A DNA stretch of 64,000 nucleotides from Bowdeniella nasicola (GTDB taxonomy: Bacteria; Actinomycetota; Actinomycetes; Actinomycetales; Actinomycetaceae): contig JAUNVA010000001.1 in the NCBI GenBank assembly GCA_030537895.1, positions 124,001 to 188,000 of the forward strand. The letters are read 5' to 3'. The position numbers and the translations under genes are program-made. How positions within the stretch are numbered: the first letter of the stretch is position 1; the number at the start of each line of letters is the position of its first letter. The notes beneath the pieces were generated by a model. It was given only the letters and a program-made list of their open reading frames with translations. It did no database searches and was not told where the DNA came from. Shown one piece after another: positions 1 to 64,000 of this stretch.

Positions 1-1032
1 ACCCCGGCTGAGGTGACAATCCTTGGGGCCAGCGCCGAAGACCTTGGGCTGGCCGCACTGGACTGCACGGTGCGTGAGATCTCGGATCTTTCCCAGGTAG
101 GGGAGCAGCACTTCGACGACGTCATCTACTTCGGGCACGACGCCGAGCGCCTGGGGGAGATCTCGGCACTCGCCTCCGCCCGCTCCATCGTCGCCGTGGT
201 CCTGGGGGGCGCACGTATCGATCGTCCTGTGCACATCGACGTCGGACGCATCCACTATGACTTCGTGCGCTACTGCGGCACGACCGGATCGGATCCGGCC
301 GACGCCTACTCCTGGATCCCCGAGACCGGTGAGATCCGCGATGGCGATGCACTCGCGATCATTGGCGCCGCCGGCCCGATGGGGCTCATGCACACCATGC
401 GCGCGATAGTCCTGGACCGCTCAGACATCCGGATCGACGCGACCGATCTGTCCGATGAGCGCCTCGCGCATCTGGAGGAGGTCGTTACCCCCGCCGCTGT
501 GGAGCATTCGGTACCGATGCGCTACATCAACACGGCGAACGAGGAACTCGAGCCCGGCTACGACTACGTCGTGTGCATGGTGCCGGTACCGGCGCTCGTG
601 GCGCAGGCGGTGGATCTCGCCGGTGAAGACTCGATCGTGAATGCCTTTGCGGGCATCCCGGCAGGCAAGACGGCTGAGATCGACATGCAGGGCGTCATCG
701 AGCGGCGGATCTTCATGATCGGCACGTCGGGTTCGGATGTCTCCGATATGCGGACCGTCGTGAAGAAGATCGAGGATGGCGACTACGACACCACGATCTC
801 GCTCGACGCGATCACCGGCATGGCCGGTTTCAAGGACGCCATTACCTCGGTAATCGATCGCACCTCGGGGGGCAAGATTATGGTCTTCCCGCAGCTGCAT
901 GATCTGCCGCTCATTCGCCTGGCCGATCTCGAAGAGCAGCTCCCTGAGGTGGCGCGTCACCTCAACGGTGGGCTGTGGAATGCCGAGGCTGAAAAGGCGC
1001 TTCTCCAGAGTGCCACGACGGGGCGTGCCTAG
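1..1032 (+). CDS. Zinc-type (MDR) dehydrogenase, sorbose-1-phosphate reductase-like, 5' truncated
   Basis: The reading frame is open from base 1, so the gene begins before the window; the GTG at 13 is probably internal. What is visible is the C-terminal part of a medium-chain dehydrogenase: a Rossmann nucleotide-binding loop (IIGAAGPMGL) followed by alternating strands and helices, with an overall look like L-sorbose-1-phosphate reductase and other polyol/sugar-phosphate dehydrogenases. Catalytic zinc ligands would lie upstream and cannot be checked. It is followed after 84 bases by a DeoR regulator, which fits a carbohydrate-catabolism locus. The substrate cannot be named from sequence. Confidence 0.65.
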   Translation, partial: TPAEVTILGASAEDLGLAALDCTVREISDLSQVGEQHFDDVIYFGHDAERLGEISALASARSIVAVVLGGARIDRPVHIDVGRIHYDFVRYCGTTGSDPADAYSWIPETGEIRDGDALAIIGAAGPMGLMHTMRAIVLDRSDIRIDATDLSDERLAHLEEVVTPAAVEHSVPMRYINTANEELEPGYDYVVCMVPVPALVAQAVDLAGEDSIVNAFAGIPAGKTAEIDMQGVIERRIFMIGTSGSDVSDMRTVVKKIEDGDYDTTISLDAITGMAGFKDAITSVIDRTSGGKIMVFPQLHDLPLIRLADLEEQLPEVARHLNGGLWNAEAEKALLQSATTGRA

Positions 1033-1053
1033 CCGGACGAGATGACGAACCCC

Positions 1054-1082
1054 TTGCGAACAGCTTTGGAACGAAATAAAAT
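1054..1082 (+). promoter_or_regulatory. Promoter of the DeoR / 2-oxoacid dehydrogenase operon
   Basis: A -35 box TTGCGA (1054-1059) and a -10 box TAAAAT (1077-1082) are separated by exactly 17 bases, about 35 bases before the DeoR start. CGAAA occurs at 1072-1076 and again at 1083-1087, 11 bases apart (one helical turn), with CGAA again at 1089-1092. Short direct repeats in this position could be the operator of the DeoR protein itself; that part is inference. Confidence 0.55.
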
Positions 1083-1116
1083 CGAAAGCGAATCGTAAGG
1101 AACTCGAAGGGGAGAG

Positions 1117-1872
1117 ATGGGCAGCGACCGCCGCGAGCGCGAGGCCGTAATCCTCGACGCCCTGGCCAAGGATGGACGCATCCAGGTCTCGGCGATGGCG
1201 AGGCAGCTTCGCGTTTCCGAGGTCACGATGCGTGCGACACTGCGCGATCTTGAGTCGCGCGGCCTCCTGCGTCGGACCCACGGCGGCGCTGTCCCCTCGT
1301 CGATCCACCACGTCCTCGCGCGCCGTTCCCATCGCGCCGACGCGAAGGAACGGATTGCCGCCGCCGCGGCGGACCTCGTGCGTGACGGAGACAGCCTCAT
1401 GATTGAGGCGGGGACGACGACGTCCCTCGTCCCGCGCTTCCTCACGGGAAAGAAGGACCTGCACATCGTCACGAACTCGACCCTGGTCGTGAACAATGCC
1501 CGGGTCAATCCGGAGCTGCACGTGACACTCACGGGTGGGATGTTCCATCGCGCGAGTGAGTCGATGGTCGGGTCGATTGCGCAGCGCACCATCCGCGGTT
1601 TCAACGCGCGGCTGGCTTTCGTCGGCACCGACGGGCTCCGCACCGACGATGCTCTCACCACCCAGTTCGCCGAAGGAGCGGACATCATTGCCGCTATGCA
1701 CGAGAGCGCATGCGAAACGTGGCTGTTAACCGACTCCTCGAAATACGACCACGCAGGCTTCGTGAACGTCTTGAACGTCGAGGACCTGAAAGGCATCATC
1801 ACCGATTCCGAGCTGGCCCCGGAGGCTGGCCAGCTCCTCACAGACCACGGCGTTGACCTACGCGCCGTATAG
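1117..1872 (+). CDS. DeoR-family transcriptional regulator
   Basis: 251 residues, the usual DeoR length. An N-terminal winged helix-turn-helix (about residues 8-58) contains the family segment ending LLRRTHGGAV. The C-terminal DeoRC sensor domain, which binds phosphorylated sugars in studied members, shows the typical TNSTLVV and TGG motifs around residues 122-145 and VGTDGL further on. The ATG has a good ribosome site (GGGGAGAG). The E2 gene follows after only 12 bases, so the regulator most likely controls the downstream 2-oxoacid dehydrogenase genes and itself. The effector is unknown; the family bias and the upstream dehydrogenase suggest a sugar or polyol phosphate. Confidence 0.88.
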   Translation: MGSDRREREAVILDALAKDGRIQVSAMARQLRVSEVTMRATLRDLESRGLLRRTHGGAVPSSIHHVLARRSHRADAKERIAAAAADLVRDGDSLMIEAGTTTSLVPRFLTGKKDLHIVTNSTLVVNNARVNPELHVTLTGGMFHRASESMVGSIAQRTIRGFNARLAFVGTDGLRTDDALTTQFAEGADIIAAMHESACETWLLTDSSKYDHAGFVNVLNVEDLKGIITDSELAPEAGQLLTDHGVDLRAV

Positions 1873-1884
1873 GAAGGATTACTG

Positions 1885-3288
1885 ATGGCAGAGGCAGTTG
1901 TGATGCCCCAAGCGGGCAACACCGTTGAATCGTGCATCCTCGTGTCGTGGAATGTCGCTGTAGGCGACACCGTCGAGGCCAGCACCGTCATCTGCGAGGC
2001 CGAGACAGACAAGTCCACGGTCGACGTGGAGGCCGGCGCGAGTGGAACCGTTCTCGCCCTCCTGGCCGACGAGGGCGACGAGGTCCCGGTGAAGGACCCG
2101 ATCCTCGTGCTCGGTGCCGAGGGAGACAATGCTGAGGCCGCCTTGAAGGAGCTCGGAATCGAACCGGCGACGACCGGTGAGGCAGGCGAAGTTGAGGAGA
2201 GTGACGACGACGATCTCACTCCCGAGGCGAGCGAGTCGAGACCCGTCAAGGAATCGGCTGAACCCGCCCCCGCCCCCGCGCGCGAACGCACTTTTGGGCA
2301 GTCCTCTGGGGCCGCGAGCCCCCGCGCGCGCCGCGCCGCCCAGCACAAGGGCGTCGACCTCAGCGGTCTGTCGGGCAGCGGCCCGGGTGGTCGGATTATC
2401 GAGGACGACGTGCTCGATGCGGCCGCCTCGAGTCCCGGCACGACGGTGGGCGCGCGGGCGACCGGCCAGGGTGCTCCGGACACGCCGGGCACCGGGATCG
2501 GCGGGCGCCACACCCGTGCCGATCTTGACGCGGCTGCGGCGCGCCCCGCTCCCGCGGTGGTCTCCGGTGCCGCGACGCGCGAGTACCCGGGCCCCGTCAG
2601 CGAAACTCCCCTGAAGGGGGTGCGCGCCATCATCGCTGAACGGATGATGCACGCCCTCGCGTCGACCGCTCCGGTCACCTACAACGTCTCCGCCCGGGCG
2701 GAGGGTCTGCTCGGCCTGCGCAAGCGTTTCAAGAATTCCCCGGAGGAGCTCGGCTACTCGCGGATCACGATCGGCGACCTGGTCTGCTATGCGACCGTGC
2801 AAACGCTCCGCCGCCATGGCGCACTGAATGCGCACCTGGAAGACAACACCCTCACGACGTTCCAGTCGGTGCACCTCGGTCTCGCCGTCGATACGCCGCG
2901 AGGCCTGCTGGTTCCGACGATCCGCAACGCGGATGCGATGGGGCTGCGCGAATTCTCCCAGACCTCCTACGATCTCGCCCAGCAGGCAATCGGCGGAAAG
3001 ATCGACCCCGACCTGCTCGGAGGAGCGACCTTCACGGTCTCGAACCTCGGTTCCTTCGGCATGGAGTCCTTCACCCCGATCATCAACGTGCCGCAAACCG
3101 CGATCCTCGGGGTCAATACCATCACGCCGCGTGCTGAGGCGGACGCCGACGGCGAGGTGCGGCTCACCCAGCGGATCGGCTTCTCGCTCACCGCTGACCA
3201 CCGCGCGATCGACGGCGCCGACGCGGCCCGCTTCCTGAAGGATCTCGTCGCCGCCATCGAGAACATCGAACTCACCGTGATCGGCTAG
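1885..3288 (+). CDS. 2-oxoacid dehydrogenase E2, dihydrolipoamide acyltransferase
   Basis: 467 residues with the full E2 architecture. One lipoyl domain spans residues 1-77, with lipoylated Lys43 in ETDKS. An acidic and Pro/Ala-rich linker leads to a peripheral subunit-binding domain at about 145-176 (SPRARR ... GPGGRI). A second linker precedes the acyltransferase core at about 235-467, ending in the catalytic motif HRAIDG (His439, Asp443). The protein forms the core of the complex and passes the acyl group from E1 to CoA. It lies between the DeoR gene and the E3 gene (8-base gap), so the genes are co-transcribed. The acyl substrate (pyruvate, branched-chain or other) cannot be told from sequence. 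Confidence 0.92.
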   Translation: MAEAVVMPQAGNTVESCILVSWNVAVGDTVEASTVICEAETDKSTVDVEAGASGTVLALLADEGDEVPVKDPILVLGAEGDNAEAALKELGIEPATTGEAGEVEESDDDDLTPEASESRPVKESAEPAPAPARERTFGQSSGAASPRARRAAQHKGVDLSGLSGSGPGGRIIEDDVLDAAASSPGTTVGARATGQGAPDTPGTGIGGRHTRADLDAAAARPAPAVVSGAATREYPGPVSETPLKGVRAIIAERMMHALASTAPVTYNVSARAEGLLGLRKRFKNSPEELGYSRITIGDLVCYATVQTLRRHGALNAHLEDNTLTTFQSVHLGLAVDTPRGLLVPTIRNADAMGLREFSQTSYDLAQQAIGGKIDPDLLGGATFTVSNLGSFGMESFTPIINVPQTAILGVNTITPRAEADADGEVRLTQRIGFSLTADHRAIDGADAARFLKDLVAAIENIELTVIG

Positions 3289-3296
3289 GAGAGAGC

Positions 3297-4673
3297 ATGA
3301 CGCACGTAGATGTCACCATCATCGGGGGAGGACCCGGTGGCTATATCGCCGCCGAGCGCCTCGCCCATGCGGGTCGGACTGTCCTGCTCGCGGAACACAC
3401 CGAGGTCGGCGGAACCTGCCTGAACGTCGGGTGTATCCCGACAAAGGCCCTGCTGCACTCGGCGAAGCTCTACCGGCACTCGCGAGACGGCGAGCGTTTC
3501 GGCGTGACGGCTTCCGACGTCGCCGTCGACTTCGCCACCATGCAGAAGCATAAGGCCCGTACGGTCCAGGCCCTCGTCGGAGGAGTACGTCAGCTGCTGA
3601 AACGCGGCAAAGTCGACGTGCGCGCCGAGGCCGCGACCCTCCTGGGCCCCGGTCGCGTGCGCGTGGGGCAGGACGTGATCGAATCGGAGCACGTCATCAT
3701 CGCCACGGGCTCCGAGCCCGTCGTCCCCCCAATCCCCGGCGTCCAGGACAACCCCGCGATCGTCGATTCCACGGGCCTGTTGGCCATCGAGGAGATCCCC
3801 GAGCGACTCGTCGTGATCGGCGGGGGCGTGATCGGCGTCGAGTTCGCATCCCTCTTCGGCGCACTCGGCTCGACGGTTGACGTGATCGAAGCGATGGATG
3901 AGATCGTGCCCTTCATGGACGCCGAGCTCGCCGGTACGCTGCGTACGGCCATGGATAACGTCACCTTCCATACCTCGAGCCGGGTCGAGAAGGTCGACGG
4001 TTCGCGCGTCATCTTCACCGACGCCGACGGCGGCGACCAGCATCTCGACGCTGACGTCATTCTCATGGCGGTGGGCCGTCGCCCCACCCTGACGGGGTGG
4101 GGTGCCGAGGAGGCAGGAGTCGCCACCGACCGCCGCGGCGTACGAGTCGATGACCGAATGCGCACCAATCTGCCGAACGTGTGGGCCGTAGGAGACGTCA
4201 CTGGACGCTCTCTGCTCGCCCACGCCGCCTACCGCATGGGTGAGATCGCCGCCGCCCACATCATCGACCCCCAGCGGGCGGTCCGTGAAGGGCAGGTCCT
4301 GCGTCCCGAAGCGATCCCGTGGGCGGTCTACTCGATGCCCGAGGCGGCCGGCGTTGGCCTCACCGAGGCCCAGGTGCGGGAACGCGGTATCGAGACCGTC
4401 ACCGCGACCGTGCCCCTGATCCTGTCAGGCCGGTTCGTCGCCGAAAACGGGCTTCGCGCGCCGGGAAGCGTCAAGCTCATCGCCGAGGCCGACTCGCGAG
4501 TCGTGCGCGGTATCCACATGGTCGGCCCCTATGCTCCCGAGATGATCTGGGGAGCGGCCGCCATCATCGAACAGGAGATGCGGGTCGAAGACCTGCGTCA
4601 GGTGATCTTCCCCCACCCAACCGTGAGCGAGGGCATCCGCGAAGCAGCGTGGGCCATCGCCGATCAGAACTAG
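3297..4673 (+). CDS. lpdA: Dihydrolipoyl dehydrogenase (E3)
   Basis: 458 residues, normal for E3. The FAD-binding GGGPGG is at residues 10-15, and the redox-active disulfide motif GGTCLNVGCIP gives Cys41 and Cys46. A second GGGVIGVEFASLF nucleotide-binding segment lies in the middle. The C-terminal HPTVSE motif supplies the catalytic His440/Glu445 pair. It reoxidises dihydrolipoamide on E2 and reduces NAD+. Its place between E2 and E1 genes suggests it is dedicated to this complex, while the cell's main pyruvate and 2-oxoglutarate complexes probably use other copies outside the window. Confidence 0.94.
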   Translation: MTHVDVTIIGGGPGGYIAAERLAHAGRTVLLAEHTEVGGTCLNVGCIPTKALLHSAKLYRHSRDGERFGVTASDVAVDFATMQKHKARTVQALVGGVRQLLKRGKVDVRAEAATLLGPGRVRVGQDVIESEHVIIATGSEPVVPPIPGVQDNPAIVDSTGLLAIEEIPERLVVIGGGVIGVEFASLFGALGSTVDVIEAMDEIVPFMDAELAGTLRTAMDNVTFHTSSRVEKVDGSRVIFTDADGGDQHLDADVILMAVGRRPTLTGWGAEEAGVATDRRGVRVDDRMRTNLPNVWAVGDVTGRSLLAHAAYRMGEIAAAHIIDPQRAVREGQVLRPEAIPWAVYSMPEAAGVGLTEAQVRERGIETVTATVPLILSGRFVAENGLRAPGSVKLIAEADSRVVRGIHMVGPYAPEMIWGAAAIIEQEMRVEDLRQVIFPHPTVSEGIREAAWAIADQN

Positions 4674-4691
4674 ACACGAGGCAGCACACAT

Positions 4692-7148
4692 ATGACTAAG
4701 GAACTCATCGTCGATCCGCAGGCCGTCCGGTCCGCGAGTTCGATTAGCTTTCAGGACATCCCCGTTAACGCCTATGAGATGACGTGGAAGGACGAGCTGA
4801 AGCGGCACGGTAAGGATGGGTTGCGCAACATGCTGCGCGACATGATCACCATCCGCACGTTTGAGTCGATGCTCGATTCCATTAAGAAGACCGGCGGCTG
4901 GCAGGGGATCGAATACAACCACCGCGGCCCTGCCCACCTGTCCATGGGCCAGGAGGCTTCCGCCGTCGGCCAGGCTGCCGAGCTCGGTGCTGAAGACTTC
5001 GTCTTCGGCTCGCACCGCTCGCACGGCGAGATCCTCGCCAAGTGCTTCTCCGCCTCCCGCGCGCTCGGCTCCGAGAAGGTCGAGGCCATCATGGAATCCT
5101 TCCTTGACGGCGACACACTGCGACTCGCGGAGAAGGTGAAGCTCGACGGTGACGACGACCGGATCGCAAACTTCATCCTGGTTGGCACTCTCGCTGAGAT
5201 CTTTGCCCGCTCCGCCGGCTTCAACCGCGGAATGGGTGGCTCAATGCACGCCTTCTTCACGCCGTTTGGCTCCATGCCGAACAATGCGATTGTGGGAGGC
5301 TCAGCCCCGATCGCCCAGGGCAGCGCCCTGTTCAAGCGGATCAACAACGAACCCGGCATCGTGATCGCGAATATCGGTGACGCCTCCATGGGGTGTGGCC
5401 CCGTGTGGGAGTCCATGGCATTTGCCGCGATGGACCAATTCCGCACGTTGTGGCGGGAAGAGGACGGCGGCAACCCGCCGATTATGTTCAACTTCTTCAA
5501 CAACTTCTACGGCATGGGCGGCCAGACGTCTGGCGAGACGATGGGCTACGACATCCTCGCCCGCGTGGGTGCCGGCGTGAACGTCGATCAGATGCACGCG
5601 GAGCGCGTCGATGGTTACAACCCGCTTGCCGTCGCCGACGCCGTGAGGCGCAAGAAGGATATTCTCCTGGAGGGCCGCGGCCCCGTCCTCCTCGACACGA
5701 TCACCTACCGCTACGCGGGTCACTCGCCCTCGGACGCCTCCTCTTACCGCACGCGCGAAGAGGTCGAGCTGTGGGAGGAGATTGACTCCATCAAGGACTT
5801 CGGCGACCTGCTCGTGAAGAAGCGGGTGGTGACGCGCTCGGACATCGATGCGATGCATTCGGAGATTGAGGAGCGCCTCGCGAAGGTTCTCGCGATCACG
5901 ATTGACGACGACACCTGCCCGCGCGTGGACGTCCCCTTCATGGAAAAGGTGCTCTTTTCCAACGAGACCGTCCCAGCATTTGCTGACGGTGAGCCCGAGC
6001 TGTCCGAAGCGCTAGAGGACAACGCGCGCGTGAAGTCGATCGCGAAGAAGGTCCGCACCGCGCGGACCGAGGACGGCAAACCGGTCTCCAAGATCCGCAT
6101 GTACTCCTTCCGTGACGGCCTCTTTGAGGCGATGGCCCACGGCTTTGCCACCGACCCGACCATGGCCGCGTGGGGTGAGGAAAACCGTGACTGGGGTGGC
6201 GCCTTTGCCGTCTACCGCGGCCTTACCGAGTTGCTGCCCTACCGCCGCTTGTTTAACTCGCCGATTTCGGAGGCCGCGATTGTCGGCGCCGGTGTCGGAT
6301 ACGCGCTGTCGGGGGGCCGCGCCGTCGTGGAGCTCATGTACTGCGACTTCCTTGGCCGCGCGGGAGACGAGATCTTCAACCAGGCCGCCAAGTGGCAGGG
6401 CATGAGCGCGGGCCTGCTGCGCATGCCTCTCGTCATCCGCGTCTCGGTGGGCAACAAGTACGGTGCTCAGCACTCGCAGGATTGGTCGAGCCTCGTGGCC
6501 CATATCCCGGGCCTAAAGGTCTACTTCCCCGCGACGCCGACCGACGCTAAGGGGATGCTGAACCTCGCGTTGCAGGGCACCGACCCGGTGATTTTCCTCG
6601 AATCTCAGCTCCTTTACGACAAGGGCGAAGAGTTCGAGGTGGGCGGCGTGCCCGAGGGCCACTACGTCACCCCCGAGGGTGAGCCGGTCGTGCGTCGGGA
6701 GGGTAAGGACCTCACGATCGCGACGCTCGGAGCCACGCTCTACCGGGCGCTCGAAACCGCAGACGTCTTGAAGGAGAAGTATGGACTGGAGGCAGAGGTC
6801 ATTGACCTGCGCTTCCTGTGCCCGCTGAACTACGACGTCGTGCTCGAGTCGGTGAAGAAGACCGGAAGGCTGCTGCTGTCCTCCGACGCGGTGACGCGCG
6901 GCTCCTTCCTCAACCAGGTGGCGACCGACATCCAAACCATGGCGTTCGACGACCTGGACGCGCCTGTCACGGTCGTGGGCTCGCGAAACAACGTGACACC
7001 GGCGCCGGAGCTGGAAGACCTCTACTTCCCGCAGGTCGACTGGATGCTCGATGCGATCCACGAGCGGATCCTGCCGCTGCCGGGGCACACGCCCACGACC
7101 AATGCGACGTGTGGTGAGCTGGCGCGCCGCGCTCAGCAGGGTCTCTAA
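4692..7148 (+). CDS. Fused alpha/beta E1 component of a 2-oxoacid dehydrogenase
   Basis: 818 residues join what are usually two proteins. Residues about 35-400 are E1 alpha-like: the thiamine diphosphate/Mg motif begins GDASMG at 229 and ends NN at 270-271, and HSPSD (344-348) matches the alpha phosphorylation-loop segment. Residues about 465-815 are E1 beta-like, with [14 protein letters not shown] (526-539), GAQHSQ (591-596) and a C-terminal transketolase-like domain. The usual GDG is GDA here, and an extra segment ([11 protein letters not shown]) sits inside the TPP motif. It decarboxylates a 2-oxoacid and loads the acyl group on E2. It ends the operon, just before a strong hairpin. The fusion is known in some bacterial lineages; the substrate is not evident. 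Confidence 0.85.
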
Positions 7149-7177
7149 GGCGACGATTCGGGCGCCGCACGAATGCC

Positions 7178-7215
7178 CTTCGGCCCCGACCACTCAAGGG
7201 TGGTCGGGGCCGAAG
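7178..7215 (+). terminator. Strong hairpin terminator after the E1 gene
   Basis: A perfect 16-bp inverted repeat (CTTCGGCCCCGACCAC and its complement) encloses a 6-base loop, 29 bases after the E1 stop codon. There is no U-rich tail, as is common in high-GC actinobacteria. It separates the dehydrogenase operon from the flavin reductase gene. Confidence 0.8.
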
Positions 7216-7244
7216 TGTGTCCGGGGAGCCCCGAGAAGGTGGGG

Positions 7245-7250
7245 TAACCT
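7245..7250 (+). promoter_or_regulatory. -10 box (TAACCT) of the flavin reductase gene
   Basis: TAACCT ends 7 bases before the ATG at 7258, so the mRNA probably starts at or next to the start codon. Confidence 0.5.
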
Positions 7251-7257
7251 GGCGGCC

Positions 7258-7773
7258 ATGAATACTTCCCAGGAGCCGCTGCGTGAAGGATTTCGGCGGA
7301 TCTTCCGCCGCCACGTCGCGGGCGTCACCGTCGTCACCTACGACGAGGGTGGTGCGCCCGGCGGATTTACCGCCACGTCGGTCATTTCTGTGGCCGCCGC
7401 ACCACCGGCTATCGCCTTTGCCGTCTCCGCCGGCTCAGCAGCCGGCCAAGCGCTCCGCTCGGTGGACTCGGTGTGCGTGAACTTCCTCGATGACGAGCGC
7501 TCCGACATCGCGACCCGTTTCGCGGCCCGCGGGGCCGACCGGTTCGCCGAGGGAGGCTACCGTCTGCTCCCCGGCGGGGAGCCTGTTCTCGTGGCCGCCT
7601 CCGCGTGGCTCCGAGCCGAGGTCATTGATCGCGTGCCCGTGAGTGAGTCGATGCTCATCATTGCGCGGGTCGCGCAGGTGTCTGCGGCGGAGCATCCCGT
7701 TGCTCAACCGAGCCCACTCGTTTATCTCAACCGCACCTACCGCAAGCTGGCCGAGCTCGACGAACGCGAGTAG
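7258..7773 (+). CDS. Flavin reductase-like, FMN-binding protein
   Basis: 171 residues of the split-barrel flavin reductase family: FRRIFRRHVAGVTVVT, then GGFTATSV and SAGSAAGQ, which line the flavin site in family members, and NFLDD. Such proteins reduce FMN with NAD(P)H, often for a partner monooxygenase; none is visible nearby. A longer in-frame ORF reaches back to 7051 but runs through the terminator, so the ATG at 7258, placed 7 bases after a -10 box, is preferred. The last 37 bases overlap the end of the convergent gene on the minus strand. Confidence 0.8.
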   Translation: MNTSQEPLREGFRRIFRRHVAGVTVVTYDEGGAPGGFTATSVISVAAAPPAIAFAVSAGSAAGQALRSVDSVCVNFLDDERSDIATRFAARGADRFAEGGYRLLPGGEPVLVAASAWLRAEVIDRVPVSESMLIIARVAQVSAAEHPVAQPSPLVYLNRTYRKLAELDERE

Positions 7774-8732
7774 AGCGGCTCGCTGGCGCCGTCGGCCAGG
7801 CGGACGCGCCACCCCACCGAGCCCGCCTCGATCGCACAGTGCTCCCCGGATGGGGACCATACGGCACGCACCTCACACTGCGGATCGGGCAGCGCCCAGG
7901 TGAGGATCACCTCACCATCGATACCGCTGAGCGTGAGGTTCTCCGGCGGTGCGTAGGCACGGGTCACCATGTGGGCGGAGGCGGGGCAGATCCCGCCGGG
8001 GATGACGTAGCCCTCCGCCTGCACGCCCGCAAGTTCGGCCCTCTGCCCGTCAATCGCGTAGGTGAGGTGGGCTCCGCCGTGCGTGGCGCTTACGAGTACT
8101 GCACCGGTGGACGCATCGGGGTAGACGCCCGTAGGAGTCGCGCCCTCCGGCAGGGCGACGACGCGGCTCGACCCACTGACGAGGTGTGTCATCCCCACCT
8201 CGCTGCGAGCAGGGCTGAACGTCGCGACCGTCACGCCGTCGTTTCCGACGCGCCCCTCCAGGTCGGCGGGCACGTCCCGCCTGATACAGCGCGCTCCCTC
8301 GAACCAGTCCCGGAACCACAGATCGATCCGGTTGGCTCGAGGCGCGCTCGCGCTATACAGGACGCCGCGATAGTGGGTGTCGAGCAGGCGGTGTGAGACG
8401 CCCGCGCCGTGCGCGAGCAGATGCAGGCCATCGAGCCCGGACGGGATGATCGTGTGCACGAGATTGAGGAGTGAAATCTGATGGGTGGTGCCCCGCCCCC
8501 AATCGTGTTCGATCACGACGGCGCGGTGGCCCGGGACGAATCGGCCCGTGCACGATGTCGGCAGGGAGGTGAGGGCCCGACCACCGCCGGCAGTGAGCTC
8601 CCACAGCTGCGTCGGCGCCCCGTGGGTACGGGCGAGGACCCGCCCCGTGAGATCGATATCGAGGAGTGAGAAGGTCCGCCGGACCGGTGCCTGCCCCAGG
8701 TGTCCTGGTAGCGGGGGTGTGTCCGGCGTCAT
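7737..8732 (-). CDS. Beta-propeller protein, S9 peptidase N-domain-like, no hydrolase domain
   Basis: 331 residues made of repeated short beta-rich units (for example the TLSGIDGEVILTWALPDPQCEVRAVWSPSG region), like TolB/WD-type blades or the N-terminal propeller of prolyl-oligopeptidase (S9) enzymes. No GxSxG serine motif or alpha/beta-hydrolase domain follows, and no signal peptide is seen. It may be a free-standing propeller or the remnant of a peptidase. The start ATG is placed 6 bases after a CACAAT -10 box. The plus-strand ORF inside it (7839-8396) has no recognisable features. Function unknown. Confidence 0.6.
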   Translation of the reverse strand: MTPDTPPLPGHLGQAPVRRTFSLLDIDLTGRVLARTHGAPTQLWELTAGGGRALTSLPTSCTGRFVPGHRAVVIEHDWGRGTTHQISLLNLVHTIIPSGLDGLHLLAHGAGVSHRLLDTHYRGVLYSASAPRANRIDLWFRDWFEGARCIRRDVPADLEGRVGNDGVTVATFSPARSEVGMTHLVSGSSRVVALPEGATPTGVYPDASTGAVLVSATHGGAHLTYAIDGQRAELAGVQAEGYVIPGGICPASAHMVTRAYAPPENLTLSGIDGEVILTWALPDPQCEVRAVWSPSGEHCAIEAGSVGWRVRLADGASEPLYSRSSSSASLR

Positions 8733-8738
8733 AGTCTG

Positions 8739-8744
8739 ATTGTG
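8739..8744 (-). promoter_or_regulatory. -10 box (CACAAT) of the propeller gene
   Basis: On the minus strand CACAAT lies 6 bases upstream of the ATG at 8732, consistent with a leaderless transcript. It is divergent from the trmL promoter 45 bases away. Confidence 0.4.
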
Positions 8745-8789
8745 GCACTAAACCGCGGGGTTCGGAAGCCTCGGCCCCACGCGGTGGGG

Positions 8790-8795
8790 GACAAT
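8790..8795 (+). promoter_or_regulatory. -10 box (GACAAT) of trmL
   Basis: GACAAT lies 6 bases before the GTG at 8802. This spacing supports GTG as the start and a leaderless mRNA. Confidence 0.45.
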
Positions 8796-8801
8796 GAACG
8801 G

Positions 8802-9266
8802 GTGTTCCACATCGTCTTCCACGAGCCGCGAATCCCCGGCAATACGGGCGCTGCAATCCGGCTGGCCGCGTGCACGGGCGCGACCTTGCACCTGGTCGAA
8901 CCGCTCGGCTTTGACTTCTCGGATGCGCACCTGAAACGGGCGGGACTCGATTATCATGACCTCGCTGAACTACGGGTGCACCCGAACTTCGACGCACTCG
9001 TCGCGGAGCTTGCGGGCGCGCGCATCTGGGCGATGTCCGGGCACTCCAGCCGCTATCACGCCGACGTCGCCTTTCAGGCCAGCGACGCTTTTCTCTTCGG
9101 CTGTGAGCCGACGGGGCTGCCGTCCTCGATCATGACCGACCCCCGGCTCGCGGGGGTGCTGCGGATCCCGATGCGGGAGGGACGACGGTCGCTGAACCTT
9201 GCAAACTCGGCAGCCATCACGGTTTACGAGGCGTGGCGCCAACACGGCTTCGCTGGGGGAGTTTAG
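8802..9266 (+). CDS. trmL: tRNA (cytidine/uridine-34-2'-O)-methyltransferase TrmL
   Basis: 154 residues, close to the E. coli TrmL length (157). It carries the SPOUT-family motifs EPRIPGNTG near the N-terminus, LFGCEPTGLP in the middle and IPMREGRRSLNLANSAAI near the C-terminus, which make the knotted SAM-binding site. It methylates the ribose of the wobble base in tRNA-Leu isoacceptors. The frame extends upstream to 8742, but homology begins at the GTG (VFHIVFHEPRIPG), which also fits the -10 spacing. Its TAG stop interleaves with the TAA of the convergent second SPOUT methyltransferase gene. Confidence 0.9.
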   Translation: MFHIVFHEPRIPGNTGAAIRLAACTGATLHLVEPLGFDFSDAHLKRAGLDYHDLAELRVHPNFDALVAELAGARIWAMSGHSSRYHADVAFQASDAFLFGCEPTGLPSSIMTDPRLAGVLRIPMREGRRSLNLANSAAITVYEAWRQHGFAGGV

Positions 9267-10096
9267 TCCGATGCGCCCGGGCGGATCGCGTAACAGGCGA
9301 CGGCGGCCGCCGCGGCAACGTTGAGCGAATCGACGCCGTTAGCCATCGGAATACGCACGCTCACATCGCATGCGGCAATGGTCGAGCGTTTCAGTCCGTC
9401 GCCCTCGGTGCCAAGGACGATGGCGACCCGGTCCGGTAGGTCGGCCGCCCAGCGATCGAGCGGAAGGGAATCCTCCGTCAGAGCGAGTGCCGCCACGGTG
9501 AAACCCAGATTGGCGAGCAGGCGTGCTCCCTCGGGCCAACGTTCCAGACGGGCCCACGGCACCTGGAATACGGTCCCCATCGACACCCGCACGGAGCGCC
9601 GGTAGAGGGGATCCGCGCACGAGGGGGTGACGAGGACGGCGTCCATTCCCAGCGCCGCGGCCGAGCGGAACGCCGCCCCAACATTAGTGTGGTCCACGAT
9701 GTCCTCGAGCACCATGACGCGTCGGGCACCCGCCACCACGTCACTAAGCGGGGCCGGTGCAGGCCGATGCATCGCAGCGAGCGCGCCGCGATGCAGATGG
9801 AAACCCGTGATCTGGCGCAGCCGATCCTCACTCGCCACGAGTACGGGGACCTCCCCGCCGTCAGGGCGACCCGTTGCTGCGGTGAGCACGTCGGCGAGAT
9901 CATCGAGCCACGCCCGTGCGAGGAGGAAGGAACGGGGACGGTAACCCGCGCCCACGGCCCGCCGGATCACCTGGGTGGATTCGGCCATGAAGAGGCCGCG
10001 TTCCGTCTCGAGTTTCTTGCGTAGGGCGACGTCGGTCAGGCGCGTGTAATCCGCCAGGAGCTCCTCGTCGTGAGTGTCCGCGAGGTCGATGAGCAT
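9263..10096 (-). CDS. TrmH-family (SpoU) RNA 2'-O-methyltransferase
   Basis: 277 residues. An N-terminal RNA-binding region (about 1-110, with RKKLETERGLFMAES) precedes a SPOUT catalytic domain with the three SpoU motifs: VDHTNVGAAFRSA, VLGTEGDGL and IPMANGVDSLNVA. It should methylate a ribose 2'-OH in rRNA or tRNA; the exact nucleotide is not predictable. The start lies 4 bases after the deoD stop, so the two genes are probably co-transcribed. Confidence 0.88.
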   Translation of the reverse strand: MLIDLADTHDEELLADYTRLTDVALRKKLETERGLFMAESTQVIRRAVGAGYRPRSFLLARAWLDDLADVLTAATGRPDGGEVPVLVASEDRLRQITGFHLHRGALAAMHRPAPAPLSDVVAGARRVMVLEDIVDHTNVGAAFRSAAALGMDAVLVTPSCADPLYRRSVRVSMGTVFQVPWARLERWPEGARLLANLGFTVAALALTEDSLPLDRWAADLPDRVAIVLGTEGDGLKRSTIAACDVSVRIPMANGVDSLNVAAAAAVACYAIRPGASD

Positions 10097-10100
10097 CGGG

Positions 10101-10808
10101 TTAGGCGAGCGCGGCGGCGACAGCGAGTTTCAGGGCCGTTGCGAACTGTGTCTCGCGTTCCTCGGAGCTCATGTCCTTCGAGCCATCAAGCAGGTGGTCG
10201 GACACAGTGAGAACCGTGAGTGCCTCCTTGCCGAACTCGGCGGCCACGCCATACATGGCGGCGGCCTCCATGTCGACGCCGAGGACACCGTAGTCCGCGA
10301 GCTTTTGGACCTGTCCCTCGACCGCGAGGTAGAAGTGATCGCGCGAGATGATGGTGCCGACGTGTACGCGGTCATTCGTCTCGGCCGCATCCACGGCGGC
10401 GCGGGCGAGCGCGAAAGAGGCGACGGCGGAGAAGTTGACACCGGGGATGCGGAGCTGGTTCATGGCCGAGTCCGTGTGCGCACCCATCGCGACGATGGTG
10501 TCGCCAACGTCGACGGCGGGGCTGATGCCACCGGTTGTCCCGACACGAATGACGCGCTCCACGCCGTAGAACTTGAACAGCTCGGTCACGTAGATCGTTG
10601 CGGAAGGCTGGCCCATGCCCGAGCCCATGACGGAGAGCGGTTTGCCATTCACGGTGCCCGTGTAGGCCAGCATGCCGCGCACCTCGTTCACGAGGCGGGG
10701 CTCGTCCATGAGCTGCTCGGCAATGCGTTGCGCGCGGCGCGGATCCCCGGGCATGAGGACAGCGGGGGCGAAGTCGCCAGGTTGTGCGGAAATGTGGGGC
10801 GTGGCCAT
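10101..10808 (-). CDS. deoD: Purine nucleoside phosphorylase, DeoD type
   Basis: 235 residues, the size of hexameric bacterial PNP. Family motifs are present: MPGDPRRA at the N-terminus (phosphate site), MGSGMGQPSATIY, VGTTGGI, and the nucleoside-binding VDMEAAAMY, followed by a conserved Ser-Asp pair (VSDHL). It splits purine (deoxy)ribonucleosides with phosphate for salvage. An AGGAG site precedes the ATG. The trmH-type gene follows on the same strand. Confidence 0.95.
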   Translation of the reverse strand: MATPHISAQPGDFAPAVLMPGDPRRAQRIAEQLMDEPRLVNEVRGMLAYTGTVNGKPLSVMGSGMGQPSATIYVTELFKFYGVERVIRVGTTGGISPAVDVGDTIVAMGAHTDSAMNQLRIPGVNFSAVASFALARAAVDAAETNDRVHVGTIISRDHFYLAVEGQVQKLADYGVLGVDMEAAAMYGVAAEFGKEALTVLTVSDHLLDGSKDMSSEERETQFATALKLAVAAALA

Positions 10809-10887
10809 CGTTTAACTCCTGTGGTCGTACTCCGTCCATCTTCCCATGCGAGCCGCCGACTCGAGGAGTGGCGCGACTTGTCGGGGC

Positions 10888-11697
10888 TCACATCTCCACA
10901 TGTGTTGCGGGATCTCCTCCAATCCGGCCACGAGCGAGATCCGAAAGCGCGGCGACGTCGCTATCGTCGAGCCGCATCGTCGCGGCGGCGAGGTTGTCTG
11001 CGGCGCGTGCGGCGCTGTCGGTCTTCGGGATGGGGAAGGAACCGAGCGCCAGGTGCCAGGCGAGCACGACCTGCCCGGCCGTGCCGCCAACCCGTCGTGC
11101 GATCCGCGTGATCACCGGGTCCTCAAGGAGGTCGCGGGCGCGTGCCAGCGGGGACCAGGCCTGGACCTCAATCCCGCGTTCACGGTGGTAGGGCAGTGCC
11201 TGCAGCTGGGGGAAGTAGGGGTGCATCTCGATCTGGTTCACGGCTGGCCACTCCCCGAACTCGGCGTGGATTCGTTCCAGGTGTTCGGGCAGAAAATTCG
11301 AGACGCCAAGCTGCCGAATGAGTCCCTCTTCGCGGGCCCGCATCATGGCCTCGTAGCTCTCGAGATAGCGCCCGAGGTTCGGCAGCGGCCAGTGGATGAG
11401 GTAGAGGTCGACGTAGTCGGTACCGAGATCGCGCAGCGAGGAGGTGAGACCCTGGCGTGTGCTCGCCCCCTGATCGCGCCCGCGCAGCTTCGAGGTGAGG
11501 AGCACCTGTTCGCGGGGGACTGCAGACGAGCGGATCCCCGCCCCGACCTCCACCTCGTTGTCGTAGCTGGCGGCGGTGTCGATCACGCGGTAGCCGACCC
11601 CGAGGGCAGCGGCGACGGAGCGGGCGGGATCGGCGAGGGCGTAGGTGCCGAAACCGAGGGGCGGGTGCGGATCGGTACGATGTGCGGAGGCAGTCAT
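10888..11697 (-). CDS. Aldo/keto reductase
   Basis: 269 residues in the AKR (alpha/beta)8 barrel family. The catalytic tetrad is recognisable: Asp and Tyr in DTAASYDNE, Lys in TSKL, His in LIHWP. The GVSNF and NQIEMHPY motifs and the C-terminal IPKT cofactor segment follow. It reduces aldehydes or ketones with NADPH; many actinobacterial relatives act on 2,5-diketo-D-gluconate or methylglyoxal, but the substrate here is unknown. An in-frame GTG lies 6 bases upstream (11703), but the ATG at 11697 is preferred because a CACACT -10 box ends 6 bases before it. Confidence 0.88.
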   Translation of the reverse strand: MTASAHRTDPHPPLGFGTYALADPARSVAAALGVGYRVIDTAASYDNEVEVGAGIRSSAVPREQVLLTSKLRGRDQGASTRQGLTSSLRDLGTDYVDLYLIHWPLPNLGRYLESYEAMMRAREEGLIRQLGVSNFLPEHLERIHAEFGEWPAVNQIEMHPYFPQLQALPYHRERGIEVQAWSPLARARDLLEDPVITRIARRVGGTAGQVVLAWHLALGSFPIPKTDSAARAADNLAAATMRLDDSDVAALSDLARGRIGGDPATHVEM

Positions 11698-11703
11698 GAG
11701 CAC

Positions 11704-11709
11704 AGTGTG
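11704..11709 (-). promoter_or_regulatory. -10 box (CACACT) of the aldo/keto reductase gene
   Basis: Minus-strand CACACT is separated by 6 bases from the ATG at 11697, indicating a leaderless transcript. Confidence 0.35.
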
Positions 11710-11723
11710 ACCGAAGGACCTTG

Positions 11724-12491
11724 ATGAGTACCACCTCCCGCGCCCCCCGCCTCGTCGCGTTCGACCTGGATGACACGCTTGCCCCGTCGAAAAGCCCGGT
11801 GCCGGAGGCCATTGCCGCTGCGCTGGCCGATCTGCTCGATCGTGTGCCGGTCTGCGTGATCTCGGGGGGACGTTTCTCTCAATTCCGCAGCCAGCTGCTC
11901 CCCGGTCTTGACCTTGGCCAGGGGCGCGCCGAGCGACTCCACCTCATGCCGACTTGTGGGACCCGCTACCTGCGGATGGTCAGTGAGGAGGACTGGAGGG
12001 AGATCTACGCCCGGGACCTGAGTCCCGAGACCCGGGCACGAGCGAGCGCCGCTATTGAGCGGGAGGCGCGCCGCCTCGGGCTGTGGGAGGACACCACGTG
12101 GGGTCCAGCGATTGAGGATCGTGGCTCCCAGATCACCTACTCGGCGCTCGGTCAGCAGGCTCCGCTCGAGGCTAAAGCGACGTGGGATCCCGATGGCACA
12201 AAGAAGACTAGGCTGCGCGATGCGCTCGCCCCGATCTTGAGTGACCTCGAGGTCCGCTCGGGTGGGTCGACGTCGGTCGATATCACGGCGCGTGGCGTGG
12301 ACAAGGCCTACGGGATGCGGGAGCTCGCCGCGCATACCGGGATCGACCTGAACGACATGGTGTTCGTGGGAGATCGGCTCGATCCGGCGGGTAACGATTA
12401 CCCCGTGAAGGCGCTCGGCGTGCCCTGTCGTGCCGTATCGGGGTGGGAAGAGACGGAGGGGGTCATTCGCGAGATCATCGCCTCGCTGTGA
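11724..12491 (+). CDS. HAD-IIB hydrolase, phosphomannomutase-like
   Basis: 255 residues. Motif I is FDLDDTL, motif II is VISGGR, a Lys lies in the GVDKAYG segment, and motif IV is VFVGDRLDPAGND. The cap (about residues 85-185) includes IEDRGSQITYSALGQQAP, which resembles the substrate-facing strand of eukaryote-type phosphomannomutase and related HAD-IIB sugar phosphatases. It probably dephosphorylates or isomerises a sugar phosphate; the choice is inference. A TTG lies one codon upstream of the chosen ATG. Divergent from the aldo/keto reductase gene. Confidence 0.75.
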   Translation: MSTTSRAPRLVAFDLDDTLAPSKSPVPEAIAAALADLLDRVPVCVISGGRFSQFRSQLLPGLDLGQGRAERLHLMPTCGTRYLRMVSEEDWREIYARDLSPETRARASAAIEREARRLGLWEDTTWGPAIEDRGSQITYSALGQQAPLEAKATWDPDGTKKTRLRDALAPILSDLEVRSGGSTSVDITARGVDKAYGMRELAAHTGIDLNDMVFVGDRLDPAGNDYPVKALGVPCRAVSGWEETEGVIREIIASL

Positions 12492-12531
12492 CCTCCTACC
12501 CGGCAAAGCACCAGCGCACCGGAGCGCCTGA

Positions 12532-12537
12532 CACAAT
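12532..12537 (+). promoter_or_regulatory. -10 box (CACAAT) before the membrane protein at 12544
   Basis: CACAAT is 6 bases upstream of the ATG at 12544, in the same geometry as other leaderless starts in this window. Confidence 0.4.
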
Positions 12538-12543
12538 GGGCAT

Positions 12544-12963
12544 ATGACGTCACCAACATCACCTGACCGTAACCCGTCCACACCGCAGCCGAAGGGTCGG
12601 CCCGGCCGAGGAGCGAAGCGGGCACCCGCGCAGCCGAGCGCGTCAGCCCAAGCACCCGCTGCTGCCTCCGAATCGAAGCTTCCCTGGGTAGCCCTCGGGC
12701 TGTCCATTGTCGTGATCCTCTTCCACGCCGCCTTCGCCTACACCTCCGGACGCACCGTCGCTGAAGAATCTGAGACGTCGACGTCGGTCCTCCTGTTCAT
12801 TTCGCTCATCATGTCGCTGATCGTCGTCGTGGTCTCCACGGTCGCGCTGAGCCAGAAGTGTAAGGTCCGCTGGGCCTCGCTGTTCTCCCTCGGCGTCGGC
12901 GTGAACGTCCTCGTGGTCTGCATCGCCTCCTGGGTTGGAGGTCTCGCCGCCGCGACGCCGTGA
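12544..12963 (+). CDS. Small membrane protein, three predicted TM helices
   Basis: 139 residues. The first 45 are Pro/Ala/Arg-rich and disordered. Three hydrophobic helices follow (about 46-68, 80-103 and 112-135), joined by short charged loops. No family is recognised. The stop overlaps the GTG of the following metallophosphoesterase gene (GTGA), so the two are translationally coupled and may work together at the membrane. Confidence 0.7.
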   Translation: MTSPTSPDRNPSTPQPKGRPGRGAKRAPAQPSASAQAPAAASESKLPWVALGLSIVVILFHAAFAYTSGRTVAEESETSTSVLLFISLIMSLIVVVVSTVALSQKCKVRWASLFSLGVGVNVLVVCIASWVGGLAAATP

Positions 12964-14624
12964 GTGCGGACACTCGCGGATCCTGGTGGGCGGCCCGTAG
13001 CGTCAGACAGCGCCGCATTATCCGCGCCGTCGTGACCCTGGTCGTCCTCACGCTCACCTCCCTGAGCATCGGGACGCTCACGGCGCGCGTACACACCCCG
13101 ATAGGACCGCACGAAAGCGTCATCGCCACCACGCTGAGCGACGAGGTGCACGTGTCACTTGGGCCGCTCGGCTCCGTCATTCTTGACTCACCCCTGCCCG
13201 GGCCATTCGGGCTCGCGATCGAGGTGCGCGAGGTACCGGTTGCGGACCCCACGCGGGAGCTATCCGAACAGCTGGGGGCCCACCTCAGTGCCTACTTCCA
13301 GCTCGCCGAGAACCCCGCTGCGGCCCTTGCAGGACCACGCTCCGCCCTCATCACGGATATCCTCGGGCGCAGCGCGATCATCTTCGGTTTCGGTCTTATG
13401 GCGATCACGGTCGGTAGGCTCGCGACGGGCGGCCACCTGCGTGCCACCGTCTGGCGGGTCCTCACGATCCGGGGTGTCGCGCCACTCGCTGTCGCGGGCA
13501 CTGCGGGCGCGCTTGCCCTCACGATCGTTCCGCTCATCCAGGCCCCGACCGGCGGGGGACGGACCATCTCCGCGCTTGCGGATACACCATTTCGCGACGT
13601 GCGCGTCGTCGGGCAGCTCGGCCCGTTACTCGACTTTGGCGCCAGTAGCGCCGTTGCGCAGTATCACCGTACGACCGATTTCTATGCCGACGTCATCGAC
13701 AATGCCCGCCGGGTGCTCTCTGCCGGCCCCAGCCACGCCGCCTACGAGGAGCTCCAGAGTGACGGCACGCGCGGAGCCGTCGTTGAGGTGCGGGGTGAGG
13801 GGATCGTCACTGCTCTGCACGTCAGCGACCTGCACTGCAATATCGCCCTCGCCGAGGCGATTGCTGAGATCGCGAACGCGAGCGGCGCCGACCTCATCAT
13901 CAACACGGGAGATACGGCCACCTCGGGAACCGCCGCTGAGCGCTTTTGCGTCGACGTCTTTGCCAAGGCGTGGGCGGACATTCCCGTCGTCGTCGCGGAC
14001 GGGAATCACGACTCGGTGCTCACCGCCGAGTACGAGCGGGCGGCGGGCTGGCACGTCCTTGCTGGAAACCCGCTCACGGTGGCGGGACTCACGCTCCTTG
14101 GTGACACTGACCCCACACTCACCGTTATCGGTCAGGGAACCCACCTGGAGCGCGACGAGTCGAAGCGGGAACTCGGCTCCCGTATTGGCGCCGCCGCGTG
14201 CGAGAGCCAGGTCGACGTCGTCGCTCTGCACGACCCGTACACCGCCCGAGCCCCCGAGAACACCGGCTGTGCGCCCCTGTGGATCAGCGGGCACATGCAT
14301 CGCCGGATCGGCCCCGAGCTTTTCGTAGGTGACGATGGCGCGCAGGTGCGCTACACGAATGCCTCAACCGGCCGAGGACTGAAAGAAAACACCGTCATTG
14401 GCCCGATGCAATCGGACGCCGAGATGACGCTGCTGCGTTTTGGCACGACGCGCCACCACCCCATCGACATGCAGGTGATCGCGATCCATCGCGATGCGAG
14501 CGTCAGCGTCGAGAGTCGCCTCGTCTTCTCCCATCTTGCACCGGCTCGCCCCATTTCCGCGCGCGATACACTAGGCGGCGCGACGCAGGACCCAGGCGAA
14601 GGTGGGCAGGAAGATGAGCGCTAA
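12960..14624 (+). CDS. Membrane-anchored metallophosphoesterase
   Basis: 554 residues. TM helices lie at about 22-42, 136-152 and 172-193; between the first and second is an extracytoplasmic segment of roughly 90 residues. The C-terminal calcineurin-like phosphoesterase domain (about 280-500) has the metal-binding motifs SDLH (289-292), GDT (317-319), GNHD (348-351) and GHMH (444-447). It should hydrolyse a phosphoester with two metal ions, on the outer side of the membrane if the three-helix topology is right. The substrate is unknown. Coupled to the small membrane gene upstream and overlapping the VKOR gene downstream. Confidence 0.8.
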   Translation: MSADTRGSWWAARSVRQRRIIRAVVTLVVLTLTSLSIGTLTARVHTPIGPHESVIATTLSDEVHVSLGPLGSVILDSPLPGPFGLAIEVREVPVADPTRELSEQLGAHLSAYFQLAENPAAALAGPRSALITDILGRSAIIFGFGLMAITVGRLATGGHLRATVWRVLTIRGVAPLAVAGTAGALALTIVPLIQAPTGGGRTISALADTPFRDVRVVGQLGPLLDFGASSAVAQYHRTTDFYADVIDNARRVLSAGPSHAAYEELQSDGTRGAVVEVRGEGIVTALHVSDLHCNIALAEAIAEIANASGADLIINTGDTATSGTAAERFCVDVFAKAWADIPVVVADGNHDSVLTAEYERAAGWHVLAGNPLTVAGLTLLGDTDPTLTVIGQGTHLERDESKRELGSRIGAAACESQVDVVALHDPYTARAPENTGCAPLWISGHMHRRIGPELFVGDDGAQVRYTNASTGRGLKENTVIGPMQSDAEMTLLRFGTTRHHPIDMQVIAIHRDASVSVESRLVFSHLAPARPISARDTLGGATQDPGEGGQEDER

Positions 14625-15231
14625 GCGAACGCGCGCGAAGGCGGCGTCGAGTATCGGCGGGGCACTCCAATACGCTCTCGTTCTCACCATTGCCTCCCTC
14701 GGGGGCCTCGTCTCCTCCGGCGCACTGCTGCACGCTGAACTCGACCACCTGGCGAACCCGGGCGAGGTCGCGATGTGCGACCTGAACTCTCTCGTCGGCT
14801 GCGGAACCTCCCTGCTCAGTCCCCAGGCCCACCTCCTGTTCGGGTTGCCCAACGCGATGGTGGGACTCGTGGTCTTCGCGATGGCGACCACGGTCGGCTT
14901 GCTCCTGCTCAGTGGCATCGCCCTGCCCCGCTGGATGTGGTGGGTACTCAGTCTTGGGAGCCTCGGCGGGATCGGTTTCGTGGCGTGGTTTGCCTACCAG
15001 TCGATCGCTGTATTTCATACCCTGTGCCCCTACTGCATGATCGTGTGGCTCATGACTATCCCGATCGCGATCTTCACACTTGCACGCGCCTGCGCCACCG
15101 GCCAGGTGCCGGGCCGCTCGCTTGGCATCCACGTATGGACCTTCCGCTGGCTCTACGCATTCGGTGCCGTGATGGCGATCGCGCTGGTCGTCGTGATCGG
15201 GATGCGCCACGAGATCGCGGCTCTCCTCTAA
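14614..15231 (+). CDS. Vitamin K epoxide reductase (VKOR) family protein
   Basis: 205 residues and four or five TM helices. The two cysteine pairs of VKOR are present: a loop pair (CDLNSLVGC) and the active-site CPYC near the fourth helix. In actinobacteria such proteins reoxidise a DsbA-like thioredoxin partner using a quinone, driving disulfide formation outside the cell. The partner is not in the window and no thioredoxin domain is fused here. The ATG at 14614 with an AGGAAG site is preferred over the GTG at 14602; it overlaps the phosphoesterase gene by 11 bases. Confidence 0.88.
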
Positions 15232-15301
15232 CCTCAGATCACCCCGCCGACTTCGTCGGTTCGATCCGCGGCCGGATTCCGCGCTTGGGCCCCAGCGTCC
15301 A

Positions 15302-15307
15302 TACAAT
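15302..15307 (+). promoter_or_regulatory. -10 box (TACAAT) of leuS
   Basis: TACAAT lies 6 bases before the leuS ATG, predicting a leaderless leuS mRNA. No T-box or attenuator leader is present between the VKOR gene and leuS. Confidence 0.5.
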
Positions 15308-15313
15308 GGCCCC

Positions 15314-18208
15314 ATGAGTGACAAGGACGCGAACGACGCCATCCCGGCCCATCGATACACCGCCGAACTCGCCGGTCAGATTGAGACGCGGTGGCAGGAG
15401 CGCTGGCTGCAGCGCGGTACCTTTAACGCGGATAATCCCGAGGGCAAACTCGCCGGCCCGAAGGCCGAACGGGAGAAGTATTTCCTGCTGGACATGTTCC
15501 CCTACCCCTCCGGCAAGGGGCTGCACGTGGGACACCCCCTTGGTTTCATTGCCACCGACGTTGTGGCCCGCTATCAGCGGATGAAGGGCAAGAACGTCCT
15601 GTACACCATGGGCTATGACGCCTTTGGTCTTCCCGCGGAGCAGTACGCTGTGCAAACCGGTCAGCACCCGCGCATCACCACCGAAGAGAACATCGGCAAC
15701 ATGGCCCGCCAGTTGGCCCGGCTCGGCCTATCGCACGACGAGCGCCGTTCCTTCGCCACGACCGACGACGATTACGTGAAGTGGACCCAGTGGATTTTCC
15801 TGCAGGTTTACTCCTCGTGGTACGACCCGACGGCGGTTCGCCGCGACGGCGGGACCGGATCGGCACGGCCGATCAGCGAGCTCATCGACGAGTTCGAGTC
15901 CGGCACACGCGCCACCCCGGACGGCCGCCCCTGGGCGGATCTCGAGCAGTCGGAGCGCGACGCGATCATCGACTCCTACCGTCTGGCCTATATTGATGAG
16001 GCCCCCGTGAACTGGTGCCCGGGACTCGGCACCGTGCTCGCCAATGAGGAAGTCACGAACGAAGGACGCTCTGAGCGGGGTAACTTCCCGGTCTTTCCTT
16101 CGCGCCTGCGCCAGTGGATGATGCGAATTACCGCCTACGCCGACCGACTCACCGACGACCTCGAAACGATCGACTGGCCCGAGAAGATCCGTTCGATGCA
16201 GCGGCACTGGATCGGCCGCTCGCACGGCGCAACCGTGACGTTCTCGGTTCCCGCGACCGAGGGTAGGCAAGAGTCGGATCTTCAGGTCTTCACGACCCGG
16301 CCGGACACGCTCTTTGGGGCCACCTTCATGGCGGTCGCCCCCGAGCATCCGCTCCTTGGGCAGGGGGCGACGGCGCCAACCGTGCCGAGCGCATGGCCGG
16401 AGGGTACTCGTGACGCGTGGACCGGCGGGGCTGCCAGTCCCGTCGAGGCAGTGTCCGCCTACTGCGCCCAGGCAGCCGCCCGCTCGGAGAGCGAACGCCA
16501 AGACGAGGAGCGCACGAAGACGGGCGTATTTACCGGCCTGTACGGTGTGAACCCGGTGAACGGCGCGCGCGTGCCGATTTTCGTGGCCGACTACATCCTT
16601 ATGGGCTACGGCACCGGCGCCATCATGGCGGTCCCCGCCCACGACGAACGCGACCACGCCTTCGCGCTCGCCTACGACATTCCGATCATCGCGACCATGT
16701 CGAGCGACGTCGACACCCAGGTTGAGGCGTTCACGGGGGACGGTACCGTCATCAACTCGGCTTCCGATCGCATCGATCTGAACGGTCTCGATCTGGCGGC
16801 CGCCAAGGAGAAGATCACGGCCTGGCTGGAGGCGGAAGGCCTTGGTAAAGCTACGGTCACCTACCGGCTGCGCGACTGGCTCTTCTCTCGGCAGCGCTAC
16901 TGGGGTGAACCCTTCCCCGTCGTGTACGACGACGAGGGACGCGTCCACGCGCTACCCGAAGAGATGCTGCCGGTCACCCTGCCGGATATGTCGGACTTCT
17001 CGCCGCGCACCTTTGATGCTGACGACGCGAACTCCACGCCCGAGCCGCCCCTCGGGCGCGCGACGGATTGGCTCACTGTCGAACTCGACCTCGGTGATGG
17101 GCTCAAGACCTATCACCGCGATACCAACACGATGCCCAACTGGGCCGGCTCGTGCTGGTATGAGATGCGCTACGCCGACCCCCTGAACGAGGACGCGCTG
17201 ATCTCCGCGCGCAACGAAGCCTACTGGATGGGGCCGCGATCCACCGGTGCTTCCGGCGGCGCGGACCTGTACGTCGGCGGCGTCGAACACGCAGTATTGC
17301 ACCTGCTGTACGCCCGCTTCTGGCACAAGGTGCTCTACGACCTCGGGCACGTCTCGAGCTTCGAGCCCTTCCACCGCCTGTTCAACCAGGGCTACATCCT
17401 CGCCTACGCCTACAAGGACTCACGCGGCCAGTACGTTCCCGCCGATGAGGTCGAGGGCGATGCCGAGACCGGCTTCACCTACCGCGGCGAGCGCGTCGAA
17501 CGCGAGTACGGCAAGATGGGCAAGTCTCTTAAGAACATCGTCACGCCGGACGACATGTGTGACGTCTACGGCGCCGACACCTTCCGCCTCTACGAGATGT
17601 CCATGGGCCCCCTCGACGTGTCGCGTCCGTGGGAGACGCGCGCCGTCGTCGGCTCGCACCGCTTCTTGCAGCGGCTGTGGCGCAACGTGATCGACGAGAC
17701 CACGGGAGAGCTCACCGTGAGCGAAGAGGCGCCTGATGAAAAGACGGAGCGCCTGGTACACCGCACCATCGCCGACGTGACCGAGGAGCTCGATCACCTG
17801 CGCGTCAACACGGCGATCGCAAAGCTCATCGTGCTGAACAACCATCTCACGGGCCTTGGCCGAGTGCCGCGCGCCGCGATCGAGCCGCTCATCATCATGG
17901 TCGCGCCGATCGCCCCGCACATCGCCGAAGAGCTGTGGCACCGCCTCGGACATGAGGAATCCCTCGCTTTCGAGCCCTTCCCCGTGGCGGATCCGGCCAA
18001 GCTCGTCGAAGAGAGCGTCACCTGCGTGGTGCAGGTCGCTGGCAAGGTGCGTGCCCGGCTCGAGGTCCCCGCGGACATCTCCGAGGAGGACCTCACTGCG
18101 CGCGCCATTGAGAGCCCCGGTGCGCAGAAGTATCTCAAGGGACGCGAGCCCATGAAGGTCATCGTGCGCGCTCCGCGACTCGTGAACCTCGTTCCGCCGC
18201 GCGACTAG
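15314..18208 (+). CDS. leuS: Leucyl-tRNA synthetase
   Basis: 964 residues, normal for actinobacterial LeuRS. The HIGH signature is HVGH at 71-74 within [16 protein letters not shown], and the KMSKS signature is KMGKS at 734-738, a variant I regard as ordinary in this group. The CP1 editing domain is present ([24 protein letters not shown]). It charges tRNA-Leu and clears mischarged products. It has its own -10 box and a strong hairpin 10 bases after its stop. Confidence 0.97.
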
Positions 18209-18218
18209 CGGCAGTGAA

Positions 18219-18248
18219 GCGGCCCGGCACCACGGTGTGCCGGGCCGC
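18219..18248 (+). terminator. Hairpin terminator after leuS
   Basis: 12-bp perfect arms (GCGGCCCGGCAC and complement) enclose a 6-base loop, 10 bases after the leuS stop. It also lies beyond the 3' end of the convergent SIP-fusion gene and could serve both strands. Confidence 0.75.
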
Positions 18249-18294
18249 CTCTGTCGTGGGGCGACGACGGCGGCGCCCCACAGTCCCAGCGATG

Positions 18295-19926
18295 CTAGGG
18301 ACGCTCGGGCGCGTCGTCCTCCTGCGCGGGGAGGGTGACGACGAGAGCCGAGTGGATCAGGCCGAACCCCCACCCGATATCGCGTACGTGCAGGCGCGCG
18401 TCGGCTCGCTGCGCGAGGCGACGGTAGTCCGCCGTGGAACGCAGTGGGCGGCCTTGGGAGACGAGCGATGCGAGCGAGAGCGCGGCCACCGCCTTATCGC
18501 GCACGGCCCGATCGGAGGTCGCCTCGAGGAGCACGACGACGGAGCACACACGCAGTGCGCCGCTCAAATAGGCTGCGGCACGCTCGTCGTCGAGTGAGCC
18601 GAGCACTCCCGCGAGGACGGCCGCATCGGCGGGGCCAGCCGATGGCACATCGGAAACCGCCTCCCCGTCGGGCAGATCCGCGGCGAGCGTGGCCGAGCCC
18701 GCCACGAGGATCCGTGTGGCGCCGGCGAGCTCGGGTAGTTCGCGCACCGGCCCGACGAGGTAGGGCAGGAAGCCTTCGTCGACCGTCGGGATGACGCCCC
18801 CGAGGCCGCGCCCCGTGCGGAGCACCTCGGGGAGCTTCAGCAGCCCGAGCTCCCCCTGGGCCCGGGGATTGGCGAGGTTCAGGTGAGACTCAGCTTCCTC
18901 TTCGAGCAGGACGCCGCCAAGATCGCTGAGGGCGCCGTCGCTATCGAGGAGTCCGAGTAACGTCATGGCGTCGAGCAGTGGGGGCAGGAGTGCGGGATTG
19001 ATCCCCGTCGCCGCGGCAAGCTGTTCCGGGCTCGTGAGCCCCTCGGCCAGGAGGGCAGGAAGGCCGAGTGTCACGACGACTCGGAGCAGTAGCGGTGGAC
19101 CAAGGTCAGCCATGTGGTAGATCCGCGACGTGAGCTCGAGCGGGTCCGTATCGCCCGTGCGACGCCAGTATCCGACGACCTCGACGTCTTCCTTCGGTAG
19201 CAGCGAGCGCAGGTGCCGTCGGATTCTCGTGATCGAGAGCGCTTCACCTGCGACGAATGCGAACGTGCCCTCGGGAAGGTGGAGGGTCTCCACTTCGTCG
19301 GCAAGCAGTCGAGAATGTCCTGCACTGACGCCGTCTCGCACGACATAGCGGACCTCCACGCCCGCGGGGTGGGTGAGGTCCTGACGATCGGCGGTGCTGG
19401 GGACCTCAAGAATCGCGAGTCCCTGGGCATCGGCGGGGAGTTCTTCCAGAGCGCGCGCGATCGCGGGCAGGGCGGTTTCATCGCCCACAAAGAGGTGGTA
19501 CGACGCGTGTGGACTGAAACCCGCGCAGGACTTCGGGCCGGCGATAAAGATCGTGTCACCGGGCCGGGCGGCGTCGGCCCAGGCCGCCGCAAGGCCCCCA
19601 CGGTGACGCACGAAGTCGACGTCGATCACCCCGGCCTCACCGTCCCAGGCGCGGACCGTATAGGAGCGGGTCGAGGAGAAGATCTCCCGGTTCCACTCGA
19701 AGCGGTCCCCGCGGGGGATGCCGATGTCAGCCTTGCGCACTCCGGGCCGGACAATGATCTTGATGTGGTCGTCCCAGCCCGTGGAGGTGAACCCGGACTG
19801 CGCCGTCAACTCTTCGCTTTGTAGCCGCACGCGCCGCATCGCAGGGCTGAGGTCCCACGCCTCGACCACTTCCGCTTCGCGGACGCGAATGGGGTGTGTC
19901 GTCAGCGGTCGGGACGTGCGCGCCAT
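18295..19926 (-). CDS. Siderophore-interacting protein fused to a degenerate methyltransferase-like domain
   Basis: 543 residues in two parts. Residues 10-257 are a complete siderophore-interacting (ferric reductase-like) flavoprotein: the FAD motif RSYT (87-90), the family motif GDETALPAIARAL (148-160) and the usual C-terminal GYWRR (252-256). Residues about 262-535 look like an O-methyltransferase: a dimerisation/winged-helix segment (LGLPALLAEGLTSPEQLAAATGI ... LLGLL) followed by a Rossmann-like region whose SAM glycine loop is degraded (ILVAGSATL, 406-414). Known SIPs release iron from ferri-siderophores in the cytoplasm. The promoter carries a clear iron box, so expression should rise in iron starvation. 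The role of the second domain is unknown. Confidence 0.82.
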   Translation of the reverse strand: MARTSRPLTTHPIRVREAEVVEAWDLSPAMRRVRLQSEELTAQSGFTSTGWDDHIKIIVRPGVRKADIGIPRGDRFEWNREIFSSTRSYTVRAWDGEAGVIDVDFVRHRGGLAAAWADAARPGDTIFIAGPKSCAGFSPHASYHLFVGDETALPAIARALEELPADAQGLAILEVPSTADRQDLTHPAGVEVRYVVRDGVSAGHSRLLADEVETLHLPEGTFAFVAGEALSITRIRRHLRSLLPKEDVEVVGYWRRTGDTDPLELTSRIYHMADLGPPLLLRVVVTLGLPALLAEGLTSPEQLAAATGINPALLPPLLDAMTLLGLLDSDGALSDLGGVLLEEEAESHLNLANPRAQGELGLLKLPEVLRTGRGLGGVIPTVDEGFLPYLVGPVRELPELAGATRILVAGSATLAADLPDGEAVSDVPSAGPADAAVLAGVLGSLDDERAAAYLSGALRVCSVVVLLEATSDRAVRDKAVAALSLASLVSQGRPLRSTADYRRLAQRADARLHVRDIGWGFGLIHSALVVTLPAQEDDAPERP

Positions 19927-19958
19927 GGCTCACCTTTCGACAGGGCAGTGTGCTCACC

Positions 19959-19977
19959 TGAGCTTAGGCAAACCTAA
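19959..19977 (-). promoter_or_regulatory. Iron box (DtxR/IdeR-type operator)
   Basis: The 19-mer TGAGCTTAGGCAAACCTAA matches the IdeR/DtxR consensus TTAGGTTAGGCTAACCTAA at 16 of 19 positions. It covers the -10 box and most of the spacer of the SIP-fusion promoter, the expected place for an iron-dependent repressor. Confidence 0.8.
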
Positions 19978-19989
19978 GTGACTGGTCAA
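19961..19989 (-). promoter_or_regulatory. Promoter of the SIP-fusion gene
   Basis: On the minus strand a -35 TTGACC (19984-19989) and a -10 TAAGCT (19961-19966) are separated by 17 bases. An AAAGGTGAG ribosome site follows just before the ATG at 19926, so this gene has a normal leader. Confidence 0.65.
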
Positions 19990-20040
19990 TGTCCCTTTGC
20001 CGCGCGGCGGTCCAGAGTAATAGAGCGTCCTGTGGACCCT

Positions 20041-21990
20041 TCACCGACGGCGTGTGCCGAAGATTGTACGGGTGATCTCCCGGGTGATCGTCCGTCCGGC
20101 GGTGCGCAGCATGTCCTCCATGATCCGTCCCCGCCGCGCCTCGGCGCGCTCCTGCTCGCGCTTGGCCGCGGCCGCCTCCTTTTCCGCCTGCTTGCGCATC
20201 CGTTCGAACTCTTTGGCCCGTTCCTTCTCGGCCGCCTCGGCCTCTTTGCGAGCAGCCTGTGCGGCGGCGGCCTCGGCTTCGGCGCGTGCTTCGGCTGCCG
20301 TTTCTTCCTCTTCGCGGGCTTGCAAGAGTTCGTAGGCGGACTCGCGATCGACCGCTTCCCCGTAGGTCGCGAGTGCGGGGGAGGAGGCCACGATGCGTTC
20401 CGCAACGCCCGCACTCGCCGGTCCCATGACGGCGGCCGGAGCGAAGAGGCGGGTGGGGGCGACCGGTGTCGGTCGGCCCTTCTTATCCAGGACGGTGATG
20501 ACCGCCTCGCCCGTGCCCAGGCTCGTAAGGACCTCCGACAGATCATAGGGCGAGGTAGGGAAGGTTGAGACGGTCTGCTTCAGACGCTTCGCGTCGTTCG
20601 GTGTGAACGCCCGCAGGGCGTGCTGCACACGCGCCCCGAGCTGTGCGAGGACGTCCGCGGGGACGTCCTTGGGGGTCTGGGTGACGAAGAAGACCCCCAC
20701 GCCCTTCGAGCGCACGAGCCGTACCGTCTTCACCACTTCCGCCAGGAATGCGTCGGAGGCCCGATCAAAAAGGAGGTGAGCTTCATCGAAAAAGAAGACC
20801 AGGCGTGGCTTGTCGACGTCGCCCACTTCCGGCAGGTCCTCGAAAAGGGAGGCCAGCAGCCACATCACGAACGTCGAGAAGAGTGCTGGCTGGTCATGCA
20901 CGGACGGCAATTCGAGCAGTGAGATGACACCGCCCTCAGACCCTGAGGTGAGCAGATCGGAGGTCTTGAATGCCGGTTCGCCGAAGAATTGATCGCCGCC
21001 TTGCGCCTCGAGCGCGGAGATCTCTCGCAGGATTACGCCCGCAGTCGCCGTCGAGATTCCCCCGATAGCCTTCAGCTCCGGTTTGCCGCGTTCGCTGGTG
21101 AGATAGTGGACGACGGCGCGCAGGTCCTTCAGGTCGATGAGGTCGAGACCCTCGCTATCCGCCCAATGACTGATGAGTTGGAGTGCCGATTCCTGGGTTT
21201 CGTTAAGACCGAGCACACGCGTGAGCAAAAGGGGCCCGAAGTCGGTGACGGTCGTGCGTATCGGTACCCCCACGCCCGTCTCACCGAGGCGGTAGAGCGC
21301 AACGGGGAAGGATTCCCCCGCCCAGTCTTGGCCGAGCGCCTCGGTTCGCTCGGTGAGTGCGCCCGACGCTGAGCCGGCCTGTGCAAGCCCGGTGAGGTCC
21401 CCCTTAATATCGGTGATAAACGAGGGCACCCCGGCTGCGGAAAGCCGCTCCGCCAGGAGCTGCAGCGTACGGGTCTTACCCGTGCCGGTTGCGCCAGCCA
21501 CCAGCCCGTGCCGGTTGAGCATTTCCATGGGGAGTCCGATCCGTGTGTGCGGATCTGGGGTGCCATCGACCAAAAGTGCGCCGAGCTCCAGTGTCAGGCC
21601 CTCGTGGGAGTAGCCTTCCCGCACCGTCCTCACCCACGGATCCGCGGCAGGGGGGATGGTCTCATCCGGCTCGCCTGAGCCCTCCTGTGCACCGTTCGCG
21701 GGGGTTGCGGCGTCATCGTGCTGCTCCTTCGGCGCCGCTTCCGCTGTGCTGATCTGAGCGTCATCGTGAGGGGCGTGAGGTCCCGCACTCTCACTCCCTT
21801 TGCGGGACCCGCCATCCGTCTCACCCGCCGGGTCATCCTGGTGGGGGGCTGCCGCCTGCGCCGCCTCTAAAGCGGCCTTTGCCGCGGCCGCTTTCGCGGC
21901 CGCCGCCTTGGCAGCGGCTTCGGCCGCTTCCGCTTCGGCCTGTGCGGCCTGGGCCTGCAGCGCAGCGAGATCGGGTGTGGGCTCAGTCAT
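20041..21990 (-). CDS. HerA-like ATPase (DUF853 / YjgR type)
   Basis: 649 residues. The N-terminus (8-48) is an Ala/Glu-rich probable coiled coil, then a disordered linker to about 110. The FtsK/HerA-type ATPase core has Walker A GATGTGKT at 166-173, ITDIKGDLTGL soon after, and Walker B LVFFFDEAH in the middle. FFVTQTPKDVPADVLAQLG and the C-terminal Ala/Glu/Lys-rich coiled coil (about 550-630) match the DUF853 family. Relatives are hexameric DNA- or protein-translocating ATPases of unproven role. The ATG follows a TAGGAT -10 box by 6 bases. Divergent from the DegV gene, 53 bases away. Confidence 0.85.
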   Translation of the reverse strand: MTEPTPDLAALQAQAAQAEAEAAEAAAKAAAAKAAAAKAALEAAQAAAPHQDDPAGETDGGSRKGSESAGPHAPHDDAQISTAEAAPKEQHDDAATPANGAQEGSGEPDETIPPAADPWVRTVREGYSHEGLTLELGALLVDGTPDPHTRIGLPMEMLNRHGLVAGATGTGKTRTLQLLAERLSAAGVPSFITDIKGDLTGLAQAGSASGALTERTEALGQDWAGESFPVALYRLGETGVGVPIRTTVTDFGPLLLTRVLGLNETQESALQLISHWADSEGLDLIDLKDLRAVVHYLTSERGKPELKAIGGISTATAGVILREISALEAQGGDQFFGEPAFKTSDLLTSGSEGGVISLLELPSVHDQPALFSTFVMWLLASLFEDLPEVGDVDKPRLVFFFDEAHLLFDRASDAFLAEVVKTVRLVRSKGVGVFFVTQTPKDVPADVLAQLGARVQHALRAFTPNDAKRLKQTVSTFPTSPYDLSEVLTSLGTGEAVITVLDKKGRPTPVAPTRLFAPAAVMGPASAGVAERIVASSPALATYGEAVDRESAYELLQAREEEETAAEARAEAEAAAAQAARKEAEAAEKERAKEFERMRKQAEKEAAAAKREQERAEARRGRIMEDMLRTAGRTITREITRTIFGTRRR

Positions 21991-21996
21991 GGTCTC

Positions 21997-22002
21997 ATCC
22001 TA
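21997..22002 (-). promoter_or_regulatory. -10 box (TAGGAT) of the HerA-like gene
   Basis: Minus-strand TAGGAT, 6 bases before the ATG at 21990, predicts a leaderless mRNA. Confidence 0.45.
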
Positions 22003-22031
22003 ATGGCGGCTTGGAATCGCGCGAAGGGCCG

Positions 22032-22037
22032 TAGGCT
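22032..22037 (+). promoter_or_regulatory. -10 box (TAGGCT) of the degV-family gene
   Basis: TAGGCT lies 6 bases before the ATG at 22044. The two divergent -10 boxes are only 29 bases apart, so the two polymerases would compete for the same stretch. Confidence 0.5.
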
Positions 22038-22043
22038 AGGGAT

Positions 22044-22862
22044 ATGTCGTTCGCTGTGGTGACGGACCAGACCTCCGGGCTTGATCCGTCGCTGGTTGCC
22101 ACTCTCAGGCCGGAGCATGCGGTCGCCCCACTGTTGACGGTCCCGCTCGTGGTCTCGCGGGTCGGCGATCGCCTCACCACGTCCCAACCTGCTATCGCAC
22201 AGATCCGCGAGGTCCTCCGAGACGCGTCGGACGGCGGCCGCCTCCCGGTCGTCGCCCCGGTGCTCTCCGCTCGAATCTCGGGTACCGGTCAGGCGTTTCG
22301 TGTGGCCGCCGCGCAGGAGGGCGTCACCTGTGAGGTCATTGACACCCGCACTGTGGGCGGAGCCCTCGCACTCGCGGCCCTTGCCGCCACGTGCCAGCGC
22401 GATGCGAACGCTGCCGCCGCCGTCGTCCGGGAGATGAGCGCAAAGTCCGCCACCGGGCTGGTGGTGGCCGACTTGAAAGCCCTCGCCCGCGGCGGTCGGC
22501 TCCAGGCCCCGAAGGCGGCACTCGGGACGGCGCTTGGCATTGTCCCACTGATCGAGATGCGCGACGGCGCCCTGCAGGTCACCGACATGGTTCGCGGCCG
22601 GATGCGGGCGCGTCGTCGTCTGGTCACACGGGTCCTCGAACACGTGACGGGGCGCGGCAAGGCGCGTAACCGTACGATCGAGCCGGTGGATATCGCCGTG
22701 CACTGTGCCGACGCGGATGACGACCTGATCGGGCTGGTCGATGCGGCCCTTGCCGAGGCCGAACTCACCGTGCGCCGCCGCGTCACCATGGGGTTGCCGG
22801 AGGTCTTGCGCGCCCACACGGGGGACGAGTTCTGGGGATTCGCACTCACGCCGGCCCTGTAA
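22044..22862 (+). CDS. DegV family fatty-acid-binding protein
   Basis: 272 residues. The N-terminal AVVTDQTSGLDP and the SARISGTGQAF segment match the DegV motifs that bind the fatty-acid carboxylate. LKALARGGRL and IVPLIEMRDG match the second domain. DegV/FakB proteins bind a fatty acid; in Firmicutes FakB presents it to a FakA kinase, and no FakA is in this window. The specific role in actinobacteria is not established. Its own promoter gives a leaderless start. Confidence 0.85.
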   Translation: MSFAVVTDQTSGLDPSLVATLRPEHAVAPLLTVPLVVSRVGDRLTTSQPAIAQIREVLRDASDGGRLPVVAPVLSARISGTGQAFRVAAAQEGVTCEVIDTRTVGGALALAALAATCQRDANAAAAVVREMSAKSATGLVVADLKALARGGRLQAPKAALGTALGIVPLIEMRDGALQVTDMVRGRMRARRRLVTRVLEHVTGRGKARNRTIEPVDIAVHCADADDDLIGLVDAALAEAELTVRRRVTMGLPEVLRAHTGDEFWGFALTPAL

Positions 22863-22936
22863 GTCCCCAGGCCGCAGTTCACACGCCGGTATCCACCGTT
22901 GCCCACGGTGGCCTTCGGGTGGCGGTGGATTCCCCC

Positions 22937-22942
22937 TAGCGT
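22937..22942 (+). promoter_or_regulatory. -10 box (TAGCGT) of comEA
   Basis: TAGCGT is 6 bases upstream of the comEA ATG at 22949. Confidence 0.4.
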
Positions 22943-22948
22943 GGACGC

Positions 22949-23722
22949 ATGTCCAGGTCAGCCCACCGCTCGGCGCGCCATCGCCTCGCGAGTGCGCCGC
23001 CGGCCCGCCCCCGACGCACTCGCCTTGGCACACAGCACCTCATTGCGCTCGTGGTGGCACTCGCGATGGTGCTCGGTGGGATCCTGGCCATGCGGCTCTT
23101 CGCCGCGAACTCCGCCGAGGTCATCGCTACCGAGCCGCCCGCCGCGAGTTTGCGTCCCCTGCCGGACTCGCCACTTTCCGACGGAGCTGCGGCGTCGTCG
23201 CCGGACTCGTCCGCGTCCCCGCCGCCGGTTTCGGAGGGACACGGAATCAGCGACCGTGGAGATGACACGGCGGCCAGTGAGAACGCACCCTGCGTCATCT
23301 ACCTCACCGGTCACGTGCAAGAGCCGGGGCTGGTGGAGCTGACCGAGGGAGCTCGCGTGGGCGACGCCATCGAGGCGGCGGGCGGTTTCACACCACGTGC
23401 CGACGTCGCGAGCGTCAACTTGGCTCGCCCAGTGACCGACGGCGAACACCTGCACGTGCGTGCCCCCGGGGAGAGTGCCCCGCCCTCCGCCGGCAGAACA
23501 CGGGAAACGACCGACGTCGAGAGCGAGGAGCCCATCAACGTCAATACCGCCGATTCCTCACGCCTTCAGGAGCTTCCAGGCATCGGTCCTGCACTCGCTG
23601 CCCGGATCATTGAACACCGAAAGGCGAATGGGCCATTTACGAGCGTTGATCAGCTCGACGACGTCTCTGGGATTGGCTCAGCGCTGCTTTCTCGCCTGCG
23701 CGATCACGTGCGCGTGTCATGA
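22949..23722 (+). CDS. comEA: ComEA-like DNA-binding competence protein
   Basis: 257 residues. A basic N-terminus and a signal-anchor helix (about 28-51) precede a disordered Pro/Ser-rich stretch, an SLBB domain (about 113-172, VYLTGHVQEPG-like start) and a C-terminal double helix-hairpin-helix (about 194-257: INVNTADSSRLQELPGIGPALA, VDQLDDVSGIG). It should bind incoming DNA outside the membrane and feed it to ComEC, whose gene overlaps by 4 bases (ATGA). Competence itself is not proven; many actinobacteria keep comEA/comEC without known transformability. Confidence 0.92.
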   Translation: MSRSAHRSARHRLASAPPARPRRTRLGTQHLIALVVALAMVLGGILAMRLFAANSAEVIATEPPAASLRPLPDSPLSDGAAASSPDSSASPPPVSEGHGISDRGDDTAASENAPCVIYLTGHVQEPGLVELTEGARVGDAIEAAGGFTPRADVASVNLARPVTDGEHLHVRAPGESAPPSAGRTRETTDVESEEPINVNTADSSRLQELPGIGPALAARIIEHRKANGPFTSVDQLDDVSGIGSALLSRLRDHVRVS

Positions 23723-26289
23723 GGCGCGAGTTCCAGGAAGGCACAGGCGTGCGTGTCCTGGACCTGCGCCTCCTCCCACCGGCAATAGGTCTGTGGACTG
23801 GAGCGGCGAGTGCGCGTGCCGTGGAGCTGCCTGAAGCGCTGCCGCTACCGGTCGCCCCTTCCGGTTTCGGGTCGCCGGATGCGCGTGCGCTTTCGCCGGC
23901 GCTGACGTTCACCAGCGGATGGGGTCCGATTCTCGCGGCTGTGCTGCTGCTCGGCTGGCTCGCGGCAGTGGTCGAGCGTAGGAGACGGCGAGGACGCCAT
24001 CTGCACCCGCCGGGCATCGGCGTCGTAGCCACCTTTCTGGTGGGGCTTCTCATCGGCTCGAGCGCCGTCGTTATCGATTCCTTCACGCGGGGCACGGTTC
24101 TGGCCGATGCCGCAACAGACCCCGCACCACTGTTCCTGGAAGTGCGTGGGCTTGCCCGCTCCGACCCTGTCGAGCTGTCGGTCGGGGCGAGCGACCGACG
24201 CGGCCACCGCCTCGAGGTGGACGTGCGGGCGGTCTGTCATCGCGGACGGTGCCGACCGGATCGAGAACGGGTGCTCGCCATCGCCGAAGCCGGACATGTT
24301 CGCGCGGGTCAGGAGGTGAGCATCCGTGGTCGCGTGCGGCCGAGTCAACATAGCTATCAGGTCGCCGCCCTTGTGCTGGGGACACGAGTGCAGGTGCTTT
24401 CCGAGCCACGCGGCATCGCCGCCCTTACCGATCGCTTCCGAGTGGGGCTGCGATCGGTGACACACGGATTGCCTCCCCAGGCACGTGGACTCGTTCCCGG
24501 AATCGCGATCGGTGATGATCGGGCACTGCCCGAGCAGTTAAGGACTGACCTACAGACGGCCTCGCTCACCCACCTAACCGCCGTCTCTGGTGCCCACGTG
24601 GCGATCGTGCTCGCGCTCGTCTTGTTCATGATTCCACCCGCCGGTGCGCTGCCCGCCGCCCTTATCACCGTGGTGTCGCTCGCCCTCATCGTGGGCCCCA
24701 TGCCATCGATCCTGCGCGCCTCTGTCATGGGGGCGATCCTGGCATGGGCTCGCTTCCGAGGGCGCGAGGCGGCGGGCCTGCCCGCCCTGGGGGCCGCCAT
24801 CATGCTGATCATTATCGTCTGGCCGCAGTCCGCTCTGTCCTACGGCTTCGCACTATCCGTGGCCGCGACGGCGGCGCTCCTTCTCTTCTCTCCCGTTCTT
24901 GCACGCGTCCTCGGGCGGTGGATGGGAATGCAGCTCGCGCGAACCCTTGCCATCCCGCTGTCCGCGAACCTCGCCTGTGCGCCGATCCTGGCCTCCTTCA
25001 CCGGCCAGGTGAGCCCGTACGGCGTTCTCGCAAACGTGCTTGCCACCCCCGCATTTCCACCCGCCTTGATCCTCGCCATGGTCACGGCGCTGGTGGCGGT
25101 GCCCGCGCCCGGACTCGCGTCGCTTGCGGCTCATGCGTCGGGGTGGTTCACGGGATGGATTGCGCGAGTGGCCACGGGGGTGGCAGACCTTCCCGGGGCA
25201 CGCCTGAGCGTGGGCTCTGGAGCCGCGGGCGTGGCGACTGTAGGTTTCGCCAGTGTCCTGGTGCTGGCGATGGTGCTCGGGCTCGACCATCGTGCGCGCG
25301 TGCGCCCATCAGTGGGCGAGAGCCCGACGACCTCGGGGCTCGGTGCTCACCGGCGATCCCGCGCCCGCCATCGGAGCCGTAGCAGGCGCTCGGGGTGGGC
25401 GGCGCGTGGTGCCGGGATCGCCGGCGGCGTCGCGGCCGTAGTCGGCTTCACGATCTGGTCTGCTGCCCCGTGGCGAGGGGCCCCAAGTGCTCCATGGCAG
25501 ATGTTCCAGTGCGATATCGGCCAGGGATCGGCCTTTCTAGCCCGTACGGGGCCGGCCTCCGCCATCCTCATCGATGTGGGGAATACCGACTCTGGCATCG
25601 ATCGCTGTCTGCGCGACGCCGGCATTACGCACCTCGATCGGGTCTTCCTCTCCCATCCACACGCCGATCACGTGGGTGGGCTCGGCGACGTCCTGGACAC
25701 CGTCGACGTTGATGCCATCGTCATCGGCCCGGGACACCATCCACGGAAGAACCTCGCGCGCATCCGCGAGGAGGCCCGCGAGCATGGCGTCGACCTCGTG
25801 GATGCCCTGCATACCGGCAGGGATTTGGCAGGGACCGAGGGATGGAGCGCCTGGGTGATTGTGGGGCCCACCGCAGAGCTCGCCAGAGCGCGCGATACGC
25901 AGGACGGCGCCAACGACCTCTCACTGATCGTTTACGTGCGCACGGCAACTCTGACCGCACTCATCCTCGGCGATATCGAACTGGAGGGCCAGGACGCGCT
26001 CACCGGCACGTGGCACAGGCTCTGCCACGCGCGGGCCTGTCCACGCGTGGACGTCCTCGTCATGGCGCATCACGGTTCGTCCCGTCAGTTGCCGGCCTTG
26101 GCCGAGGCCGTGAATGCGCCCGTCGTCGTCGTGAGCGTGGGAGAGAACGACTACGGACATCCGGCGTCCGCTGCTCTTGACCTCTATCGGAGTACGGGCG
26201 CCCACATCTATCGCACGGACCGGCACGGGCACGTGCGATTCGCCCGGGTCGAGGAAGGGATCTCGGTGCAGACCGAGCGCGTTCCGTGA
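23719..26289 (+). CDS. comEC: ComEC/Rec2 DNA-uptake channel protein
   Basis: 856 residues with the three ComEC parts: N-terminal TM helices and an OB-like region (about 130-235), the multi-helix competence channel (about 250-520, including THLTAVSGAHVAIVLAL), and a metallo-beta-lactamase-like domain (about 590-850) with HPHADH (646-651) and the downstream MAHHGSS. The full metal motif suggests an active nuclease-type domain. A basic, Arg-rich linker (about 530-560) separates channel and hydrolase. Translationally coupled to comEA. Confidence 0.93.
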   Translation: MRREFQEGTGVRVLDLRLLPPAIGLWTGAASARAVELPEALPLPVAPSGFGSPDARALSPALTFTSGWGPILAAVLLLGWLAAVVERRRRRGRHLHPPGIGVVATFLVGLLIGSSAVVIDSFTRGTVLADAATDPAPLFLEVRGLARSDPVELSVGASDRRGHRLEVDVRAVCHRGRCRPDRERVLAIAEAGHVRAGQEVSIRGRVRPSQHSYQVAALVLGTRVQVLSEPRGIAALTDRFRVGLRSVTHGLPPQARGLVPGIAIGDDRALPEQLRTDLQTASLTHLTAVSGAHVAIVLALVLFMIPPAGALPAALITVVSLALIVGPMPSILRASVMGAILAWARFRGREAAGLPALGAAIMLIIIVWPQSALSYGFALSVAATAALLLFSPVLARVLGRWMGMQLARTLAIPLSANLACAPILASFTGQVSPYGVLANVLATPAFPPALILAMVTALVAVPAPGLASLAAHASGWFTGWIARVATGVADLPGARLSVGSGAAGVATVGFASVLVLAMVLGLDHRARVRPSVGESPTTSGLGAHRRSRARHRSRSRRSGWAARGAGIAGGVAAVVGFTIWSAAPWRGAPSAPWQMFQCDIGQGSAFLARTGPASAILIDVGNTDSGIDRCLRDAGITHLDRVFLSHPHADHVGGLGDVLDTVDVDAIVIGPGHHPRKNLARIREEAREHGVDLVDALHTGRDLAGTEGWSAWVIVGPTAELARARDTQDGANDLSLIVYVRTATLTALILGDIELEGQDALTGTWHRLCHARACPRVDVLVMAHHGSSRQLPALAEAVNAPVVVVSVGENDYGHPASAALDLYRSTGAHIYRTDRHGHVRFARVEEGISVQTERVP

Positions 26290-26296
26290 GAAGGTG

Positions 26297-27295
26297 ATGT
26301 ACGTGTCTGCACGCCGTCAAGCCGCCACCGCCGGGTGGGATAACGTCGAGCTCGCGCCCGTCGTCCTCATTAAGGGGCCCGAGGCTGTGCTCGCCGACCG
26401 CGCCGTCGCGCGGCTCACCGCCCAAGCCCGGGACACGGACCCCGACACCGAGATCACCCACGTACAGGCCGCCGCTTACGCGCCGGGCCAGTTGACCGTG
26501 TTGACGTCGCCTTCGCTCTTCGGCGAGCGGCGCCTGATCATCGTCGAGGGGGCCGAACATATGAATGACGCCTTCCTCACTGACATGCTCGCCTATGCGA
26601 AGGCCCCGCAAGACGAATGCTGGGTCATTATCCGGCATGGGGGAGGGCAGCGCGGCGCCAAACTGGTGAAGGCGCTTACCGGCACCTATCCGTGCGTCGC
26701 GTGCGATCAGATCAAATCCGATGCTGACAAGGCACGTTTTGTCTCCTCTGACTTTGCGCGCGCGCGCCGGAGGATCGCGAATGACGCCGTCGTGGCCCTG
26801 GTGGAGGCCGTGGGCTCCGACGTCGCAGAACTCGCCTCCGCCAGTGCACAGCTCATTGCCGATACCGAGGGGACGGTGAGCGTGGACGTCGTGCGGCGCT
26901 ATTACGGGCACCGCGTCGAAGCGACGGGATTCGCCGTGGCCGATGCCGTCATCGCCGGACGGAGTGCCACCGCACTTGCCCTGCTGCGGCACGCGGTCGA
27001 TACGGGAACATCACCGGTGCCAATCGTGGCCGCGCTCGCGATGAAGCTCCGCACGATGGCACGCGTCGGCGGTGCGCGAAATATGCGGGCGAAGGACTTG
27101 GGGCTCGCTCCTTGGCAAGTAGAGCGTGCCCGCCGAGATTTGCGAGGGTGGACTCCCGAGGCGCTTGGAGCCGCCATCATGGCCGTGGCCGCCGCGGATG
27201 AGGGCGTGAAAGGCGGCGCGAAGGATCCCATCTATGCCGTGGAAAAGGCAATCCTCACTATCGGCCGCGCACGGGCGAGCGCCAGACGTCGCTGA
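26297..27295 (+). CDS. holA: DNA polymerase III delta subunit
   Basis: About 332 residues, normal HolA size. It has the N-terminal AAA+-like domain without a Walker A motif (VVLIKGPEAVLADRAVARL), LFGERRLIIVEGAE, and the C-terminal helical domain ending in KDPIYAVEKAILTIGRA. It opens the beta clamp in the clamp loader. The frame is open back to 26177, inside comEC. A GAGAAGG site at 26288-26294 suits a GTG at 26303 better than the ATG at 26297, so the start is uncertain by two codons. Confidence 0.92.
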   Translation: MYVSARRQAATAGWDNVELAPVVLIKGPEAVLADRAVARLTAQARDTDPDTEITHVQAAAYAPGQLTVLTSPSLFGERRLIIVEGAEHMNDAFLTDMLAYAKAPQDECWVIIRHGGGQRGAKLVKALTGTYPCVACDQIKSDADKARFVSSDFARARRRIANDAVVALVEAVGSDVAELASASAQLIADTEGTVSVDVVRRYYGHRVEATGFAVADAVIAGRSATALALLRHAVDTGTSPVPIVAALAMKLRTMARVGGARNMRAKDLGLAPWQVERARRDLRGWTPEALGAAIMAVAAADEGVKGGAKDPIYAVEKAILTIGRARASARRR

Positions 27296-27850
27296 GCGAT
27301 CCCGGGGGTGGCTCCGGTCGGTGCGTGCCGAGCGCGCCTTACTCGGGTTTCTCCCGTCCCGACCGGCGGCCCATCGTCGAATCGCCTCCTGGGACAAGGG
27401 CACGTACCCGCCACGGTCTGCGCACACATTCGTGCCTGCCGTTCACGGCTTCGGTGAGGGGGGCCAGGGCTCGCGTTTCTCACCCACGTTCTGAGTCCTT
27501 GCCAGTGGAGAGCACGTCAGAGACGCTAGTGCGAAATACTGCGCCGCATTGGTTCAGTCTGCCCAGTCGTTGCGGGGATCGCCGTGCAGCGGTCGGCATA
27601 TGTTCTGGCGGTCAGGTCGTCCGCTGTAGCACGGCAGGGTGCCAACGCTCAGGCGCGGAGGGACACGCGCGAGAACACGGCGTGAATCGTTGAGCGATCC
27701 TGCATAGGGAGCGCCATCGACTGATCGTCTGAGAAATCGGGGTATGGCCGGCGGCGTGGGTGCGATCAGGAAGCGTGAGAGGCTGTGCGGGCGCGACCAA
27801 GGAAAATGACTCGCCTCGTAGGCGGATAGTGCCCAGCTGAGATACGAGTG
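27296..27850. other. Gene-free stretch between holA and rpsT
   Basis: About 555 bases before the rpsT terminator hold no reading frame with recognisable protein features on either strand; the short ORFs here have shadow-like Arg/Pro/Ser composition. No tRNA fold, tandem repeat or long inverted repeat was seen. The base composition is similar to the neighbours. It may hold a small RNA or decayed sequence. Confidence 0.4.
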
Positions 27851-27881
27851 AACGCCGGGCAGCATCATGCTGCCCGGCGTT
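27851..27881 (-). terminator. rpsT terminator hairpin
   Basis: A near-continuous palindrome (AACGCCGGGCAGC with its complement, 5-base centre) starts 22 bases after the rpsT stop on the minus strand. There is no U tract. It may also stop transcription coming from holA. Confidence 0.75.
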
Positions 27882-27902
27882 AAACCTCTGAGATGGTCGA
27901 GG

Positions 27903-28163
27903 CTAGAGAGCCTGGACCTGGCGCGCGAGCTTGCTCTTGCGGTTCGCGGCCTGGTTCTTGTGGATGACACCCTTGGACTGGGCTTTATCCAGCTTGCGGC
28001 CCGCGGCGCGCAGGGCGGTCTCGGCCGCCTCCTTGTCGCCAGCCGCAATGGCCTCACGGACCCGACGCACGTAGGTCTTGAGCTCGCTCTTCACGGCCTT
28101 GTTACGCAGACGAGCCTTCTCGTTCGTCTTGTTGCGCTTGATCTGAGACTTGATGTTAGCCAC
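27903..28163 (-). CDS. rpsT: Ribosomal protein S20
   Basis: 86 residues starting from [36 protein letters not shown] and the C-terminal [17 protein letters not shown] are clear S20 signatures. The frame runs open further upstream to 28295, but S20 homology begins at this GTG. It binds 16S rRNA early in 30S assembly. The gene order holA-rpsT-lepA, with rpsT on the opposite strand, is common in bacteria. Confidence 0.96.
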
Positions 28164-28523
28164 TTGTGGTGAACTCTTTCGTTGTTCGCTTTCGCGATCG
28201 GATGTGGTCAGTGAGGGCTGTGCTGGTTCCGGACTGGGGCCGTGGGGATGGCCCGGGCGCTGGTCCCAGCAGGTGCGTGCATGACCATGCAACACACCGA
28301 GGGTCTAGGTTACCAGGTTCGAGTGCGCGCGCGAACCCCGCGCGATGTGACACCGGGCACCAGAGTGGATCGCCATGCGCAGGCGGGAGTTCTGCAGTGA
28401 CCCGCGCGCCTCGGTGATGGCGTGGTGTTGGGCGAGAGGTGTGCGTGCTCGACCCGATAAAGCGTGCCGTCCGCCGGTTCGTGTGCGAAAGCATCCCATC
28501 CGTACCTGAGGGGCGCGTTTGTG
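28164..28523 (-). promoter_or_regulatory. rpsT upstream region, possible promoter and leader
   Basis: 360 bases without a gene separate rpsT from the PemK-like gene. On the minus strand TAACCT (28307-28312) with TTCGCG 17 bases upstream is a possible promoter; it would give a leader of roughly 135 bases before the rpsT GTG. An AAAGAG element near the GTG is a weak ribosome site. S20 synthesis is translationally autoregulated in E. coli, so a structured leader is plausible but not shown here. Confidence 0.3.
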
Positions 28524-29129
28524 CTAGGCGCCGTGCATGTCGCGCAGCGCTGCCGTCACCTCGCGAAACCGATCCTCGGCCAGGCGTCCACCCTCGCGAC
28601 GGATCGCGCTGGGCTCGACCCACAAAAGTCGGTCGAGGCGGACCTCGGAGGGCCGGCCGCGTCGATCCCAGGCGCCGGTGCCGATGTCCATCCAATACCG
28701 TCCCCAGTGGGCTTCCTGTTCCGCATCGCGGTCGTGGTCCTTGCTCGTGAGCTGGGCAACGATGAGGTCGCCGCCGTCACGGGCGAGGACAAGGACAGGG
28801 CGGTCTTTACCCTGGGAGGCGTCCTCCTCGTAGGGAACCCAGGTCCACACCACTTCACCCGGATCGGCTTCGCCATCGGGCTCAGGGGCGTAGGTGAATC
28901 GCGGCAGACCGCGGCTGGTGTCGTATTCGCCAATCGGTGCGTCGCGCCGGGACGAGATGCTTGTGCGCTTCGAGGTGCGGGGGTGTGTCCGAGTCCGGGG
29001 GCGAGGTCGTGTGCTGCGCGAACGGCGCGAGCGGGAACGCTGAGTGGACGAGGACCGCAGGGCCGATCGCAGAAGGTCTTCAGCGATTCCGGTTGCGATC
29101 TTGAGGCCGCGAGAGAGCAAACGGTTCAC
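28524..29129 (-). CDS. PemK/MazF-like protein with a basic N-terminal tail
   Basis: 201 residues. The C-terminal part (about 85-190) fits the PemK/MazF endoribonuclease fold: GEVVWTWVPYEED, GKDRPVLVLAR, and a later VRLDRLLWVEPSAI strand. The first 65 residues are an extended Arg/Ser/Thr-rich basic region, unusual for a toxin and suggestive of RNA binding. No antitoxin-sized gene is adjacent: the upstream neighbour is a membrane protein. This form may be a housekeeping RNase-like protein rather than a toxin. The GTG start follows a TAGGCT -10 box by 6 bases. Confidence 0.72.
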   Translation of the reverse strand: MNRLLSRGLKIATGIAEDLLRSALRSSSTQRSRSRRSRSTRPRPRTRTHPRTSKRTSISSRRDAPIGEYDTSRGLPRFTYAPEPDGEADPGEVVWTWVPYEEDASQGKDRPVLVLARDGGDLIVAQLTSKDHDRDAEQEAHWGRYWMDIGTGAWDRRGRPSEVRLDRLLWVEPSAIRREGGRLAEDRFREVTAALRDMHGA

Positions 29130-29135
29130 GCGCCC

Positions 29136-29141
29136 AGCCTA
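29136..29141 (-). promoter_or_regulatory. -10 box (TAGGCT) of the PemK-like gene
   Basis: Minus-strand TAGGCT, 6 bases before the GTG at 29129, gives the gene its own leaderless promoter separate from the membrane-protein gene upstream. Confidence 0.5.
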
Positions 29142-29173
29142 ACGCAGGTCGCTGCGCTGGCAGGAGAAGCGAT

Positions 29174-29749
29174 CTAGAACAGGAGCGCGAAGGCGCAGGT
29201 GATGAAGCCGAGGATCGAGAGGGGGATGGCGGCCGCCGTAAGAAGGAAGGACGCGAGGACGAGGCGCATGTCGTATTTCAAAAACGGTGCCTGCCCCAGA
29301 CCACCGGCGGCGCGCACCAGACCCCGCTGGGCGGCCTCGATGCGCGGGAAGAAGCGTGCGGTGCGAATCATCGACTCACGGTAGGCCTCGCCAAGGATTT
29401 CGGCTTCCTCCTGCAATTGACTGCTGAGTTGGGATGTCTCGCTCTCTCGCGGCTCGGCGACGTCTTGGCTCACGATGACCTCGGTGCGGGTTCGCCGGTT
29501 CAGTTCCTCGACTCCGGACAGGATGCGTGAGCGGAAGAAGGCGAACGAGGCGATGGCGATAAAGAGGATGACCGCCACGATGACGGGGAGCCAGACAGCA
29601 CCCGAGTCGCTACGGAACCACAGGGCGAGCGTCATGACGGCGAACAGCGCCCATACGACGCTGGACGCAATGAGGAGGAATGCTCCCGGCTTCGCGGTGA
29701 TCCGCACCAAAAGCGGGAGCAGCTGGTTGACGGCGTGGCTCTGGGACAT
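29174..29749 (-). CDS. Membrane protein of unknown function
   Basis: 191 residues. Two TM helices near the N-terminus (about 23-45 and 53-74), a long charged, probably coiled-coil middle (about 78-130, SQLSSQLQEEAEILGEAYRES), and a C-terminal hydrophobic hairpin (about 160-190). No known family is recognised. The ATG (MSQSHAV) is chosen over an upstream GTG because CACAGT ends 6 bases before it. Lies on the strand opposite lepA. Confidence 0.68.
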   Translation of the reverse strand: MSQSHAVNQLLPLLVRITAKPGAFLLIASSVVWALFAVMTLALWFRSDSGAVWLPVIVAVILFIAIASFAFFRSRILSGVEELNRRTRTEVIVSQDVAEPRESETSQLSSQLQEEAEILGEAYRESMIRTARFFPRIEAAQRGLVRAAGGLGQAPFLKYDMRLVLASFLLTAAAIPLSILGFITCAFALLF

Positions 29750-29755
29750 ACCTTC

Positions 29756-29761
29756 ACTGTG
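29756..29761 (-). promoter_or_regulatory. -10 box (CACAGT) of the membrane protein gene
   Basis: Minus-strand CACAGT is 6 bases before the ATG at 29749. A GAAGG sequence lies within those 6 bases, so a normal leader is also possible. Confidence 0.3.
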
Positions 29762-30079
29762 ACACGCCTTCCGGTCACCTTCCACTCGCCCGCTGCGGGT
29801 GGGGTCCAGGCACTGCCTTTGCTGGGTTCCGTCACGCGGGGGTAGTGAACCAGCGCGATAAATCGTGGTGTTGAGGGGGGCTGACTGAGCGCGGGCGACT
29901 ACCCGAGCCGCTCACTTTCCGGCGGGTGTGCCCATTGGATATCGACGCAGCCGCGCCAGTTTCGCGTGGCGCTGATGGACCTCACGATGGCTGGGCTGTG
30001 GTGTGCACGCCCGCGATAGTGTGCCGACAGCGCTTCGTGAGACAATGCCGAGAGAATATTCGTCCGAAGGAAGAGCTCA

Positions 30080-31933
30080 GTGCCTGCCAAGTCCACTCCC
30101 TCCCTGGAGCCGATCACACCGGCCGCCACCGACCCAACGCTGCTGCGCAATTTCTGCATCATCGCTCATATCGATCACGGTAAGTCCACACTTGCGGACC
30201 GCATGCTTCAGCTGACGGGGGTGGTCGAGGACCGCCTCATGCGCGCCCAATACCTCGACCGGATGGAGATTGAACGTGAGCGCGGCATCACCATCAAGAG
30301 CCAGGCGGTGCGCATGCCCTGGGTGATGGACGAAACTCCGTACGCGCTTAATATGATCGACACGCCTGGGCACGTGGACTTCTCCTATGAGGTATCGCGC
30401 TCGCTTGCGGCCTGCGAGGGCGCGGTCCTGCTCGTCGACGCTGCGCAGGGCATCGAAGCACAGACCCTCGCCAACCTGTACATGGCGCTGGAGAACGATC
30501 TCACGATCATCCCGGTGTTGAACAAGATCGACCTGCCGGCCGCCCAGCCGGAACGCTACGCGGAAGAACTCGCAGGCCTGATCGGGGGCGAGCCCGAGGA
30601 CTGCCTGCGCGTCTCGGGGAAGACTGGCGAGGGCGTGCGCGAGCTCATGGACCGGATCGTCTCGGAAATCCCACCGCCTGCGGGCAAGCCGGACGGCCCC
30701 ACTCGGGCGATGATTTTTGACTCGGTCTACGACACCTATCGCGGCGTGGTCACCTACGTGCGAGTTGTCGACGGCGAAATCCGCGCGCGGGACCGCATCG
30801 AGATGCTCTCAACCAAGGCCACCCACGAACTCCTCGAGATCGGCGTGATCTCCCCCGAGCCCCGCGCGACCGAAGGGCTCGGTGTGGGAGAGGTGGGCTA
30901 TCTCATCACGGGCGTGAAGGAGGTCCGACAGTCTCGGGTTGGCGACACCGTCACGACGACGGCGCGCGAGGCCACTGAGCCGCTCGCGGAGTATCGGGAC
31001 CCGCAGCCCATGGTGTTCTCCGGGCTCTACCCGATCGACGGTTCCGACTATCCCGCGCTGCGCGAGGCCCTTGACAAGCTCAAACTGAACGACGCCGCAC
31101 TCACCTACGAGCCCGAAACGTCAGCCGCGCTCGGATTCGGATACCGTTGCGGCTTCCTTGGATTGCTCCACCTGGAGATCGTGCGCGAACGCCTCGATCG
31201 CGAGTTCGGTCTCGACCTCATCTCCACGGCGCCAAACGTCGTCTACACCGTGGATCTCGAGGACGGCTCGAGTGTGAAGGTGACTAACCCCTCGGAATTC
31301 CCTGGCGGCAAGATCGCCGCGGTACACGAACCCACGGTGAAGGCCACGATCCTGCTGCCGAGCGAATTCGTGGGGCCGGTGATGGAGCTGTGTCAGTCCC
31401 GCCGAGGCTCTCTCGACGGTATGGATTACCTCTCGCCCGAGCGCGTAGAGCTGCGCTATCACCTACCGCTCGCCGAGATCGTGTTTGACTTCTTCGATCA
31501 GCTCAAGTCCCGAACGAAGGGATACGCCTCGCTGGATTACGAGCCGGCGGGTGACCAGGTCTCGAACCTCGTCAAGGTCGACATTCTGCTGCACGGCGAC
31601 CCCGTGGATGCCTTCTCGGCCATCGTGCACCGCGATGCCGCATACGACTACGGGGTGCGCATGGCGAGGTCCTTGAAGAAGCTCATTCCGCGTCAGCAGT
31701 TCGAGGTGCCGATTCAGGCCGCGATCGGATCGCGCGTCATTGCGCGCGAGAATATCCGCGCGCTACGCAAGGACATGTTGGCCAAATGCTATGGCGGCGA
31801 TATCTCGCGTAAGCGCAAGCTGCTGGAAAAGCAGAAGGAAGGCAAAAAGCGGATGAAGGCCATTGGTCGGGTGGAAGTCCCGCAGGAGGCGTTCGTGGCC
31901 GCACTGTCGACCGATGGCGGGGGTGACTCGTGA
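30080..31933 (+). CDS. lepA: Elongation factor 4 (LepA)
   Basis: 617 residues. The GTPase domain has G1 AHIDHGKST, the G2 region [12 protein letters not shown]3 DTPGHVDF and G4 NKIDLP. Domains II-V follow, ending with the LepA-specific C-terminal tail ([27 protein letters not shown]). It acts on stalled or misassembled ribosomes. GTG start with a GAAGGAAG ribosome site. The next gene overlaps by 4 bases. Confidence 0.97.
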
Positions 31934-32586
31934 GCTCGCTCGGCCGCCTCGAGGCGGTGTGCCTCGCGCATCCCGTCCTCAAGGTGGTGCCGGGCCACGT
32001 GGGACTCTCGGCAATCGATAAGCGGCCGACATCGGAACCCGTCACGGTGACAACGCTGGGGCTGCGTGGCGATATCCAGTGCGACCGGGCGCATCATGGC
32101 GGCGTCGATAAGGCGATCTACGCGATGGACGCCCGCGAATTCACGTACTGGGAGCGCGAACTGGACACGGAGCTTCCCTCCGGCGTGTTCGGTGAAAACC
32201 TCCGCATTGATTCGTCCTCCGAGTGGGGAATTGATGACGCCGAGATTGGAGAACGCTGGCAGATTGGCGGCGTGCGTGTGGAGGTGACGGGACCGCGTAA
32301 CCCGTGTGCAACCTTTGCCCATCACATGGGTGAGGAGCGCTGGGTTCGCCGGTTTCGTGATCACGGCCGGCCCGGGGTCTACCTCAAGGTAGTGGAGCCA
32401 GGTCAGGTGCGCGTCGGTGATGACGTCACCCTGGTCGATCGGCCCGGGCACGGGGTGAGTGTCGCGTCCTGGTTTGCCGAGCCGACGCCGGACAAGGCCC
32501 GCGCCGTCTTGAGCATGCACGATTCGGGAGCCATCACAGTCGCCCATTACACGTTGAAATACCTGATCGCGGCGGTCCACCGATGA
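31930..32586 (+). CDS. MOSC domain protein (YiiM-like)
   Basis: 218 residues. [22 protein letters not shown] is the MOSC metal/sulfur-binding start, and FGENLRI and [13 protein letters not shown] carry the conserved Cys. The C-terminal 45 residues match the 3-alpha helical domain of YiiM-type proteins. Such proteins deliver sulfur or reduce N-hydroxylated compounds with a molybdenum cofactor. Coupled to lepA (GTGA) and to trmB (ATGA). Confidence 0.88.
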
Positions 32587-33314
32587 GCGATCGAGGGACA
32601 GACGCTCGCTTTCCGGCGCGCACGACGTCCTTCGTCCGGCGCGGCCAGCGAATGACACGCGGTCAGGCGGCTGCCCTGAAAGAATCAGGGGCCAGCTACG
32701 TGGTAGAGATTCGACGTGGTACGGCCGTGACGACCGTTGCCGAAGACGAGCGCCTCGACGTCGACACTCTGTTCGCGCCCCTCGGGGCCGATGCGCCGCT
32801 CATCGTCGAGATCGGCACCGGCACAGGAGATCAGATTTGCCACGCGGCGGCAGCGGCCCCACACACGCGGTTCCTCGCGTTTGAGGTGTGGCGCCCGGGC
32901 GTCGCGCAGACGGTGGCGAAGGCGCGAGATGCAGGTCTGCGCAACCTGCGCATCGTTGAGGCGGACGCCGAACAGTGCCTTCGCTTTCTCCTGCCGGAGG
33001 CGAGTGCCGATGAGGTGTGGACCTTCTTCCCCGACCCGTGGCGTAAGCGTCGCCACCACAAACGACGGCTCGTCAAGCCGAGTTTCGCCAGTGACGTCGC
33101 GAGGCTCCTTATCGATGGCGGCCCGTGGCGGCTCGCCACGGATTGGCGATCCTATGCCAGCCAGATGATTGCGGTGCTCGCCGCTCACGAAGAGTTCGAC
33201 CTCTACAACCGGGGCCGCTACGAGGGCCGTATTCTCACGAAATTCGAGCAGCGCGCCATCGACGAAGGGCGGTTTCCCTACGACCTCACCGCCGTGCGGC
33301 GGCCGCGCGCCTGA
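32583..33314 (+). CDS. trmB: tRNA (guanine-46-N7)-methyltransferase
   Basis: 243 residues. The SAM site is VEIGTGTGDQICHAA, followed by FLAFEVWRPGVAQT, the TrmB motif VWTFFPDPWRKRRHHKRRLV and the C-terminal TKFEQRAIDEGR. It makes m7G46 in tRNA variable loops. Overlaps hemW by one base (TGATG). Confidence 0.95.
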   Translation: MSDRGTDARFPARTTSFVRRGQRMTRGQAAALKESGASYVVEIRRGTAVTTVAEDERLDVDTLFAPLGADAPLIVEIGTGTGDQICHAAAAAPHTRFLAFEVWRPGVAQTVAKARDAGLRNLRIVEADAEQCLRFLLPEASADEVWTFFPDPWRKRRHHKRRLVKPSFASDVARLLIDGGPWRLATDWRSYASQMIAVLAAHEEFDLYNRGRYEGRILTKFEQRAIDEGRFPYDLTAVRRPRA

Positions 33315-34519
33315 TGTCGGCCCTACCGGACGGAGATCCGGCTCCCGACGACGGCGCCTTACCGGCGTCGGCTCTCGCGCGGGTTGGAGAACGGCCCTTC
33401 GCGGCATACGTCCACGTGCCGTTCTGTTCGGTGCGCTGTGGCTATTGCGATTTCAACACCTACACGGCTACCGACCTGGGGCCGGGCGCGGATCGCGAGA
33501 ACTACGACGAGACCGTCGCGCGCGAAATCGCGCTCGCCCGCCGTGTGCTGGGCCGTGCCGGTCCCCTCGACACCGTCTTCTTCGGTGGCGGAACACCAAC
33601 CCTTCTGGCCCCAGGCCAATTGACGCGTATGCTCGAGGCGCTCGAGGCAGCTTTCGGGCTCACATCCGGCGCAGAGGTGAGCGTCGAAGCCAATCCGGAT
33701 ACGGTTGACGCGTCCTATTTCGCTCGGTTGGCGGCAGAAGGCATCACGCGGGTCTCGATCGGTATGCAAAGTGCCGACCCATCGGTGCTGGCAACCCTGG
33801 AACGCACTCATGATCCAGCCCGGGTCGCGCGAGCGGTCGAGGCCGCACGAGCAGCGTGCCTGGAGGTTTCAGTGGACCTGATCTATGGCACGCCGGGGGA
33901 GAGCGCCTCCTCGTGGGATAGGAGTGTGCGCACAGCATTGGAACTCGGACCGGATCACGTGTCCTGCTACGCGCTTGGAATTGAAGAGGGCACGAAGCTG
34001 GGAGCACAGGTCCGCCGCGGGGAGGTTCCCGACGTCGATCCGGATGTACAAGCGGAGCGCTACGAACACGCCGATGCGCTCCTGCACGCCGCGGGCTACG
34101 CCTGGTATGAGGTCTCTAACTGGGCGCGTCCGGGTGCCGCCTGTCGGCACAACCTGCACTATTGGCGCGGCGACGACTGGTGGGGTTTCGGACCCGGCGC
34201 CCATTCGCACGTGGCGGGTGTGCGGTGGTGGAACGTGAAACATCCGCGCGCCTATGCGGCACGGCTCGCTGCCGGACATTCGCCCGCAGCAGGGCGGGAG
34301 GTTCTGTCCGCAGAAGCGCTCGCGGAAGAGAAGGCAATGCTCGGCGTCCGTCTCGCCGAGGGCATGGACCTGCCAGGTGGGGCGCCTGCGGGGACGCTCG
34401 AGATGCTCGTGGCCGATGGGCTGATCGATGGGGCGCTAGCCGAGCGTGGCCGGATTCGTCTCACCCTGCGCGGTCGCCTCCTCGCTGATCGGGTGACCTA
34501 CGCGATCCTCGGAATCTAG
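33314..34519 (+). CDS. hemW: HemW-type radical SAM heme chaperone
   Basis: 401 residues from the ATG that shares a base with the trmB stop. The radical-SAM cluster motif is CSVRCGYC within HVPFCSVRCGYCDFNTY. FFGGGTPTLL and the SVEANPDT segment follow, and the C-terminal HemN/HemW domain ends near the stop. Homologues were long annotated as oxygen-independent coproporphyrinogen oxidases but act as heme chaperones; Actinobacteria make heme by the coproporphyrin route. An upstream in-frame extension to 33125 is a trmB shadow. Confidence 0.93.
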   Translation: MSALPDGDPAPDDGALPASALARVGERPFAAYVHVPFCSVRCGYCDFNTYTATDLGPGADRENYDETVAREIALARRVLGRAGPLDTVFFGGGTPTLLAPGQLTRMLEALEAAFGLTSGAEVSVEANPDTVDASYFARLAAEGITRVSIGMQSADPSVLATLERTHDPARVARAVEAARAACLEVSVDLIYGTPGESASSWDRSVRTALELGPDHVSCYALGIEEGTKLGAQVRRGEVPDVDPDVQAERYEHADALLHAAGYAWYEVSNWARPGAACRHNLHYWRGDDWWGFGPGAHSHVAGVRWWNVKHPRAYAARLAAGHSPAAGREVLSAEALAEEKAMLGVRLAEGMDLPGGAPAGTLEMLVADGLIDGALAERGRIRLTLRGRLLADRVTYAILGI

Positions 34520-34531
34520 ACACGCGATGGT

Positions 34532-35434
34532 CTAGACACTCGAGGGCCCATAGCGGTCGGACAGGACGAAGTCGATCAATTCTTCCACCCGTCCGATGAG
34601 CGAGGCCTCAACGTCGCGATAGTCGCGCACCCGCGCCAGAATTGCACGCCACCCGGCAGCGATATCGGCTTGAGTCTCAGCGGGCAGCCCGAGAGCGTGC
34701 AGCGTGCCAACCTTGATGTCCATCGAACGGGGAACGTTCGGCCACGCCGATAATCCCACCCGGTGGGGCTTCACGGCCTGCCAGACGTCCACGTAGGGAT
34801 GTCCCAGCACGAGCACGTGCGGCGCTCCGGGCAGGTGTGCGAGGACCCGCTCGACGTGCCTGCTCTCCTTGGACCCGGGCACGAAATGATCGACGAGGAC
34901 CCCCGCTCGGCGGCCGGGGCCAGGACCGAAGGCGGCCAGGACCTCCTCGAGACGGTCGACGCCCTCCAAGAGTTCGACGGCGACGCCGTCGTAGCCCAGG
35001 TCTTCACCCCACACTTTCTGGATGAGATCGGCGTCGTGGCGGCCCTCGACAAATATGCGTGAGGGCAGCGCGACTGTCGAGCGGGCGTCGGGGCGAGCGA
35101 GCGATCCGGATGCGGTGCGCCTAGGGGGCGGTGCTCCTCGGCCCGCACCGGTGCGCTCGCAGGGACGCGGAGGAGTGAGGATCACGGGGGCGCCGTCGAG
35201 TAGAAACCCGGGGCCGAGCGGAAAGGTGCGGACCCGCTCGTGGCGGTCGGTCAGTTCCACGACGTGGAGTCCGCCAGATTTCTCCACCCGCGTAATCTCC
35301 CCCACCCAGCCGGTCTCCACCTCTTCGACAACCTCCCCGAGGGAGGCGGGAATCTCACGAGCGCGCGCCCGTTGAGCGCGCCTGGCCGCATGGGGATCGT
35401 GGGTGAAGATATCGGTGCCGTATCGATCGATCAC
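34532..35434 (-). CDS. DUF3097 family protein
   Basis: About 300 residues of the actinobacterial DUF3097 family, recognised from the FVEGRHDADLIQKVWGEDL, LLEGVDRL and VDHFVPGSKESRH segments. The acidic EGxxD ... VDHF arrangement recalls a TOPRIM-like site; that is inference. No experimental role is known to me. The frame runs open to 35479, but GTG at 35434 (VIDRYGTDIF) is chosen because a TACCCT -10 box ends 6 bases before it and because the longer form would overlap the CIRCE-like repeat. Divergent from hrcA and convergent with hemW. Confidence 0.78.
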   Translation of the reverse strand: MIDRYGTDIFTHDPHAARRAQRARAREIPASLGEVVEEVETGWVGEITRVEKSGGLHVVELTDRHERVRTFPLGPGFLLDGAPVILTPPRPCERTGAGRGAPPPRRTASGSLARPDARSTVALPSRIFVEGRHDADLIQKVWGEDLGYDGVAVELLEGVDRLEEVLAAFGPGPGRRAGVLVDHFVPGSKESRHVERVLAHLPGAPHVLVLGHPYVDVWQAVKPHRVGLSAWPNVPRSMDIKVGTLHALGLPAETQADIAAGWRAILARVRDYRDVEASLIGRVEELIDFVLSDRYGPSSV

Positions 35435-35440
35435 CACGCC

Positions 35441-35446
35441 AGGGTA
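35441..35446 (-). promoter_or_regulatory. -10 box (TACCCT) of the DUF3097 gene
   Basis: Minus-strand TACCCT is separated by 6 bases from the GTG at 35434. It lies next to the CIRCE-like element of the divergent hrcA gene. Confidence 0.4.
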
Positions 35447-35472
35447 GGGGATTTGCGGTGACGGCGGTACAC

Positions 35473-35499
35473 TTGGCACTCGAGGCCCGAGAGTGACAG
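35473..35499 (+). promoter_or_regulatory. CIRCE-like HrcA operator
   Basis: TTGGCACTC, 9 bases, GAGTGACAG. The CIRCE consensus is TTAGCACTC-N9-GAGTGCTAA; the left arm matches 8 of 9, the spacer is exactly 9, and the right arm matches 6 of 9. It lies 116 bases upstream of hrcA, as expected for HrcA autoregulation, though the right arm is degraded. Confidence 0.6.
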
Positions 35500-35614
35500 C
35501 GCCCGTCGCGGAGCCCGACGGCAGTATCGAGGCGGCGCGCAGTCATGAGTAAACGCGGGCTGTGCGTCCCGGGCACGGGGGACGTCGCTGAGCTGGTGCC
35601 AGAGAGGAGGAACA

Positions 35615-36636
35615 ATGAGCGACCGCCGGGTGCGCGTCCTGCAGGCGATCGTGCAGGACTATGTGCAGACTCGTGAGCCCGTGGGCTCCAAGGCGCTCGC
35701 CGAACGCCACGCCCTCGGGGTCTCTCCGGCGACCATTCGAAACGATATGGCCGCACTCGAAGACGCCGGCCTCATCACCCAGCCACACACCTCCGCCGGA
35801 CGCATCCCCACGGACCTGGGCTACCGGGCCTTCGTCGACCAGATTTCGCGTTTAAAGCCGCTGTCCGCGGCTGAGCGGCGCGCGATCGAGACCCTTCTCT
35901 CGGACGCGGTCGACCTCGAAGAGGTGTTGGAACGGGCAGTGCGACTGCTCGCTTCGCTCACGCGGCAGGTCGCCGTCGTCCAGTACCCGTCGCTGCACCG
36001 CACTGTCATCCGCCACCTCGAGATCGTGCCGCTGTCGGTGCGGCTGCTGCTGCTGGTCATCATTACCGATTCCGGTCGCGTTGAGCAGCGCACCATTGGT
36101 TGCCCCATCGAGATCGATGACGACGCGCTGCACAAGTTCAAGACCGCGATCAATGCGGCGCTCGCGGGCAAACGGTTGCCGGAACTCGATGAGCCACTGG
36201 CAGCATTGCACGCCGTGGTTCCCGAGTACCTGGCCCCCCTGCTGGCCGCGATTAGCAACGAGCTGGTGGCGATCCTGCAGGACGAGTCGGTGGACCGGGT
36301 CGCGATGGCGGGCACGGCGAACCTCGCGCGCACGCCATCGGATTTTTCGCATTCGATTGGCCCGGTCTTGGAGGCGCTGGAGGAGCAAGTGGTGCTGCTG
36401 AAGCTCTTCTCCGAGATGAGCGAAGACGATCCGGTGACCGTGCGCATTGGTGCCGAGACTCACCACGACCAGCTCGCGGAGACGTCGCTCGTCACCTCGA
36501 TGTACACAGCACCCGCGGAATCTTTCGCGGCCCTCGGTATTGTGGGCCCAACCCGGATGGACTATCCGGCGGCGATGACCATCGTGCGCGCTGTCGCACG
36601 CTGTATTTCCCGAATCCTTAACGGAGACGACAACAC

Positions 36637-36640
<4 letters not shown>
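35615..36640 (+). CDS. hrcA: Heat-inducible transcription repressor HrcA
   Basis: 341 residues. The N-terminal winged helix contains [32 protein letters not shown] and the family motif [18 protein letters not shown]; the C-terminal GAF-like dimerisation domain ends with [14 protein letters not shown]. HrcA binds CIRCE and represses chaperone genes. ATG with an AGAGGAGG site. A CIRCE-like repeat lies upstream. First gene of the chain of closely spaced genes that runs to era; dnaJ overlaps by 4 bases (GTGA). Confidence 0.96.
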
Positions 36641-37755
<1,115 letters not shown>

Positions 37756-37758
37756 CGC

Positions 37759-38514
37759 GTGAGCGCCCCGGTCTTTCTCGATCCCGCGCTCGCCGAGGTC
37801 CGTACCGGCGCGCGCCTTGAGCTCACCGGTGAGGAGGCCCGCCACGCCGTTGCGGCGCGGCGGATCCGGGTAGGGGAGCGCGTCGATGTCGTCAATGGGG
37901 CAGGGCTGCGGGTGCGCGGCTGCGTCAGTGCGGCGCTAAAGAATCCGGCCCGCCTCCAGATCGCGGTCGAGGAGGTGATCCGTGAGGCCGAGCCGTCTCC
38001 GCGCCTGACCCTCGTGCAGGCGATCGCGAAGGGAGGGCGTGACGAGTTGGCCGTGCAGATGGCGACCGAAACCGGCGTCGACTCGATCCTCGCCTGGCAG
38101 GCAGACCGATGTGTCGCTCGGTGGGGCGCAAAGGCTGAGCGCCGTCGCGAACGCTGGGCCGGGATTGCAAGCGAGGCAGCCAAACAGGCGCGGCGCGCCT
38201 TTCGACCCGAGGTCGCTGGCCCCGTGACGACGGCGCAGCTGAGCGATGTGATCGCGGATGGCACGCTCGGAGACATCGTGCTTCTCGCTCACGAGGAGGC
38301 CACACACCCAATCTCGACCGTCGATCTCACCGGAGCCACCTCTGTCGCGGTGCTCGTGGGACCCGAGGGTGGCATCACTCCCGAGGAAGTCAACCTCCTT
38401 ACCGGCGCGGGGGCACAGGTGGTGCTCCTCGGACCCCACGTCTTGCGAACCTCGACGGCCGGGCCGGTGGCCGTCGCTCACCTGGCCGAACGCAGCGGCC
38501 GGTGGGCCACATGA
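37759..38514 (+). CDS. rsmE: 16S rRNA (uracil-1498-N3)-methyltransferase RsmE
   Basis: 251 residues. An N-terminal PUA-like domain (LTGEEARHAVAARRIRVGE) precedes the SPOUT core with LVQAIAKGGRDELAVQMATETGV, VLVGPEGGIT and LGPHVLRTSTAGPVA. It methylates U1498 of 16S rRNA. GTG start 3 bases after the dnaJ stop. Confidence 0.94.
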   Translation: MSAPVFLDPALAEVRTGARLELTGEEARHAVAARRIRVGERVDVVNGAGLRVRGCVSAALKNPARLQIAVEEVIREAEPSPRLTLVQAIAKGGRDELAVQMATETGVDSILAWQADRCVARWGAKAERRRERWAGIASEAAKQARRAFRPEVAGPVTTAQLSDVIADGTLGDIVLLAHEEATHPISTVDLTGATSVAVLVGPEGGITPEEVNLLTGAGAQVVLLGPHVLRTSTAGPVAVAHLAERSGRWAT

Positions 38515-38610
38515 CAGATGACAGTGACGCCGCCGCCTGCGCCTCGTAGCATGAAGACATCGTCCACGTCAGCGAAACCCCAGGAGGGGCACGGGCGCGA
38601 GCCCACCACC

Positions 38611-39609
38611 ATGATGAGTACCGAACAGCGCACTGAGACCATCGAGATTCCCGATGGCCTCGATCCGATCACTGTCTTTGGGCTACGAGATGACGTGCTG
38701 CACAGCATCGAGCGTGGCTTTCCGTCGCTGCGTCTTGGCGTGCGCGAGCGTGCGATCACGCTTGAGGGGCCCGGCCCCGAGGTGGTGACCGCGACGCATC
38801 TTCTCCAGGAACTCATTGAGATCGCCCGCCAAGGGACGCCTCTCACCTCGGACGCCGTCGACCGGGCGATCACGATGGTGCGCGCCTCCGCGACCCGTCC
38901 GAGCGAGGTATTGACGACGGATATCGTCTCCGCACGCGGTCGCACCATCCGTCCGAAGACCCTCGGCCAGAAGGCATACGTCGACGCTATCGATCACAAC
39001 ACCATCGTGTTCGGGATCGGCCCGGCGGGCACCGGTAAGACCTACCTCGCGATGGCGAAGGCCGTTGTTGCACTGCAGACCCGACAGGTGAACCGTATTG
39101 TGTTGACTCGACCTGCCGTGGAGGCCGGCGAGTCACTCGGGTTTCTGCCCGGCAGCCTCAACGACAAGATTGACCCCTACCTGCGCCCGCTGTATGACGC
39201 GCTCCACGACATGGTCGACCCGGATTCGATCCCGAGCCTCATGGCGGCGGGCACGATCGAGGTGGCACCGCTCGCCTACATGCGTGGCCGTACCCTCAAT
39301 GACGCATTCATCATCCTGGATGAGGCCCAAAACACGTCCGCCCAGCAAATGAAGATGTTCCTCACACGGCTCGGTTTCAACTCGACCGCCGTCGTCACGG
39401 GAGATATCTCGCAGGTCGACCTGCCCTCCGGCACGCAGTCGGGACTGCGGCTCGTACAGGAGATCCTGCCGGGGATTGAGGGGATCGAGTTCGCCTACCT
39501 CACGAGTCAGGACGTCGTGCGACACCGCCTGGTCTCCGACATCATTGATGCCTACGAGAGATTCGACCAGACCCGCCCCGCTGCGAGCAGGAAGGGAGCA
39601 CGGCGATGA
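38611..39609 (+). CDS. phoH: PhoH-family ATPase
   Basis: About 332 residues. The P-loop is GPAGTGKT and Walker B is [26 protein letters not shown] and LPSGTQSGL are further PhoH motifs. The bacterial family is linked to RNA metabolism and is usually encoded beside ybeY, as here. The frame is open back to an ATG at 38518 and another at 38551; the first residues conserved in the family lie after 38614, so the ATG pair at 38611/38614 is chosen, with moderate confidence in the start. Confidence 0.9.
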
Positions 39610-40058
39610 GCGTAGACGTCGCGAACGAGACCACCACCGAGATCGAACTCACCGAGTTCGCCGCGCTCACGCGATACGTTCTTGACGAGATGCACGTTCA
39701 TCCGCAGGCAGACGTCTTCATCCGATTTGTGGACGAGGATGAGATGGCGGACCTCCACGAACGTTGGCTCGAGCTGCCGGGTCCCACGGACGTGATGAGC
39801 TTCCCGATGGATGAGCTCACCCCCGGCAAGGACGCAGATCACCTCTCCGAGGGGTGCCTCGGAGACGTCGTCATCTGTCCGAGCGTGGCGGCTCGCCAAG
39901 CCCTCGAGCACGGGCACAGCGCCGTCGAAGAGATGCTGCTGCTCGCCACGCACGGCCTGCTGCACCTGCTCGGGTTCGATCACGCCCTCCCGGAGGAGGA
40001 ACGCGTGATGTTTGACCTGCAGCGCAGGCTCCTGCTCACCTTCCTTGCGGGTCGCTAA
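39606..40058 (+). CDS. ybeY: Endoribonuclease YbeY
   Basis: 150 residues. The zinc motif [11 protein letters not shown] is intact, and [12 protein letters not shown] and LGDVVICP match the family. YbeY takes part in 16S rRNA 3' end maturation and ribosome quality control. ATGA overlap with phoH; the CNNM gene follows 2 bases later. Confidence 0.95.
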
Positions 40059-40060
40059 CG

Positions 40061-41347
40061 ATGGAAAGTGTCCCCGATCTCGGGCTCATCGCCCTTGCCC
40101 TGATTGCGCTGCTACTCTCGGCCGTGCTCACGGCGGGGGAGGCGGCGCTGACACGCGTCACGCGCAGCCACGCCGTCGAATTGGCGAGTGCACACAAGCC
40201 GCGAGCCGGTTCGGTCGAGTGGCTCGCGGAACGGCGCGATAGTGCCATTCTGGGCACGGGCTTTGTGCGCGTCCTCGCGGAGATGACCGCCGCCGTCGCG
40301 ACAACCCTCGTGATCTCGACCCTGTTTGATCACTGGTGGGCGGTCATGGCGGTCGCGGTCGTCGTCCTGGCGTTCGTGCTCGCTCTCATCTCTGGTACCT
40401 CGCCGCGCCACTACGGTCGGCGGCACCCGGCACACGTGACGCACGCGCTCGCACCGATCCTCGTGCCGCTGGAGCGTCTGGGGCGGATGCTGCGGGCGTT
40501 CGTCGCCTTCCTCAGCCCCGCCTCCGATCGGACCTCGCGCGAACAGATCGAAGACAGCGCGGAGGAGATGCGCGACATGGTGGAGCTCGTCTCAGAATCC
40601 GAACACCTGGAAGACGACGAACGCGAGATGCTCCACTCCGTTTTTGAGCTCGGACGCACGATCACGCGCGAGGTCATGCTGCCGCGCACCGAGATGGTGA
40701 CGATTGACGCGGACACGACACTCGATAAGGCCTTACGCCTGTTTGTCCGATCCGGCTTCTCGCGCATCCCTGTGATTGGGGACGGCGACGTCGAGGACAT
40801 CCGGGGCATCGTCTATCTCAAGGACGTGCTGCGCCGGGTGGAAAACCCGCAGGCGGAACACGACGAGACCCACACGCGTGTGGAGCACGTGGCGCGTCGG
40901 GCCCAGTTCGTGCCGGAGACAATGCTCGTGGATGACCTGCTCGAAAAGATGCAGCAGCGCTCCTTCCACATGGCGATGGTGATTGACGAGTACGGTGGCG
41001 TCGCCGGGCTCGTGACGATGGAGGACGTGCTCGAGGAGCTCGTCGGGGACATGACCGACGAACACGATCGTGCCGAACCCGAGGTCGAGGAGCTCGGTGC
41101 CGGCTGGTGGCGGGTCCCCGCTCGCCTCGGCGTGGACGATCTCGGCGAGATCTTTGACCTGCCGATCGACGACGACGACGTCGACTCGGTGGGCGGGCTC
41201 CTCACGAAAGCCCTCGGCCGCGTACCGATCGAGGGAACATCCGCGACGGTGCAGGGACTTTACCTGCAGGCCGAACGCGCCGGTGGGCGCCGCCACCAGA
41301 TTCAGACCGTGCTCGCAAGGGCCCTAACCGAGGATGACGACGAGTGA
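40061..41347 (+). CDS. CNNM/CorC-type membrane protein (hemolysin-family)
   Basis: 428 residues. An N-terminal DUF21/CNNM domain with about three or four TM helices (about 5-145), two CBS domains (about 205-325; TREVMLPRTEMVTID and MVIDEYGGVAGLVTMEDVLEELVGD) and the CorC/HlyC C-terminal domain (about 335-425). Family members are linked to Mg2+ and Co2+ efflux. It sits between ybeY and era, as in many bacteria; the next gene overlaps by 4 bases. Confidence 0.9.
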   Translation: MESVPDLGLIALALIALLLSAVLTAGEAALTRVTRSHAVELASAHKPRAGSVEWLAERRDSAILGTGFVRVLAEMTAAVATTLVISTLFDHWWAVMAVAVVVLAFVLALISGTSPRHYGRRHPAHVTHALAPILVPLERLGRMLRAFVAFLSPASDRTSREQIEDSAEEMRDMVELVSESEHLEDDEREMLHSVFELGRTITREVMLPRTEMVTIDADTTLDKALRLFVRSGFSRIPVIGDGDVEDIRGIVYLKDVLRRVENPQAEHDETHTRVEHVARRAQFVPETMLVDDLLEKMQQRSFHMAMVIDEYGGVAGLVTMEDVLEELVGDMTDEHDRAEPEVEELGAGWWRVPARLGVDDLGEIFDLPIDDDDVDSVGGLLTKALGRVPIEGTSATVQGLYLQAERAGGRRHQIQTVLARALTEDDDE

Positions 41348-42312
41348 AGTTTCCGAGTGACGATGAATTGACGGATGGGCCAAACGTGACGCCCATGCCG
41401 ATCCAGACGGACTATCCAGAGGATTTCCGGGCGGGATTTGCCTGCATGGTGGGGCGGCCGAACGTCGGAAAGTCGACCCTAATGAACACGATGGTGGGAT
41501 CGAAGATCGCGATCACCTCGGACCGGCCTCAAACAACACGACACACCATCCGCGGGATCGTGCACCACGCCGATTCCCAGCTCGTGCTCGTCGACACCCC
41601 CGGATTCCATAAGCCGCGTACGCTGCTCGGCAAACGGCTGAACGACGTCGTGCGCGAGACTCTCAGCCAGGTGGACGTGATTGTCGTGTGCCTGGCCGCG
41701 AACGAGAAGATCGGGCCGGGGGACCGGTTCATCATCTCCGAAGCGACACGCGCCCGGACCCCGTTGATCGCGGCCATCACGAAAACGGATCTCGCGAACT
41801 CGGCGCAGATCGCGGGTGCCCTCCTGGAGGCCAGTTCACTGGCCGACTTCGAAGACCTCGTGCCGGTGAGTTCGGTGCGCGATGATCAGGTGGACATCCT
41901 CACCGACGAGATTTTGACCCGCCTGCCACTCTCCCCGCCCCTGTACCCGAACGGGGATATTACCGACGAGCCCGAGCACGTCCTCTTCGCTGAATTCGTG
42001 CGCGAAGCGGCACTCGAGGGGGTGCGCCAGGAACTCCCACACTCGCTTGCGGTGGAAGTGAGCGAAACCTGGCGAGAGAAGACCTCTGCGGGCAAGGACC
42101 TGCTGCACGTGGAGGTCACCATGTATGTGGAACGCGAGTCCCAAAAGGCAATCGTGATCGGGCGTGGGGGTTCACGTCTGCGCGAGGTTGGCACCCGGGC
42201 CCGACGTCAGATTGAGGCCCTTATCGGCGAGCAGATCTTCCTGCGACTGCACGTGAAGGTAGCGAAAGATTGGCAGCGTGATCCAAAATACCTTGGACGC
42301 TTTGGCTTCTAG
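41344..42312 (+). CDS. era: GTPase Era
   Basis: 322 residues. G1 GRPNVGKST, the G2 region RPQTTRHTIRG, G3 DTPGFHKP and G4 TKTD are followed by the C-terminal KH RNA-binding domain (ESQKAIVIGRGGSRLREVGTRARRQIEALIG). Era binds the 3' end of 16S rRNA and supports 30S maturation. The GTG start overlaps the upstream stop; an ATG at 41395 is an alternative that would remove a 17-residue N-terminal extension. Confidence 0.95.
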   Translation: MKFPSDDELTDGPNVTPMPIQTDYPEDFRAGFACMVGRPNVGKSTLMNTMVGSKIAITSDRPQTTRHTIRGIVHHADSQLVLVDTPGFHKPRTLLGKRLNDVVRETLSQVDVIVVCLAANEKIGPGDRFIISEATRARTPLIAAITKTDLANSAQIAGALLEASSLADFEDLVPVSSVRDDQVDILTDEILTRLPLSPPLYPNGDITDEPEHVLFAEFVREAALEGVRQELPHSLAVEVSETWREKTSAGKDLLHVEVTMYVERESQKAIVIGRGGSRLREVGTRARRQIEALIGEQIFLRLHVKVAKDWQRDPKYLGRFGF

Positions 42313-43876
42313 TGGGCCGGCGCGGCGACGGCGCGCGCCGTCCTGGTCACTGGCAGCCATCACGATGGCATTCGTCGTTCTCCTTTCGCTGCTCGGCTCG
42401 GCCTCCGGGCCGGGCTGGCGACCGAGCCCGCTGACCGCTCAGATCACCACGCAGAGCACGGACACGACCATCGGCTCCTCGGCCCTCACGCCGCCTGTCG
42501 GATCCTATGAGGTGACGCGCGAGGTCGTTGAGGTACCCCTCACCCCCGAGGTGACGATCAAGGCCTCCATCTATCGCCCGGAGGGGGCGCCGGGGTTGCG
42601 GCCCGGCATGATCTTCCTGCACGGGGCGGGGACGGCGACGCACCTGCGCTTCGAACCGCACGCGCGGGCCCTCGCAAGCGCGGGGATCGTCACGATGGTG
42701 CCCGACAAGCGGATGGACACCTACACCGTGTCCTCACGCAACTACCTCGCGATGGCGGATGACTACGAGCGGTCCGCCGACCTGCTGCGTTCCGACCCGC
42801 AGGTTAACCCGGCGGCGGTCGGCGTCTACGGGGAGTCGGAGGGCGCCTATGTCGCACCCCTGGTGGCGGCGCGCTATCCAGCGACGGCATTCCTTGTGCT
42901 CGTTTCTGCGCCCGTCGTTCCACCACGTGAACAGGCCACCTTTGCTACCGACGTCTACCTTCGCAACACCGGGGTGCCCCGCGCGCTTCTTACGGTGATC
43001 CCGCGAGGGCTCGGACCGCAGTTTCCCGGGGGGAGCCTCGCGTACGCTGACTTCGACGTGTCTGCCTACCAGCGGCAGCTCACCTGCCCGGTGTTCATGG
43101 CCTACGGCACGGCCGATCCTTCGATGCCGATCGTGCAGGGAGCCCTCCAGGTCATCGGTGACCTCGCGGCCGCCGGCAATGCCGACTACACGGTGCGCTA
43201 CTACGCCGATGCGAACCACGGCATCAAAGTTGATGACGTGATCGTGCCCGCCTTCTTGCGTGACGTCGCCCGGTTCGTGGGTGGGCTCCCCCTCACGGCG
43301 GGGGCGGAACCGAAGATTGCGGGCGACCAGCCGCTCCAGCAGTTCCAGGCCGAACCTCCGCCGCGACCGCGGTGGTATGCGAGTGGGGACATGATTGTGA
43401 TCGGCCTGTTGGCAGGCCCGATTATTTCCGCCAGCGCGCCACTCGTGGGCGTTGTGCTGGCGGGGGCGTCCGCACTCATGCGGCGGTGGGGCCTGCGGCG
43501 ACACGGGGAACCGAGCCGACGGGTACGCGGCCCTGTTGTCGCCGTGCTCCTACGTCTGTCCATCGCCGCCTCATTGGCCGCCTTTGCTGCCTGGGTGCTC
43601 TACCTGGCCTATCTCGCGACCGTTGGTACGCTCGCTGTCAATTACGAAACCTCCCCACTCGCCGTTGACGGCGGCTGGGTCGTTACTCGCCTCGCGGGTA
43701 TCCTCGCGGCGTTTGTGTTCGTACTCGCCGTGCGGGCCGTCCACCGGCATCTGCGGGGGGAGGATCGGCTCTCGGTGCCCGTTGCGCTCACCATTGCCGG
43801 CAGTCTGCTCGGCTCCGCCATCATGCTTCTCACGGGCGCGTACTGGGGAATTTTCGCCACGATTCTCACCTGGTAG
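42278..43876 (+). CDS. Membrane alpha/beta-hydrolase with C-terminal TM helices
   Basis: 532 residues. A TM anchor (about 25-43) is followed by an extracytoplasmic serine-hydrolase domain (about 80-335) with GESEG (Ser187), Asp280 in YGTADPS and His314 in DANHG as a plausible triad. Four TM helices follow at about 368-398, 417-445, 460-482 and 492-530. The hydrolase resembles dienelactone-hydrolase/acyl-peptidase folds; the substrate is unknown. The GTG start overlaps the end of era by 35 bases. This gene is not part of the usual era-leuA neighbourhood and looks like an insertion in it. Confidence 0.65.
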   Translation: MIQNTLDALASSGPARRRRAPSWSLAAITMAFVVLLSLLGSASGPGWRPSPLTAQITTQSTDTTIGSSALTPPVGSYEVTREVVEVPLTPEVTIKASIYRPEGAPGLRPGMIFLHGAGTATHLRFEPHARALASAGIVTMVPDKRMDTYTVSSRNYLAMADDYERSADLLRSDPQVNPAAVGVYGESEGAYVAPLVAARYPATAFLVLVSAPVVPPREQATFATDVYLRNTGVPRALLTVIPRGLGPQFPGGSLAYADFDVSAYQRQLTCPVFMAYGTADPSMPIVQGALQVIGDLAAAGNADYTVRYYADANHGIKVDDVIVPAFLRDVARFVGGLPLTAGAEPKIAGDQPLQQFQAEPPPRPRWYASGDMIVIGLLAGPIISASAPLVGVVLAGASALMRRWGLRRHGEPSRRVRGPVVAVLLRLSIAASLAAFAAWVLYLAYLATVGTLAVNYETSPLAVDGGWVVTRLAGILAAFVFVLAVRAVHRHLRGEDRLSVPVALTIAGSLLGSAIMLLTGAYWGIFATILTW

Positions 43877-43932
43877 CTGGGCGGGGAATTCCATCAGGTG
43901 GATTCGTACGGCTGGAGGCCCGCGTGGGAGGT

Positions 43933-43938
43933 TAGGAT
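43933..43938 (+). promoter_or_regulatory. -10 box (TAGGAT) upstream of the leu leader peptide
   Basis: TAGGAT is followed by 7 bases and then the ATG at 43946, so the transcript may begin at the leader peptide's start codon. Confidence 0.45.
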
Positions 43939-43945
43939 GCCTGTG

Positions 43946-43993
43946 ATGTGTCGGTACTCGCTTCTGCTTCTCCGCCGCGTCGAGCTCCGGTAA
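43946..43993 (+). CDS. Leucine-rich leader peptide of leuA
   Basis: 15 codons reading MCRYSLLLLRRVELR and TAA: four Leu codons in a row (CTT CTG CTT CTC) and a fifth near the end. It ends 69 bases before the leuA ATG. An in-frame ATG at 43937 with a GGGAGG ribosome site at 43926-43931 would make an 18-residue version. A Leu-codon run directly before leuA is the classical arrangement for ribosome-mediated attenuation, and such leaders before leuA have been described in actinobacteria. Downstream, GGGTTGG (43995-44001) can pair with CCGACCC (44028-44034), but no strong terminator stem was seen. Confidence 0.75.
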   Translation: MCRYSLLLLRRVELR

Positions 43994-44062
43994 TGGGTTG
44001 GCTGCTTGGCGCGGTGCATTGACGAGCCCGACCCGCCACATGATCCGACCGTTGAGGACACA

Positions 44063-45832
44063 ATGAGGACTTCTTCCGCGACCACCTGCCAACCCTCCAC
44101 GATGCCGGTCGAAAAATACCGGTCCTTCCTGGAGACCAACCCCGTCTCCCTGCCTGACCGCACCTGGCCCGACGCCCGTATCGAAAAGGCCCCGCGGTGG
44201 CTGTCCACCGATCTACGCGACGGCAACCAGGCGCTCATCGAGCCGATGGATCCAGGCCGCAAGCGCATGGTGTTCGATCTGCTTGTGGAACTCGGCTACA
44301 AGGAGATCGAGGTGGGCTTCCCTGCCGCTTCGCGCACTGATTACGATTTCGTGCGCTCCCTGATCGAGGACGATGCCATCCCCGAGGATGTCACAATCTC
44401 GGCGCTCACCCAGTCCCGCCAGGACCTCATCCATACCACGATCGAATCGATGCGCGGCGCTCCGCGCGCGACCGTTCACCTGTACAACGCGACGTCGCCA
44501 ACGTTCCGCGAACTGGTATTCCGCGCGGACCGCGATGCGACCCGCGAACTGGCCGTCTCCGGGACGCGCGAGGTGATCGCGCACGCGGAGAAGGTCCTCG
44601 GTGATGAGACGATCTTCGGATACGAATATTCCCCGGAGGTCTTCATTGATACCGAATTGGAGTTTGCCCTCGAGGTGTGCGAGGCCGTGATGGATGTGTG
44701 GCAGCCTGAGGATGGGCGGGAGATTATCTTGAACCTGCCTGCCACCGTTGAGCGCGCCACCCCGAACGTGTACGCGGACCAGATCGAATGGATGTGCCGC
44801 CACCTCTCGCGGCGCGAACACATCGCCGTCTCGGTGCACCCTCACAACGACCGTGGCACCGCCGTCGCCGCGGCCGAACTCGCCGTCATGGCGGGTGCAG
44901 ACCGCGTCGAGGGGTGTCTGTTCGGTCAGGGGGAGCGCACTGGAAACGTCGATCTCGTGACTCTCGGAATGAACCTGTTCAGTCAGGGAGTCGACCCGAT
45001 GATCGACTTCTCCGATATCGACCGCATCCGCCGGATCGTCGAGGGCGCCACGCGGATGGATGTGCACCCGCGTCACCCCTACGGTGGCGATCTCGTGTAC
45101 ACCGCGTTTTCCGGATCGCACCAGGATGCGATCGGCAAGGGCATGAAACGTCGGGAAGAGGAAGTCGCGGCCGCCGGCGGCAATGACACCGCGGTGCCAT
45201 GGACGGTGCCCTATCTGCCAGTTGACCCGCACGACGTCGGCCGCACCTACGAGGCCATTGTGCGCGTCAACTCGCAATCGGGTAAGGGGGGCGTCGCCTA
45301 CCTGCTCTCCTCAACTCGCGACCTGCAGCTGCCCCGCCGGTTGCAAATCGAGGTCTCACGCCTGGTACAGCAGCACTCTGAGATGGACGGCGGCGAAGTC
45401 ACGGCCGAGAGCCTGTGGCGTCTGTTTGCCGACGAATACCTGCCCGCCGCTGCGGCCGCCGGTAACCGCCCCTGGGGACGGTTCGCGCTGCGGGGTACCA
45501 CGGTGACGACGGCCGACGATGGGGAGCACGCGACTCTGACCGTCTCGCTGAAGGACGGTTCTCAGGACCGCGTCCTCGCCGCGACGGGTAACGGACCGAT
45601 CGACGCCTTTACCCAAGCGCTCAAGCAGATCGGTGTCGATGTCCACGTCCTCGATTTTGCGGAGCATGCGCTTTCCACGGGTGGGGACGCGACAGCGGCC
45701 GCGTATATCGAGGCGGAGGTCGATGGCCAGGTCCTGTGGGGCGTGGGGATCGATCCGTCCACGTCGGCGGCGTCCTTCAAGGCGATTATCTCAGCCGTCA
45801 ACCGGGCGGTGCGCAACGCCTCGAGCGTGTAA
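44063..45832 (+). CDS. leuA: 2-isopropylmalate synthase
   Basis: 589 residues, the long type found in actinobacteria. The catalytic barrel opens with STDLRDGNQALIEPM and contains SVHPHNDRGTAVAA (metal-binding His-x-His), followed by the GCLFGQGERTGN segment. The C-terminal regulatory domain (about 450-589) is the leucine feedback region. It makes the first step of leucine synthesis from 2-oxoisovalerate and acetyl-CoA. ATG at 44063 with a GAGG site is chosen over the upstream in-frame ATG at 44006. Probably controlled by the leader peptide. Confidence 0.96.
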   Translation: MRTSSATTCQPSTMPVEKYRSFLETNPVSLPDRTWPDARIEKAPRWLSTDLRDGNQALIEPMDPGRKRMVFDLLVELGYKEIEVGFPAASRTDYDFVRSLIEDDAIPEDVTISALTQSRQDLIHTTIESMRGAPRATVHLYNATSPTFRELVFRADRDATRELAVSGTREVIAHAEKVLGDETIFGYEYSPEVFIDTELEFALEVCEAVMDVWQPEDGREIILNLPATVERATPNVYADQIEWMCRHLSRREHIAVSVHPHNDRGTAVAAAELAVMAGADRVEGCLFGQGERTGNVDLVTLGMNLFSQGVDPMIDFSDIDRIRRIVEGATRMDVHPRHPYGGDLVYTAFSGSHQDAIGKGMKRREEEVAAAGGNDTAVPWTVPYLPVDPHDVGRTYEAIVRVNSQSGKGGVAYLLSSTRDLQLPRRLQIEVSRLVQQHSEMDGGEVTAESLWRLFADEYLPAAAAAGNRPWGRFALRGTTVTTADDGEHATLTVSLKDGSQDRVLAATGNGPIDAFTQALKQIGVDVHVLDFAEHALSTGGDATAAAYIEAEVDGQVLWGVGIDPSTSAASFKAIISAVNRAVRNASSV

Positions 45833-45847
45833 CGCGCCCCGGGGTGA

Positions 45848-45853
45848 GACACT
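45848..45853 (+). promoter_or_regulatory. -10 box (GACACT) of recO
   Basis: GACACT lies 6 bases before the recO GTG at 45860. Confidence 0.4.
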
Positions 45854-45859
45854 GGGGGC

Positions 45860-46588
45860 GTGAAGACCTACCGGGATGACGCGATCGTGCTGCGCACCCA
45901 CAAGCTGGGTGAAGCCGACCGCATCCTTACGCTGCTCACGCACTCCTCTGGCCAGGTGCGCGCCGTTGCGAAAGGGGTGCGCCGGACCTCCTCTCGCTTC
46001 GGTGGACGCCTCGAGCCGTTCAACCACGTTCAGCTTCAGCTCTACCGGGGGCGCAATCTCGATACGGTCACGCAGGCCGAATCGATTGCGGCTTACGGCC
46101 ACGTGCTCGCAGCGGACTACGAAAAGTACACGCGCGCCTCGGTGATGGTGGAGACCGCGGACCGTCTCACGCGCGAGGACTCGGACCCCTCAACCCAACA
46201 GTATTTGTTGCTCGTAGGAGCCCTGCACGCCCTCGCGACGAGTCGCCATCCCGACCAGCTGGTCCTCGACTCCTACCTGGTGCGCGCCCTCGCGCTCGCC
46301 GGGTGGGCACCATCGTTCTATGACTGCGCGGTGTGCGGAGCGGCCGGACCGCACTATTCGTTCCACGTCGCCTCCGGCGGCGCGGTGTGCGAGACGTGTC
46401 GGCCTCCCGGCTCAGCCCGGCCGGATCCGGCCTCCCTCACCCTGCTGGGGGCCCTACTCTCGGGAGACTGGGCGGAAGCCGAGGAATCGGAGCCGCGCGT
46501 GCGGAGCCAGGCCTCGGGGCTCGTCGCCGCCCACCTGCAATACTCCATGGAGCGGCGCCTGCGCTCCCTATCCCTCATACCCGACTAG
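45860..46588 (+). CDS. recO: DNA repair protein RecO
   Basis: 242 residues. The N-terminal OB fold begins [20 protein letters not shown] and includes [10 protein letters not shown]; the C-terminal helical domain holds a zinc site (CAVCG ... CETC). RecO helps load RecA onto SSB-coated ssDNA. GTG start with its own leaderless-type promoter; uppS follows after 14 bases. Confidence 0.95.
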
Positions 46589-46602
46589 CCCGCGAGGTCC
46601 CG

Positions 46603-47391
46603 ATGCCGATTCCCCCTCCGCCGCACCCCTCGGGGGCGCGCCCCCCAAGCATTCCACCGGAGTTCGTGCCCCGCCACGTTGCCGTCGTCATGGACGGCAA
46701 CGGCCGCTGGGCCAACGCCCGAGGCCTGCCCCGCGTGGAGGGGCATAAGGCGGGGGAGGCCGCACTGCTTGACGTCGTCGCCGGTGCGATCGAGATCGGC
46801 GTGACTCACGTATCCGCGTACGCGTTTTCGACCGAGAACTGGAAACGCTCCCCACAGGAGGTGCGCTTCCTCATGGGCTTTAACCGTGACGTGCTTCGGC
46901 GCCGTCGCGATCAGATGAATGAGTGGGGCGTGCGCGTGCGCTGGGCGGGGCGTCGTCAGCGTCTGTGGGCCTCGGTGATCAAGGAGCTGCGCGCCGCCGA
47001 GGAACTCACACGCGACAACACGACGTGCACGCTCACCATGTGTGTGAACTACGGCGGGCATGCCGAGCTCGGCGACGCCATGCGACGGATCGCCGAGGAT
47101 GTGAAGGCGGGTCGGTTGAATGCTGCGCGCGTGGGGCCGCGGACGATTGAACGGTATCTCTACGTTCCGGAGCTTCCGCCGGTGGACCTGTTCCTGCGGA
47201 CTGGGGGAGAGGAACGCACCTCGAACTTCCTGCTGTGGCAAAGCGCGTATGCAGAGCTCGTGTTTCTCGCCGATGCGTGGCCCGACGTCGACCGGCGCAC
47301 CCTGTGGCGGGCGATCGAGATCTATGCGCGGCGAGACCGGCGCTACGGAGGTGCCGTCGACGCGGTTAGTCCCGGGGACCCTTCGGCGTAA
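46603..47391 (+). CDS. uppS: Isoprenyl diphosphate synthase (UppS family)
   Basis: 262 residues. It carries the cis-prenyltransferase motifs [13 protein letters not shown] (catalytic Asp), the GHKAG segment, the [10 protein letters not shown] segment, and [25 protein letters not shown]. It makes undecaprenyl or decaprenyl diphosphate for cell-wall carriers. The ATG with a GAGG site 6 bases before it is chosen; the frame upstream to 46333 is a recO shadow. Its 3' end overlaps the convergent VTT gene by 26 bases. Confidence 0.94.
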
Positions 47392-47899
47392 CGAGGCTCG
47401 GGGTGGGGGCTGCGGTGCGGCGGTCGCGCAGGTAGCGGCGGGTGAGGAAGGCGGCGAGGATCAGTACGCAGACCCCGGCGAGGGACCACCAAGAACCGGC
47501 TAGGGCATTGAGGGCCGCCACCCAGACGGCAAGTAGTCCGAGTCCATACAGGAGTGCCCAGACGACGGCGCCGGGCAGCATTGCGACCGTGTAGCGGCGC
47601 CACGACAGTTTCAGCATGCCGGCTCCCGCATTAACAGCCGTCTGGAACCCCACCGTCAAGAAGGACAGGGGGATGATGAGCAGGCCCCACCGCTCCAGGG
47701 CGCGCTTACCCCGCGCGGGGACCGGCCCCTCGAACCAGGCGCGTACACTCGCGACGATCCGCCCTTCTCGGCGTGAGTGCGAGACTCCAGCGGCGACGCC
47801 ACGACCGAGCCAGTAGGTGGCCTGGGCTCGGAAAAAAACGACGACGAAGAGGAAGGCCACCATGAGCCAGATGGGCCCCTGTGCGACCGCCTCAGGCAT
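47366..47899 (-). CDS. VTT/DedA-like membrane protein
   Basis: 177 residues. A TM helix near the N-terminus, a [11 protein letters not shown] segment, the [43 protein letters not shown] core typical of VTT (SNARE-associated/DedA) proteins, and two further C-terminal TM helices. DedA-type proteins move phospholipids or prenyl lipid carriers across the membrane. Its start overlaps the end of zur by 8 bases, so it is the last gene of the zinc operon. The link to zinc is unexplained; a link to the neighbouring uppS product is tempting but only inference. Confidence 0.72.
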
Positions 47900-48278
47900 C
47901 GGAGGCGCACGGCGCACAGAGCCCGAAAAGCTCTACCGTGTGGTCAACGTCGACGAATCCGTGTTCCTTCGCGATGGCCTTTGCCCAGTCTTCGACCTCG
48001 GGGCCGGTCAGTTCCACCGCGTTGCCGCACGAGCGGCAGACCAGGTGGTGGTGATGTCCGCGGCGGGCGCACATGCGGTAGACGTTCTCCTCCTCTAGTC
48101 GGAGCACATCGACGGTTCCCGCTTCGGCGAGGGCCTGCAGCGTGCGATAGACGGTGGCGAGCCCCACCGTCTGGCCGCGCTCCTTCAGCAGGTCGTGGAT
48201 CTGCTGAGCCGAGCGAAAATCGTCGAGACCTTCCATCAGCTCCGTGACGGCTTGACGCTGGCGCGTCATGCGTTGCAT
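47892..48278 (-). CDS. zur: Fur-family zinc repressor (Zur)
   Basis: 128 residues, or 125 if the internal ATG at 48269 is used; the latter would overlap the znuB stop as ATGA. TRQRQAVTELMEG and FRSAQQIHDLLKERGQTVGLATVYRTLQAL form the winged helix. RRGHHHHLVCRSCG gives the regulatory-site His residues and the first CxxC, and CAPC the second CxxC of the structural zinc. Position in the znuACB operon and the Zur-type box upstream of znuA make Zur the best choice in the Fur family. It represses zinc uptake when zinc is sufficient. Confidence 0.88.
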   Translation of the reverse strand: MQRMTRQRQAVTELMEGLDDFRSAQQIHDLLKERGQTVGLATVYRTLQALAEAGTVDVLRLEEENVYRMCARRGHHHHLVCRSCGNAVELTGPEVEDWAKAIAKEHGFVDVDHTVELFGLCAPCASDA

Positions 48279-49180
48279 GGGGCGTGACCTCCGATCTCCG
48301 CGTTCGCTTCCTCCTCATGTTTGTGATGGGGCAGACGACGGATGAGGAGGGGGCGTATCGCTGAGACTACCGTGTACAGGCCGATGGCGAGAAGCACGAT
48401 GGTGGCGCCGGGGCTGTAGGGATAGATGTAGGTGAGCACGAGTCCGGCGACGGCGACGACCGCTCCCACGCCCATCGCTGCGCGCATGGTGCCGACGAAG
48501 GATCGGCAGACGAGCTGAGTGATGGCGACCGGAACGATCATGATCGCGGAGACGAGCAGCACCCCGACGACCCGCATCGCCACGGAGACGGTCAGCGCGG
48601 CGACGATCGCGATTGCGATGTTGAGAATCCCGGCTGGCAGGCCCGTCGCGCGCGCGAAATCCTCATCGTAGGACAGCGAAAAGAGCGCGGGGCGTAGCCC
48701 GATGCCGACGACGAGGATGACGACGGCAAGGGCGATCATCCACGCGAGGTCGACGGCCGAGACCGTCGCGATCGAGCCGAACAGGTAGGCGGTCAGATTA
48801 GCGGCCGTCCCCCCAGCGATCCCGATGAGCATGACTCCGCCAGCAATCCCCCCATAGAAGAGAAGAGCTAGGGCGACATCGCCGGAGGTGCGACCCCAAC
48901 GACGGACGAGTTCGATGAGGACCGCGCCCACCACGGAGGCCAGCACGGCGCCGGGGATGGCCCAGGCGTCCCGGTCGGCGGCACCTGCGGCGGCAGCACC
49001 GAGCCAGCCGAGCGCGACGCCGGTGAGGGCGACGTGCCCGATCCCGTCGCCTAGGAGCGCGAGGCGGCGCTGGACGAGGTAGGTCCCAATCACGGGAGCG
49101 GTCGTCCCGACGAGCAGCGCCGCGAGCAAGCCGCGGCGCATGAGCGGGGAGGAGAGCATCTCGGTGAGGATCTCCATCAT
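48266..49180 (-). CDS. znuB: Zinc ABC transporter permease (ZnuB type)
   Basis: 304 residues and about eight TM helices of the ABC-3 family, with the conserved LLGDGIGHVALTGVALGW near the N-terminus and SYDEDFARATGLPAGILN in the middle. The C-terminal tail is His/Glu-rich (HHKHEEE). It forms the membrane channel with ZnuC. ATGA overlap with znuC. Confidence 0.92.
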   Translation of the reverse strand: MMEILTEMLSSPLMRRGLLAALLVGTTAPVIGTYLVQRRLALLGDGIGHVALTGVALGWLGAAAAGAADRDAWAIPGAVLASVVGAVLIELVRRWGRTSGDVALALLFYGGIAGGVMLIGIAGGTAANLTAYLFGSIATVSAVDLAWMIALAVVILVVGIGLRPALFSLSYDEDFARATGLPAGILNIAIAIVAALTVSVAMRVVGVLLVSAIMIVPVAITQLVCRSFVGTMRAAMGVGAVVAVAGLVLTYIYPYSPGATIVLLAIGLYTVVSAIRPLLIRRLPHHKHEEEANAEIGGHAPCNA

Positions 49181-49968
49181 GGGCGCACACTCCAGGACAG
49201 GTCGGGAGCGAGCGTCGGTGGAGCAGGCGGCGCGTGATCGGGATGCTGATGCACGTGGCCCGGCTCGGCGTGGTGCCCGCGCGGGGTCGGTGGTGCGCCG
49301 TCGTGGCGGATCGTGCCCTGTGCGAGGACGAGAGCGCGATCCAAGAATCCATCGAAGGGGCCGATCTCGTGCAGAACGACGACGATCGCGGTGCCGGCAT
49401 CATGGAGGTCGTGCAGCGCGCCGAGGAGAAGATCTTGGGAGTCCTGATCGATCCCGGCGAGTGGCTCGTCAAGGATGAGCAGATCCGGTTGGCGCACGAG
49501 TGCGCGGGCGATCAGGGTGCGCTGCATCTGCCCACCCGAGAACACCCTGATGGGGCAGTGTGCGCGATGCCCGAGCCCCATCTGCTGTAGGGCCGCCAGC
49601 GCCCGCTCGCGCCCGCCTCGCGGCGGACGAAGACGCCACGAGCCGATGAGGCCTGAGGCGACGACCTCGAGCGCCGTCGTCGGTGTTTCTGAGAATGCCG
49701 CCGATCGCTGCGGGACATAACCGATCCGATCGAAGGCTACGCGCGGGCGGCCGCCCACGGACCGACCGAAGATTTGCACCGAGCCGGCGCTGATGGGGGC
49801 CAGGCCGAGGCAGGCCTTCATGAGCGTGGATTTGCCGGACCCGTTGGCGCCGAGCACGGCCACGACCTCGCCGGCGTCAACCTGGGTGGTGACGTCGTGC
49901 AGGATTGTGGCCGGCCCGTACGCGACGGTGAGGTCATTGACCGCGAGTGCGTGGGGAGAAGACTTCAT
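49177..49968 (-). CDS. znuC: Zinc ABC transporter ATP-binding protein (ZnuC type)
   Basis: 263 residues. Walker A is GANGSGKST, the signature is FSGGQMQR, Walker B is LLILDEPLAG, and the H-loop is VLHEI. The last 35 residues are His/Pro-rich, a likely zinc-binding tail. The ATG shares a base with the znuA stop (TGATG) and is chosen over the frame's earlier start at 49977. Confidence 0.93.
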   Translation of the reverse strand: MKSSPHALAVNDLTVAYGPATILHDVTTQVDAGEVVAVLGANGSGKSTLMKACLGLAPISAGSVQIFGRSVGGRPRVAFDRIGYVPQRSAAFSETPTTALEVVASGLIGSWRLRPPRGGRERALAALQQMGLGHRAHCPIRVFSGGQMQRTLIARALVRQPDLLILDEPLAGIDQDSQDLLLGALHDLHDAGTAIVVVLHEIGPFDGFLDRALVLAQGTIRHDGAPPTPRGHHAEPGHVHQHPDHAPPAPPTLAPDLSWSVRP

Positions 49969-50942
49969 CACTGACACTCTAGGGCAGTGCGCAGAGCTGC
50001 CAAGTTCTCCCTCATGACGTCTCGGTAATCCTTGCCCGCATCGACCTGGGACTCCAGCGGGTCCAGCACCGCCGTATCAGCGCCCGTCTCGGCAGCAAAT
50101 ACCTCTGCGGCCTTCGGGTTGATAAGGGACTCGGTGAAGATCGTCGTCACCCCCCGATCGGCCATGAGAGACTTCACGTGCGCCAGAGTTGCGGGGGAGG
50201 GTTCGGCCTCCGGATCAAGGCCCGAGAGTCCCACCTGCGTGAGCCCGTAGTCGGCGAGCAGGTAGCCGTAGGCTTCATGCGCGACGATGACGGTATCGTG
50301 CGTGCAGGTCGCCAAGCCCTTGTCGAACTCGCCCTTCAGAGATTCCAGCTCGCCGGCGAGCCGGTGCGCGTTGGTGGAGAATGTCTCCGCATGCTCGGGG
50401 GCGGCGTCGCCGAGTGTCTCGGCGAGGTGCTCGGCCACGTGGGCCATTCGCTCAGGGTCGAGCCAGAAGTGTGGGTCGATGCCGCCGTGGTCATGGTGGT
50501 GGGGGTCGTGATCCCCATGGTCGTGGTCAGGTTCGCCATGGTCGTGGTCGTGATCCGCGTGGTCCTGGTCCGCCGCAGCTCTCAGGTCGGCGTCATCGGC
50601 CGCGTCGTACACGTGGGGGGGTGCACTCTCCTGAATCGCCGAATCGACCGACGGCTGGAAGCCGGACAGGTAGACGACGGCGTCGGCCTTGCCAATGTCC
50701 GCGACCTGCGCGGGTGAGAGCTCCAGATCGTGGGGTTCAGCGCCCGCCGGCGTCAGTGACGTGACGGTGACGAGATCACCGCCAACCTGCTCGGCGAGGT
50801 AGCGCAGCGGATAGAAGGACGCGAGAACGTGGAGACGCTCGGCGTCCGCCGAATCAGCAGAACCCTCGGAAGCGGAGTGTGAGGTCGTGCAGCCGGTGAG
50901 GGCGAGTGCGGCGGCACCGAGGATGGGAATCAACTTTCTCAT
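49968..50942 (-). CDS. znuA: Zinc ABC transporter substrate-binding lipoprotein (ZnuA type)
   Basis: 324 residues. A lipoprotein signal peptide ends LTGC (lipid-anchored Cys18). The cluster A-I metal-binding fold has GAEPHD, a long His/Asp-rich loop (HDHDHGEPDHDHGD-type, about 125-155), DPHFWLDP and AHEAYGYL. The loop collects zinc before the high-affinity site. The ATG at 50942 is chosen over the in-frame ATG at 50960 because a -35/-10 pair places transcription start beside it. The Zur-type box covers its -10 and start codon. Confidence 0.94.
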   Translation of the reverse strand: MRKLIPILGAAALALTGCTTSHSASEGSADSADAERLHVLASFYPLRYLAEQVGGDLVTVTSLTPAGAEPHDLELSPAQVADIGKADAVVYLSGFQPSVDSAIQESAPPHVYDAADDADLRAAADQDHADHDHDHGEPDHDHGDHDPHHHDHGGIDPHFWLDPERMAHVAEHLAETLGDAAPEHAETFSTNAHRLAGELESLKGEFDKGLATCTHDTVIVAHEAYGYLLADYGLTQVGLSGLDPEAEPSPATLAHVKSLMADRGVTTIFTESLINPKAAEVFAAETGADTAVLDPLESQVDAGKDYRDVMRENLAALRTALECQ

Positions 50943-50956
50943 GATAACGATTCTCA
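50942..50956 (-). promoter_or_regulatory. Zur-type box of the znu operon
   Basis: TGAGAATCGTTATCA on the minus strand is a 7-1-7 inverted repeat of Zur/Fur type (consensus like TGATAATNATTATCA). It covers the znuA -10 box and reaches the first base of its start codon, so a bound repressor would block polymerase directly. Confidence 0.75.
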
Positions 50957-50978
50957 ACATAAATTAGCTGCGCGTCAA
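50950..50978 (-). promoter_or_regulatory. znuA promoter
   Basis: On the minus strand, -35 TTGACG (50973-50978) and -10 GAGAAT (50950-50955) are spaced by 17 bases. The -10 ends 7 bases before the ATG, giving a leaderless mRNA. Confidence 0.65.
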
Positions 50979-50984
50979 ACGTGC

Positions 50985-51008
50985 GCCTCGTGACGTCCCT
51001 CACGAGGC
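50985..51008. repeat. Perfect inverted repeat between znuA and glyS
   Basis: GCCTCGTGA, 6 bases, TCACGAGGC. It lies just upstream of the znuA -35 box and before the glyS promoter. No U tract follows on either strand. It could be an operator or a short insulating hairpin. Confidence 0.5.
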
Positions 51009-51053
51009 CTCGCGCCTTGGGTTCTCGCAGCTCGCCCTCGCCGGCGCGCGCGA

Positions 51054-51059
51054 TAGGCT
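51054..51059 (+). promoter_or_regulatory. -10 box (TAGGCT) of glyS
   Basis: TAGGCT puts the start of transcription near 51066, giving a leader of about 43 bases before the TTG at 51109. This is one of the few genes here with a normal leader and ribosome site. Confidence 0.45.
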
Positions 51060-51108
51060 GGCAATGTCACGCACCAGCCAGGTGCGCCCCCGAACACAGG
51101 AGAGAACA

Positions 51109-52497
51109 TTGGCTAAGGCCCCATCCCGTCTGGATGCCGTCATCAACCTCGCCAAACGTCGCGGTTTCGTCTATCCGTGCGGTGAGATTTACGGTGGTAC
51201 CCGTTCCGCGTGGGATTACGGACCCTTGGGTGTGGAGCTGAAGGAGAACATCAAGCGCCAGTGGTGGAACGCCATGGTGCGCGGTCGCGCCGACGTCGTC
51301 GGGCTGGATTCCTCGATCATTTTGCCGACGGCGGTGTGGGAGGCCTCCGGGCACGTCGAGGCCTTTACCGACCCGCTGGTCGAGTCGCTGCACACACACA
51401 AGCGCTACCGGGCGGATCACCTCATTGAGGCCTATGTGGAAAAGCACGGACATGAGCCGGAGAATGGCCTCGCCGATATCCCGGACCCGGAGACCGGGCA
51501 GCCCGGCAAGTGGACCGAGCCGCGAGCCTTTTCCGGCCTCATGAAAACCTACCTCGGTGCCGTTGATGACGAAACGGGCCTGCATTACCTGCGACCGGAA
51601 ACGGCACAGGGAATCTTCATTAACTTCCTCAACGTGCAGCAGTCCGCGCGCATGAAGATTCCGTTCGGCATTGGCAATATCGGCAAGTCCTTCCGGAACG
51701 AAATTACTCCCGGAAACTTTATCTTCCGGACTCGGGAGTTCGAGCAGATGGAGATGCAGTTCTTCGTCAAGCCCGGTACGGACGAAGACTGGCACGATTA
51801 CTGGATCGAACAGCGCATGAACTGGTACATCGACCTCGGGCTTGCCGAGGAGCATCTGCGCCTGTACGAGCACCCGCAAGAGAAGCTGTCCCACTATTCC
51901 AAGCGCACGGTCGATATCGAATATGCCTTCGGGTTCCAGAACTCCCGATTCGGCGAGCTCGAGGGCATCGCGAACCGGACCGACTACGACCTGCGCACCC
52001 ACCAGGAGAAGTCAGGCCAGAACCTCACCTACTTTGAGCAAGCCAGCGGCGAACGTTTCATCCCGTACGTGATTGAGCCGGCGGCGGGCCTCACCCGTTC
52101 GCTCATGGCCTTCATGATTGAGGCCTACGAGGAAGACGAAGCCCCGAACACCAAGGGCGGCGTCGATAAGCGCACCGTGCTGCGCCTCGATCCGCGCCTC
52201 GCCCCCGTGAAGGTCGCCGTCCTCCCGCTGTCGCGCAAGCCGGAGCTCCGCCCGCTCGCTGAACAGATTGCCACCGAGCTGCGTGGCATCTGGAACATTG
52301 AATTCGACGACGCCGGAGCTGTCGGGCGACGCTACCGCCGCCAGGACGAGATCGGCACGCCCTACTGTGTGACCGTCGACTTTGAGTCTCTGGACGACCA
52401 CGCCGTGACCGTGCGCGAGCGCGATTCAATGCTCCAGGAGCGGATCAGTGTGGACCAGCTGAAGGGATACCTCGCCGAGAAGCTCGTCGGCTGCTGA
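51109..52497 (+). CDS. glyS: Glycyl-tRNA synthetase (dimeric class II)
   Basis: 462 residues. [75 protein letters not shown] and the C-terminal anticodon-binding domain identify the eukaryote/actinobacteria-type single-chain GlyRS. A TTG start is chosen: AGGAGAG at 51098-51104 sits 4 bases before it, and homology begins there ([11 protein letters not shown]). The ATG at 51064 would add 15 non-conserved residues and lies at the predicted transcription start. Confidence 0.96.
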
Positions 52498-53678
52498 TGC
52501 ACCACCACCACGGCAGGAGTGAGCTGCCTGCCGCCGCCCGGCGGCGGGCACAGCTCATCCTGTCCGCGATCGTCCTCCCGCTCCTGGTTGCAACGCTGCT
52601 TTCTCTGTGGTGGCTGTGGCCGCGCGGTGACACGCTCGTGGGATCGCGGCCGCTCTTCGATGAGAACGCCCCGCACGACAGTGCGCTTGTGACCGCGGTG
52701 CACTCCGATTCGGCGGATAGCCCGACGGCGGATATCACCCTCACCTCTGGGGACCACAAGGGTGCACGCACCACGATGACGGTCCCTGCCGAGGTCGCCG
52801 ATCATGGCCTGGAGGCAGGCGACCGCGTCCAGGTGGTGTTTTTAGCCGACGCTCTCGAATCGGGCAGCCCCTACGTCTTCTTAGATTATGAGCGGCACAC
52901 ACCGATGCTCGTGCTGACCCTGGTCTACCTCCTTGCGGTGCTCCTCGTAGCCCGCATCCGCGGCCTCGCCGCGGTGGTGGGGCTATTGTCCTCTCTCGGG
53001 GTCATTGTCTTCTTCGTGATCCCTGCGCTGATGGCGGGCTCACCGCCGGTAGCGGTGGCCCTTACAGGGGCGTCAGCCATGATGTTCTTGGCGGTCTACC
53101 TCGCCCACGGAGTCTCCATCAGAACGACGACGGCGCTGCTGGGGACCTTCGGCGGGCTTGCGATCACCCTGGTCGTCGGCTACCTGGCGTTGCACTCGGC
53201 GAATGTCACCGGTGCCCTCACCGATACGGGTCAATTCCTCGCGACGGCCCTGCCCTCGATTCGACTCGGCGATCTGATCCTGTGCGGGGTCCTCATCGCG
53301 GGCATGGGGGCCCTGAACGACGTGACCATCACTCAGGCCTCGGCGGTGTGGGAGCTGCACGCCGCGAACCCGGCCCTCAGCCGTACGCAGCTGTGGGGCG
53401 GCGGAATGCGCATTGGGCGTGACCACATTGCCTCGACCGTCTACACCCTCGCTTTTGCCTACGTGGGAACGGCGCTCCCGCTCCTGATCCTCGCCGCGAT
53501 GATCGATCGCCCCTTCCTTGCGACGCTCGGAGCCGGGGAAATCGCCGAGGAGATCGTCCGCACGCTTGTCTCTTCGATCGGGCTCGTGCTCGCCATCCCG
53601 ATGACGACGGCAATCGCGGTCGCCCTCGTCCACAACGCTCCGGGCCGGGGCGTACCTGGCGCGAGGACTGCCGCGTGA
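52497..53678 (+). CDS. YibE/F-like membrane protein
   Basis: 393 residues. One N-terminal TM helix (about 21-41), an extracytoplasmic domain (about 45-130), and about seven C-terminal TM helices in which VGLLSSLGVIVFFVIPALMAG, DTGQFLATALPSIRLGDLILCGVLIAGMGALNDVTITQ and IGRDHIASTVYTLAFAYVGTALPLLIL match the YibE/F family. Role unknown; some relatives are linked to transport. Overlaps the glyS stop (TGATG) and couples to dusB (GTGA). Confidence 0.85.
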   Translation: MHHHHGRSELPAAARRRAQLILSAIVLPLLVATLLSLWWLWPRGDTLVGSRPLFDENAPHDSALVTAVHSDSADSPTADITLTSGDHKGARTTMTVPAEVADHGLEAGDRVQVVFLADALESGSPYVFLDYERHTPMLVLTLVYLLAVLLVARIRGLAAVVGLLSSLGVIVFFVIPALMAGSPPVAVALTGASAMMFLAVYLAHGVSIRTTTALLGTFGGLAITLVVGYLALHSANVTGALTDTGQFLATALPSIRLGDLILCGVLIAGMGALNDVTITQASAVWELHAANPALSRTQLWGGGMRIGRDHIASTVYTLAFAYVGTALPLLILAAMIDRPFLATLGAGEIAEEIVRTLVSSIGLVLAIPMTTAIAVALVHNAPGRGVPGARTAA

Positions 53679-54916
53679 GCGCGCACACGCTGCACCTCGG
53701 TCCGATTGAGGTGGGGACTCCCGTCGTGCTGGCGCCGATGGCGGGGGTCACGACGCCGCCCTTCCGTCGACTCTGCCGGGAGGCGGGTCTCGCGGGGTTG
53801 GCCGAGGACGCGACTTCAGCCGGGGCGTGCGCACAGGGTGCCTCGGCTCAAAGGCCGTTGTCCGCCCCCGCCGGCCTGTACGTGACGGAGATGGTGACGA
53901 GCCGGGCGCTTGTGGAGCGCCATCCGGCAACCATGCTCATGGTGCGTCCGGACCCCACCGAGATGGTTCGCTCCGTCCAACTCTACGGCGTCGACCCGGC
54001 GACGATCGCGGAGGCTGTACGGATTCTGCTCGCCGAAAACCTGGCCGACCACATCGACTTGAATTTCGGCTGCCCGGTGCCGAAGGTGACGCGGCGAGGC
54101 GGGGGAGCGGCGCTGCCGTGGAAGGCCGACCTGTTTCGTGAGATTTGCCGCCGGGCCGTGGCGACCGCCGAGCGGGAGGCGAGCGCGGGGATCTGTGCGC
54201 CGGTGACCGTCAAGATGCGACTCGGGATCGACGAGGAGCACCTCACCTACCTGGACGCCGCGCGCGCGGCGCGTGACGTCGGCGTGGCGGCCGTTGCCCT
54301 GCACGCCCGTACTGCGGCGCAACACTACTCCGGGCACGCGCACTGGGACCGCATTGCGCGTCTGAAGGAGGACCTGGGCGAGTACCCGGTGCTCGGCAAC
54401 GGCGATATTTTCTCGGGTGATGACGCACTCGCCATGCTGGAGCGTACGGGCTGTGATGGCGTCGTCGTCGGGCGGGGCTGCCAAGGCAGACCCTGGCTGT
54501 TCACCGACATCGTTGCCGCCCTGCACGGCTCCCCCGAGCGGGTGCGTCCTACACTGCGCGAGGTGGGGGCGATCGTCTACCGGCACGCAGAGCTCATGGT
54601 CGCTCATTTCGGGGACGAATCTAAGGCGCTGCGTGAGATGCGCAAACACATGGCCTGGTATTTCAAGGGCTACCCGGTCGGGGGATCGCTGCGCCACCGG
54701 CTCGCGTTGGTGCAATCCCTGGTGGAGTTGCGCGCCCGGCTCGACGAACTCGACCCGGATGCGGGCTATCCCGGAGCACCCGTCGAGGGACGGCGTGGCC
54801 GGGCGGGCTCGGAGCGAACGCCACACTTGCCGCACGGATGGTTGGATTCGCGCGAACTGAGCGCCGAGCATCGCGCTGCCCTCGAGAGCGCCGAACTGGG
54901 GATCTCGGGCGGTTAG
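53675..54916 (+). CDS. dusB: tRNA-dihydrouridine synthase (DusB type)
   Basis: 413 residues. The FMN-binding barrel begins VLAPMAGVTTPPFRRLCREAG, with DLNFGCPVPKVTRRGGGAA (catalytic Cys), VTVKMRLG, LHARTAAQHYSG, GNGDIFSGDDA and VVVGRGCQGRPWLF. It reduces uridines in tRNA with NADPH. The C-terminal helical RNA-binding domain is present, followed by about 40 extra residues. GTG start. Confidence 0.94.
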   Translation: MSAHTLHLGPIEVGTPVVLAPMAGVTTPPFRRLCREAGLAGLAEDATSAGACAQGASAQRPLSAPAGLYVTEMVTSRALVERHPATMLMVRPDPTEMVRSVQLYGVDPATIAEAVRILLAENLADHIDLNFGCPVPKVTRRGGGAALPWKADLFREICRRAVATAEREASAGICAPVTVKMRLGIDEEHLTYLDAARAARDVGVAAVALHARTAAQHYSGHAHWDRIARLKEDLGEYPVLGNGDIFSGDDALAMLERTGCDGVVVGRGCQGRPWLFTDIVAALHGSPERVRPTLREVGAIVYRHAELMVAHFGDESKALREMRKHMAWYFKGYPVGGSLRHRLALVQSLVELRARLDELDPDAGYPGAPVEGRRGRAGSERTPHLPHGWLDSRELSAEHRAALESAELGISGG

Positions 54917-55037
54917 TGGCGGGAGGGGCACAGAGCTGGCGCGGCGGCCACCCACGTGGGGGCGGCGCGCCGGGAGCGCCGGAGAGTGATCCGGGCGTTC
55001 CGCTCTGCGAACGAGCGACGATGGGGCGGGTGTGCTG

Positions 55038-56735
55038 TCAGCGACGCCGTGCCCACACGGTGGTGTCCGCCGGGATCTTCCCCTCGTCGGTCAGTGGAGC
55101 GGAGGAGACGAGCACTTCGAGGTCCTCAGCCAGGGAACACTCCGCATCGAAAGTGGTGAATACCTGGATCTCGTCGGACTCCGTGTGCAGCCGCACGCGC
55201 AGCTCCTCCTCGCCGACGGCCTCGATCTCGGCCTCGGCTTCACCGAGTCCGAGCGTGCGTCGCAGCTCGAGTAGACGCCGATAGAGGTTCAGGGTCGAAT
55301 CAGGATCGGCCTCCTGGCGATCGACACAGAAAGCCTCCCACCCCTCGGGCTGAGGGAGCCACGTTTCGCCATCGGGGGAAAAGCCGAACGCCGGCGCATC
55401 TGAACGCCACGGCAGGGGGATCCGGCAGCCATCGCGCCCCAGCTCGGCCCCCTGGGTACGGGCGAAGGTCGGATCCTCGCGCAGCTGATCGGGGAGCCGT
55501 GTGTGCTCGGGCAGGCCGCGCTCCTCACCCTGGTAGAGGTATGCCGATCCCGGTAGAGCCAACATGAGAGCGGTCGCGGCTCGGGCGCGCCGCAGTCCGA
55601 GGGCCGCATCGGGCTGTTCGTCATGTGCGCCGATCCCGTTCGGGCCCTTGCCCGTCACGGAAAGCCCGAGGCGTGAGGCATGCCGGACGACGTCGTGGTT
55701 GGAGAGCACCCAGGTTGGCGGGGCACCAACGGCTGCGAACGTATCCCTTGTGGTCCGGATGATCTCGGCGAGGTCGGTAGCCCGCCACGGGGTGCACAGG
55801 AAATCAAAGTTGAACGCTTGGTGGAGCTCACCCGGTCGCACATAGCGGGCGAGCCGCTCGGGCGGGTTGACCCAGGCTTCGGCGACGAGCATTCGGTCAC
55901 CGTCGTATTCGGCGAGGACCTCGTTGAAACGTCGGTAGATATCGTGCACGCCCTCCTGGTCGAACATCGGGGGCCGGGCTCCCTCGGCGCCCTGAACCAT
56001 CGACATGTCACCCGACCAGGCCGGTAAGGAGGGATCCTTCACGAGGCCGTGCGCCACGTCGATCCGGAAGCCATCGACACCACGATCGAGCCAGAATCGC
56101 AGGATCTGTTCAAAGCTGCTCAACACATCGGGGTTCTCCCAGTTGAGGTCCGGTTGGGTGGAGTCGAACAGGTGCAGATAGTAGTGCCGGTCATCCTCCC
56201 ATGGCGAGCTCGGCGCGTCGGGACGGTCGCACACGCGCGTCCACGCGGGGCCACCGAAGACTGACCTCCAGTCGTTCGGGCGCTCGTCGCTCTCGCGGAA
56301 CCAGTACCGCTCCCGCTCCCTCGATCCGGGCCCCGCCTCCAGGGCCGCACGGAACCAGGGGTGCTCGTCCGACGTGTGGTTCGGCACCAGGTCGATGATG
56401 ATGCGCAGGCCCCGCTCGTGGGCACCGGCAATCAGGCGGTCGGCATCCTCGAGCGTGCCAAAGCGCGGGTCGACGTCGGTATAGGACGCGACGTCGTAGC
56501 CGGCGTCGTGCTGGGGCGAAGGGTAGAACGGGGAGAGCCACAGCGCGTCCACGCCGAGGTCGCGCAGGTAGTCCAGACGGTCGGTGATGCCGGTTAAGGT
56601 TCCGAGGCCACCGCCGCTGGAGGCGAAAGATCGCGGATAGATCTGGTAGATCACCGCTGAATGCCACCACGGCAGCGGTGGCGTGGGCGAGGGCTGCGCA
56701 GCGCTCGAGCGGTTGGACGTGTCAGGTTTAGTCAT
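55038..56735 (-). CDS. GH13 alpha-glucosidase / oligo-1,6-glucosidase-like
   Basis: 565 residues with an intact GH13 catalytic set: DLVPNH (115-120), GFRIDVAH (222-229, nucleophile Asp226), AEAW (285-288, acid Glu286) and SNHD (345-348, Asp348). The DGFRIDVAHGLVKDP and WVLSNHDVVRHASR segments fit GH13 alpha-glucosidases acting on short alpha-glucosides such as maltose, isomaltose or trehalose. No signal peptide is present, so it is cytoplasmic. The ATG has a GAGG site. It lies 43 bases after a degenerate relative on the same strand; the pair is probably an operon. Confidence 0.9.
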   Translation of the reverse strand: MTKPDTSNRSSAAQPSPTPPLPWWHSAVIYQIYPRSFASSGGGLGTLTGITDRLDYLRDLGVDALWLSPFYPSPQHDAGYDVASYTDVDPRFGTLEDADRLIAGAHERGLRIIIDLVPNHTSDEHPWFRAALEAGPGSRERERYWFRESDERPNDWRSVFGGPAWTRVCDRPDAPSSPWEDDRHYYLHLFDSTQPDLNWENPDVLSSFEQILRFWLDRGVDGFRIDVAHGLVKDPSLPAWSGDMSMVQGAEGARPPMFDQEGVHDIYRRFNEVLAEYDGDRMLVAEAWVNPPERLARYVRPGELHQAFNFDFLCTPWRATDLAEIIRTTRDTFAAVGAPPTWVLSNHDVVRHASRLGLSVTGKGPNGIGAHDEQPDAALGLRRARAATALMLALPGSAYLYQGEERGLPEHTRLPDQLREDPTFARTQGAELGRDGCRIPLPWRSDAPAFGFSPDGETWLPQPEGWEAFCVDRQEADPDSTLNLYRRLLELRRTLGLGEAEAEIEAVGEEELRVRLHTESDEIQVFTTFDAECSLAEDLEVLVSSAPLTDEGKIPADTTVWARRR

Positions 56736-56778
56736 CTCTACCTCAGTGTGTCGGTGGGGGATGGGATGCGGCCTATGC

Positions 56779-57936
56779 CTAGGCCTCGCCGTCGAGGGGC
56801 GCGAAAGGCGGCAGTGTGATCATGACGGCGGCGTTGGCAGGGAGCTGTAGCTCGCCGTCGGCGCGCCGACGCAGCGATGTGGACGAATGCGCGACCTCGG
56901 TGTGTTCGGGCAGCCAGATTGCCTCGCGAGAGGCGTTCAAGACGAGTAGCTGGGTGCGGTTCAGCGCCGCGACGAGGTCTGGTCCATAACGGTGGCCTTC
57001 CACCCATGCGACGGTCCCGGTGCCCAGCTCGTACTCGGCACGCAGACGTAGGCAGCGCCGGTAGTGCTCGACCATTGAGGCCGGGTCCTGACGTTGCTGC
57101 GCGTGCGCCTCGCGCACTCGCCTCGTCCGCTCGCGGGGGTCGGTCTCGAGCGACCAGTCGCGCATCCCGACCTCCTCGCCGTGCAGGAGGTAGACCGCAC
57201 CGGGGAGGCCCATGACCATGAGGGCGACGGCGCGCACCCGGTCGACCGGCATACGATCGGCCTGCCACGAGTCGCCGCGGGGGCCACAGCGATAGAGGGC
57301 GTACGTCGTCGTCCAGGCGGGAGATGCTCCCAGCGCGTCACGACTCGTGAACGTCGTCGTCACGGCCTGTCGAATCGCCGACGCTTCCCAGGGGACGTCG
57401 GTGAGTGTGTCATCGCGTAAGTGGCCGAGCCAAGCGTCGGCGAGATGGCCCGCGAGGTCGTCACGTGAACGCATCGCTCCCGCGAGCAGACCATCGTCGC
57501 GGGCGCTGTGGACGAGTGCGTGAAAGGGGCCGGTGTGTTCGACCTGCCCGGCCGCGAGCGCCGAGCGCAGGTCGATCCCGTCCGCCCCGCATTCGAGCCA
57601 TGTCTCAGCATCGGCGAGCAGGCCGCGTTGACCGCGGGCCGGCGCGAGCGAGGGGAGGACGCGCAGGCCGGCGTCGTGGTGGGCGGCGACGATTGCCTGA
57701 GCGTGTGAGCGCTCGACAGGAGCTGCCCCCGTCGGGACGACCGCGCCGTGTACGCCCAGGTCCGCGGCCTGATCGATACACTCGATCGCGAGCTCGGGGT
57801 GCTCACTCGCGGCGAGGGAGTATTCGTACAGGACAGCGGATCGCCACCAGGGCTGGGGGCTGCGGACCGCATGGTGCACGACGCTCAGGCGCAGGAGGGC
57901 GGGGTCCATGACGGACGTGTCCCGATGCTCTCTCAT
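56779..57936 (-). CDS. GH13-like protein lacking catalytic residues
   Basis: 385 residues that follow the GH13 fold, like a shortened version of the neighbour: SPQPWWRSAVLYEYS and VMGLPGAVYLLHGEEVGM correspond to the start of the barrel and a late barrel segment. All catalytic regions are changed: the nucleophile region reads GADGIDLRSAL (Arg124 where Asp is expected), the acid region LLAGAM (Gly153 for Glu), region I PSLAPA, and the NHD motif is missing. It should be inactive as a glycosidase; it may bind a sugar or regulate its neighbour. The ATG follows AACAAT by 6 bases; the longer frame to 58041 was rejected. It has the same codon bias as its neighbours, so it does not look like decaying DNA. 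Confidence 0.75.
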   Translation of the reverse strand: MREHRDTSVMDPALLRLSVVHHAVRSPQPWWRSAVLYEYSLAASEHPELAIECIDQAADLGVHGAVVPTGAAPVERSHAQAIVAAHHDAGLRVLPSLAPARGQRGLLADAETWLECGADGIDLRSALAAGQVEHTGPFHALVHSARDDGLLAGAMRSRDDLAGHLADAWLGHLRDDTLTDVPWEASAIRQAVTTTFTSRDALGASPAWTTTYALYRCGPRGDSWQADRMPVDRVRAVALMVMGLPGAVYLLHGEEVGMRDWSLETDPRERTRRVREAHAQQRQDPASMVEHYRRCLRLRAEYELGTGTVAWVEGHRYGPDLVAALNRTQLLVLNASREAIWLPEHTEVAHSSTSLRRRADGELQLPANAAVMITLPPFAPLDGEA

Positions 57937-57942
57937 ACGCCC

Positions 57943-57948
57943 ATTGTT
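57943..57948 (-). promoter_or_regulatory. -10 box (AACAAT) of the GH13-like pair
   Basis: Minus-strand AACAAT ends 6 bases before the ATG at 57936. It is divergent from the dgt -10 box about 100 bases away. Confidence 0.4.
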
Positions 57949-58046
57949 GCCGTTGCGTCCAGATTTTTCATGTCGTCGCCACGCCGGGCTGGTCAACTCG
58001 GGGAGGCAACGTGGGGATGGGGAAAATGCGGCGGGAGACAACTCGA

Positions 58047-58052
58047 TAGGCT
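58047..58052 (+). promoter_or_regulatory. -10 box (TAGGCT) of dgt
   Basis: TAGGCT is 6 bases before the dgt GTG at 58059, predicting a leaderless mRNA. Confidence 0.5.
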
Positions 58053-58058
58053 GGGTCT

Positions 58059-59348
58059 GTGACTATCCCACCTGAAGGCGCCGTAGCCGACCCGGCCTAC
58101 CGTGCAGAGGACCAGGAACGCTTCGTCGCAGAGCCCGCCAAATCGGCGAACCGCACCGCGTTCGAGCGCGATCGTGCGCGCGTGCTGCACTCGGCCGGGC
58201 TCCGGCGTCTCGGCGCGAAGACTCAGGTGCTCGGCCCCAGCCAGGACGACTTTATCCGCACGCGGCTTACGCACTCCCTCGAGGTCGCGCAGGTGGGCCG
58301 GGAGCTCGGCAAGATCCTCGGGTGCAATCCCGACGTCGTTGAGACCGCATGCCTCGTGCACGACATGGGCCACCCTCCCTTCGGGCACAACGGGGAGCGC
58401 GCCTTGAACGAGATCGCCTCCCAGATTGGCGGCTTTGAGGGCAATGCTCAAACATTACGTCTCCTGACCCGCCTCGAGGCAAAGACACGCAATGAGGAGC
58501 GCTCCGTTGGATTGAACCTCACGCGCGCGAGCTTAGACGCCTGCTGCAAATATCCCTGGCCGCTCGGGGGGGGACCCGAGCGTGCCGATGGCAGCGTCAA
58601 TCCCAAATACGGTGTCTACGGCGAGGACTTCGAGGTTTTCGGTTGGCTGCGGCGCGGTGCCCCATTCGCGGTACGCTGCCTCGAGGCTCAGGTGATGGAC
58701 TTCGCCGACGACGTCGCCTACTGCGTGCACGACGTCGAGGACGCCATTGCCTCCCGTCATCTGGACCCTGCGCTCCTCGACGAGGACTCCGTCTTGGAGC
58801 AGGTGATCGCTTCCACCCGCGCCTGGTACGGCGATTCCCGCTCGGCCGATGAGCTGGCAGCCGCATTCGCGCGCCTGCGGGCCGAGCCCTTCTGGGTTTC
58901 CGCCTTCGCTGGAACGCGCCAGGATCTCGCCGCTCTCAAGGACATGACGAGCCAACTGATAGGGCGCATGTGTTCGGCCGTGGAGGGCGCCACCCGTCAA
59001 CGCTACGGCGGCGGCCGACTCGTGCGCTACGCCGCGAACCTCGTCATTCCCGCCGCCGTCGCCGCGGAGATCACGCTCTTGAAGGGGATCGCCGTCCACT
59101 TCGTCATGGCACCACGCGAGGTCGAGCCGGTCTACCTCTCTCAGCGCACGATCCTGTTCGACCTGGCCGACGCTCTCATGGAGGGCCACGGCACCGAGCT
59201 GGAGCCCGCCTATCGGGAGGACTGGCGGGCGGCGGGTAACGACGGCGAGCGGCTCCGCGTTGTCGTCGATCAGCTCGCCTCTCTCACCGACACCTCCGCC
59301 CACCAGTGGCATGCGCGCCTGTGCGGAATGTTTTCCCGTCTGTCGTGA
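58059..59348 (+). CDS. dgt: dGTP triphosphohydrolase-like protein
   Basis: 429 residues. The HD-domain metal set is visible: His72 in RLTHSLE, His101-Asp102 in LVHDMGHPPFGHNGE, with His105 and His110, and a later DFADDVAYCVHDVEDA. RTAFERDRARVLHSAGLRRLGAKTQV matches the family N-terminus. It hydrolyses dNTPs to nucleosides and triphosphate. GTG start 6 bases after a -10 box; dnaG follows with its own promoter. Confidence 0.93.
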   Translation: MTIPPEGAVADPAYRAEDQERFVAEPAKSANRTAFERDRARVLHSAGLRRLGAKTQVLGPSQDDFIRTRLTHSLEVAQVGRELGKILGCNPDVVETACLVHDMGHPPFGHNGERALNEIASQIGGFEGNAQTLRLLTRLEAKTRNEERSVGLNLTRASLDACCKYPWPLGGGPERADGSVNPKYGVYGEDFEVFGWLRRGAPFAVRCLEAQVMDFADDVAYCVHDVEDAIASRHLDPALLDEDSVLEQVIASTRAWYGDSRSADELAAAFARLRAEPFWVSAFAGTRQDLAALKDMTSQLIGRMCSAVEGATRQRYGGGRLVRYAANLVIPAAVAAEITLLKGIAVHFVMAPREVEPVYLSQRTILFDLADALMEGHGTELEPAYREDWRAAGNDGERLRVVVDQLASLTDTSAHQWHARLCGMFSRLS

Positions 59349-59362
59349 CCTAGGCCGCCGCC

Positions 59363-59368
59363 TACACT
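59363..59368 (+). promoter_or_regulatory. -10 box (TACACT) of dnaG
   Basis: TACACT lies 7 bases before the dnaG ATG at 59376. Confidence 0.45.
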
Positions 59369-59375
59369 AGAGACC

Positions 59376-61265
59376 ATGGCCGGGTTGATTAAGCGCGAGG
59401 ACATCGACGCGGTTCGAGAACGCACGCGCATTGAAGACATCGTCTCCCAGCACGTCACGCTGCGGTCGGCCGGCGTCGGCTCGATGAAGGGACTGTGTCC
59501 CTTCCACGATGAGAAGACCCCGTCCTTTCATGTGCGCCCGCAGGTGGGCCGCTGGCACTGCTTTGGGTGTGGAGAAGGCGGTGACGTCATCTCTTTCGTG
59601 CAGCGAGTCGAACACCTCTCGTTCGTGGAGGCGGTGGAATACTTGGCCGAACGCCTCGGTATTGAGGTGCGTTACGAGGACGGCGGCTCCCGCGCCGAAG
59701 CGGCCGCACAGCGCAGCGTACGCCAGCGGCTGCTGGCGGCACACGAAATCGCGGAGACCTATTTCCGCGAGCAACTGGCCAGTCCCGAGGCCGCCCATGC
59801 ACGCGCCTTCCTCACCGACCGGGGCTTTGACGCGCAGGCCGCCGAGCATTTCGGCGTGGGATTCGCGCCCCGGGGGTGGGACAACCTCCTCAAACATCTA
59901 CGAGGACGCGGATTCACGGAACAGGAAATCTCCGCCTCGGGCCTCGTGAGTCCCGGATCGCGCGGCGTCTACGACCGCTTCCGAGGACGCCTCATGTGGC
60001 CGATCCGCGACATCGTGGGGGCCACGATCGGCTTCGGTGCCCGCAAACTCGACGACGAGGACCGCGGTCCGAAGTACCTGAACACCCCAGAGACGGCGAT
60101 CTACAAAAAGTCGCAGGTGCTCTACGGCATCGACCTCGCGAAGCGGGAGATCGCACGGCGCAAGCAGATCATCATCGTGGAGGGTTATACCGACGTCATG
60201 GCAGTGCATCTCGCGGGCCTGCCTACGGCGGTCGCGACCTGCGGTACCGCCTTTGGTGCGGACCACGTGCGCATCGTGCGGCGCCTGCTTGGAGATAGCC
60301 GCGACGCCACCGCCGGTTTGCAGTTCTCCGACGGCAGCCTTGCCGGCGGAGAGGTGATCTTTACCTTCGACGGAGACGAGGCGGGCCGCAAGGCGGCACT
60401 TCGGGCCTACCACGAGGATCAAGCCTTCGGAGCCCAAACCTTCGTCGCAATTGAGCCGCGTGGGATGGACCCGTGCGACGTACGCCTTGCCGACGGGGAC
60501 GAGGCCGTACGCCGGCTCATTGAGGGGCGAACGCCGCTCTTCGCGTTCGTCTTACGATCGACGCTCGCCGAGCTGGACCTCGACACGGCCGAGGGGAGGG
60601 TCCGCGGATTGCGGGCCTGTGCTCCGGTAGTCGCCCAGATTCGTGACAGTGCACTGAAAAATGAATACGTGCGCGAACTTGCCGGTTGGCTCGGCATGGA
60701 ACAGCAGCAGGTGGCACGGGCCGTTCGCCAGGCGGGACGCGGACGGCGTCCCCAGCAGTCGGAGAGCGCACCTCACCCGCCGCCACTGCGGGAGCGAGTG
60801 AACCTTTCCGACCCGGTTGTCCAACTTGAGACCCAGGCACTCCAACTTGCCTTGCAGCACCCGGTCTCGACCTATCAGCTCGGCTTTGACTCCCTTGACG
60901 CCGACACCTTCTCGACGCCGGTGTACCGAGCCCTCTTTGAGGCTATCCGCGCCAATGGAGGCACGGGAGCCGCGATGGATGCGACGGATGCCGCACGGTG
61001 GCTTGACGCGGTGCTGGAGACACTGCCGGAGGCACTGGCCCGGCAAGCATCGTCGCTGGCCGTCTCACCGATCCCGGTGGGGGAGAGCCCTCTCGAGACA
61101 TTCACCTTCGAAGTGTTGAATGCGCTCGTACGGATGGATCTCACTCGCAAGATCGCCCAGTTGAAAGGTGAGCTGGCGCGCAGAGACCCTGATGAACCCG
61201 GCTATCAGGAGTTGTTTGCGAGGCTCGTCGCGATGGAAAACGAGCGGCGGGCCCGCCAGCCGTAG
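59376..61265 (+). CDS. dnaG: DNA primase
   Basis: 629 residues. The CHC2 zinc finger is at about 38-63 (CPFHDEKTPSFHV, CFGCGEGGD). The RNA-polymerase/TOPRIM core has IIVEGYTDVMAVH and FTFDGDEAGRKAA. The C-terminal DnaB-interaction domain (about 470-629) is more variable. It primes DNA synthesis. It ends exactly at the base before the stop of the convergent DUF3145 gene. Confidence 0.96.
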   Translation: MAGLIKREDIDAVRERTRIEDIVSQHVTLRSAGVGSMKGLCPFHDEKTPSFHVRPQVGRWHCFGCGEGGDVISFVQRVEHLSFVEAVEYLAERLGIEVRYEDGGSRAEAAAQRSVRQRLLAAHEIAETYFREQLASPEAAHARAFLTDRGFDAQAAEHFGVGFAPRGWDNLLKHLRGRGFTEQEISASGLVSPGSRGVYDRFRGRLMWPIRDIVGATIGFGARKLDDEDRGPKYLNTPETAIYKKSQVLYGIDLAKREIARRKQIIIVEGYTDVMAVHLAGLPTAVATCGTAFGADHVRIVRRLLGDSRDATAGLQFSDGSLAGGEVIFTFDGDEAGRKAALRAYHEDQAFGAQTFVAIEPRGMDPCDVRLADGDEAVRRLIEGRTPLFAFVLRSTLAELDLDTAEGRVRGLRACAPVVAQIRDSALKNEYVRELAGWLGMEQQQVARAVRQAGRGRRPQQSESAPHPPPLRERVNLSDPVVQLETQALQLALQHPVSTYQLGFDSLDADTFSTPVYRALFEAIRANGGTGAAMDATDAARWLDAVLETLPEALARQASSLAVSPIPVGESPLETFTFEVLNALVRMDLTRKIAQLKGELARRDPDEPGYQELFARLVAMENERRARQP

Positions 61266-61766
61266 TTATCCCACGCGGTGCAGCCAACGCACCGGAGCAC
61301 CGGCTCCCGCGTAACGGAAGGGTTCGAGCTCTTCGTCCCACGCCTGGCCGAGCGCGAGGTCGAGTTCGCTGCGTAGGGTCTCGAGGTCCGAGCCTGTCTC
61401 GAGGGCGGCACGAATTCGGTCCTCGGGAATCAGCATGTTGCCTACCGAATCGATGGGCGCGTGGAAGATCCCGAGTTCAGGCGTGTGAGACCAACGGGAG
61501 CCATCGACGCCCAGCGACGCCTCCTCGGTGACTTCGTAGCGCAGGTGCTCCCAGCCGCGGATCGCGGAGGCGAGGGCGGCACCCGTTCCCGCGGGGCCGA
61601 CCCATGAGTATTCGGCGCGCAACATGCCCGTCAGGGCGGGTTGCTCCATCCACTGCATGTGCACGGACACGCCAAGAACCGCGCCGAGTGCCCACTCCAC
61701 ATGTGGAGCGAGGACCTTCGGCGCGGAATGCACGAAGATGACGCCTCGGGTAGGGGCGTTTGCCAT
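61266..61766 (-). CDS. DUF3145 family protein
   Basis: 166 residues of an actinobacteria-specific family, recognised from GVIFVHSAPKVLAPHVEWALG, the LRAEYSWVGPAGTGAALASAIRGW segment and LGQAWDEELEPFRYAG near the end. No function is established. The ATG with a GGAGG site is chosen; the frame upstream to 61832 has no support. It follows def on the same strand after 81 bases. Confidence 0.85.
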   Translation of the reverse strand: MANAPTRGVIFVHSAPKVLAPHVEWALGAVLGVSVHMQWMEQPALTGMLRAEYSWVGPAGTGAALASAIRGWEHLRYEVTEEASLGVDGSRWSHTPELGIFHAPIDSVGNMLIPEDRIRAALETGSDLETLRSELDLALGQAWDEELEPFRYAGAGAPVRWLHRVG

Positions 61767-61847
61767 GGTGTCCTCCGGTGGTGCTCGACGGGACGTCTTC
61801 CCCAACGACCGTGCGGGCGTGCCTTCGGACACTCCTAGTATGGCATA

Positions 61848-62336
61848 TCAGCCAAGTTGCCTGATGGCGCGCATCGCTTTCTTTCGGTTGGCCCGGTCGA
61901 GCCGGTCAATGTAGAGCATGCCGTCCAGGTGGTCACATTCGTGCTGGATACAACGTGCCATGAGCTCTTCGCCCTCAAGAATGACGGGTTTGCCGTCCAG
62001 ATCGATGCCCTCGGCGCGCGCATACCAGGCGCGCTCGGTCGGATACCACAGGCCCGGCACGGAGAGGCACCCCTCATCCCCGTCCTGCACCTCGTCTTGT
62101 GATACCTCGACGATGTGCGGGTTCAAGATGTAGCCGATCTCGTCGTCAATATTCCAGGAAAAGGCCCGCAGGCTCACGCCGATTTGGTTCGCCGCGAGAC
62201 CCGCGCGGCCGTCCTCATCGACGGTCTCCAACAGGTCCTCCACGAGTCCTTTGACGGTGTCGTCGATGTCGGTGATCGGCTCACAGGGGGTGCGCAAGAC
62301 GGGGTCGCCAACGATGCGGATTTCGCGGTAGGCCAT
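61848..62336 (-). CDS. def: Peptide deformylase
   Basis: 162 residues. All three motifs are present: [12 protein letters not shown] (usually GxGLAAxQ), EGCLSVPG with the metal Cys, and QHECDHLDG with the metal His pair and catalytic Glu. It removes the formyl group from nascent proteins. The ATG with a GAGGA site is chosen; the longer frame runs back through the tRNA-Asn gene. Confidence 0.95.
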
Positions 62337-62364
62337 GGGTGTCCTCGCTTCGTTGATACTAAGA

Positions 62365-62390
62365 ACGCCCCAACCACACGGGTGGGGCGT
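62365..62390 (-). terminator. Terminator after tRNA-Asn
   Basis: ACGCCCCA and TGGGGCGT pair perfectly around a 10-base centre in which CC/GG can add to the stem. On the minus strand it starts 6 bases after the tRNA 3' end and is followed by TTCTT. It separates the tRNA from def. Confidence 0.7.
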
Positions 62391-62395
62391 CGGAG

Positions 62396-62467
62396 CTCCC
62401 GCGACTGGATTCGAACCAGTAACCGTCCGATTAACAGTCGGATGCTCTGCCGTTGAGCTACGCGGGA
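62396..62467 (-). tRNA. tRNA-Asn (anticodon GTT)
   Basis: A full cloverleaf: acceptor TCCCGCG/CGCGGGA, D arm GCTC/GAGC, anticodon arm TCCGA-CTGTTAA-TCGGA with anticodon GTT, and T arm ACTGG-TTCGAAT-CCAGT. The discriminator base is G, as expected for tRNA-Asn. CCA is not encoded. Confidence 0.97.
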
Positions 62468-62637
62468 TCGCGGGCTCCAGACTAACAAAGGAATGGCCGA
62501 GGGGGAAATTGCCGGTGGCCATCATGGCGTGCAACACCAGTGAGGTGTGTCACGATTGCGGTCCGATCCCGAATCCGCCGTCGGGTGATCGACGCCCGTA
62601 GTCGACGCAGGGCCAGCAGCGCCGGTTGTGCCTCGCC

Positions 62638-63159
62638 CTACCTCACGGGTCGGGCTGGGGTCCCAGCTCGGCTGAGACCAACCGCTTCGCGGGCCGAGGC
62701 CTCCAGTTGGGCGATGTCATCGAGGGCATGGGATGGCGCCTCCTGGGGACCGTTCCAGATGGTCTGGGAGATCAGCTCCCCACTCTCGGTGCGCCGGATC
62801 AACACCTGAATCATGCCGGCACCGAGATCACGTTCCTCGTGATGCACGATGGAGGACTCGATCCGTTCACGTACCGCAGTCGTGAAGGTGTAGACGGCAT
62901 CACTGGACAGGGTGAGATGGAGCGGGGCCGTCCGCCCGTCGACTGGCTGAAACATCAGGAGCCGGCGATCACCGTCCCAATGGGCAGCGGTCCAGAGCAC
63001 CCAGGGGTGGCGTGTGGCACCGCTCTCGTCGGCCACAAGGAGAGCTGTGGGCGTGATAGCGGCCCACCGGCCATTGGCCAATTCGACGGCGTTCGATCGC
63101 GCCGCGCGGGGCAGCTGGCGGGCGATGTCGGACGGGATCCGGGAGCGACGCAACTTCAT
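62638..63159 (-). CDS. Conserved hypothetical protein
   Basis: 173 residues, soluble, no signal or TM segment. The first half is a beta-rich region (NGRWAAITPTALLVADESG ... HPWVLWTAAHWDGDRRLLMFQPVDG), and the second half begins like a helix with paired Arg/Glu residues. It resembles small actinobacterial proteins of unknown function; no family is named here. The ATG (MKLRRSRIPS) follows a TACGGT -10 box by 6 bases and replaces a longer frame to 63210. Confidence 0.65.
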   Translation of the reverse strand: MKLRRSRIPSDIARQLPRAARSNAVELANGRWAAITPTALLVADESGATRHPWVLWTAAHWDGDRRLLMFQPVDGRTAPLHLTLSSDAVYTFTTAVRERIESSIVHHEERDLGAGMIQVLIRRTESGELISQTIWNGPQEAPSHALDDIAQLEASAREAVGLSRAGTPARPVR

Positions 63160-63165
63160 GGCACC

Positions 63166-63171
63166 ACCGTA
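63166..63171 (-). promoter_or_regulatory. -10 box (TACGGT) of the hypothetical gene
   Basis: Minus-strand TACGGT is 6 bases before the ATG at 63159. Confidence 0.35.
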
Positions 63172-63289
63172 TCGGACCCCTCCATCGCCGCCCCAGTGCG
63201 AAATCCTCAAGTAGTTTCAGAATCGGGTTAGAGTAGGGGCACGGTTCCATTGATCGCATACGCGGTCTTCACAAGGAAGTTGAGACCCC

Positions 63290-64000
63290 ATGTCACTACT
63301 CGCCCTCCCGCTTGCTGACCAGGCTGACACCTGGCAGCAGACGTTGGGGGTCGGCCCGCTACTCGCTATTGCGATCGGCGCGGTTGCCCTCATCCTCGTT
63401 CTGATCATCGGGCTGCGCGTGCACGCATTCGTCACGCTCGTGCTCGTATCCCTCATCACAGCGTTCGTCGCGGGTATTCCCGCCTCGGAAGTCGTCGGGA
63501 CGATGACCGGAGGCTTCGGATCAACCCTCGCATCCGTCGCCCTACTCGTCGCACTCGGCGCCATGATCGGGCGCCTCATCGAACATTCGGGTGGCGCCCA
63601 ATCCCTCGCTGATGCGATGGTTCACAAGTTCGGAGAAAAGCGCGCCCCCTTCGCGCTCGGCATCGCCTCCCTCATCATGGGCTTCCCGATCTTCTTCGAC
63701 GCTGGCCTGATCGTCATGTTGCCGATCATTTTCGCCGTTGCACGCCGCCTCAACGAGCCGGTCCTGCGCTACGGACTTCCTGCTGCAGCCGCGTTCTCGG
63801 TGATGCACGTGTTCCTGCCGCCCCACCCCGGGCCCGTCGCCGCGGGCGAGTTCTTTGAAGCGAATATCGGCTTCGTCATGCTGATTGGCCTCATCATCGC
63901 TTTCCCGCTGTGGTACGTCTCCGGTTACCTGTGGGGCCTCTTTGCGAGCGACAAGCACCCGCTGCCCGTGCCCGCGCTGCTCGGTGGCCTAGATAACGAT
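63290..64000 (+). CDS. GntP-family gluconate-type permease, 3' truncated by window
   Basis: The frame is open from the ATG to the window end (237 codons seen; family members have about 440-460). The translation begins MSLLALPLADQADTWQQTLG and has hydrophobic helices at about 23-43, 45-65, 120-150 and 190-220. The segment FDAGLIVMLPIIFAVARRL ... VMHVFLPPHPGPVAA is diagnostic of the GntP family, which imports gluconate and related sugar acids with protons. An AAGGAAG site at 63273-63279 precedes the ATG. Its position at the edge leaves a kinase partner (gntK) undetected. Confidence 0.9.
   Translation, partial: MSLLALPLADQADTWQQTLGVGPLLAIAIGAVALILVLIIGLRVHAFVTLVLVSLITAFVAGIPASEVVGTMTGGFGSTLASVALLVALGAMIGRLIEHSGGAQSLADAMVHKFGEKRAPFALGIASLIMGFPIFFDAGLIVMLPIIFAVARRLNEPVLRYGLPAAAAFSVMHVFLPPHPGPVAAGEFFEANIGFVMLIGLIIAFPLWYVSGYLWGLFASDKHPLPVPALLGGLDND

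Follow-up and report, generated by a model that had tools for sequence, protein, structure and literature searches.

A leucine-coded leader upstream of leuA in Bowdeniella nasicola as a new member of the LEU element, with a predicted leaderless start

The window analysed in this study, a stretch of 64,000 nucleotides from a Bowdeniella nasicola assembly (2.1 Mb, 37 contigs), carries leuA on its forward strand. The LeuA protein was 80-83% identical to that of three congeners, 75% to that of Georgenia/Oceanitalea, and 68% to that of Actinomyces, which places the genome near Actinomyces and Georgenia. Upstream of leuA, a short ORF extends from an ATG at 43946 to a TAA at 43991-43993. Its 15 sense codons encode MCRYSLLLLRRVELR, in which a run of four Leu codons is followed by a fifth (CTC, 43985-43987), and 69 nt separate its stop codon from the leuA ATG at 44063. 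A previous sequence-only reading of this locus, which had described a 15-codon leader with four consecutive Leu codons and a fifth, ending 69 bases before leuA, gave these coordinates correctly. The gap between the TAGGAT box and the leader ATG was 7 nt, and no convincing -35 was seen for this promoter in the window. In addition, an in-frame ATG at 43937 was preceded, at a 5-nt spacing, by GGGAGG (43926-43931). As the same reading had remarked for strong terminator stems, a search for intrinsic terminators on the forward strand of the window, including the interval between the leader and leuA, found none. The Rfam search of the window and the leader returned no family that fits. The stability of a simple fold of 43937-44080 was close to that of shuffled sequences (z 0.24); thus, stability alone was no proof of structure, and conservation was taken as the evidence. 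The features are listed in Table 1.

Table 1. Features of the leuA leader region, in window coordinates.
Feature	Positions	Strand	Basis
-10 box TAGGAT of the leader promoter	43933..43938	+	Sequence and spacing kept in relatives
Predicted leaderless leader ORF, MCRYSLLLLRRVELR and stop	43946..43993	+	Sequence, in-frame conservation
Match to LEU-element covariance model R2	43954..44039	+	51.4 bits, E 5.8e-11
Regulatory Leu codons CTT CTG CTT CTC	43961..43972	+	Leu conservation in 151 unique elements
Leu-codon stretch TTCTC, possible base stem with the leuA SD (5 pairs, TTCTC:GAGGA)	43968..43972	+	Predicted pairing
Hairpin P1, 5' arm CCGCGTCGAGC, within the leader ORF	43975..43985	+	11 pairs with 44004-44014
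Pseudoknot helix, 5' strand GGGTTGG, directly 3' of the leader stop	43995..44001	+	7 pairs, covariation
Hairpin P1, 3' arm GCTTGGCGCGG	44004..44014	+	11 pairs with 43975-43985
Pseudoknot helix, 3' strand CCGACCC	44028..44034	+	7 pairs with 43995-44001, covariation
leuA Shine-Dalgarno (SD) GAGGA, 3' strand of the possible base stem	44054..44058	+	Sequence
leuA, 2-isopropylmalate synthase, gene under regulation	44063..45832	+	LeuA identity to relatives

A conserved LEU element upstream of actinobacterial leuA was described by Seliverstov et al. in 2005 (PMC1262725). Because our covariance model R1 included the window, a second model, R2, was built without the genus of the window. The leader site scored 51.4 bits with R2, and the next matches reached 18.1 bits in the window and 21.2 bits in the genome. 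This score bore out the earlier remark on a likeness to known actinobacterial leuA leaders. Similar to the element described in PMC1262725, the window has a Leu-run leader ORF, a pseudoknot over the leader end (compared by description) and a position directly upstream of leuA. These sequence comparisons indicated that the leuA leader of the window is almost certainly a LEU element; the site is a new member of an already described, well-conserved regulator. R1 matched 32 of 37 relatives at E<=0.05, 256 of 297 sampled genomes of the order, and 279 of 297 of the class, whereas the 67 matches among 396 genomes of the phylum included many weaker ones that are doubtful. Strong element matches were also seen in seven loci of another class of the same phylum (L051, L055, L057, L060, L068, L070, and L109). 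At four loci with leuA (L015, L016, L030, and L048), no LEU element was matched or visible upstream.

In the unique leuA elements, Leu was found at codon -3 before the hairpin in 151/151, at -4 in 148/151, and at -5 in 141/151. Conservation of the run among relatives had been set as the point on which the sequence-only reading could fail, and the run was conserved. The first two positions of the leader Leu codons were 94-100% fixed and the third positions 50-85%, a pattern that indicates constraint on the amino acid. Comparison among the relatives thus showed the predicted leader frame and its Leu codons to be kept as codons. A related class of elements, located before a micro-ORF, had Val/Ile/Leu codons in place of Leu. 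CTT made up 41% of the Leu codons in leaders vs 3% in leuA genes, and occupied codon -3 in 129 of the 151 elements. This bias suggested that either the RNA sequence or the choice of decoding tRNA is constrained, two causes that codon choice alone cannot separate. Together, the amino-acid and RNA constraints fit a ribosome-sensed Leu run that doubles as an anti-SD sequence.

To locate the leader start, ATG and GTG codons upstream of the Leu run were counted by frame in 154 leuA elements. A start 5-8 nt after TANNNT occurred in frame in 131 of the 154, and in the other two frames in 1 and 0. When TANNNT ended 6-7 nt before the start, there were 100 in-frame instances and zero out-of-frame ones. 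The other 23 elements, including Streptomyces-like ones, mostly had a similar box at 9-10 nt, as judged by eye. Of 131 elements, 44 had a -35-like hexamer (4 of 6) at the right spacing and 15 had one at a wrong spacing. SD-like sequence preceded the leader start in 2 of 131 elements vs 64 of 770 in the background, although selection for a -10 box lowers this count by construction; it preceded the leuA start in 131 of 151, a figure biased upward by the use of SD likeness in choosing that start. Given the -10 placement, transcription would start on the leader AUG or no more than about 2 nt from it (in the window, at about 43945-43946), so the leader is very probably translated leaderless, as the sequence-only reading had proposed from TAGGAT lying 7 bases before the ATG. 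That reading had also offered a start at 43937, made on a longer transcript through the GGGAGG site. The good SD, its 5-nt spacing and the in-frame ATG would suit such a start; however, this ATG overlaps the -10 box, the congeners L002 and L003 lack an SD (by eye) at the equivalent place, and SD-like sequence is rare before leader starts, so that the 43937 start is disfavoured to the point of being very improbable.

The S. lividans leader LeuL1 (PMC8079986) resembles the leader of the window in being a 15-residue Leu-run peptide before leuA without a typical terminator. Its leaderless transcription start was mapped, whereas that of the window is predicted from sequence; its peptide is MRFGLLLLSCRGEGL instead of MCRYSLLLLRRVELR, and the -10 spacing is about 10 nt in Streptomyces vs 7 nt in the window. 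The leader peptides of L099, L115, L124, and L125 were identical to that of LeuL1. Mycobacterial poly-cysteine attenuators (Canestrari et al. 2020, cited as translation attenuation in PMC13236596) likewise carry a short leaderless ORF that contains a run of codons for the amino acid under control; they belong to cysteine genes, and this likeness is drawn apart from the LEU pseudoknot. In PMC1262725, a leaderless start is not stated as a feature of the LEU element, whereas the leader of the window is predicted to be leaderless.

The relatives shared an order upstream of leuA of Leu-run leader, hairpin and leuA SD, and a loop strand after the leader stop paired with sequence 3' of the hairpin. 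In these relatives, the hairpin P1 had the consensus CCGCGRCGRGG/CCYCGYCGCGG, with its 5' arm inside the last codons of the leader. The pairing statistics that follow ignore kinship among the genomes. Among 41 relatives, both sides had changed in 7 of the 11 P1 pairs, and 95.8% of cells were paired. For the 18 pairs of P1 and the pseudoknot taken together (MAFFT alignment of the 41 relatives), 86.7% of cells were paired, both-side changes were found in 57 cells vs 20.1 in shuffled data (0/500), and the true register beat every sliding. The pseudoknot helix alone was paired in 69% of cells and had 18 double-change cells vs 9.2 when shuffled (0/500 reached 18); for this count the alignment register was imperfect, and other measures for the helix were weaker. 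An alignment-free comparison of the pseudoknot loop:tail duplex in 151 elements gave -15.0 for the own partner, -12.7 for partners swapped between genomes, and -11.0 for shuffled sequences. As shown by this comparison, the 3' half of the leader and the bases after it are predicted to form the hairpin P1 plus a pseudoknot. The pseudoknot was absent from the earlier reading of the window. A TTTT within 10 nt after P1 was seen in L012, L017, L023, L024, L052, L061, L065, L103, and L207, where P1 might terminate transcription.

The LEU element, as described in PMC1262725, includes a base stem between the Leu codons and the leuA SD, whereas such a stem is weak in the window. The window duplex of Leu run and SD had only -5.1 kcal/mol, and the base stem was disfavoured in the nested fold (-35.7 vs -44.5). 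Across 151 relatives, this duplex averaged -11.7 with the own SD, -10.7 with swapped SDs, and -8.5 with shuffled sequences. The mean rank of the own SD was 0.397 (SE 0.024) for the Leu run and 0.426 for the P1 3' arm, vs 0.487, no effect, for a control region. Against close relatives, the own-versus-swapped difference for the Leu run shrank to -0.54 +/- 0.25 kcal/mol. The comparison showed that the Leu-codon run tends toward complementarity with the leuA SD, and the covariation between the two across relatives was weak but real.

Folding with the ribosome fixed at the Leu codons, a check that had been suggested earlier, gave no clear switch in the window, with the pseudoknot outside the model; the cost of opening the SD hardly varied (3.1 in the free RNA, 3.5 with the ribosome at the stop, and 2.9-3.0 with it at the Leu codons). 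The same folding in 142 relatives revealed no consistent switch. In these relatives, the SD was slightly more closed in the free RNA than in RNA with the ribosome on the early Leu codons, by a mean of 1.5 kcal/mol (81 vs 35 cases), and was not more closed with the ribosome at the stop. Since the duplex of the window is weak and the ribosome-constrained folds showed no switch, we infer the control step in the window from the family. The earlier suggestion that control may act on leuA translation is consistent with the Leu run:SD covariation, with a putative output step.

We consider leucine-dependent control of leuA translation to be the likeliest mechanism and assign a probability of roughly 0.6 to the reading that the LEU element controls leuA through a codon-sensing leaderless leader with an SD-linked output. 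Sequestration of the SD as that output has, in our estimate, an even chance. When leucine is plentiful, ribosomes would pass the Leu codons and depart, and the RNA would fold; the leuA SD would then pair with the stretch of Leu codons (or with the 3' arm of P1), resulting in poor translation of leuA and, as a consequence, perhaps in premature termination. Under a shortage of charged Leu-tRNA, a ribosome would stall on the Leu codons and cover the anti-SD stretch, leaving the SD open for translation of leuA. Leader-codon mutants of S. coelicolor leuA, as reported in PMC1262725, behaved unlike classical attenuation, and this misfit left the leucine response of actinobacterial leuA unsettled. The comparative data indicate constraint on both the frame and the RNA fold, as well as a leaderless leader in nearly the whole class; one or two reporter constructs would thus suffice for a direct test of the translation-sensing model.

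Transcription attenuation, in which stalling on the leader would choose between P1/pseudoknot and premature termination in the leader (intrinsic or Rho-dependent), appears unlikely. The enterobacterial leu operon attenuator (Rfam Leu_leader), a terminator/antiterminator switch that controls leu genes, is like the window in placing a Leu-codon leader peptide before leu genes, whereas the window leader lacks an intrinsic terminator and an Rfam match. The resemblance to classical attenuation noted in the sequence-only reading is partial. A T-run of the kind that intrinsic termination would use followed P1 in 9 of 151 elements, while most elements have P1 without one and no terminator was found on the forward strand of the window. 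For mycobacterial ilvB1 leaders, true transcription attenuation has been reported (PMC13236596), and Rho-dependent termination was proposed for cys leaders without a terminator (PMC1262725), but S. lividans LeuL1 also has no typical terminator (PMC8079986).

Protein control of the LEU element was proposed in PMC1262725, with ML1624 as a candidate regulator. A protein would bind the pseudoknot and control leuA, and the Leu codons would act as RNA instead of codons. The conserved compact pseudoknot, the RNA-level constraint implied by position-specific codon choice (CTT at -3), and those authors' own reading of the S. coelicolor mutants suit this explanation, but it seems quite improbable: the conserved frame, the conserved leaderless start, the synonymous third-position variation, and the amino-acid-appropriate codon changes of the micro-ORF class all point to a role for translation of the leader. 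An alternative-arm switch, in which a ribosome at the stop would cover the P1 5' arm and the P1 3' arm would pair with the leuA SD, is improbable as well. Its duplex was stronger with the own SD (-10.9) than with swapped (-9.7) or shuffled (-8.7) sequences, and was very strong in L005, L007, and L011 (-21.8 to -25.4). However, the pairing was limited to a subset of species, showed no difference among the closest relatives (-0.29 +/- 0.33), and the constrained folds did not close the SD in the stop state. This switch was rejected as a general mechanism and is real in some species only.

Second copies of LEU-type elements were present in some genomes; the genome of the window was searched and had no second strong element and no micro-ORF. 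Six elements with Leu-coded, predicted leaderless leaders, all in one family of the order (f19), lay directly before leuC (L090, L091, L092, L094, L096, and L186, at about 200-385 in the oriented locus). Another class preceded an unannotated micro-ORF of about 20-36 codons with the core RQALQESMDRRD, located upstream of leuB, and its leaders, such as MTRQVVLIAGRGEFQ, MRFVLILRCRDGA, and MLWSVRILSCRDEAR, had mixed Val/Ile/Leu codons. These elements were seen at L097, L102, L188-L193, L206, L209, and L210, and further ones at L302-L307, L311-L313, L317, L324, and L327. An alignment of 12 micro-ORFs had matches at E<=0.01 in 57 of the 198 class genomes, of which the weaker ones are uncertain, and 12 of the best 30 micro-ORF loci had a strong element match. 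The micro-ORF had no match in Pfam or NCBIfam. An interpretation of these elements as leuB leaders was rejected, as the micro-ORF intervenes and a separate promoter-like site precedes leuB in the cases read. PMC1262725 describes LEU elements before leuA and in a transposase only; a description of the leuC and micro-ORF copies was not found in the literature searched, which does not show them to be unreported. We slightly favour the view that LEU-type elements are leaderless attenuators programmed by their codons and form a family general to Actinomycetes, with Leu codons before leuA and, in some lineages, leuC, and with mixed Val/Ile/Leu codons before the micro-ORF; the recoded element before the micro-ORF represents a natural experiment on the sensed amino acid.

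At L104 and L106 (near 3030-3150, minus strand), an element preceded a small protein. The L106 leader was like MSWQKLLVTRRSGV, and the small protein of L104 had a Pfam match to the LeuA allosteric domain that fell short of the curated cut-off (14.1 bits, E 0.044). L213 and L214 (201-288) gave weak matches to the element, of 33.8 and 31.5 bits; their leaders were Leu-rich, and the downstream gene was MFS transporter-like by eye.
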